From Candidatus Levyibacteriota bacterium (GTDB lineage Bacteria; Patescibacteria; Microgenomatia; Levybacterales; UBA12049): 31,243 nucleotides of DNA. The notes under the pieces were generated by a model. That model worked only from the letters and a program-made list of their open reading frames with translations. It made no database searches and was not told where the DNA came from. The stretch is from contig PPGL01000021.1 of NCBI GenBank assembly GCA_003173915.1, forward strand, positions 1 through 31,243, written 5' to 3'. The position numbers were made by a program, and so were the translations under genes. Position 1 is the stretch's first letter, and every line of letters begins with the position of its first letter. Below, piece by piece: positions 1 to 31,243 of this stretch.

Positions 1-73
1 GTGAAGAAATAATTGCTGCAACGCCCAGGATACCAGCAATTGCAATCATCATCCATAAAAGGAGTTTGCCCAT
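1..73 (-). CDS. N-terminus of a leftward membrane or exported protein (partial)
   Basis: An ATG at 73-71 on the minus strand opens a frame that runs off the left edge. The visible 24 residues begin MGKLLLWMMIAIAG and continue as an unbroken hydrophobic stretch, which looks like a signal peptide or first membrane segment. A promoter with a TATAAT box lies 6 bases upstream of the ATG, so the start is well placed even though only about 24 codons are visible. Nothing can be said about function. The gene diverges from fusA. Confidence 0.6.
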   Translation of the reverse strand, partial: MGKLLLWMMIAIAGILGVAAIISS

Positions 74-79
74 GTGGCT

Positions 80-108
80 ATTATAACCGTGAAAGATTGA
101 AGATTCAA
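80..108 (-). promoter_or_regulatory. Promoter of the leftward edge gene (TTGAAT-N17-TATAAT)
   Basis: On the minus strand, TTGAAT (108-103) is followed after 17 bases by TATAAT (85-80). The ATG is 6 bases further on, so transcription would start at or next to the start codon. There is no room for a Shine-Dalgarno sequence. Confidence 0.6.
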
Positions 109-208
109 GATTTAAGATTTATGAAGATAAGAGAAGTTATGGATTATGGTAAGAAAATATGGTATACTTGAGATAAGTAAAAATTCAAGAGTAAAAGTCA
201 AAAGACTT

Positions 209-276
209 TGTCATTCTGAGTGAAACGAAGAATCTCTGTTGATTGAAGAAGATCCTTCACTTCGTTCAGGATGACA
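209..276. repeat. 68-bp imperfect palindromic element with TGTCAT/ATGACA ends
   Basis: The element begins TGTCATTCTGAG and ends TTCAGGATGACA; its two halves are imperfect reverse complements (GAAGAATCT against AGATCCTTC inside). It lies in the divergent spacer between the edge gene and fusA. It has the same length and the same six terminal bases as the element inside proA (5301-5368), although the interior differs. Short elements of this look are scattered in many bacterial genomes. The ends and symmetry are seen directly; mobility is inferred. Confidence 0.7.
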
Positions 277-329
277 TTTTGAGTTAAAACATTCTTAATT
301 CATAATTCTTGATTATAAATTCTTAACAT

Positions 330-2441
330 ATGGCTGATACAACACCACGACACGCAGAACTCGATAAGATCCGAAATATCGGTATCATTGCTCATATTGA
401 TGCAGGAAAGACAACCACTACGGAGCGAATTCTTTTTTACACTGGACGTACCTACAAAATTGGAGATATTGATGAAGGAAATACTCAAATGGACTGGATG
501 GAGCAAGAAAAAGAGCGTGGCATTACCATTGTGTCTGCTGCAACAACTGCATTCTGGAAAGATTATCGCATCAACATTATTGACACTCCCGGCCACGTTG
601 ACTTTACTGCAGAAGTTGAGCGTTCTCTGAGAGTTCTTGATGGAGGTATTACCGTTCTTGATGCAGAAGAAGGTGTGCAATCACAGTCTGAGACAGTATG
701 GCGACAGGCAGATAAGTATAAAGTTCCAAGACTTTGTTTTGTCAACAAAATGGACAAACTCGGCGCAGACTTTTTAGCAACAGTAAAATCTATTGAAGAG
801 CGACTTGGGGCAAATCCAGCAATTATGGTGTTACCAATTGGAAGTGAAAATACCTATGTTGGAAATGTTGATCTTCTGACACGACAAACGATTAGATGGG
901 GATCAGATGAACTTGGTGCAAAATTTGACATTTCTGATGAAATTCCCGCAGATATGAAAGACCAAGTTGAAGAGTATCGACAAAAACTTATTGAAAAAAT
1001 TGCAGAGACAGACGATCAATTACTCGAAAAGTATTTAGGAGGACAAGAGCCAACTGTTGAAGAATTAAAAAAAGCACTTCGCGCAGCAGTTATTGCATAT
1101 AAATTAGTTCCAATCTATGCAGGAACATCCCTTCGTAACAAAGGGGTTCAGCCACTTCTTGATGCTGTTATTGATTATCTTCCATCTCCTGTTGATCTTG
1201 GGAAAGTCACCGGAACAAATCCAAAAACAGAAGCGGCAGAAGAAAGAAAATTAATTCCTGAAGAAGCTCTTTGCGGACTTGCTTTCAAAATTCAAATTGA
1301 TCCACATGTTGGTAAGTTGACATACTATAGAGTCTATTCTGGAAAAGTTACATCTGGTTCATACATTTACAATTCAACAAAAGGAATTACAGAGCGCGTT
1401 GGCCGCATTCTTCTTATGCATGCAAACACTCGTGAGGAAATTAAAGAAGCATTTGCAGGAGAAATTGTTGCCCTTGTTGGACTGAAAGACACCATCACTG
1501 GAGATACGCTTTGTGATGAAAAAGCACCAATAGTCTTAGAAAAAATTACTTTCCCAGAGCCAGTTATTTCTTTGGCAATCGAACCAAAAACAAAAGTTGA
1601 CCAGGAAAAACTTGGACTTGCACTGAAAAGACTCACCGAAGAAGATCCAACATTCCAAGTTAAAACAAATCACGAAACAGGACAAACAATTATTTCAGGA
1701 ATTGGAGAATTGCAACTTGAAATTATGGTTGACCGCATGAAACGAGAATTTAGTGTTTTGGCAAATGTTGGAGCACCACAAGTTGCATACAAAGAAACAG
1801 TAAATAAACAGGCCGAAGCAGAGGGAAAGTATATCAAACAATCCGGAGGCCGTGGACAATATGGTCACTGTTTCCTGAGGATTGAGCCAAAGCCTCGTGG
1901 TGAAGGCTTTGAATTTGTAAACGCAATCAAAGGAGGAGCAATTCCTGCAGAATTTATTACTTCTGTTGAAAAAGGTGTAAAAGAATCAATAGACAACGGA
2001 GTGCTTTTGGGGTATCCAGTCGTAGATGTTAAGGTTACGTTGTATGATGGGTCCTATCACGATGTTGATTCCTCTGATGTTGCTTTCAAAATTGCAGCAT
2101 CCATGGCATTCCAATCTGCGAGTAAAAAAGCAGATCTGGGACTTTTGGAGCCAGTGATGCTTGTTGAGGTAACAACGCCTGCAGAATACATGGGAGATAT
2201 TATTGGAGACCTTTCTTCAAAGCGTGCACAAATCATGGGAACAGAAGAGCGTTCTCGTGCAACGATTATTAAAGCAATGGTTCCTCTTGCCGAACTTTCT
2301 GGTTATGCAACACAACTTCGAAGTATGTCCAAAGGTCGCGCATCCTATTACATGGAGCCTTCTCACTACGAAACTGTTCCACAAAATATTGTCCAACAAC
2401 TGTTGGCAAAGTCTACCTTCACTGGAAGAGTTGAGGCATAA
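330..2441 (+). CDS. fusA: Elongation factor G
   Basis: EF-G is the translational GTPase that drives translocation on the ribosome and, with ribosome recycling factor, helps split it. The 703-residue length is normal. The GTPase motifs are in order near the N-terminus: AHIDAGKTT (G1), DTPGHVDF (G3) and NKMD (G4). They are followed by the usual domains II to V, including the conserved GGRGQYGH stretch of domain IV and a C-terminal RGRAS-like region (here KGRASY). ATG at 330 is the obvious start; a TATAAA at 314-319 lies 10 bases upstream and no Shine-Dalgarno is visible, so a nearly leaderless mRNA is possible. It stands apart from any str-operon neighbours (no rpsL, rpsG or tuf). Identification is secure. 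Confidence 0.98.
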
Positions 2442-2454
2442 AACTTCTTAAAGC

Positions 2455-2483
2455 TTGCACATTGATTGTTTAAGGTTTATATT
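2455..2483 (+). promoter_or_regulatory. Promoter TTGCAC-N17-TATATT
   Basis: The -35 box TTGCAC (2455-2460) and -10 box TATATT (2478-2483) are 17 bases apart. Transcription would begin near 2490, and the next in-frame ATG is at 2493. This supports ATG 2493 over the TTG at 2466, which lies upstream of the -10 box, as the start of the HEPN-like gene. Confidence 0.6.
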
Positions 2484-2492
2484 TCTTACACT

Positions 2493-3101
2493 ATGAAAGT
2501 TATTGGTTTTTTTGCATTACTTATTGTTTTATTTTTCTCTTTATTTAAAATTTGGCATGCAGATTTGAGCAATAATGTTTTGGGCGTGGCACTAATGGTA
2601 TTGCTTTTAGCATTGTTCTCGGATTTGCAAAAGTTTAATTTCTGGGGACTTACTGGTGAAAAGAAAGAAGAAAAAGAATTACAAAAAGAAGTGGGTAAAG
2701 CACCAATAACTCCAAAAAATGCACCAAGAGTAAAACCTGCAGATGTGAAAGAAGCACAAAAACAAACACAGTTTCCGTTAATGGATACTACTCAAGGAAA
2801 TTTTCTTGCGTTAGCTTTTGAAATAGAACGACTGCTTCGCGTTGCAGCTGCTGTTTTATCAAACAAAATAGTTCCTTCAAACAGCAACAGAGCAAGTATC
2901 ATAAAGATTCTTAAGGAGAATGGTTTGCTGAGTGAAGATGGAGAAAAACAAATAGAACTCATTACTTGGCTTAGAAACATGCTTGTTCATGGGCGAGCAA
3001 AAGAAGTAAGTGCAGCGGGTCTTGCAAATGGATTTACTGTTGCAGAAACACTCTATACAGAATTAAAAAATTGGCTGGAAGGGGGTGTAAACAATGGATA
3101 A
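2493..3101 (+). CDS. Membrane-anchored protein with HEPN-like C-terminal domain
   Basis: Using ATG 2493 the product has 202 residues. Two hydrophobic segments near residues 3-18 and 28-43 form an N-terminal hairpin anchor. A charged, Lys/Glu/Pro-rich linker follows (about 50-95), then a helical domain of about 100 residues. That domain contains RNMLVH (R161-H166), matching the RNxxxH signature of HEPN domains, which are often ribonucleases. The next gene overlaps its end by 8 bases and has its own Shine-Dalgarno inside this gene, so the two are translationally coupled. The HEPN call rests on this motif and the helical context; catalysis is unproven and the cognate partner is a guess. The TTG start at 2466 is rejected because the promoter lies inside that extension. 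Confidence 0.6.
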   Translation: MKVIGFFALLIVLFFSLFKIWHADLSNNVLGVALMVLLLALFSDLQKFNFWGLTGEKKEEKELQKEVGKAPITPKNAPRVKPADVKEAQKQTQFPLMDTTQGNFLALAFEIERLLRVAAAVLSNKIVPSNSNRASIIKILKENGLLSEDGEKQIELITWLRNMLVHGRAKEVSAAGLANGFTVAETLYTELKNWLEGGVNNG

Positions 3102-3360
3102 AAAACAAGAAAATAATGTTCAACTAAACATTAATCTCGATACAACGCCGGTACTTTATACAGACAATATTATTATGAATATCAACGAAGATGGTGTTGT
3201 TTTAAATATTGGACAGGTTTTATTTAGTACAAATCAAATGCGAATTGTCAGTAGAATCGGTATGAGTAAAGAACATGCAAAAAAATTTGTCAAAGAATTT
3301 AGCAAACTTCTTGCACTTACCGAAGGGCAAGCACAAACAGGAGAAAAAACGCAAAATTAG
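3094..3360 (+). CDS. DUF3467-type small protein
   Basis: An 88-residue acidic/basic mixed protein. The core pattern matches what I know of DUF3467: a beta-rich first half (DNIIMNINEDGVVLNIGQ), then a basic SRIGMS segment, then a helix with HAKKFVKEFSKLL. The function of the family is unknown. ATG 3094 overlaps the stop of the HEPN-like gene, and GGGGGTG at 3081-3087 gives a Shine-Dalgarno with 6-base spacing, so it is made with its membrane neighbour. It could be a regulator or antidote of the HEPN-like protein, but only gene order suggests this. Family assignment is likely rather than certain. Confidence 0.65.
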   Translation: MDKKQENNVQLNINLDTTPVLYTDNIIMNINEDGVVLNIGQVLFSTNQMRIVSRIGMSKEHAKKFVKEFSKLLALTEGQAQTGEKTQN

Positions 3361-3377
3361 TCAAAGTGTCCTATAGC

Positions 3378-3405
3378 TTGACAGCGGCATTTTTTGTGCT
3401 ATAAT
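3378..3405 (+). promoter_or_regulatory. Strong promoter of the pro operon (TTGACA-N16-TATAAT)
   Basis: Perfect consensus boxes TTGACA (3378-3383) and TATAAT (3400-3405) are separated by 16 bases. Transcription should start near 3412. Unlike most promoters here, the start codon is about 265 bases downstream, leaving a long RNA leader. Confidence 0.85.
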
Positions 3406-3411
3406 GAATGT

Positions 3412-3663
3412 AACAAGTTAATAAAAGCGTTGATTGGGAATTCCCGCCCATGAGCTGACTACGACGAGTAGGTCCGGAGGCGAAACCGTAAAAGTCCGCA
3501 ACGTGTGTCGAAATTTCGGAGCACGTCATGAATGAGGTAACTCATTATTCTGACGTACTCGCTAAGGCGAGTTTTTTGTTGGAAGAGTTACAATGCAAGG
3601 TGGTACAGTTTAAAAACCCTTGTAAGATCAGTAGTTTGTTACTGGTTTTGCAAGGGTTTTTTT
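3412..3663 (+). promoter_or_regulatory. T-box-like leader controlling proBAC
   Basis: This 250-base leader is the only gene-free stretch of about 300 bases and is full of structure. The diagnostic part is 3596-3622: CAAGG (3596-3600) pairs with CCTTG (3618-3622), with a 7-base bulge TGGTACA (3601-3607) and an inner GTT/AAC stem. This is the T-box antiterminator architecture (consensus bulge TGGNACC), in which TGGN pairs with the uncharged tRNA NCCA end; TGGT would pair with ACCA. The same CCCTTG is also used by a downstream terminator, so the two folds exclude each other. Upstream hairpins include CGTCA/TGACG enclosing AATGAG-GTAA-CTCATT (3524-3555) and ACTCGC/GCGAGT (3557-3572). I could not identify the specifier codon; proline is expected from the downstream genes. 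Confidence 0.65.
3615..3663 (+). terminator. Attenuator terminator of the pro leader
   Basis: AACCCTTG (3615-3622) pairs with CAAGGGTT (3651-3658). An inner stem CAGTA/TACTG is enclosed and a run of T follows to 3663. The 5' arm overlaps the 3' arm of the T-box-like antiterminator, so binding of uncharged tRNA would prevent this hairpin. Confidence 0.85.
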
Positions 3664-3678
3664 GTGAAAGGAAAAGTT

Positions 3679-4410
3679 ATGAATACTAAAAAAATAGCAG
3701 TAGTAAAATTTGGAAGTAGTGTTGTGACAACCAAGCGAGGCAGGCTGGATTTATTTCAAATGTCTCAAGTTGCCAAACAAATAAAAATACTTCACGAATA
3801 TGGAGTTGGGATTGTTTTGGTAATTTCCGGTGCAGTTACATGTGGTATGGGCGTTTGTAATAAAAGTTTTGCAAGTACCGAAGAAAAAAGTCTTTTTGCA
3901 GGAATTGGGCAAGTCCATATTATTTCACAACTACAATCAGTTTTCGAGAAAGCGGGAATGCAAATTTGCCAACTATTACTGACAAAAAATGATTTATCTG
4001 AAAAGCAAGCAAAGAAAAAACTGATCCAAACAATGCACCTGGCATATAAAAATAATATTGTTTTAATTGCAAATGAAAATGACATTGTAGAACTTAATAG
4101 TTTTGGTGGAAATGATTATCTTGCGTTAGATATTGCATCTTTAGTTATGGCAAATTATCTAGTTTTATTAACCAGTGTAGAAGGAGTATACGACAAAGAT
4201 ATGCATGTTATAAAAGAACTCTCTAACTACAGAAGCATTGCATCTCTAGAAAATACAAGCACTGGTATTGGTGGAATGCAAACAAAAATTATCGCTGCAA
4301 AAAGTGCCGCAAAAAAAGGAATACACACGACAATTGCCAACGGGCAAACTAAGGACATTTTGACAAGAGTTTTATTGAATAACGAAAAGATTGGGACACA
4401 AGTGATTTAA
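3679..4410 (+). CDS. proB: Glutamate 5-kinase, short form without PUA domain
   Basis: This enzyme phosphorylates glutamate to gamma-glutamyl phosphate, the first step of proline synthesis. The 243-residue product is an amino-acid-kinase fold. It has VKFGSSVV at the N-terminus, VISGAV, a GIGQVH stretch, QLLLT, NENDIVE, FGGNDYLAL, LTSVEGVYDKD and GIGGMQTKIIAA in the family order. The C-terminal PUA domain of the E. coli enzyme is absent, as in other short ProBs. ATG 3679 is preferred to the in-frame GTG at 3664 because AAGGA (3668-3672) sits 6 bases upstream of it. The proA start is 6 bases after its stop. Regulation is by the T-box-like leader. Confidence 0.93.
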   Translation: MNTKKIAVVKFGSSVVTTKRGRLDLFQMSQVAKQIKILHEYGVGIVLVISGAVTCGMGVCNKSFASTEEKSLFAGIGQVHIISQLQSVFEKAGMQICQLLLTKNDLSEKQAKKKLIQTMHLAYKNNIVLIANENDIVELNSFGGNDYLALDIASLVMANYLVLLTSVEGVYDKDMHVIKELSNYRSIASLENTSTGIGGMQTKIIAAKSAAKKGIHTTIANGQTKDILTRVLLNNEKIGTQVI

Positions 4411-4416
4411 AAATAT

Positions 4417-5730
4417 ATGAAATATTTATTACTCAAACATTTAAAAAAAATTAAAAGATCATCACAAGAATTAATAAAACTTTCTGCAGAAAAGAGAGAA
4501 GCAGTTTTGGTGAAAATTGCAGAAGAATTAAAAAACCATAAAGAAGAAATTTTAGAAGCGAATAAAAAAGATGTTTTGGAAACAAAGAAAAAAGGTGAAA
4601 CAACTGCATTTATTGATAGATTAACACTTTCTGAAAAAGGATTTGATGGAATGGTTGGACAGTTATTGTCAGTTGCAAAGCAAGAAGACGTGTTGGGAGA
4701 AATAATTGAAGAGCGAATTTTGGAAAATGGTATTGTTCTTAAAAAAAAGCGTTTTTCGCTTGGGGTGATTATGATGATTTATGAGTCACGTCCAAATGTG
4801 ACTATAGATGTTATCGGTATTTGTATTAAATCAGGGAATGCAGTTATTTTAAAAGGTGGATCAGAAGCTCTCCATACAAACACAGTCTTAGTTCGTTGTG
4901 TTCACACAATTCTAAAAGAATATTTCATTAGCACTAATACTGTTACATTTTTAGATTCCGTTTCGCATCAAGATGTGTCAGATATCCTCAAACAAACAGA
5001 GTATATTGATATGGTTATTCCTCGTGGAAGTTATGCGCTTACTTCAGCAATTGCAAAAGAGTCAAGAATTCCTGTTATGTATCACGCAAGCGGAGGGGCT
5101 CGTATGTATGTTGATAAAAGTGCAAATATAAAGCAAGCCCTTGAAATTTGTATCAATGCAAAAACACAACGCACAGGTGTGTGCAATGCTTTAGATATTG
5201 TTATTGTTCATAAAAAAAATGCAAAAGAGTTCTTATTTCTATTAACAAAGGAGCTAAAAAAACGGAAGCTAGAACTTAGAGCAGATAGAAAAGCAATGGC
5301 TGTCATCCTGAATTTATTTCAGGATCTTCTTGTTTCTGAGGGGATTCCGGATCAAGTCCGGAATGACAATTTAATAATAAAGAAAGCAGAGAATAAAGAT
5401 TTCTCTACAGAATTTTTAGATGCAATTCTTGCTGTGAAAGTAGTCGATAGTGCAAAGGAAGCAATAAGATTTATTGAACATACAACTCATCATCATACAG
5501 AAATTCTTGCAGCAGAAGAAGCAAAAGTAATAGACGAGTTTATTAATACAATTGATTCAGCGGCGCTTATGATTAATTGTTCAAGTAGACTTCATGATGG
5601 TGGAGAGTTTGGTTTAGGAGCAGAAATGGGAATTGCAACAGGAAAACTGCATGCAAGAGGTCCTGTTGGGGTAAAGGAATTAACAACATACAAATGGATT
5701 GCAATAGGATGCGGACAGGTGAGAAAATAA
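4417..5730 (+). CDS. proA: Gamma-glutamyl phosphate reductase with an in-frame palindromic insertion
   Basis: ProA reduces gamma-glutamyl phosphate to glutamate semialdehyde with NADPH. The catalytic Cys is C256 in AKTQRTGVCNA. Other family stretches are YESRPNVTIDV (about 122-132), GNAVILKGG (about 140-148), and near the end DGGEFGLGAEMGIATGKLHARGP in two overlapping parts. The protein has 437 residues against about 415 for the family. The surplus is residues 295-318 (IPDQVRNDN at its end), encoded by a 68-bp repeat at 5301-5368. The insert falls in the variable region after the ELRAD motif and before the TEFLDAILAVKVV segment, probably a surface loop. The reading frame is intact across it and the catalytic and C-terminal motifs are preserved, so the enzyme is probably functional. 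Confidence 0.95.
   Translation: MKYLLLKHLKKIKRSSQELIKLSAEKREAVLVKIAEELKNHKEEILEANKKDVLETKKKGETTAFIDRLTLSEKGFDGMVGQLLSVAKQEDVLGEIIEERILENGIVLKKKRFSLGVIMMIYESRPNVTIDVIGICIKSGNAVILKGGSEALHTNTVLVRCVHTILKEYFISTNTVTFLDSVSHQDVSDILKQTEYIDMVIPRGSYALTSAIAKESRIPVMYHASGGARMYVDKSANIKQALEICINAKTQRTGVCNALDIVIVHKKNAKEFLFLLTKELKKRKLELRADRKAMAVILNLFQDLLVSEGIPDQVRNDNLIIKKAENKDFSTEFLDAILAVKVVDSAKEAIRFIEHTTHHHTEILAAEEAKVIDEFINTIDSAALMINCSSRLHDGGEFGLGAEMGIATGKLHARGPVGVKELTTYKWIAIGCGQVRK
5301..5368. repeat. 68-bp palindromic element inserted inside proA
   Basis: The element runs from TGTCATCCTGAA to CCGGAATGACA, with TGTCAT/ATGACA ends. It contains two perfect hairpins: CCTGAA/TTCAGG (5307-5323) and ATTCCGGA/TCCGGAAT (5344-5364). 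It is translated as about 24 residues including NLFQDL and GIPDQVRND, phrases I recognise as the translated form of dispersed palindromic repeats. It is comparable in concept to the Rickettsia palindromic elements that sit inside genes. It has the same length and ends as the copy at 209-276. Confidence 0.85.
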
Positions 5731-5734
5731 ATAT

Positions 5735-6517
5735 ATGATTCACAAAAAAATTGCAGTTATAGGTGGTGGGAAAATGGGACAAGCAATTGCCCAGGGGCTT
5801 CTTTACAAAAAAATAGTTTCTGAAAATGAGTTGATTATTACAACTTCTCAAACAGGTAATAATAGAGAAGCAGTGATGAAATCTGATATTGTTATTTTGA
5901 CCATAAAGCCACAAGTAATGATAGATGTACTTGAACAAATAAGAGATGTTGTTCAAAAAAACCAATTAATTATTTCTATCGCTGCGGGAATAAAAATTAA
6001 TTCAATAGAAAAAACTCTTCGGAAAAATAGAAATGACGAGTTTGCTATTGTTCGTGTAATGCCAAATCTTGCAGCACAGGTTGGAGAATCTATGAGTGTG
6101 TGGTTTGCAAATAAATATGTTTCAACAGATCAAAAATTCTTGATCAAAGCAATTCTCTCGGCAATTGGAGTTGAGCTAGAATTGTCAAGTGAAGACAAGA
6201 TAGATTTAGTAACCCCAATTTCTGGAAGCGGTCCTGCGTACATTTTTTTGATTACCGAACTTCTTGAGCAAGCTGCAAAAAAATATGGATTTACAGATCA
6301 GGAAGCAAAACTAGTCGCAATGCAAACACTTATTGGTACTGTTGAAACGCTTAAAGAATCAAAGAAATCTGCAAAAGAATTACGAGAAGCAGTCACATCA
6401 AAGGGTGGTATAACACAAGAAGTATTAGAATCATTTGCAAAAGATAATTTTGAAGAAATTTTTCTTTCTGGAATTACAGCTGGATACAAACGGGCAAAAG
6501 AATTAGGGGAGAAATAA
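5735..6517 (+). CDS. proC: Pyrroline-5-carboxylate reductase
   Basis: This enzyme makes proline from pyrroline-5-carboxylate with NAD(P)H. The 260 residues start with the Rossmann motif GGGKMGQAIAQGL. They then show ILTIKPQVM, the SGSGPAYIFLITELL dimer/active-site region (about 162-176) and SKGGITQEVL near the C-terminus. Between the second Rossmann strand and the DIVILTIKPQ strand the protein is about a dozen residues shorter than usual, so the helix after the nucleotide-ribose site seems trimmed. The start is 4 bases after the proA stop, completing a proBAC operon. It ends 2 bases from the convergent gene. Confidence 0.93.
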   Translation: MIHKKIAVIGGGKMGQAIAQGLLYKKIVSENELIITTSQTGNNREAVMKSDIVILTIKPQVMIDVLEQIRDVVQKNQLIISIAAGIKINSIEKTLRKNRNDEFAIVRVMPNLAAQVGESMSVWFANKYVSTDQKFLIKAILSAIGVELELSSEDKIDLVTPISGSGPAYIFLITELLEQAAKKYGFTDQEAKLVAMQTLIGTVETLKESKKSAKELREAVTSKGGITQEVLESFAKDNFEEIFLSGITAGYKRAKELGEK

Positions 6518-6519
6518 AT

Positions 6520-8352
6520 CTACTTTAATTCGTATAAATATTGTTGTGCTGGATCGTAAGAGGCAATAAGTTGGTAATGATCTTTTGTACATTCAGTAAG
6601 TCGCCACACTTTGCAAAATGTTTCCACATCCTCTGCTTTAAGTACTAATTTTGTTATATTTTCCTTCTCTAATTTTGTGAAAGAATCTCTTGGGGAAATA
6701 AAAAAATGAACGTCGTGGGGAATAAAATTTGCATATAGAAAACCAAAACCCTCAGCTCTTCCAAGAATATCAACACCAACTGTGTCTCGTTTTGAAATGT
6801 GCGAAGAGAATAAATGATTAAAATCATAATAACTCAAACCATCAACAACAAGTACTCGAGTTAAGTACGCATTTGTATCTGCCCAGCCCAATCCATACGG
6901 TAAAATTAAAGCAGTGCTAATAAAGTAGTAAGCAAGTAGCAAAAATGAAAAAAAACATATTGCTAAGAAAAATAATTTATTTTTTGTGAAAGCTTTAGGA
7001 AGATCTCTTGCTGTTAAAGATAAAATACTAAAAAGGAATAATAAGAATCTTCCGAAGAAATAAAGAATTGGTAAAAATAAATAATTCGCAAAGAGTAATA
7101 CTGCTAATACTAGGTAATTGCTAGACTTTATTCTTTTGATAAGAATAAATACGATTACGGTCAAAAAAGAAAAAATAACAAAAGGATTATAATTAATAAT
7201 CAAGCCTAATGCTTTACTTTTTATAGTAGATAGGGAGAATAGTTGACTTATTAAAGAAGTAATTGACAACCCTTCAGCAGCGGGAAAGAAAAGTGATCCA
7301 GTAAGTATAAATGATCGAAGATACCAGAGAGATGGAAAAATGAGAGCAATAAAAAAAAATAAAGAAGCAAATTGTATTTTTTGTTTTTTCGTAGCGATGA
7401 GAATATATGTAATTATTGCTGGAAGCAGAGGTAATACTTGGATTTTTGATGCCAGAGCTCCACTAAAAAGAATAGCGGAGATAAAAATATCTTTTTTAGA
7501 GAGTTGCTTTTTAACTAATATTGATAGTGATAAAATCCAACAGAAAAGACATTGTGCATCAACATATCCAGAAGACATTAAATGAACAACAGTGAAGGAA
7601 CTCGCGAAAAACAGTGCTGGAAATATATAATATAAAACAGCCTGTTTTTTATTAATTACTGATGATACAACAAGTAACGCTAAAAAAGTAAGAATATAAA
7701 ATGTAAAATGGATTACACGTGAAGCGTTTTCCAATTGCAGCAATTGGGTGATAATATATATCATTTGTCCAAGTTGCGGAGTTGTTAAATACAGAAGAAT
7801 TCCTTCTGGTTTTTCCATAAGTGAATGGATTCGAATATATTCTTGCGGATAATCATGATGATAATAAGTAGCGTCAGAATTTATCTCAGGAACAAGTAAT
7901 CGAAGAAAACCTACCGTTAAAAATAGGAGCAGTGTAATTGTTAATAATCTATTTTCTTTCCACATCTTTTGGAAAAGCATACCCCACTGTTTTTTGGTAT
8001 CTATAAAATTTTTCATTTCAAGAGGAATAAAAGAGAAAATTAAAACAATGATTGTATAACAAGAAATAATAGTTGGAGTGAGTATTGAAAAAAGTCCGAG
8101 TATAAAAATACCAGTTGAGAAAAAAATGTGTCCAAGTGCGATCTTAATTAAAGAATCCTGCAGTGCTTGAGAAGAATATTTAAGCAATTTGATAATCTTT
8201 TCTCCAAAGAAAAATAAAAAAACTATGTATACAAATACAAAGAGGATTGAAAAAAAGAAATTAACAAAAGATTGCAATGAAAATGTTATGCCAATGAAAT
8301 CCTGCTTAAGTAAAATAAGATTTGTAATAAATGTAGACAAGATATTTGGCAT
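6520..8352 (-). CDS. GT-C-type membrane glycosyltransferase-like protein, paralog 1
   Basis: A 610-residue polytopic membrane protein with about ten hydrophobic segments and a soluble C-terminal tail. After the third or fourth hydrophobic segment, an extracytoplasmic loop carries PEINSDATYYHHDYP (about 155-169). This acidic/aromatic/His motif resembles the catalytic first loop of PMT/ArnT-like GT-C enzymes that use lipid-linked sugars. It is clearly paralogous to the next gene upstream: they share the Asp-Tyr-Tyr-His loop, a WADTNAYLTRVL-like segment, GFLYANF, and a C-terminal PAQQYLYELK. Substrate and linkage are unknown. It follows the paralog by 42 bases; a TATACT at 8363-8368 could give it an additional promoter. 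Confidence 0.65.
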   Translation of the reverse strand: MPNILSTFITNLILLKQDFIGITFSLQSFVNFFFSILFVFVYIVFLFFFGEKIIKLLKYSSQALQDSLIKIALGHIFFSTGIFILGLFSILTPTIISCYTIIVLIFSFIPLEMKNFIDTKKQWGMLFQKMWKENRLLTITLLLFLTVGFLRLLVPEINSDATYYHHDYPQEYIRIHSLMEKPEGILLYLTTPQLGQMIYIITQLLQLENASRVIHFTFYILTFLALLVVSSVINKKQAVLYYIFPALFFASSFTVVHLMSSGYVDAQCLFCWILSLSILVKKQLSKKDIFISAILFSGALASKIQVLPLLPAIITYILIATKKQKIQFASLFFFIALIFPSLWYLRSFILTGSLFFPAAEGLSITSLISQLFSLSTIKSKALGLIINYNPFVIFSFLTVIVFILIKRIKSSNYLVLAVLLFANYLFLPILYFFGRFLLFLFSILSLTARDLPKAFTKNKLFFLAICFFSFLLLAYYFISTALILPYGLGWADTNAYLTRVLVVDGLSYYDFNHLFSSHISKRDTVGVDILGRAEGFGFLYANFIPHDVHFFISPRDSFTKLEKENITKLVLKAEDVETFCKVWRLTECTKDHYQLIASYDPAQQYLYELK

Positions 8353-8394
8353 AGTTTTAGTTAGTATACTATAAAATAGTAGCAGTTATGATGA

Positions 8395-10221
8395 TCATCG
8401 AATTTTGTATAGATACTGCCCTGCAGGAGGATAAACTGCAAGTAGTTTATACGAATTTATTGAACAATCTGTTAATTCCCACAAAGTACAAAACCATTGT
8501 ATATCGCCATGTTTAATGAGTAATTTACTGATTCCTGCTTTTTTTAAATTAGTAAAGGAACCATGAAGTTTAAGGACATAAAATACGTCTTCATGTGTGA
8601 AATTTGCATACAGAAATCCATTAATTGTGTATGTTCCAACAAGATCATTTGTAGAAATATAAGGAGAAAATAGCATATCAAAATCATAATAGCTTGCATT
8701 ATTTCGTGCTAAAACTCGGGTTAAATAATGATTAGTATTCGCCCATGTTAGGCCATATGGAAGAATAAGTGTAGCGTTAATAAAATAATATCCAAACATA
8801 ACAATACATGTTGACCAAAGTGTAATCTGATAATACTTATTTCTATAAATTGAGAGAGGGAGTTGTGTCACAAGTGTCGAAAATATACTAAACGCAAATA
8901 ATAAATAACGTCCAGTGTAATAATATAAAGGAAGTATTAGATAATTGGCGACAAGAAAAAGATTCAAACAGGTGAGAGTTGAAAAAGAAAAGGTTTTTCT
9001 GCGATTATATAGAAAAGAGATCAGTGCTAATGCTATCGAAATAAGTATAAAAGGATTGAAGTTGATAAACAGACCAATAATTTTTGTTTTGATAATTGAT
9101 AAAGAGAAATATTGGGGAAGCAAATTAATTAATGTATGAGTTGAAATACTTGCATAAAATATTTGACCTGTGATAAGTAATGATCGAATATACCAGAGAG
9201 AAGGAAAGGCAAATGCTAAGAAAATAAACCAAACAATATAATGCAAAACATTTCGCTTTAGTTGAAAGACTAAAAAACAAATAAATATTATAAAAAAAGA
9301 TAGTCCTTGAATTTTTGACGCAAGTAGTCCACCAAATAAAATTGCTGTAATGATGACAGTTTGTTTGGTAAGTGGAGTATCAACTAATAAAGAAAAAATT
9401 AATGTCCACAAAAAAATCCATTGGGTGTCAGCATATCCTGATCCAATCAACCCAAGTACTGTAGGTGATGCGGTAAATAAAAGTGCAGGTAATACACTAA
9501 CTTGAGTTATTTTTTTTCTCGCTCCAATATATAAGAAAACTAATATTGCACAAAGAAAAAAGAAAAAGTGAATAATTCTCAGAGATGGGACCAAATGAAA
9601 AAATAGCATAATAACATAGAGCATTTGTGCAAGTTGTGGAGTCATAAGAAAAATCTGACTTCCTTTTGGAAATTCCATAAGTGAGTGGATACGGAGGTAT
9701 TCTGTAGGATAATCATAATGATAATAGATTGCATCTACTCCTATTTCAGGGGATAAAAGTCTCATTACTCCAAGAACTAAAAATAGAAGTAAAAAAATAC
9801 TTGCTATAGTATTGACACGGTATAATTTTTTAAAAAACGCAAGAAGATTTAAAGGGTACAGTGTTTGTTTGTAAGGAAGTTTTTTGATACCAAGTATCGT
9901 AATTGCAATTATCACAATAAGGTATACAATAATTCCTGCGTTAGAGAGTGACGAAAATACTCCGAGTAATGTAACCCCAGTGCAAAAAAAAATATATCCA
10001 AGGGCAAGAGAAAGTAATGCATGTTGTAATGTGAATGGTTTAGATAGTCTGAAGATAAATTGACGAATACAAATGCCAAGTAAATACAACAGACAAAATA
10101 AGAAACAGACACTCACAAAAGAAAGAATCCATAAGAAGAAACTTGAATCAATTCTAAACCCAATAAAATCTTTTTGTAGCGCTAGAAAATTTTGGATAGT
10201 AAATAAAAAAGGATTGAGCAT
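8395..10221 (-). CDS. GT-C-type membrane glycosyltransferase-like protein, paralog 2
   Basis: A 608-residue membrane protein with the same architecture as its downstream neighbour: many hydrophobic segments, an extracytoplasmic loop with PEIGVDAIYYHYDYP, and a short soluble C-terminal domain ending in PAGQYLYKIR. The two align along their whole length by eye, so they arose by tandem duplication or acquisition as a pair. The start codon lies 2 bases after the stop of the acyltransferase gene, which points to one transcript for all three. Family-level function (transfer of a sugar from a polyprenyl-phosphate donor) is inferred from the GT-C-like loop; no specific activity can be assigned. Confidence 0.65.
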   Translation of the reverse strand: MLNPFLFTIQNFLALQKDFIGFRIDSSFFLWILSFVSVCFLFCLLYLLGICIRQFIFRLSKPFTLQHALLSLALGYIFFCTGVTLLGVFSSLSNAGIIVYLIVIIAITILGIKKLPYKQTLYPLNLLAFFKKLYRVNTIASIFLLLFLVLGVMRLLSPEIGVDAIYYHYDYPTEYLRIHSLMEFPKGSQIFLMTPQLAQMLYVIMLFFHLVPSLRIIHFFFFLCAILVFLYIGARKKITQVSVLPALLFTASPTVLGLIGSGYADTQWIFLWTLIFSLLVDTPLTKQTVIITAILFGGLLASKIQGLSFFIIFICFLVFQLKRNVLHYIVWFIFLAFAFPSLWYIRSLLITGQIFYASISTHTLINLLPQYFSLSIIKTKIIGLFINFNPFILISIALALISFLYNRRKTFSFSTLTCLNLFLVANYLILPLYYYTGRYLLFAFSIFSTLVTQLPLSIYRNKYYQITLWSTCIVMFGYYFINATLILPYGLTWANTNHYLTRVLARNNASYYDFDMLFSPYISTNDLVGTYTINGFLYANFTHEDVFYVLKLHGSFTNLKKAGISKLLIKHGDIQWFCTLWELTDCSINSYKLLAVYPPAGQYLYKIR

Positions 10222-10223
10222 AA

Positions 10224-11237
10224 TTATAGAAGATATTTTTTAAAAGGATGGAACAATGTAATTAAATATAATACAAAACCAGACGCTATAAATAAAATAA
10301 GACCGTTGATAAAATTATCAATTGGAGTAAAAAATGTAACAAAATTTGACTTATCCGACAATATGAAAAATCCTTGCTGCATTAATGCATGTATAAAATA
10401 AATTCCCAAGGCAAGCGTACTTAAAGAAGTAATATACTTTCTTATATTTGGTTGTATGCTTTTCTCTAAAGAATTTCCGATAAAAATAAAAAATAAAAAG
10501 AAACCTACAGATAAAAATATAATATTAGGAGCAATATAATTATAAAAATCAGGAGCGAGTATACCTTTGTTTACAGATACACTAAGCAAAGTCCAAGCGG
10601 TTCCAATTAAGATACCTAGCAAACCATATAAAAGCCAATATGTTTGTTTTTTCTCTGAAGCAATAAGATATCCTAGTAAAAAATAACCGTAGAAGCTAAT
10701 TGTTTGTCTGACTAATCCATCGTCAACAGAGCGTGGAAAAGCAAGTGAGGAGTGAGTGTATGGTAGAAAAGATATTCCCACAAACCAGAGCAACACAATA
10801 AAAATAATATCAATTCTTCTCGCCTTTTGAATGAGAATTCGTGTTATTGGTGTAAGCAAATACAAACAACAAATCATAGGCAAAAACCAGAATGATTCTA
10901 AACGCAGAAAGAATTCACGAGTTAGCAATAAGGAAATTGAAAGATGTTTCGTATATATTGCAACAATAACATAAATTATAGTCCACGTAACCCAGGGATA
11001 TAATATACGCGAGAAACGTTTTCCTAAAAAAGTACGATATGTTTCTTGTTTTGGTAGGAGTAATGCTCCACTTAACATAATAAAGAGTGGTACGCAGGTT
11101 GTTGCGAATGCCTGAGTAATCATTGTTATATAGATAAATGGGGATTCAATTTTTTGATTAGGAAACGAATGTAATACCAAAACAAAATATATTGCGAGTA
11201 TTCGAGTAATGTCTGCCCACAGTAGCCTTTTTTTCAT
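10224..11237 (-). CDS. Acyltransferase family 3 membrane protein
   Basis: A 337-residue protein with about ten membrane segments. The N-terminus KRLLWADITRILAIYFVLVL followed by HSF gives the family's conserved Arg (R12) and His (H23) in the first membrane helix. Such enzymes O-acylate sugars or lipids at the inner membrane; examples are OafA-like proteins and modifiers of surface polysaccharide. It is first in a leftward operon with two glycosyltransferase-like genes, fitting a role in modifying a surface glycan. The promoter is strong and has an inverted repeat over its -10 box. Acceptor and acyl group cannot be told. Confidence 0.85.
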   Translation of the reverse strand: MKKRLLWADITRILAIYFVLVLHSFPNQKIESPFIYITMITQAFATTCVPLFIMLSGALLLPKQETYRTFLGKRFSRILYPWVTWTIIYVIVAIYTKHLSISLLLTREFFLRLESFWFLPMICCLYLLTPITRILIQKARRIDIIFIVLLWFVGISFLPYTHSSLAFPRSVDDGLVRQTISFYGYFLLGYLIASEKKQTYWLLYGLLGILIGTAWTLLSVSVNKGILAPDFYNYIAPNIIFLSVGFFLFFIFIGNSLEKSIQPNIRKYITSLSTLALGIYFIHALMQQGFFILSDKSNFVTFFTPIDNFINGLILFIASGFVLYLITLFHPFKKYLL

Positions 11238-11246
11238 AATATCCGT

Positions 11247-11275
11247 ATATTACGGAAAGCTGTATTCGTAGTCAA
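11247..11275 (-). promoter_or_regulatory. Promoter of the acyltransferase operon with overlapping inverted repeat
   Basis: On the minus strand, TTGACT (11275-11270), 17 bases, then TAATAT (11252-11247). The ATG is 9 bases downstream. An inverted repeat TCCGT/ACGGA (11242-11256) is centred on the -10 box and could be an operator or a small 5' hairpin. Confidence 0.65.
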
Positions 11276-11356
11276 CAAGAGCATTTATAAATTTTTAACA
11301 TTTCTGCTTTTCTTGTTGAAAATTTCAAACTTTACTATAAAAATCGTTTTTTAGAG

Positions 11357-11362
11357 TATAAT
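11357..11362 (+). promoter_or_regulatory. -10 box TATAAT of the ATP-citrate lyase operon
   Basis: A perfect TATAAT lies 8 bases before the ATG at 11371 with no Shine-Dalgarno between them, again predicting a leaderless message. No convincing -35 box is seen at the usual distance. Confidence 0.6.
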
Positions 11363-11370
11363 ATGCATGT

Positions 11371-12552
11371 ATGGCAAGAAAAAAGATCTCTGAATATTTG
11401 GCAAAAAGCTTACTCTACGGTGCATTTCACGTTCCATATGCCGGAGTTTCGATTAATCTTCAAAGAGATAGTTTGTCAAAATTAGATGCATTAGATACTT
11501 CTAAAAAATATGTTGGAAAAGTAGATCAGGGAGTGAAAAAAAGGAACAAATTAGGTTTGGTGATTGTTAAGAAATCAATCAATGAGATTAAAGAAGCGAT
11601 CAAAGAATGGAAAAAGCAAGGATTTACCCAATTTTTAGTTGAAGATTTTATTGTTCATAAAAAAGAAGAAGAATATTATTTGGCAATTGAGCGAGTTCGG
11701 GAAGGACATAAAATTAATTATTCTGACAAAGGTGGAGTGGATATTGAAGAACATGCTGATTTAGTCAAAGAAAAAATTATCAGCTCAAAACAAGATACAA
11801 AAGATATTAGTTCGTTTCTCAAACTTGACGAAAAAGTTCTCAGCACAATTTTAGAAGTTCTTGATAATAATTTTTTTTCTTTCCTTGAAATAAATCCGCT
11901 GGTAGTTGTTGGAAAGCAGTTTTATTTTCTCGATAGTGCTGTGGAAGTTGATTCAACAGCAGAATTTTTCGTGCAAAATTCTTGGAAAGCAGATGATTTT
12001 GTCGGAGAGCGCGGAGGAAAAACGCAAGAAGAACAGAATATTTTGGATCTCAAAGCAAAATCTCAAGCGGCTTTTAAATTTGATTTGCTCAATTCTGATG
12101 GTTCTATTTGGATGCTCCTTTCAGGTGGAGGAGCATCAATTGTTTTGGCAGATGAAGTATACAATTTAGGTGAAGGAGAAAATCTAGCAAATTATGGAGA
12201 ATATTCAGGAAATCCTAATCAGGAGGAAACGTATATTTATACGAAAAACGTTTTGAGTTTGTTGCTAAAATCAAAAGCGAAAAAGAAGGTTCTTATTATC
12301 GGTGGAGGAGTTGCGAATTTTACTGATGTAAAAGCGACATTTCGTGGAGTAATTCGCGCAATGGACGACGTAAAAAATGAATTATCAAAACAAGGGGTAA
12401 AAGTTTTTGTTAGACGTGGAGGACCTAATCAAAAAACAGGACTTTTTTTGATGAAAGATTTTCTGCAAAAGTCAAACTTATATGGAAATGTTGTTGGGCC
12501 CGATGTGATGATTACTAATATTATTGCAGAAGCAGTAGAGTTTTTATGTTAG
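11371..12552 (+). CDS. aclB: ATP-citrate lyase small subunit (ATP-grasp and citrate-binding part)
   Basis: ATP-citrate lyase splits citrate with CoA and ATP into oxaloacetate and acetyl-CoA. The 393 residues align by eye with the N-terminal third of animal ACLY. There is an ATP-grasp region with KLGLVIVKKS and EYYLAIERVREG, then GGVDIEE, FLEINPLVVV and VDSTAEF. The citrate-binding domain follows, with MLLSGGGASIV, LANYGEYSGNP, IIGGGVANFTDVKATFRG and FVRRGGPN. The length matches the small subunit of two-subunit bacterial ACL. ATG 11371 is fixed by the TATAAT 8 bases before it. It overlaps aclA by 7 bases. Confidence 0.93.
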   Translation: MARKKISEYLAKSLLYGAFHVPYAGVSINLQRDSLSKLDALDTSKKYVGKVDQGVKKRNKLGLVIVKKSINEIKEAIKEWKKQGFTQFLVEDFIVHKKEEEYYLAIERVREGHKINYSDKGGVDIEEHADLVKEKIISSKQDTKDISSFLKLDEKVLSTILEVLDNNFFSFLEINPLVVVGKQFYFLDSAVEVDSTAEFFVQNSWKADDFVGERGGKTQEEQNILDLKAKSQAAFKFDLLNSDGSIWMLLSGGGASIVLADEVYNLGEGENLANYGEYSGNPNQEETYIYTKNVLSLLLKSKAKKKVLIIGGGVANFTDVKATFRGVIRAMDDVKNELSKQGVKVFVRRGGPNQKTGLFLMKDFLQKSNLYGNVVGPDVMITNIIAEAVEFLC

Positions 12553-14336
12553 ACATAACATTACTAAGAAAAGAAAAAAAATTTACCATACTTTCTTTGG
12601 GAAGTTATCCTGGGATAATTCAATCGATATTGGATTTCGATTTTTTATCTGGAAAAGAAAAACCTTCACTTGTCGGAATTATTGCCGGAGGAAGAAGATC
12701 AGAACGCTATTTTTTTGGAAAAAAAGAGATACTTCTTCCTGTTTTTTCATCGCTTTCAGCATTGCCAAAAGATATAAAAGAATCAGTTAATTTTTTTCTT
12801 AATGTTACATCTGGAAGACGAGTACTGGAAAGTTCGGTTGATGCACTGGAAAACATACCATCTGTTATCGGCGGTATTGTATTTGCAGAGAATGTTCCGG
12901 AAGCGCATGCAATAGCATTACAGCACGCAGCAGATAAAAAAAATGCGTTTATTGTTGGGCCAGCAAGTGTCGGAATATTACTTCCAAAACAATTAAAACT
13001 TGGTGCAATTGGAGGGGTTGATATGCATCAATTTGTTGATGCACATATTTTTACACCAGGTGATGTCGCAGTATTTTCTTCATCCGGTGGCATGACTAAC
13101 GAACTTATTAATATTGTTGCGAGTGCCGGAAAACGTATCTCATTTGCACTTTCTTTTGGAGGAGATAGATTTCCTGCAACAACCCCTCTTGATGCATTTT
13201 TGGCAGCAGAGCGAGATCCTCAAACAAAGTATATTGTTTATTTTGGAGAGCTAGGAGGATATGACGAATATGACATTGCAAACGCAATACAGATAGGAAA
13301 AATTACAAAACCTGTCCTGTGTTATATTGCCGGAGTTATTTCCGATATGTTTAAAGAGCCTCCACAATTTGGCCATGCAAAAGCAATGGCTGGAAAAGGT
13401 TCAGAAAGGGCTGTCGCAAAAAGAGAAGCATTACAACAAGCAGGAGCGTTTGCGGCAAATTCATTTGAAGAATTTGTCGAAAAAATTGGAGGGCTTGAAA
13501 GCGCTATTGCCGATGACAAAACAGATTATGCTACACTTGTTACAGATATGACAAACCGTCAACACGCACTTATTGCATCAAGTGTTTCAAAAGACATTGA
13601 AGGGGAAGTCCATGTTTTGGGAGAAAATTTACTTTCTTTTGCTAAGAACAATTCGTTTGCTTTTGAAGTAGGTTCATTGTTCATCGGAAGAAAATTGCAA
13701 TCAAAAGATACAGAACAATTTATTGATTTTGTTTTACGTTTGTTAGTTGATCATGGTCCGTATGTCTCAGGTGCTGTCAATACAATTGTTACTGCGCGTG
13801 CTGGAGCAAATCTTGTTTCAAGTCTTTCTGCAGGGCTTCTCACAATTGGTCCTCGATTTGGTGGTGCTATTAATGATGCTGCAGGAAATTGGCTTCGCGC
13901 AGTTCAAAGCCATGAAACACCGTATGATTTTGTTGAAAGTTTTGCTAAGCAAAAAAAATATATCCTAGGAATTGGTCATAGAAAATATCGAATAGATTTT
14001 CCAGATCCTCGCGTTAACGAGCTCTTACAGTTTATAAAAGAATTAAAAAATAAACGATTTACTGATTTTGCAAAAGAAGTGGAGAAAATAACAACTGCAA
14101 AAAAAGGAAATCTTATCTTAAATGTTGACGGAACAATTGCTGCGGTTTTACTCGATATCTTGTCTGAAAAAGAAGGATTATCAGATGAGGAGTTGCGTCG
14201 ACTTGTTGATACGGAATTTTTTAATGCATTGTTTGTTTTGAGTCGTTCGGTTGGATTTATTGCACATTTCCTCGATCAAAAAAGACTAGACGAGGGACTT
14301 TTCCGCCTCACAGAGGACCAGGTGGCAGAAGCATAA
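12546..14336 (+). CDS. aclA: ATP-citrate lyase large subunit (CoA-ligase and citrate synthase-like lyase part)
   Basis: The 596 residues match the C-terminal two thirds of ACLY. A succinyl-CoA-synthetase-like CoA-binding/ligase region comes first (VGPASVG, FSSSGGMTNELINIVASAG, GGDRFPATT, GELGGYDEYDIANAI). The phosphohistidine loop is QFGHAKAMAGKGSE, with His277 the expected phosphorylated residue. The citrate-synthase-like lyase domain follows from about residue 330: VDHGPYVSGAVNTIV, TARAGANLVSSLSAGLLTIG, LGIGHRKYR, NLILNVDG, and a terminal SVGFIAHFLDQKRLDEG. All key residues I can recall are present, so an active enzyme is likely. ATGTTAG is shared with the end of aclB, so the subunits are made together. 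Confidence 0.94.
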   Translation: MLDITLLRKEKKFTILSLGSYPGIIQSILDFDFLSGKEKPSLVGIIAGGRRSERYFFGKKEILLPVFSSLSALPKDIKESVNFFLNVTSGRRVLESSVDALENIPSVIGGIVFAENVPEAHAIALQHAADKKNAFIVGPASVGILLPKQLKLGAIGGVDMHQFVDAHIFTPGDVAVFSSSGGMTNELINIVASAGKRISFALSFGGDRFPATTPLDAFLAAERDPQTKYIVYFGELGGYDEYDIANAIQIGKITKPVLCYIAGVISDMFKEPPQFGHAKAMAGKGSERAVAKREALQQAGAFAANSFEEFVEKIGGLESAIADDKTDYATLVTDMTNRQHALIASSVSKDIEGEVHVLGENLLSFAKNNSFAFEVGSLFIGRKLQSKDTEQFIDFVLRLLVDHGPYVSGAVNTIVTARAGANLVSSLSAGLLTIGPRFGGAINDAAGNWLRAVQSHETPYDFVESFAKQKKYILGIGHRKYRIDFPDPRVNELLQFIKELKNKRFTDFAKEVEKITTAKKGNLILNVDGTIAAVLLDILSEKEGLSDEELRRLVDTEFFNALFVLSRSVGFIAHFLDQKRLDEGLFRLTEDQVAEA

Positions 14337-14345
14337 TAATACTAC

Positions 14346-15548
14346 TTATCCATAATAGGCTTTTAATGCCTCTCTTAAATATTCTCCTCCTACAATATTC
14401 CCAACTTTTTTAAATAAATCTCTCTGTTCTGGTCTGAGACTACCCATAAAACCATTGAAAGATTTTCTTGATAATTCTTTGAAAAGCAATTCTAAGCCGC
14501 TCGCCATTTTTTCTGGATTTATACTTGTTCCGTCAATGACTGGTGTTCCAAGTAATTGTGCCATGAGAACTGTTTCTAATGGAGTAATAAAATTCATGAC
14601 AAAGGTTGCAGAAACAGCCTCTCTTCTCAGAAGTTCTGGATCGCGGAATAGACCCCCTATTTGATTGCCACTCATGCCTAACAAGAATTCCAGTGATGGA
14701 GTTAGTGGAGTTTTCCCCTGGCGCGTTACTTCTGCATTGACTCTCATTCCATTGAATATTGCTAAGAAAACCGTTTCAATAATTGCGGCTCTTGTTTCTT
14801 CCAATAATAATTGTGAGATAGGAGAATATTGTACATTGTCGGTTGTTGTTACAAATGTATCGGCAAATCCTCTTGGTTGAACTCTAATTTCTCTTGCCTC
14901 AACCGGTTGTGTTTTTCCGGTTTTTTCTTTTCTTTTTTCTGTCATAAGGGCAAGCAGTTCTTCTTGGGTTGGTGCTTCACTTGGAAGAACGTGAGTGAGC
15001 TTTCGCATTTGTGTGAGCGCAGTAGGTCTTTGTTCTACAGTTAGCGCATGTCCTAATTCTTCTCCAAAAAGCGGAATAATATCCTCATTGGCAGGATATG
15101 CCAGTAATGATGAAAATTTAAAATAAATTTTCCCTTGAGGATGTTCTAACGTTGGATATATATATGTACCAGCACCAAATTTTCTATTGAGAACTCCCTC
15201 TGCGTTGTATGCTTCTGCTGGAGCTATCGTATCAATTACTGCTGCTCCGAGTGCATTAAATTCTTCATCACTTATGACTTCTGCATCCATAACAAGAGGA
15301 GTTAAGCGATCTCTTACAAATTGAGGAATCATCCCATGGCCAAGTATACGAAGATATGATTGTTTGCCTTCAGAGAGCATGGTAGTTACCTTTTCTTTTT
15401 CCCTTTGTTTTCTTGTTTGGTCTGATTCCCCAAAGAGTCTTCTTGCAGTTCGACGAAAAATAGGCAATACTCCATCAACATCGAATCTATTGCTTAGTTG
15501 CTGCCGATAGTGGCTAAGTTTGTCTGGTAAGCTTTCTTGTCGAGACAT
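14346..15548 (-). CDS. Uncharacterised 400-residue protein with an EELGH motif
   Basis: I do not recognise this family. The N-terminal 60 residues are basic and helical. Residues about 85-180 look like a folded alpha/beta region. It contains FGEELGHALT (E163, E164, H167), which resembles the HExxH zinc site of metallopeptidases but with Glu in place of the first His. The remainder is predicted to be mainly helical, with hydrophobic patches such as FVMNFITPLETVLMAQLLG. There is no clear signal peptide. It is transcribed against aclA with a 9-base gap. Its promoter predicts a leaderless message starting at ATG 15548. Confidence 0.7.
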   Translation of the reverse strand: MSRQESLPDKLSHYRQQLSNRFDVDGVLPIFRRTARRLFGESDQTRKQREKEKVTTMLSEGKQSYLRILGHGMIPQFVRDRLTPLVMDAEVISDEEFNALGAAVIDTIAPAEAYNAEGVLNRKFGAGTYIYPTLEHPQGKIYFKFSSLLAYPANEDIIPLFGEELGHALTVEQRPTALTQMRKLTHVLPSEAPTQEELLALMTEKRKEKTGKTQPVEAREIRVQPRGFADTFVTTTDNVQYSPISQLLLEETRAAIIETVFLAIFNGMRVNAEVTRQGKTPLTPSLEFLLGMSGNQIGGLFRDPELLRREAVSATFVMNFITPLETVLMAQLLGTPVIDGTSINPEKMASGLELLFKELSRKSFNGFMGSLRPEQRDLFKKVGNIVGGEYLREALKAYYG

Positions 15549-15553
15549 AACCT

Positions 15554-15582
15554 ATAATAGCATTTTTCGTAAATAGAGTAAA
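15554..15582 (-). promoter_or_regulatory. Promoter TTTACT-N17-TATTAT
   Basis: On the minus strand, TTTACT (15582-15577), 17 bases, then TATTAT (15559-15554). The start codon of the 400-residue protein follows after 5 bases. Confidence 0.55.
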
Positions 15583-15632
15583 CTATAAGGTTGGATAATA
15601 AAATTATGATTGTAACATGAATTGCTTGCTTA

Positions 15633-15660
15633 TTGAATTCTTTTTTTTCTGTAGTACGAT
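15633..15660 (+). promoter_or_regulatory. Promoter TTGAAT-N16-TACGAT
   Basis: TTGAAT (15633-15638), 16 bases, then TACGAT (15655-15660). The GTG at 15667 is 6 bases further on, the same geometry as other leaderless genes here. This is the main reason for accepting the small gene that follows. Confidence 0.5.
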
Positions 15661-15666
15661 ACAAAA

Positions 15667-15909
15667 GTGAGTGAATGTCCTTATGCTCTCTATATTGATA
15701 CAGCAACAGGAAAACCTGTTTGTGGAAGAACTGTTTTGTATCCAACAGCGCGTCGTCCCAATGGAGCAGGGGACGTAATTGGGTTGGGTGGATCTGGAAG
15801 AGAATGTATTCCTTTGCAAATGAGTCCAGAAAGAAGAATCCAAATGCAGCTGTTTTGTTCTGGTAATCCGAATACTCCTCGACCAATACCGCCGAGTGTA
15901 AGAAGGTAA
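15667..15909 (+). CDS. Small protein with four cysteines, unknown
   Basis: An 80-residue frame starting at GTG 15667. It has four cysteines at about residues 4, 19, 47 and 64, many Gly/Pro/Arg, and a Pro-rich tail. Two Cys lie in each half, so it could bind a metal or form disulfides. I recognise no family. No hydrophobic signal is seen. It sits between two leftward genes and overlaps no credible gene. The promoter placement and protein-like composition favour a real gene; a competing minus-strand frame over the same bases looks like a shadow. Confidence 0.55.
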   Translation: MSECPYALYIDTATGKPVCGRTVLYPTARRPNGAGDVIGLGGSGRECIPLQMSPERRIQMQLFCSGNPNTPRPIPPSVRR

Positions 15910-15911
15910 TA

Positions 15912-16547
15912 TTATTGTAATGTAATATGTAGTCTTGCTTGGTCTAAAATTGCAGGTGCTTGAAGTTGTGTCTTCATCTGCACAGTATATAATTTATTTC
16001 CACTATCGAGAGTAATAGGTTGAGACGTAAGAATTTGAGTTCCAGTCCCTGGAAAATTTAAATCAGAATACCAAACAGGATGTTCGTCAGTTGTGTCGAA
16101 TAATCTAATTTGCACAGATTGTGTTGCATTGGGAATATGCACGGTTGCTTCAAATGTAATTGTTTTTATTTTCAAATAGTTTCTACTGTCGACATATGCT
16201 TCTACTCCAGGAACATCAGTCCAATCAGAGCTGCTAGATTGCCCAGAGCCAAAAGGAATAAAGTATTCTTTTGCTGCTGGAATAAGAGATGTTTGCTGTA
16301 CAGAGTTTACTGGAGGTTGCAACGAATTTACAGTGGCTGTTTGTTGTTCTGGCGTTGGTGTAATTGTAATGTATACTGTTTTTTCAATACGCTCTACAGA
16401 TGCTGCCTGATTTTTTACAGGTGCAAAAAAAATAATTTTGGTAATAAAAATGTCTAAAAAAATGATATTTATTATGAATCCAAATTCAAGAGTATATAAA
16501 AGAATGTGTTTCCAAGGAAACGGGGCGCGTTCTACATCCAAGTCCAT
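15912..16547 (-). CDS. Membrane-anchored extracytoplasmic beta-rich protein
   Basis: A 211-residue protein: a short charged N-terminus, one membrane segment at about 14-43, a Thr/Pro/Gln-rich linker with ITPTPEQQ (about 65-90), and a C-terminal domain of roughly 120 residues. The C-terminal domain has alternating hydrophobic residues typical of a beta-sandwich (YFIPFGSGQSSSSDWTDVPG, then HPVWYSDLNF). Proteins of this design are familiar to me from Microgenomates genomes, without known function. It probably sits outside the membrane and may bind glycan or protein. The promoter gives a leaderless start at ATG 16547. Confidence 0.7.
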   Translation of the reverse strand: MDLDVERAPFPWKHILLYTLEFGFIINIIFLDIFITKIIFFAPVKNQAASVERIEKTVYITITPTPEQQTATVNSLQPPVNSVQQTSLIPAAKEYFIPFGSGQSSSSDWTDVPGVEAYVDSRNYLKIKTITFEATVHIPNATQSVQIRLFDTTDEHPVWYSDLNFPGTGTQILTSQPITLDSGNKLYTVQMKTQLQAPAILDQARLHITLQ

Positions 16548-16553
16548 ATATTA

Positions 16554-16582
16554 ACTGTAAAGAAAAACTTTTCTTAGGTCAA
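16554..16582 (-). promoter_or_regulatory. Promoter TTGACC-N17-TACAGT
   Basis: On the minus strand, TTGACC (16582-16577), 17 bases, then TACAGT (16559-16554), 6 bases before the ATG at 16547. Confidence 0.5.
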
Positions 16583-16666
16583 GAAATGTCGCTCTCCTTT
16601 CTTGCCAAATTCTCATGTCTCTTTTGTTTTATCCTGAGTATTAATGATTAGCATTACTTATAAGAA

Positions 16667-16673
16667 AGGAGGT
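16667..16673 (+). promoter_or_regulatory. Full-consensus Shine-Dalgarno of the YtxH-like gene
   Basis: AGGAGGT lies 8 bases before the GTG at 16682. It is the strongest ribosome binding site in the window and it decides a GTG start. Confidence 0.75.
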
Positions 16674-16681
16674 GATAATTT

Positions 16682-17020
16682 GTGGCAAAATCTTACAAAC
16701 AAAAAACATCAGATAGTAACTATACACAATCAAAAAAAGGAAGAAAAGGAGGAGAACAAACACAAGAAAACCAAGGCATGAAGGTTAATCCAATGGCAGC
16801 AGCAACAGCCGGTGCCATTGTCGGTGCGGCAGCAGGCGCTGTTGCTGGTGCTGTTTTGTCAAACGAGAAAACACGAAAACAGGTTGGTGATGCATTTCAA
16901 ACAATGCGGCATAGAGCAATGGATTCAGTGCAAAAAATGTCTGATAAAGGGAAAACAGAGTCCCCTTTAGAAGGGGTAAAACAGAAGGTAAAGGGAAAAG
17001 TTGAGGAAACAAAAGAGTAA
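16682..17020 (+). CDS. YtxH-like small protein
   Basis: A 112-residue protein with a polar, Lys/Gln/Ser-rich N-terminus and a Gly/Ala-rich hydrophobic helix (about 38-60, AGAIVGAAAGAVAGAVL). A charged amphipathic C-terminal tail follows, with repeated Lys/Glu/Val patterns. This is the design of YtxH-like proteins, often associated with stress response and the membrane; the molecular role is unknown. It starts with GTG behind a full Shine-Dalgarno, unlike its leaderless neighbours. It is followed by a weak hairpin TCCTGC/GCAGGA at 17046-17069. Confidence 0.7.
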   Translation: MAKSYKQKTSDSNYTQSKKGRKGGEQTQENQGMKVNPMAAATAGAIVGAAAGAVAGAVLSNEKTRKQVGDAFQTMRHRAMDSVQKMSDKGKTESPLEGVKQKVKGKVEETKE

Positions 17021-17045
17021 TATAGTTACATAAACGAAATGTGTT

Positions 17046-17069
17046 TCCTGCGTTAGGAGTATTGCAGGA
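17046..17069 (+). terminator. Weak hairpin after the YtxH-like gene
   Basis: TCCTGC (17046-17051) pairs with GCAGGA (17064-17069), followed by TAATTTTG. The T-run is poor, so termination here would be inefficient. It lies between the YtxH-like gene and the next promoter. Confidence 0.3.
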
Positions 17070-17077
17070 TAATTTTG

Positions 17078-17107
17078 TTGACATAGTTTTATGTTTCCTG
17101 CAACAAT
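17078..17107 (+). promoter_or_regulatory. Promoter TTGACA-N18-AACAAT
   Basis: A consensus -35 TTGACA (17078-17083) and a weaker -10 AACAAT (17102-17107), 18 bases apart. The GTG at 17113 follows 5 bases later, favouring that start. Confidence 0.45.
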
Positions 17108-17112
17108 AAAGT

Positions 17113-19731
17113 GTGGGACGTATTTTTTTATTTGGCGCAGGTTCACATAAATTTAATAAGAATCAATTTTGGCGTACCCGCAAATTTCTTCCACATAGAT
17201 CGTTGCCTCAAACGCTTATGCTTTTATGGTCGGTTTTTTTCTCTGTTGTCATAGGATATTATATTTTGGAAAGATTTAATGTTTTTGCTGCTGCACCTTT
17301 ACCTCCGTCAAATCTTGTTGTTGTAAATGATGATGGTATGGCAACAGTAAAATGGAATCCCTCTCCTGATTCCGATACTGTTGGATATAAAGTAACGTGG
17401 GGAGGAGCAGGAACACAAGATCGTACATCATTTACGCCTTATCCAGATATTCAAATTCAACCCCTGCAAGTGAATACACAATATCACGTCCGAGTGCAAG
17501 CAATAAACAAAAATGGCGATCTTTCAAATGCCATAGGACCGATACCAGTGGTTTCCGATGCCACGTATGTTAAAAATCTCAAATCTCAAATGACAGGAAT
17601 GTTTGATGATTTTAATACAAATGTATACAATGGCCTTCCTAATCCTCTAAATTGGTATACAACAGTGCAAAATGCTTCACCACTTTCTATGGCGTACGTT
17701 TCTGGTGTACAGAATGATTTAGAGACGGTTTTGGAAAATAATGCCTCTTTGCAAAATGGACAAAAATCTTCCATGACTATGCATGCGTTATCTCCATTTG
17801 ATTTTACTAATAGGATTGGCACTGTTGCATTTGACTTCGACTTTGGAGAAACTCCTCTTATTCAAGGTAGCGCGAATACAGCCCCCGAATGGGCGCTTAC
17901 TATCTCACCAACACGTGTAGATACAATTACGTATAACAATTTATACAATGGAAGTCAGGCGATTTTTCCTCTTGAAGCATTTCAAGTATACATGAAAAAC
18001 GATACTATTTCTCTTCGTAGTATTGTTAATGGTGTTATTCTCAATCAATGGGATAGTACATACTCACGAATTCATCCAATTCGAGACATCGGCGTTAGAA
18101 AACATGCCCTCCTTAAAATTAGCAAAGAATCAGCACAACTTTATATTGATGGCATGCAAGTACTTTCGGTTTCTAATCTTGATTTAGGATTTTCAAAGGG
18201 ATGGATTTATAACCAAGAAATTTTAACCAATGCACCAACATCACATATCCCATTTGTTTTCTCTTCCTTTGATAACTTTGGTTTTGACAGTGGATCAAAT
18301 AATCAAGCACAAATAATTCACACATATACAGCAGGTGGATACGGATCCTCGGACAAAAAAAACATAGATTTTTTTAATAACAGTGCAACATATACCATCA
18401 CTATTCCAGATGTGACAACTGGCGAACAAGCAGAGCGATTATTGATAGACGCCAATATACATGGCTCTGTTATTCCTAAAGTAACGGTAAATGGTGTTGC
18501 TGCAGTCTGGCCGATTCTTTCTCAATTTACAGATGGAGAGGAATATAATACACGTGTCATAGATCTTCCTGTTGGAACACTACACACTGGCGAAAATACC
18601 ATTATTATTTCTTCAGATGATAAAGATACGTTTTCTGTTGGGCTACAAAATGTGCATGCAGAAATTGAATTCCCAGCAGGAACAAATCTTTCATATACCG
18701 CCTATCCTGTTCCTTTCTCTGGTAACAACATAGAAACACGAATTCCTCCTATTGCTCCTATTCCTTTTTTTGGACAACAAGTTCCACAAAATGAGGAAGT
18801 GGTGAGAGGAACTGTTCCGATTGAAGTTGTTGCTGATGGTGCTTTTTCTCTTCTTCCAACAGGACACACAAATCCTGTAACCCAAGTGGCTTTGGATATT
18901 GACGGAGCACCCCAAACAATTTTTACTCTTAATCAACCAACAATAAAAACAGACCAAATCTTAAGTCTTGATACTACCAAAATTCCAAACGGTCGACATA
19001 CACTAAGTGTTACAGCATATGGAACCGATAAAAATGCCTCAGGTACAATCGCTTCTCTTACTAGTCTTGATCCATTATTACAAAATACATCAGAGGATAG
19101 TTCTTTACTATTTCAAAGAATCATTACCATTACTAATGGTGCATCACAAGCAACAATTACTCCAACAGCGGTGCCTACTCAAACGAAAGAAGAAACTCCA
19201 ACACCAACTGTCTCTGCAGTACCGACAGAAAGTTCTCTTCCCTCAACTTCTAGCGCAACTCTGGGAAATTCTACAATAGGAAATATTTTAGATGTTAACG
19301 AAAGTAATCAACTTACTGGTACGCAATTTAGCACCGGTGAGCGAGGAGGGATAACAAAAAGTATGAGCGTGTATGTTGATACAGTCGATCCATCACCAAA
19401 TAATTTGTATCAGTTGGCAATATATTCCGATAATGTTGGAAAACCAGGTAATCTTCTTGCATCAACTATTGTTGGCAAATTGACCGCTCATTCATGGAAT
19501 ACTCTTCCAATTTCTACTACACTGCGTGGTAACACAACGTATTGGCTTTTATATAATACAAATGCTGTTAGTATTGCAGGGAATGCCATGCGATATAGTA
19601 CTGAAAATGGCGTACATGGGATATCTTCTCCTCAAATATTTGGAACATTTCCTCAATCAATTGACTCATATAGTAATGGAACATGGAACTTTTCTCTTTT
19701 TATTACCTACACGGCTCATTCTCTTCAATAA
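17113..19731 (+). CDS. Large cell-surface protein with FN3 and beta-sandwich domains
   Basis: An 872-residue protein anchored by one N-terminal membrane segment (about 35-62), with the rest outside. Domains in order: a fibronectin type III domain (about 65-140, PPSNLVVVNDDGMATVKW and YHVRVQAINKNGDLSN); a concanavalin/LamG-like region (about 160-400); a carbohydrate-binding-like beta domain (about 405-520); an Ig-like region up to about 665; a Thr/Pro-rich linker (about 680-715); and a C-terminal domain of about 155 residues containing GGITKSMSVYVDTVDPSP and NNLYQLAIYSDNVGKPGNLL. The last is a common repeat-type domain of surface proteins in these bacteria. There are no evident catalytic residues; adhesion or glycan binding is the likeliest role. 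Domain borders are by eye. Confidence 0.8.
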   Translation: MGRIFLFGAGSHKFNKNQFWRTRKFLPHRSLPQTLMLLWSVFFSVVIGYYILERFNVFAAAPLPPSNLVVVNDDGMATVKWNPSPDSDTVGYKVTWGGAGTQDRTSFTPYPDIQIQPLQVNTQYHVRVQAINKNGDLSNAIGPIPVVSDATYVKNLKSQMTGMFDDFNTNVYNGLPNPLNWYTTVQNASPLSMAYVSGVQNDLETVLENNASLQNGQKSSMTMHALSPFDFTNRIGTVAFDFDFGETPLIQGSANTAPEWALTISPTRVDTITYNNLYNGSQAIFPLEAFQVYMKNDTISLRSIVNGVILNQWDSTYSRIHPIRDIGVRKHALLKISKESAQLYIDGMQVLSVSNLDLGFSKGWIYNQEILTNAPTSHIPFVFSSFDNFGFDSGSNNQAQIIHTYTAGGYGSSDKKNIDFFNNSATYTITIPDVTTGEQAERLLIDANIHGSVIPKVTVNGVAAVWPILSQFTDGEEYNTRVIDLPVGTLHTGENTIIISSDDKDTFSVGLQNVHAEIEFPAGTNLSYTAYPVPFSGNNIETRIPPIAPIPFFGQQVPQNEEVVRGTVPIEVVADGAFSLLPTGHTNPVTQVALDIDGAPQTIFTLNQPTIKTDQILSLDTTKIPNGRHTLSVTAYGTDKNASGTIASLTSLDPLLQNTSEDSSLLFQRIITITNGASQATITPTAVPTQTKEETPTPTVSAVPTESSLPSTSSATLGNSTIGNILDVNESNQLTGTQFSTGERGGITKSMSVYVDTVDPSPNNLYQLAIYSDNVGKPGNLLASTIVGKLTAHSWNTLPISTTLRGNTTYWLLYNTNAVSIAGNAMRYSTENGVHGISSPQIFGTFPQSIDSYSNGTWNFSLFITYTAHSLQ

Positions 19732-19746
19732 ATGGAAAAGCAGTGC

Positions 19747-19752
19747 TATAAT
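19747..19752 (+). promoter_or_regulatory. -10 box TATAAT of the Crp/Fnr-type gene
   Basis: TATAAT ends 8 bases before the ATG at 19761, leaving no room for a ribosome binding site. The -35 candidate TTCAAT (19724-19729, spacing 17) is weak. Confidence 0.55.
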
Positions 19753-19760
19753 ACATATCT

Positions 19761-20396
19761 ATGAAGATAAGCTCACTTGAATCAGTTGCTTTGTCTTTTC
19801 CCCAACTGTCTTTTTCTACGAAAAGCATTATTATTGATCCAATACAAGATGTAACAGACGTATACTATTTAGAACATGGATTTGTTCGAATGTATTTATT
19901 AAGCGAAGACGGAGAAGAACTTTCATTACATATATTTCGTCCTGGTACATATTTTCCATTAATGCTTGTTCTAACAGACTCTCCAAATAAATATTATTTT
20001 GAAGCAGTCACTCCTGTTGTTGTAAGAAAAGTTCCTAAACCAAAAATCATATCTCTGCTTAAAGATAACCCAGATGTTTTGTATGATTTGGCAACGCGTC
20101 TTTCTGGAGGTATTATTGGGTATTTGGTAAAAGTAGAAAGTCTTTTACTGCACGATGCTTACAAAAGAGTTGTTTCTTTACTTTGTTATTTAGGAGAAAG
20201 CTTTTCCGAACATTTTACACAGGGAGATGTACGAATCAATTTATCAGTTACACATTATCTATTAAGTACGTGGGTTGGATTGACGAGAGAAACTGTTAGT
20301 CGACAAATTGAAAAATTAGAAAAAAAGGGTCTTATTATTAATAAGGATAATATTATAACTATTAAAAATTTAGATTTTCTTAAAAAGGAGCTTTAA
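19761..20396 (+). CDS. Crp/Fnr-family transcriptional regulator
   Basis: A 211-residue protein with an N-terminal cyclic-nucleotide-binding-type beta-roll (about 15-110, EHGFVRMYLLSEDGEELSLHIF and the PGTYFPLML turn). A long dimerisation helix follows (about 115-145), then a C-terminal winged helix whose recognition helix is GLTRETVSRQIEKLEKKGLI. The cAMP-contact Arg-Ser/Thr pair after the PGTYFP turn is not seen, and there is no N-terminal Cys cluster for an iron-sulfur centre, so the ligand is unknown. It is followed after 6 bases by a PIG-L deacetylase gene, which may be a target or a co-expressed partner. Confidence 0.88.
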   Translation: MKISSLESVALSFPQLSFSTKSIIIDPIQDVTDVYYLEHGFVRMYLLSEDGEELSLHIFRPGTYFPLMLVLTDSPNKYYFEAVTPVVVRKVPKPKIISLLKDNPDVLYDLATRLSGGIIGYLVKVESLLLHDAYKRVVSLLCYLGESFSEHFTQGDVRINLSVTHYLLSTWVGLTRETVSRQIEKLEKKGLIINKDNIITIKNLDFLKKEL

Positions 20397-20402
20397 TAAT
20401 TT

Positions 20403-21050
20403 ATGAAGACAGTTGTTGGTATTTTTGCACATCCTGATGACGAAGCATTTGGCCCAAGTGGAACAATTGCGACTCTTGCAAAAGAAAACGATGTATATTT
20501 AATTTGTGTTACGAATGGAGATGCCGCAACCGGAACTCCTGACCCAAAGCTTGCAGAAATTCGAAAAAAAGAATTACTTAATTCATCAAAAATCTTAGGC
20601 GTTAAAGAAGTTTTTTTTCTTAATTTTGGTGATGGTACATTAAATAATAATCTTTATCATACAGTTGCAGAAAAGATTAAAGAAATTCTTGACAGACTTA
20701 CACCGCATCTACTCATTACAATCGAACCTCGTGGAGTTTCAGGACATTTGGATCATATTGCTGTATCAATGATTACGTCTTTTATTTTCCAAAAAATTTC
20801 ATACGCAAAAGAAATATGGTATAGCTGTCTTAGTCGCGAACAAACAGACATGCGGGGAGACTATTTTATTTATTTTCCTCCTGGCTATACTCAAGATGAG
20901 ATAGACAAGATTGTGTATGTTTCATCTGTATGGGATCAAAAAATAGAAGCAATTAAACAACACAAATCGCAAAAAAAAGATGTTGAATCTGTATTATCAA
21001 GAATAGAAAAAATTCCAAAAGAAGAGTATTTTTTGGTGAAAAGAAAGTAA
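20403..21050 (+). CDS. PIG-L (LmbE-type) zinc deacetylase
   Basis: A 215-residue protein with the family metal site AHPDDEAFG at the N-terminus (residues 9-17) and GHLDHIAV further on (about 115-122). These supply the His/Asp/His zinc ligands and catalytic Asp. The family removes N-acetyl groups from sugars such as GlcNAc-derived lipids, bacillithiol and mycothiol precursors, or chitooligomers; the substrate here is open. A Shine-Dalgarno AGGAG lies inside the end of the upstream regulator gene, 12 bases before the ATG. Its stop abuts the stop of the convergent gene. Confidence 0.9.
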   Translation: MKTVVGIFAHPDDEAFGPSGTIATLAKENDVYLICVTNGDAATGTPDPKLAEIRKKELLNSSKILGVKEVFFLNFGDGTLNNNLYHTVAEKIKEILDRLTPHLLITIEPRGVSGHLDHIAVSMITSFIFQKISYAKEIWYSCLSREQTDMRGDYFIYFPPGYTQDEIDKIVYVSSVWDQKIEAIKQHKSQKKDVESVLSRIEKIPKEEYFLVKRK

Positions 21051-22196
21051 TTATTTTTTCTTATTTTTAAATTCTCCAATTTCTTGCATTGTAGTTTTAA
21101 TTCCTGTTTTTAATATTGGAAACCATGGTTGGAGTGTTGCATTAAGAATTAATAATTTTGTTAATTCTTCTTTGTCTATCTGTAGTTGAGGATTGGTAAG
21201 TATTTCCATAAATTTATTTAATTCGTGTCGATGTTCTTTATATTGTTTTCCTCGAAGCTTTTCATATGTCCATCCATCAGAAAAGAAATAATGTACTACT
21301 CGCAATGCATCGGTATATACTAATATCTGATCATAATTTGATTGTAATTTATCAATTGTTTTAATAAGAGGAAAAACATAGGGAAGTTCGTATACACTTT
21401 TTTCCCCGGAAAATGCTGTCATAATTCTTTCTTGTCCAATTGCCATTTCTCGAAGATAGAATGGTAATTTTTTTATCCCTATGATTTTGTTATTCTCTAT
21501 TATTGTTTGGTGAGAAATAAAATTTAATGTCGCTACTTCATATGCTCTATCGCCAACCTGCATAAATATGTCATTTCTATATCCTGCATGATGTTCTTTT
21601 AAGGGATTTCCTAGATGAAGCAAGAAAGTTTCCTTTGAATATTCTTGAATAAATTGGTCTTCTGTTACTCCATATTTACTCCAAAGTTTGATAGAAAAAT
21701 TATCAGGTTGAATATATTCATCATTCTTTATTACTCCATTCGTAATTTCACGTAACGTCCCTCCCCCAAATATATAGATACGAAGTAGTTTAGAATCAAG
21801 GCGTAAATACTTAGTATAAAAGGTAAAAAATTCTTCAATTGTTTTTTCAGCCATTTTCTTAGCGTCCATTTCTGTAAAATCCAAAATACTAAATCCACAA
21901 ATATTAAAAAGGCCAAGATGGAGAAGACTTTTTCTTTCTGCTTGCTTATCTTCTGTTCGTATACAGGGCTGGATAGTTCCAAAGTTCATTGGGTGATTTG
22001 CAACAAGCAAGGAATCAGATTGTTGCTCTCGTAGAAAAAGTCCATCAAAACTTGCATTTAGAGTATGCAAATATCCGTTATTTACCATGGGTACTGGATC
22101 AACAAATTTTCCCTTTGTTATCTCTTTAATAAATTTTTCAAAAGTGTTTCTAAATGTTTTAATGTCTGAAATTGTTAGTTGTTGCGCTTGTTCCAT
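21051..22196 (-). CDS. Stand-alone protein related to the alanyl-tRNA synthetase catalytic core
   Basis: A 381-residue protein whose order of motifs follows the AlaRS class II core. It has FRNTFEKFIKEITKGKFVDP at the start, then IQPCIRTEDK (75-84, compare Q-CIR-D in AlaRS). GDRAYEVATLNFISHQ (215-230) compares with GDRYIEIWN-VFMQ. MAIGQERI (251-258) compares with TGMGLERI, and YTDALRVVHYFFSDG (294-308) compares with ADHIR--FLI-DG. It lacks the editing, C-Ala and most of the tRNA-recognition regions (AlaRS is about 875 residues), and several catalytic positions differ. It may aminoacylate something other than tRNA, activate an amino acid, or act as a sensor. It is divergent from a TrmB-like regulator with a 56-base shared promoter region. 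Confidence 0.7.
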   Translation of the reverse strand: MEQAQQLTISDIKTFRNTFEKFIKEITKGKFVDPVPMVNNGYLHTLNASFDGLFLREQQSDSLLVANHPMNFGTIQPCIRTEDKQAERKSLLHLGLFNICGFSILDFTEMDAKKMAEKTIEEFFTFYTKYLRLDSKLLRIYIFGGGTLREITNGVIKNDEYIQPDNFSIKLWSKYGVTEDQFIQEYSKETFLLHLGNPLKEHHAGYRNDIFMQVGDRAYEVATLNFISHQTIIENNKIIGIKKLPFYLREMAIGQERIMTAFSGEKSVYELPYVFPLIKTIDKLQSNYDQILVYTDALRVVHYFFSDGWTYEKLRGKQYKEHRHELNKFMEILTNPQLQIDKEELTKLLILNATLQPWFPILKTGIKTTMQEIGEFKNKKK

Positions 22197-22202
22197 AGGG
22201 AT

Positions 22203-22231
22203 ATCATAACGAGATTGATAATTTTAACCAA
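22203..22231 (-). promoter_or_regulatory. Promoter of the AlaRS-like gene (TTGGTT-N17-TATGAT)
   Basis: On the minus strand, TTGGTT (22231-22226), 17 bases, then TATGAT (22208-22203), 6 bases before ATG 22196. It overlaps the opposing promoter at 22215-22244, so the two genes compete for polymerase. Confidence 0.55.
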
Positions 22232-22244
22232 AATATGTTAAAAT
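22215..22244 (+). promoter_or_regulatory. Promoter of the TrmB-like gene (TTGATA-N18-TAAAAT)
   Basis: TTGATA (22215-22220), 18 bases, then TAAAAT (22239-22244), 8 bases before ATG 22253. It is interleaved with the leftward promoter at 22203-22231. Confidence 0.55.
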
Positions 22245-22252
22245 AGCTCCCT

Positions 22253-22972
22253 ATGGGCACTTTTGCAAGCAATCTCTCTCGGCAAACAGAAGATATTTAC
22301 CGTCTTTTGCTTACGTGTGATGGACTTACAGCACGAGAAATTGGAAGTAAGCTAGGCATATTTCCACATGCTGTTTATCGGTCGATAAAACCTATTCTTG
22401 CTTTAGGATTAGTTGAACAATTAGATACCTATCCAGTTTTGTACCACGCAAAAGCAAGAGAAGAAGCTCTCAGTACGTTTCTTCTCGTAGCAAGAGAAAA
22501 TTTTCTTAGAAAGTTTTCTCAAAAAAAAGAACTGCAAGTTTCAAACAATATTCCTCTTGATATTTCCTTTATACAAAATAGAATAGACTTATTGGAAAGA
22601 TCAAACATAGATATTAAGCAGTCAACAGATTCGGTTCATCATATTGTATCAGGACTTGAAATACCTGCTGAAACAGTTTTAGAACTAAAAAATGCCGTGG
22701 AGAGAGGTGTGCAGATAAAATTTCTTGTTCAAAAACTTGATGAAGTGAATAAAAATATGCTTTTTAATTGGCAGAGATTAGGTATAGAAGTAAAGTATTT
22801 TCCTCTTCTAGAATCAAGAATAATTATTATTGATGAAAAGATTGTTTATATTACTTCCTATAATCCTGATAAAAAAGAAGAGGCAGTAGGGGTTCGTTTT
22901 GTATATCCGCCCATAGCATTCCTTATGGAGGAAGTATTTTTGAAACGTTGGGATATAGCAAAAAAAATTTGA
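22253..22972 (+). CDS. TrmB-like transcriptional regulator
   Basis: A 239-residue protein. Residues 1-75 form a winged helix (YRLLLTCDGLTAREIGSKLG, then HAVYRSIKPILALGLVEQ), as in TrmB-type regulators. A helical/coiled segment (about 85-130) leads to a C-terminal domain. That domain carries AVERGVQIKFLVQK and RIIIIDEKIVYITSY, the phospholipase-D-like fold typical of the TrmB C-terminal region, which binds effectors such as sugars. The effector is unknown. The shared divergent promoter makes autoregulation and control of the AlaRS-like gene plausible. Confidence 0.8.
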   Translation: MGTFASNLSRQTEDIYRLLLTCDGLTAREIGSKLGIFPHAVYRSIKPILALGLVEQLDTYPVLYHAKAREEALSTFLLVARENFLRKFSQKKELQVSNNIPLDISFIQNRIDLLERSNIDIKQSTDSVHHIVSGLEIPAETVLELKNAVERGVQIKFLVQKLDEVNKNMLFNWQRLGIEVKYFPLLESRIIIIDEKIVYITSYNPDKKEEAVGVRFVYPPIAFLMEEVFLKRWDIAKKI

Positions 22973-22975
22973 GAA

Positions 22976-24670
22976 TTATTTCTTTATTTGCTCAATCTCG
23001 TTAACTAATTCTTTTGTCTTTTCTTGTGGAAGTATTTTATAGGATTTTTCTGCAGCGGCGAGTGCTTCTTGTGTTTTTCCTAAAAGCAAAGAAGATTTTC
23101 CTAAATCAAATAATATTTTTGGATCTTCAGGATATTTTAGCAAAGCAGTCTTTGAAAACGAATATGCTTGCCTTGGAGAATAATAAGCAACGAGAAAATT
23201 AGCATAATTTTCATACACCGCATAATTTCCAAAACGGATAAGCGCTTGTTGTAAATAATACTTAGTCAAGGGAATATTTTTTTCATGAAGTGCGATAACT
23301 GCTGCATTATTTAAATTTGCAAAAAAAGGAAATTGTCTGATAGAGGATAACACGTATGGTTTTGCCTTCTCGTAATCGCCATCGTATAAAAGTTCTGTTG
23401 CAAGCGCATTGTCTAAAAGAAAACTTTGCTTTGTTACTTTTATATCTTGTGAATAGAGTGTTACTCCATCTGCCCAGTCAAAATTTCTTAAAAAGGTTCG
23501 AAGACTGAATAGAAGAATAATAACATTAATAGCAATATATCCAATTTTTTTAAATTGAAAATTTGAAAATATGACACATGTGATTATTGTTCCAATTGCT
23601 CCTAGAAGGCCAATACAAGAAAAATAAAACCAGCGTTCGGCAATGGTTGTATCTAGGGGAATAATTTGTAGATGTGGAATAAGTCCCAAAAGAAACCATG
23701 CAAAGAAAAAAAAGAATTGTTTTGCATATTTTCTATGATACTCCACAATCCATTTGCTAATAAAAAATGCAGTAAGGAAAAAAATAATTACAAAGCAAAA
23801 AGAGAGAAAAAATTCGACAGAATTTGCTGATGTAATAATCCAATAATAGGAAGAAGATAGCTGTAAGGGAAAGAAAAAAGTACGCAGGTATAAAAAAATA
23901 ATTACTGGGAGCGTTAAAAGTTTTTGACTAACTGTTGCTGTTGCTATTGGCGCGATAGCCTGTTGTTGTGTTATGCCAATATGAGCAACGAAGTATCTAA
24001 AAAATATGTATAATCCAAAAGCAAAAAAGGATGCTAAAGAAATAAATTTATTGTTTTTTTTAGGAAATAAGATAAGAAATAACAATATTGTTCCTATAAA
24101 AACAACTCCTGTCTCTTTGGTAAAAAGTGATAATAAAATAAAAAAAGCAAAAGCTATTGCTTCTTTGGGAGAATATTGTTTTGCTTTATTTTTTACAATA
24201 AAAAGTGTTCCAAGCAAGCCAAAAAAAACAAAAAGCACGTCTTGCAAATTTGCAACATACACAACTGCCTCGTTATTAATTGGGTGAACTAAAAATAAAA
24301 GACTTAAAAAAAATGCTGGAACAATTGGGAAAAATACTTCAAATACAATAAATACGAGAATCGTATTTATGATATGAATTCCAACTTGTACAATGTGAAA
24401 AGGGAAAGGATCGGCACCGAAGAAAGAGTAAATAAGATCATATGCTGTAAGCATAAGTGGTCTGTAATATAATCCCGTCAGTTTGGATAGCCCTCCATTA
24501 TAGTAGGTACTTCCAAGGAAAAAATTTCCTATGGAAAAAAGAGAATGTACTTGTAAATTGCCAAGAATTTGAGAGCGATCATCTCCTAAAAAGGCATTGG
24601 TAAGAGAATTTATATAGAGCACCAGCCCAACACAAATTAAAATTAAAACTCCAGTTCGTTTTCTAAACAT
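22976..24670 (-). CDS. TMTC-like GT-C membrane protein with C-terminal TPR repeats
   Basis: A 564-residue protein with about ten to twelve membrane segments. The first extracytoplasmic loop has FLGDDRSQILGN (about 28-39), an acidic pair in the position of GT-C catalytic Asp residues. FLVHPINNEAVVYVANLQD (about 130-150) is characteristic of TMTC/DUF1736-type proteins. The last 140 residues are soluble tetratricopeptide-like repeats (ending DPKILFDLGKSSLLLGKTQEALAAAEKSY in two overlapping pieces). Eukaryotic TMTC proteins are O-mannosyltransferases; bacterial members are mostly uncharacterised. Glycosyl transfer from a polyprenyl donor is the likeliest role. It converges on the TrmB-like gene with a 3-base gap. 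Confidence 0.8.
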   Translation of the reverse strand: MFRKRTGVLILICVGLVLYINSLTNAFLGDDRSQILGNLQVHSLFSIGNFFLGSTYYNGGLSKLTGLYYRPLMLTAYDLIYSFFGADPFPFHIVQVGIHIINTILVFIVFEVFFPIVPAFFLSLLFLVHPINNEAVVYVANLQDVLFVFFGLLGTLFIVKNKAKQYSPKEAIAFAFFILLSLFTKETGVVFIGTILLFLILFPKKNNKFISLASFFAFGLYIFFRYFVAHIGITQQQAIAPIATATVSQKLLTLPVIIFLYLRTFFFPLQLSSSYYWIITSANSVEFFLSFCFVIIFFLTAFFISKWIVEYHRKYAKQFFFFFAWFLLGLIPHLQIIPLDTTIAERWFYFSCIGLLGAIGTIITCVIFSNFQFKKIGYIAINVIILLFSLRTFLRNFDWADGVTLYSQDIKVTKQSFLLDNALATELLYDGDYEKAKPYVLSSIRQFPFFANLNNAAVIALHEKNIPLTKYYLQQALIRFGNYAVYENYANFLVAYYSPRQAYSFSKTALLKYPEDPKILFDLGKSSLLLGKTQEALAAAEKSYKILPQEKTKELVNEIEQIKK

Positions 24671-24762
24671 ATAAACAATTCAAAAAACACATGTTATTTA
24701 ACAGTTTATTCTATCAATAATAGCAGGACTGTTTTCTTAAATACAAGGAATGCAAAAAATGC

Positions 24763-24791
24763 TTGACTATTTATACTATATTTAGTAAAGT
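24763..24791 (+). promoter_or_regulatory. Promoter of the cysteine operon (TTGACT-N17-TAAAGT)
   Basis: TTGACT (24763-24768), 17 bases, then TAAAGT (24786-24791). TATATA at 24791-24796 is an alternative -10. An inverted repeat TATACT/AGTATA (24772-24777 and 24789-24794) lies over the spacer and -10, a possible operator. Transcription would begin a few bases before the leader ATG at 24803. Confidence 0.55.
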
Positions 24792-24802
24792 ATATACGGA
24801 GT

Positions 24803-24847
24803 ATGAAATATATAGTATCAGTAGTTTGTTGTTGCAATCTTTCCTAA
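24803..24847 (+). CDS. Cysteine leader peptide (MKYIVSVVCCCNLS)
   Basis: A 14-codon frame: ATG at 24803, three consecutive Cys codons TGT-TGT-TGC at 24827-24835, stop TAA at 24845-24847. It lies between the promoter and an intrinsic terminator ahead of two genes of cysteine synthesis. Cysteine is normally rare, so three in a row in such a short peptide at this place is the hallmark of a ribosome-mediated attenuator. GGAG at 24798-24801 is too close to the ATG to be a working Shine-Dalgarno; initiation is probably leaderless or nearly so. Confidence 0.82.
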   Translation: MKYIVSVVCCCNLS

Positions 24848-24898
24848 GAGGGAGGTTTTGCATGCAATTTTTGTAACCTCCCTAAGGGAGGTTTTTTT
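24839..24898 (+). promoter_or_regulatory. Cysteine attenuator: mutually exclusive RNA hairpins
   Basis: Four pairing segments are visible: CTTTCC (24839-24844), GGGAGGTT (24850-24857), AACCTCCC (24875-24882) and GGGAGGTT (24886-24893). Segments 1:2 pair with a TAAGA loop (6 pairs, two wobble). 2:3 form a perfect 8-bp antiterminator. 3:4 form a perfect 8-bp terminator. A ribosome stalled on the Cys codons would cover segment 1 and leave segment 2 free to take segment 3. With enough Cys-tRNA, 3:4 forms and transcription stops. Confidence 0.82.
24875..24898 (+). terminator. Intrinsic terminator of the cysteine attenuator
   Basis: AACCTCCC (24875-24882), loop TAA, GGGAGGTT (24886-24893), then T up to 24898. 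The main gene begins 11 bases later at 24910. Confidence 0.88.
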
Positions 24899-24909
24899 GT
24901 GATTAAAAT

Positions 24910-25875
24910 ATGAAATACGCAAAAAACATAATAGACATTATTGGAAATACACCTTTAGTAAAGTTGAGTGCTGTTACGAAAGGTTTAAAGTCCACTATTT
25001 TAGCAAAATTAGAATATCTTAATCCTGGTGGGAGTATGAAGGATAGAATTGGTATTGAAATGATTAAAGATGCTGAAAAAAAAGGCTTGCTGGAAAAAGG
25101 TGGACTTATTGTTGAACCAACAAGTGGAAATACTGGAGTTGGATTAGCAATCGCGGCAGCAATAAGAGGTTATAGACTGCTTTTTACCATGTCTGAAAAA
25201 ATGAGTAAAGAAAAAGAAATGGTGTTGAAAGCATATGGAGCGGAAGTGGTTAGAGCACCAGCCAATGCAGAGCCAGATGACCCACGACATTATATCAACG
25301 TTGCAAAGAGACTTGCCAAAGAAAGGAATGGATATTTTCCCAATCAATACTTTAATAAAGCAAATACACTAGCTCATTACAAAACAACTGGACCAGAAAT
25401 TTGGAGAGACACTGAAGGGAAAGTTACCCATTTTGTAGCACCTGTTGGAACAGGTGGCACAATTACCGGTTCTGCAAAATATCTTAAAGAACAAAATCCA
25501 AACATTAAAGTTATTGGAGTTGATACAGATGGCTCTTTACTTCACCATTACTTTTATCATACTAAGGGGAATGCACGATCATATAAAGTAGAGGGTCCTG
25601 GAGAAGATTTTATGCCAGGGGCACTAGATTTTACATATATTGATAAAATGATTGTTGTTGGGGATAAAGATGCATTTTTTACAGGAAGAGAATTAGTAAG
25701 AAAAGAAGGTATTTTTGCAGGTGGGTCAAGTGGCCTAGCAGTATTTGCAGCACTACAACTAGCTAAAAATCTCACAAGGAAGGATGTAGTAGTTGTTATT
25801 CTTCCTGATTCAGGAAGAAGTTATGTAAGTAAGATGTATAACGAAGAGTGGATGAAGGAAAATAATTTTTTATGA
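24910..25875 (+). CDS. Cystathionine beta-synthase / cysteine synthase (PLP fold II)
   Basis: A 321-residue PLP enzyme of the OASS/CBS family. It has GNTPLVKL, the PLP lysine K44 in NPGGSMKDR, the SGNTG substrate loop (EPTSGNTGVGLA) and the phosphate-binding GTGGTITG. The C-terminal part (EGPGEDFMPGALD, IDKMIVVGDKDAFF, GGSSGLAV) resembles cystathionine beta-synthase more than CysK. It lacks the CBS regulatory domains. With the next gene it would convert homocysteine and serine to cystathionine and then to cysteine (reverse transsulfuration). Direct use of O-acetylserine and sulfide is the alternative; no cysE is in the window. Expression is controlled by the cysteine attenuator. It overlaps the next gene by ATGA. 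Confidence 0.88.
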   Translation: MKYAKNIIDIIGNTPLVKLSAVTKGLKSTILAKLEYLNPGGSMKDRIGIEMIKDAEKKGLLEKGGLIVEPTSGNTGVGLAIAAAIRGYRLLFTMSEKMSKEKEMVLKAYGAEVVRAPANAEPDDPRHYINVAKRLAKERNGYFPNQYFNKANTLAHYKTTGPEIWRDTEGKVTHFVAPVGTGGTITGSAKYLKEQNPNIKVIGVDTDGSLLHHYFYHTKGNARSYKVEGPGEDFMPGALDFTYIDKMIVVGDKDAFFTGRELVRKEGIFAGGSSGLAVFAALQLAKNLTRKDVVVVILPDSGRSYVSKMYNEEWMKENNFL

Positions 25876-27038
25876 AAAACAATGTAAAATTAGCAACAAA
25901 AACCATACATATAGGAAATGAACCCAATCTTGAGAAAGGTGGTAGTGGGGATGTTGTTGTGCCAATTCATTTATCAACAACATTTGCGCGTCAAAAAGTT
26001 AACGCTCCAACCGGAGGATACGAATATTCTCGTAGTGGTAATCCAACTCGATTTGCATTAGAAAAAAATCTTGCAGCTCTTGAAAACGGAACAGCTGCGT
26101 TTGCATATTCTTCAGGACTTGCGGCAATAACAAATGCTCTATTGTTACTCAAAGTAGGCGATCATGTTCTTTCTATAGATGATGTGTACGGTGGAACAAG
26201 AAGACTTTTTACCCAAGTTTTTGAGCAGTTTGGATTACTGTTTACATTTGCAAATTTTAGTACAGGAAAAGAAGCAGAAAAATTTATTCTCCCACAAACA
26301 AAAATGATTTGGATAGAATCTCCAACAAACCCTTTGTTAAAAATTATTGATATTAGTTCTGTTGCAAAACTGGCAAAAGAGAAAAAAATCAAAACAGTTG
26401 TTGATAACACATTTGCAACTCCTATTTTTCAACAACCTCTTTCACTAGGAGCAGATATTGTTCTCCATTCTATGACTAAATATATAGGAGGACATAGTGA
26501 TAGTGTTGGTGGAGCTGTTATTGTTAAGAACAGTTTACTTGCTGAACGGTTGAGATTTTTACAAAATGCTGTTGGTGCAATTTTATCTCCATTTGATAGT
26601 TATTCAATGGTTCGTGGTATAAAAACTCTTGCTATCCGGATGAAACAACATGAGGAAAACGCAAAAAAAATTGTTGAATTTCTTGCTCAGCAAAAGAAGA
26701 TCAAGAGAATTTATTATCCTGGTCTTTTATCACATCCTGGATACAAAATTGCAAAGAAACAAGCAACAGGCTTTGGTGCAATGGTTTCTTTTGAACTGGA
26801 CAAGACACTTAGTGAATCTGTTAGGTTTATGGAGTCTCTCAAACTTATTTCAATTGCAGAAAGTCTTGGTGCTGTTGAATCACTTATCGAGCATCCCGCA
26901 TCGATGACACACGCATCAGTACCAAAAGAAGAAAGGGAAAAAATTGGTTTGTCAGATGGACTTATTAGACTCTCAGTTGGAATAGAAGATGTAGACGACA
27001 TTATTGCTGATTTAGAACAATCATTACGTAAGATTTAG
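25872..27038 (+). CDS. Cystathionine gamma-lyase / gamma-synthase family enzyme
   Basis: A 388-residue fold-I PLP enzyme. It has YEYSRSGNPTR (about 50-60), AYSSGLAAITNAL, DDVYGGTRRLF, WIESPTNP, VVDNTFATP and the PLP lysine K203 in SMTKYIGGHSD. The C-terminal SLGAVESLIEHPASMTHA and GLIRLSVGIED segments are typical. Sequence alone does not cleanly separate gamma-lyase, gamma-synthase and beta-lyase. The Cys-codon leader and the CBS-like partner favour a cysteine-forming gamma-lyase. It shares ATGA with the upstream stop, so translation is coupled. No clear terminator follows. Confidence 0.9.
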   Translation: MKNNVKLATKTIHIGNEPNLEKGGSGDVVVPIHLSTTFARQKVNAPTGGYEYSRSGNPTRFALEKNLAALENGTAAFAYSSGLAAITNALLLLKVGDHVLSIDDVYGGTRRLFTQVFEQFGLLFTFANFSTGKEAEKFILPQTKMIWIESPTNPLLKIIDISSVAKLAKEKKIKTVVDNTFATPIFQQPLSLGADIVLHSMTKYIGGHSDSVGGAVIVKNSLLAERLRFLQNAVGAILSPFDSYSMVRGIKTLAIRMKQHEENAKKIVEFLAQQKKIKRIYYPGLLSHPGYKIAKKQATGFGAMVSFELDKTLSESVRFMESLKLISIAESLGAVESLIEHPASMTHASVPKEEREKIGLSDGLIRLSVGIEDVDDIIADLEQSLRKI

Positions 27039-27130
27039 GGTATATTTCAAGTCAAGATATAAATAGTTTACACAAGTTTTTTCAGAAAGAATAGTTTTAT
27101 TGCTTATTCATTTATTTGTTATTGAATTTT

Positions 27131-27838
27131 TTAAATTCCTCCCATTACTTGCATTTGAGATGGTATAAATTGAATTCCTTGTATTCTCACTTTTTTTGCA
27201 AGAATGAGATTTCTACATTTTACAGGTATTCCAAAAGAAAATTTTACTATAATTGAATTACAAATATATAAATCCGGAAGACTTTTTGGAGAAACAAGTT
27301 GTAATTCTTCAACAAGAAGTTGAATTTTTTTGAGATATTCCATAAATCTTTTTCCTGTGACTTTTTTCTTTTCTGCATCTTCTTGCTTAACTGCTACTAT
27401 ATGTTCACCAGCAAGTACTAAAACGCTCTCTCCAAGTTCTGCAATATCATATAGCTGTTGCGAACTTATATTTATCACAAAATTCGGAACTGTAATTTCT
27501 GGTGAATTAAGATAATAGTTAGCGATATCTAAAAGATTAATTACTGTTGGGAGTTTTTCGTTACCAGTTAGTGAATATGATATATGTTGTTTGTAGAATT
27601 GTGAAAAACGTTGTTGGTGAATATTGTGGATTTGTGAAGAAGACATTGATACATTGTATTCTTGTGAAATTCTTTCAATACTGTCTGTTTTGTTCTCGGA
27701 GTCCCACCATTCTTGAAACTTTGCTACTTGTTCGAGTGGAATATTCCAACAGTCAGCTGCCTGTCTTACCAATTCATAAATTTGCATTTCTCTAAAGCCT
27801 TTTTCTGTATTATTTTTTGAAAATTTAGAGAAGTGCAT
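27131..27838 (-). CDS. Uncharacterised 235-residue protein
   Basis: I do not recognise this protein. It has a polar N-terminus with two Trp-rich helices (about 18-50: CWNIPLEQVAKFQEWWDSEN). A mixed region follows, then two beta-rich parts (about 115-145 and 185-230: VPNFVINIS, ESVLVLAGEHIVAVKQ, LYICNSIIVKFSFGIPVKCRN). There is no signal peptide or membrane segment. ATG 27838 is chosen; an AT-rich -10-like sequence (TATTTT, 27851-27846 on the minus strand) lies 7 bases upstream but no -35 is clear. It stands alone between the cysteine operon and a divergent hydrolase. Confidence 0.6.
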   Translation of the reverse strand: MHFSKFSKNNTEKGFREMQIYELVRQAADCWNIPLEQVAKFQEWWDSENKTDSIERISQEYNVSMSSSQIHNIHQQRFSQFYKQHISYSLTGNEKLPTVINLLDIANYYLNSPEITVPNFVINISSQQLYDIAELGESVLVLAGEHIVAVKQEDAEKKKVTGKRFMEYLKKIQLLVEELQLVSPKSLPDLYICNSIIVKFSFGIPVKCRNLILAKKVRIQGIQFIPSQMQVMGGI

Positions 27839-28008
27839 AGTTATTAAAATAGCTTACTTCCTCGATGTAAGGTTGCATATAAAACTCTGTAAGATTTCGG
27901 TAAACCTTGCTATTTATGAGTGGAGAAATGTAACAAAATGCACAAAAGTAGGTAACAATATATTTTATGAAAAGTGTTTATAGATACGATTACTCTGTAT
28001 GTACGTGT

Positions 28009-28014
28009 TATACT
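28009..28014 (+). promoter_or_regulatory. Possible -10 box TATACT of the GH18-like gene
   Basis: TATACT would start transcription near 28021, about 19 bases before ATG 28040, and would exclude the upstream GTG-start extension. No good -35 is visible. Confidence 0.35.
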
Positions 28015-28039
28015 TATTAGTAATGCGAGAAAGTCAAAT

Positions 28040-29113
28040 ATGAAAAAATGGATTTTTCTTCTTATTTTTTTATGTTGTATTTGTGTTGCAGGAATTTTTT
28101 TTGAAAAATCATTATTTAAAGAAAAAACGACCATTCCTATTGTTGAGAAAAAGCAACAAAATACAAGTATACCAACTCCAATTATAAAAACAAAAACAAA
28201 AACATTGTTTGTTCCCTATTGGACACTGAATTCATTCCACGAAAATAATTATGACACTTTTGTATACTTTGGAGTTGCTCCTAACCAGCAAGGGATATTT
28301 ACTTCAGACGATGGTTACTCAAAGTTACACAGCTTTATTTCTCTGATTAATCCTGGAAAATCACTCCTTGCCATACGTATGACTGATTCGTCTATAGATA
28401 ATAGTATTCTTAATAATCAAATATCACAGCAGCAAACAATAGTAAATGCAATTACACTGGCAAAATCATACAATTTTTCTGGAATTTTATTGGACTTTGA
28501 AATATCCGGAATAGGATTTGAATCACAAACAAAGAAGATTTCCTCTTTTATTTCTGATTTTTCAAAATCGGTACATCAAAATAATTTACAATTTGCAACT
28601 GCAATATACTCTGATGCATTTTATCGGGCGCGTCCATATGATGTGAAAACTATTTCTTCTGTTTCAGATAGATTGTTTATTATGGCATACGACTTTCATA
28701 AAGCTGGTGGAGACCCCGGACCAAATTTTCCATTCGCAGAAAGCAATGCAGACAGTTATACTTTTTCTCAAATGATTAATGATTTTTCTCAAACTGCAGA
28801 TAAAAAGAAACTCACCATTGTCTTTGGGATGTTTGGCTATGATTGGCCAGTAACAGCAAGAGGAGATTCTGTTGATACTGCAACTCCCCTCACTGATGAA
28901 GAAATTAAAAAATCATTTGTTGAGAAATGTTTGTATAATTCGTGTGTTTTAACAAGAAATGCTTCTGATGAACCGTCTATTTCATATAGAGATTTCAGTA
29001 ATGAGCATCATATTATTTGGTTTGAAGATTTGCAGTCTGCGCAAAAGAAAATTGATTTTCTTTATACAAAAGGGATTGGATCGATTGCTTTCTGGGCCAA
29101 TTCATATTTTTGA
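28040..29113 (+). CDS. Membrane-anchored glycoside hydrolase family 18-like protein
   Basis: From ATG 28040 the product has 357 residues. There is an N-terminal Lys-rich start and one hydrophobic anchor (MKKWIFLLIFLCCICVAGIF), a polar linker, then a TIM-barrel-like domain. FSGILLDFE (D152, E154) matches the end of the GH18 DxxDxDxE motif with Glu as the acid. FIMAYDFHKAGGDPGP matches the later MAYD barrel strand, and IVFGMFGYDW and GSIAFWANSY fit barrel strands 7-8. GH18 and YaaH-like members cut GlcNAc-containing polymers, so cell-wall or glycan trimming is plausible. An in-frame extension to 27974 would add 22 residues ahead of the signal anchor and is less likely. Confidence 0.8.
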   Translation: MKKWIFLLIFLCCICVAGIFFEKSLFKEKTTIPIVEKKQQNTSIPTPIIKTKTKTLFVPYWTLNSFHENNYDTFVYFGVAPNQQGIFTSDDGYSKLHSFISLINPGKSLLAIRMTDSSIDNSILNNQISQQQTIVNAITLAKSYNFSGILLDFEISGIGFESQTKKISSFISDFSKSVHQNNLQFATAIYSDAFYRARPYDVKTISSVSDRLFIMAYDFHKAGGDPGPNFPFAESNADSYTFSQMINDFSQTADKKKLTIVFGMFGYDWPVTARGDSVDTATPLTDEEIKKSFVEKCLYNSCVLTRNASDEPSISYRDFSNEHHIIWFEDLQSAQKKIDFLYTKGIGSIAFWANSYF

Positions 29114-29119
29114 TATAAT
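29114..29119 (+). promoter_or_regulatory. -10 box TATAAT of the GNAT gene
   Basis: TATAAT overlaps the stop codon region of the upstream gene and ends 6 bases before ATG 29126, predicting a leaderless start. No convincing -35 box is seen. Confidence 0.5.
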
Positions 29120-29125
29120 ACTAAT

Positions 29126-29710
29126 ATGTCTCATTTTACTCCAGGAAAAATTGTTACAACATTTACTTCAAAAAGGGGGACAGAAATGACAATTAGATAT
29201 CCAAAGTGGGAAGACTTAGATATCATGAATGATTTCATTAATGAAATTTCTGCAGAAGATATTTACGTTACATTTTCTGGAGAACATGTTACCAAAGAAG
29301 GAGAAATGTATTACCTTGCGGAAATGTTTAAAGGTATGGAATTGCAAGATAATGTATATTTGACATGCTTTGCGGGAAATAGAATGGTTGGGTCTTCTTC
29401 GATATTAAGAGATATGCAAGGACGGCGAAGAAGTTTTCATGTAGGAATTTTTGGAGTTACTATTGCACAAGATTTTCGGGGAGAAGGTGTTGGAGAAGAA
29501 CTTTCAAAAGCAACAATTGATGAAGCAAAAAAAACAATAGATGGACTTCGTATTTTGCGTCTCCAAATGTATAGTCCAAATACTGTAGCCCGGCATTTAT
29601 ATGAAAAACTTGGATTTATACAATATGGAGAATTACCCTCAGGTGTTTGGTATAAAGGGGAGTATATTAACGAGGTAATTATGTATAAAAATATCATTCA
29701 AGAGATTTGA
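29126..29710 (+). CDS. GNAT-family N-acetyltransferase
   Basis: A 194-residue acetyltransferase. After IRYPKWEDLDIMNDFINEIS (about 23-42), the acetyl-CoA-binding motif A is GVTIAQDFRGEGVGEELSKA (about 109-128, RGEGVG pyrophosphate loop). Motif B is NTVARHLYEKLGF. I keep ATG 29126 because the TATAAT lies 6 bases before it and the segment before IRYPKWED is usual in relatives. An internal ATG at 29186 behind AGGGGGA (29174-29180) could give a shorter form starting MTIRYP. The acceptor is unknown. Confidence 0.85.
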   Translation: MSHFTPGKIVTTFTSKRGTEMTIRYPKWEDLDIMNDFINEISAEDIYVTFSGEHVTKEGEMYYLAEMFKGMELQDNVYLTCFAGNRMVGSSSILRDMQGRRRSFHVGIFGVTIAQDFRGEGVGEELSKATIDEAKKTIDGLRILRLQMYSPNTVARHLYEKLGFIQYGELPSGVWYKGEYINEVIMYKNIIQEI

Positions 29711-29735
29711 TAGCAAATGTTTTTCCTTTTATATA
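29707..29735 (+). promoter_or_regulatory. Promoter ahead of uppS (TTGATA-N17-TATATA)
   Basis: TTGATA (29707-29712), 17 bases, then TATATA (29730-29735). The ATG of uppS is 12 bases downstream, so the leader is at most about 5 bases. Confidence 0.45.
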
Positions 29736-29747
29736 CGACTATATATT

Positions 29748-30491
29748 ATGGCAAAAAATTCATTGCTTGAAGAATTCCCTCAATTAGCATCTTTGTCGGA
29801 AGACAAGTTTCCTCAAAATATTTTTATTATTCCAGATGGGAATGGAAGGTGGGCAAAAGCTCACAATCTTCCAATTAGTGCTGGACATGAAGCAGGATAT
29901 AAGGTGACAGAAAAAATTCTTGATGGACTTTCTCAAATTTCGCAAATTCGTTCTGTTGGATTTTGGGGATTTGCTGCGGATAATTGGAAAAGAAGTAGAG
30001 AAGAGATAACTGGACTAATGCATATTTTTTCCTATGTATTAAAAAAACATATTGATAACATAAAGAAAAGAAACGGAGTATTTATTCACTTAGGAAGAAA
30101 GGATCGCTTACCTAAAAATCTCATAGAGCAACTTGAAAAAGCAGAAAGAGAGACGCAGGAAAATTCAGGACAAATTGTGTATGTTGCAATTGATTTTGGT
30201 GGAGAGGATCAGCAAATTCGTCTTCTTGAAAAAGCAAAAAAATTACAAAAGGAAAATGTAATTACTCAAGAGACTTTATGGTCCCTTCGAGATGGCTTTG
30301 GAAAAGTGCGAGCAGCAGATTTACTTATTAGGACATCTGGAGAAAAACGAACATCTGATGTCGGGTGGCTTAATGGATCATCAACAGAATTATATTTTAC
30401 AGAAAAATATTTTCCCGATGTTACTGTTGCAGATATCGTTGATGCAATTGTAGACTTTTCCAAAAGAGAAAGGCGATTTGGAGGAAGATAA
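29748..30491 (+). CDS. uppS: Isoprenyl transferase (cis-prenyltransferase, UppS type)
   Basis: This enzyme condenses isopentenyl diphosphate onto an allylic diphosphate to build the long cis-polyprenyl carrier for cell-wall and surface glycans. In the 247 residues: IIPDGNGRWA with catalytic D30, GHEAGYKVTEKILDG, WGFAADNWKRSREEI, and the C-terminal IRTSGEKRTSDVGWLNGSSTELYF. In the family this reads RTSGE-RLSNFLLWQ--Y-ELYF, so the segment between RTSGE and ELYF is unusual: aromatic/hydrophobic FLLWQ is replaced by VGWLNGSS. The fold and Mg-binding Asp are intact. It is followed after 1 base by idi. Confidence 0.92.
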   Translation: MAKNSLLEEFPQLASLSEDKFPQNIFIIPDGNGRWAKAHNLPISAGHEAGYKVTEKILDGLSQISQIRSVGFWGFAADNWKRSREEITGLMHIFSYVLKKHIDNIKKRNGVFIHLGRKDRLPKNLIEQLEKAERETQENSGQIVYVAIDFGGEDQQIRLLEKAKKLQKENVITQETLWSLRDGFGKVRAADLLIRTSGEKRTSDVGWLNGSSTELYFTEKYFPDVTVADIVDAIVDFSKRERRFGGR

Positions 30492-30492
30492 C

Positions 30493-31038
30493 ATGGAAGA
30501 TTATATTATTCTCGTTGATGAGAAAAAAAATATTTTGGGAACTGCACCAAAACTACAAGCGCATAACAACAATACCCCTTTGCATTTAGCATTTTCTATT
30601 TTTTTGTTTAATTCCAAAGGAGAATTTCTTTTGCAACAAAGAAGTCGTGAAAAAAAGACATGGCCTCTCATATGGTCAAATAGTTGTTGTGGACATCAAA
30701 AACTCAATACAAATCTTATTGATACCGCTGCCCAAAGGCTTGCATACGAAATGGGTATTACGGATGCTACATTGCAGGTGTTACTTTCTGACTTTCGTTA
30801 TCGATGTGAGATGAATGGAATTTGGGAAAATGAAATTTGTCCAGTGCTGGTTGGTATAACAAACCAAGAACCGATAATTAATAAAGATGAAGTAGAGGCA
30901 TATCAATGGATGCAGTGGAGTGAGTGGCTTTCGGGAATGGGAAAAAAGTCTGAAAAATACTCTTATTGGTGTGTAAAAGAAACAAAAGCCTTACTAAAAG
31001 AATTAAAATTTAAGCAATTTCTTTCTTCTTTGCAATAG
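30493..31038 (+). CDS. idi: Isopentenyl-diphosphate delta-isomerase, type I
   Basis: This enzyme interconverts IPP and DMAPP, supplying the allylic primer for prenyl chains. The 181-residue Nudix-fold protein has WSNSCCGHQK with catalytic Cys (C66, followed by GH). It also has RYRCEMNGIWENEICPV with the metal-binding and acid-base Glu residues (E112, E114). ATG 30493 is preferred over the in-frame TTG at 30478 because GGAGGAAG (30480-30487) is a strong Shine-Dalgarno for it. It starts 1 base after the uppS stop. Type I Idi is essential only when isoprenoids come from mevalonate, which hints at that pathway elsewhere in the genome. Confidence 0.94.
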   Translation: MEDYIILVDEKKNILGTAPKLQAHNNNTPLHLAFSIFLFNSKGEFLLQQRSREKKTWPLIWSNSCCGHQKLNTNLIDTAAQRLAYEMGITDATLQVLLSDFRYRCEMNGIWENEICPVLVGITNQEPIINKDEVEAYQWMQWSEWLSGMGKKSEKYSYWCVKETKALLKELKFKQFLSSLQ

Positions 31039-31044
31039 TTCAGA

Positions 31045-31243
31045 CTATCTTTCTCGGACAATATTGTATGATATAAATTCTCGTAATGTTTGTTTGTCGT
31101 CTTCAGATATTGCTAATTCCTGAAGAATTTTTTCAAGATGAGAAAGATGTTTGTTTACAATTCCGTTAATTTTTTCTGAGATATGATATTTGTTTATTAA
31201 TTCATGAACAAAGGAAAAATAATTTTCTGTGTTTTTTTTATTA
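31045..31243 (-). CDS. C-terminus of a leftward helical protein (partial)
   Basis: A frame open from the right edge to a TAG at 31047-31045 encodes about 65 residues ending EFISYNIVRER. The sequence is Lys/Glu/Ile/Leu-rich with amphipathic helical spacing (HLSHLEKILQELAISEDD), the composition of a real protein rather than a shadow. It converges on idi with a 6-base gap, the same tight convergent spacing as elsewhere in the window. Family unknown. Confidence 0.55.
   Translation of the reverse strand, partial: NKKNTENYFSFVHELINKYHISEKINGIVNKHLSHLEKILQELAISEDDKQTLREFISYNIVRER

Follow-up and report, generated by a model that had tools for sequence, protein, structure and literature searches.

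The locus under study lies in a window of 31,243 nucleotides from a Candidatus Levyibacteriota bacterium, the window being the whole stretch of DNA that was analysed. It comprises a promoter-like sequence, a short leader ORF with three consecutive Cys codons, an intrinsic terminator, and two genes of the cystathionine beta-synthase (CBS)/cysteine synthase and cystathionine gamma-lyase/gamma-synthase (CGL) families, which overlap by 4 nt (Table 1). As both products score below the equivalog cut-offs of their best NCBIfam models, their exact activities are presumed from family membership. On the simplest reading, the operon would lead from homocysteine to cysteine by reverse transsulfuration, and the CBS and CGL families suggest cysteine as its product. 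The upstream neighbour is divergent, and the terminator is therefore not its 3' end.

Table 1. Features of the leader locus and of the genes adjoining it
Feature	Position	Strand	Basis or remark
Divergent upstream neighbour	22976-24670	-	Gene orientation
Sigma70-like promoter TTGACT-17-TAAAGT	24763..24791	+	9/12 consensus bases; ends 11 nt 5' of leader ATG
Leader peptide ORF MKYIVSVVCCCNLS	24803..24847	+	Translation; 14 sense codons, stop TAA at 24845-24847
Regulatory codons TGT TGT TGC (Cys-Cys-Cys)	24827..24835	+	Leader translation; computed terminator probability 0.00-0.02 with ribosome A site here
Segment 1 CTTTCC	24839..24844	+	Overlaps end of leader ORF; pairs with segment 2 in full-length fold
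Segment 2 GGGAGGTT	24850..24857	+	Pairs with segment 3 once segment 1 is omitted
Segment 3 AACCTCCC	24875..24882	+	Arm common to antiterminator 2:3 and terminator 3:4
Segment 4 GGGAGGTT (24886-24893) and T-run (24892-24898), intrinsic terminator	24886..24898	+	8-bp stem with a 3-nt loop, from terminator scan
CBS/cysteine synthase family gene, 321 aa	24910..25875	+	Best NCBIfam TIGR01137, 446 bits; cut-off of 510 not reached
CGL family gene	25872..27038	+	Best NCBIfam NF005810, 497 bits; cut-off of 594 not reached

The leader element is compact and spans 96 nt, ATG and T-run included; 11 bases separate the T-run from the ATG of the CBS-family gene (24910). Segments 2 and 4 are identical, both reading GGGAGGTT. 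A first-pass annotation had described this region as a ribosome-mediated cysteine attenuator; the coordinates that it gave for the leader, the Cys codons, the four segments and the T-run, as well as the 11-base gap, were all re-checked and are correct.

The 2:3 duplex of the window was matched by 0 of 2000 mononucleotide shuffles (P = 0.0005); the 1:2 duplex by itself was borderline (P = 0.056). The fold of the full leader had a z-score of -2.46, and 5 of 200 shuffles were equally stable. On both strands of the window, and for any sequence, this was the sole site combining an exact terminator stem of at least 6 bp with a repeated segment 2. Promoter-like matches were no rarer in shuffles, nine being found in the region and 11.8 expected. 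No family reached its gathering score in an Rfam scan of the window. The element matched Phe_leader (RF01859) with the lowest E-value of any Rfam family (25.3 bits, E = 0.023, below the gathering score of 55 bits), and the T-box covariance model (RF00230) had no match at 24700-24930 at E up to 5.

Elsewhere in the window, a PIG-L family gene is found at 20403-21050, and the scan for segment 2 and terminator shows no such attenuator near it. The region 3400-3665, before proB (start near 3664), looks by eye like a divergent T-box: it carries AAGGTGGTAC, CCCTTGTAAG and a GCAAGGGTTTTTTT terminator, like the T-box of a relative described below (L082). No T-box was found there among Rfam matches up to E = 1.

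Cysteine leaders at CBS/CysK loci in relatives

A contig scan with the CBS of the window was used to collect the best 80 loci of at least 575 confirmed relatives. One of these 80 came from a Candidatus Daviesbacteria metagenome-assembled genome (MAG; L001, 73% identity), the 79 others being from other bacteria. Taking this MAG as the centre, samples of its class and phylum were then searched for CBS/CysK genes at E = 1e-60 or better. Such genes were held by 22 of 373 genomes of the class and by 7 of 379 of the phylum, the MAG itself being among these 7. The order of genome G202 contributed 4 holders among 83 genomes, one of them new, and the orders of G147 and G632 gave no further CBS loci. 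The total was 29 distinct Patescibacteria genomes with CBS/CysK. These CBS relatives point to a Microgenomates-type member of Patescibacteria as the probable host of the window.

A mechanical test was applied to at most 300 nt upstream of each gene, asking for an ATG-started ORF of 8 to 40 residues with at least two Cys in five codons, together with an intrinsic terminator. It was positive for 14 of the 29 Patescibacteria genomes, compared to none of the 79 other bacteria taken from the best 80 of at least 575 (Fisher P = 6e-10). Cysteine leaders were recognized by eye in two more genomes, bringing the count to 16 of 29. One genome (L110:1214-1470) has two tandem leader/terminator units with wholly different stem sequences before a single cysK-type gene; its stems are AT-richer and were missed by the mechanical test. 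In the other (L105), the leader stands before the gene that precedes cysK. The arrangement at L105:901-2403 is a cysteine leader, two short frames, the first with a weak ParB_N match (below cut-off), and then cysK. In other organisms, serine kinases of the ParB-like type are known to supply cysteine synthesis.

Other loci have other arrangements. T-boxes were found at the CBS/CysK gene in L082 (E = 5e-4) and L108 (E = 3e-11), both below the curated score and both with UGC near the apparent specifier position as read by eye. A CGL-CBS operon (L087) has a leader with a single Cys near segment 1, also read by eye. The three closest CBS genes differ: one is preceded by a leader (L086, 73%), one by a T-box (L082, 75%), and that of L001/L081 (73%) comes after another gene, without leader. 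L001/L081 and L082 rule out that the cysteine leader is universal among close relatives. No leader, and by the rule used no intrinsic terminator within 300 nt, was found at ten loci (L081/L001, L089, L090, L091, L099, L101, L106, L107, L109 and L111, with only 89 nt upstream in L109). At six of them (L081, L091, L099, L101, L106 and L107), an open frame of more than 300 codons ends at most 15 nt from the CBS start, and control would therefore lie elsewhere.

The first-pass annotation had proposed a comparison with related genomes. In distant relatives, the stem sequence changes (GGGAGG, GGGAGC, GGGGAG, GGTTAG), yet the Cys codons, their frame and the alternative stems persist. The Cys run itself varies from CCC to CC, CxC and CxxxC, and its flanking residues differ among leaders. 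The case named as refuting, a terminator kept with the Cys codons lost, was not found among the ten leaderless, T-box-free CBS/CysK loci; the nearest to it is the single-Cys leader of L087.

Pairing conservation and the computed switch

Nineteen cysteine leaders were compared, namely the window leader, 17 leaders at 16 CBS/CysK loci, and one found before another gene (L121). Owing to their variable spacers, the leaders had misplaced stems in MAFFT alignments, and pairing was therefore judged from duplex energies, with shuffled sequences and swapped partners as controls. The 2:3 duplex beat shuffles at P < 0.05 in 18 of the 19, the exception being L121 (P = 0.099); in this set, L097/L098 and L093/L096 are similar, non-independent pairs, and the segment limits were drawn from the same sequences. 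Own partners gave a mean of -15.8 kcal/mol for 2:3, compared to -11.9 kcal/mol for swapped ones (P = 5e-5). For 1:2, the means were -11.3 and -9.6 kcal/mol (P = 1.5e-4), and shuffles were beaten at P < 0.05 in 7 of 19 leaders (Fisher P = 8e-8 over the 19). The 2:3 pairing thus survives changes of stem sequence, that is, it shows covariation.

The effect of a ribosome on the fold was computed under an assumed footprint, with the ribosome edge 12 to 15 nt beyond the first nucleotide of the codon in the A site. Without ribosome, the full-length leader of the window forms the 1:2 pairing and its terminator has a probability of 0.95. This probability is 0.97-0.98 with the ribosome at codons 2-5, 0.81 at codon 6, 0.29 at codon 7 and 0.00 at codon 8; it stays at 0.00-0.02 at the Cys codons 9-11, rises to 0.28 at codon 12, and is 0.99-1.00 from codon 13 to the stop. 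The off zone is centred on the Cys run and slightly wider, given the values at codons 7, 8 and 12. When all RNA before 24845 is covered, as by a ribosome near the Cys codons, the remainder folds into the 2:3 antiterminator (-15.9 kcal/mol) and no terminator is formed.

The same computation was carried out on all 19 cysteine leaders. With the ribosome at the stop codon, every one had a terminator probability above 0.5, and 17 were in the terminator state when free (exceptions L100 and L105). A stall at a main Cys codon brought the terminator below 0.5 in 13 of 19, in one of them to 0.47 only (L103). The remaining six (L092, L093, L095, L096, L104 and the second unit of L110, L110b) showed no switch, no main-Cys-codon stall bringing the value below 0.5. 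In six leaders (L086, L094, L097, L100, L105 and L202), stalls at codons before the Cys run also averaged below 0.5. By computation, then, a stall at the regulatory codons would disable the terminator and arrival at the stop codon would restore it. The folding and duplex tests likewise predict that antiterminator and terminator exclude each other through segment 3.

The same architecture before other genes

We searched for the pattern formed by segment 2, segment 3, segment 4 and T-run (GGGAG type). In the class draw, 155 of 373 genomes carried it, and in the phylum draw 26 of 379; the reversed pattern gave one match in each. Being far rarer in the phylum draw, the GGGAG stem is mainly a feature of that class, and in the 21 phylum loci that were read the leaders were less clear. 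For the class, 30 of the loci listed were read, together with 60 regions chosen among the matches listed; many further class leaders precede genes that were unsearched or had no family match.

Several of these leaders are rich in codons that fit the pathway of the gene downstream. For branched-chain synthesis, MNSKSLLLLNLSLLLNKG... stands before LeuA (L166; Leu), MNKQNRSIIEIIASQ... before citramalate synthase CimA (L194; Ile), ...SLILLAVLISQV before a branched-chain aminotransferase (L158, and likewise L184), and ...LVSLGVIIITL... before acetolactate synthase (L157). For aromatic residues, Phe/Tyr leaders precede the DAHP synthase AroF in three loci (MNLTSTKFFYFYFTS in L112, MNIFNQSYFWFNYFN... 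in L159, MNMKQVGFDFFWFYF... in L169), a leader with a GTG start, ...EAYFWFYF..., precedes a DAHP synthase (L185), and MVTKSNTFRTWFFFSS precedes prephenate dehydratase PheA (L138). A fitting leader with terminator, MRNIFFTCACSLS, is also found about 260 nt upstream of PheS (L188).

Leaders of the type ...NNNFSPS... precede a SerB-SerA-like fusion in L178 and L196. A reading as Ser leaders is doubtful, because in L179 a leader of almost the same sequence precedes another gene, which weakly matches Vut_1, a vitamin uptake transporter. Together with L146, these leaders have the form MN[PS]RV[DN]..NN[FY]SPS and are rich in Asp/Asn/His/Tyr codons; Ser, or something tied to those codons, could be what is sensed. 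Downstream genes that do not fit, or are unclear, encode PfkB (L198), peptidase M1 (L199), an Asp/Glu racemase (L200) and epimerase-like proteins (L114, L147).

Other leaders were noted in passing. Thr runs occur in three leaders (MNKNIIITRTATTPY, MMILADSGMTTTTLF and MSWNLSNITKKTTKTAFQRREFS in L114, L147 and L168), whose downstream genes are epimerase-like or belong to the amino-acid kinase family. The same attenuator, with leaders rich in Leu/Ile/Val, precedes mostly small genes in L133, L134, L136, L137, L139, L140, L153 and L161, and L140 has three attenuator units within 1.5 kb. The leader of L121 (31-150), encoding the cysteine peptide MINRNIIINCCCASF up to its stop, is found before a PIG-L/BshB1-like deacetylase gene (162-941; 47 bits, below cut-off).

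The match between leader codons and downstream genes was assessed by permutation, on leaders whose downstream gene has a clear amino-acid product; a later ATG was taken for L158 and L184. The set omits L110b, L121, L105, L202, L185 (GTG start), L114, L147, L198, L200, L168, L199 and the leaders before unnamed genes. The observed match was reached in 0 of 100000 permutations of 27 leaders (P = 1e-5), a test that carries selection bias because these leaders were picked after viewing. The 12 non-Cys leaders gave P = 5e-5. Without the Ser pair, the values were P = 1e-5 for 25 leaders and P = 0.004 for 10 non-Cys leaders.

Promoter spacing was analysed on leaders with a single possible ATG, with random ties and shuffled controls. 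A sigma70-like promoter was found for 62 of 78 such pattern-matched leaders, compared to 10 expected from shuffles. Among these 62, the -10 box ended 5 to 8 nt before the ATG in 28 (0.9 expected, maximum 4 in 200 shuffles), while in 55 the distance was 6 to 14 nt. This puts the predicted start of transcription at the leader ATG or immediately upstream, which would make these leaders leaderless or nearly so. For the cysteine leaders other than that of the window, 12 of 18 had a promoter with at least 9 of 12 consensus bases ending 7 to 14 nt before the ATG, the spacing being 7-8 nt in L086, L088, L094, L102, L202 and the first unit of L110 (L110a); promoters were weaker or distant in L095 and L103, and none was found for L092, L104, L121 and L110b. 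The window leader is probably nearly leaderless, with a 5' UTR of a few nt. That label, taken from the first-pass annotation, is fair, since the sigma70-like promoter ends 11 nt before the leader ATG.

Interpretation and relation to known systems

We consider it highly probable that the window element acts as a ribosome-mediated transcription attenuator, with charged Cys-tRNA as its signal and a cysteine-forming operon as its target. The cysteine leaders and alternative stems of relatives support this reading, which the first-pass annotation had put forward; from anatomy, computed switch, conservation and covariation we infer translation of the leader, stalling, termination and the response in cells. 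Transcription would begin a few bases upstream of the leader ATG, with a ribosome translating the leader behind the RNA polymerase. With ample Cys-tRNA, the ribosome would reach the stop codon and cover segment 2, so that 3:4 forms and transcription ends. With scarce Cys-tRNA, it would stall on the three Cys codons and cover segment 1; 2:3 would then form, 3:4 would be blocked, and the CBS and CGL genes would be transcribed. Without ribosome, 1:2 and 3:4 would form and transcription would end. The product family of the operon fits a cysteine sensor, which counts for this reading. So do the leaders of this build that carry other residues before matching pathways, and the T-boxes, which sense tRNA charging, in front of the CBS/CysK gene of L082 and L108. 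Against it count the differing arrangements at the three closest CBS genes, an off zone wider than the Cys run, the six leaders without a switch at their main Cys codons, the two outside the terminator state when free, the 1:2 duplex that beats shuffles in only 7 of 19 leaders, the 2:3 value of L121, and the enzyme scores below the equivalog cut-offs.

Translational attenuation of the mycobacterial poly-Cys type is an improbable alternative for the window. Stalling would then mainly serve to free the CBS ribosome-binding site, the hairpin being less a terminator than a sequestor. Leaderless poly-Cys ORFs are indeed reported from mycobacteria in the excerpts cited below, and in L088, L094 and L202 a Shine-Dalgarno-like segment 4 (GGAGG) lies by eye 7-8 nt from the CBS ATG, so that it may double there as the Shine-Dalgarno of CBS. 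In the window, however, seven T follow the hairpin, and GGAGG is 18 nt from the ATG, beyond the usual spacing.

Sensing of a metal, thiol or redox state by the RNA or by the emerging Cys-rich peptide, in place of Cys-tRNA charging, is very improbable. Cys clusters bind metals, and the gene after the L121 leader, PIG-L/BshB1-like, is possibly one for a low-molecular-weight thiol. However, the residues flanking the Cys run differ and the run itself is not kept as CCC, and leaders of the same architecture with Leu, Ile or Phe/Tyr precede the matching pathways, which fits codon sensing. A plain constitutive terminator, with the Cys ORF and the second GGGAGG copy due to chance, is likewise very improbable: short ORFs and short repeats are common and CCTCCC/GGGAGG terminators recur in the class, but the divergent upstream gene, the joint occurrence of Cys-run ORF and terminator (14 of 29 compared to 0 of the 79 from the best 80 of at least 575), the retention of segment 2 together with segment 3, and the 155 genomes with the real pattern for one reversed match in 373 all stand against it, and it is already contradicted by the conservation seen in these sequences.

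With the cysteine attenuator as the preferred reading of the window, we also lean, on balance, towards a wider proposal. Microgenomates-type Patescibacteria may control amino-acid synthesis largely through one compact leaderless attenuator design, with Shine-Dalgarno-like GGGAGG used for segment 2 and again for segment 4, and with the codons setting which residue is sensed; the cysteine version would belong to a set that extends to leucine, isoleucine, branched-chain and aromatic genes and possibly further ones, and would exchange with T-boxes at the same gene. T-box/leader exchanges are described in excerpts of PMC2965389 (2010), according to which classical leader-peptide systems were known only from Proteobacteria and Actinobacteria, a Firmicutes case being added. 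Among the matches listed from open-licence literature, none described attenuators of this kind in Patescibacteria or the Candidate Phyla Radiation, a weak argument given that restriction. Attenuators of this kind, for cysteine and with an intrinsic terminator, would mean that uncultivated bacteria with reduced genomes can adjust their amino-acid synthesis with no regulatory protein dedicated to it, and their sequences would give a readout of the amino acids that they make and sense. The leaderless starts would also offer simple objects for testing how leaderless translation is coupled to RNA polymerase.

Attenuators of the E. coli type (trp, his, pheST, thr, leu, ilv) have a leader with cognate codons, exclusive 1:2, 2:3 and 3:4 pairings, an intrinsic terminator, and an operon that makes the sensed amino acid. 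The window element shares the run of cognate codons, the exclusive 2:3 and 3:4 pairings and the intrinsic terminator; its 1:2 pairing is borderline, and its operon presumably makes the sensed amino acid. Unlike them, it would sense cysteine, occupies 96 nt, has a probably (nearly) leaderless start, and uses GGGAGGTT for both segments 2 and 4. A T-box (RF00230) also senses tRNA charging and precedes the orthologous gene in L082 and L108, but it binds the tRNA directly and has no leader peptide, and the window element has no T-box match. Excerpts of PMC1262725 predict Cys leader peptides in Mycobacterium, Propionibacterium acnes (cys) and Bifidobacterium longum (cbs), which the window resembles in its Cys run upstream of a cys/cbs-type gene. 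Conserved terminator hairpins were, in the same excerpts, not found in Mycobacterium, Rho being weakly suggested; in contrast, the window has an intrinsic terminator, with its 8-bp stem and T-run, between leader and operon. The mycobacterial poly-Cys leaderless ORFs (Canestrari et al. 2020) are cysteine-responsive attenuators according to excerpts of PMC9031893, PMC9094748 and PMC13236596. Like them, the window has a short ORF with consecutive Cys codons, probably with a 5' UTR of a few nt; they are described as controlling downstream translation, whereas the window, in another phylum, has an intrinsic terminator and a predicted antiterminator. In our judgement, the kind of mechanism is already known, and what is new is the cysteine version with an intrinsic terminator, its compact, probably near-leaderless form, and the host group.
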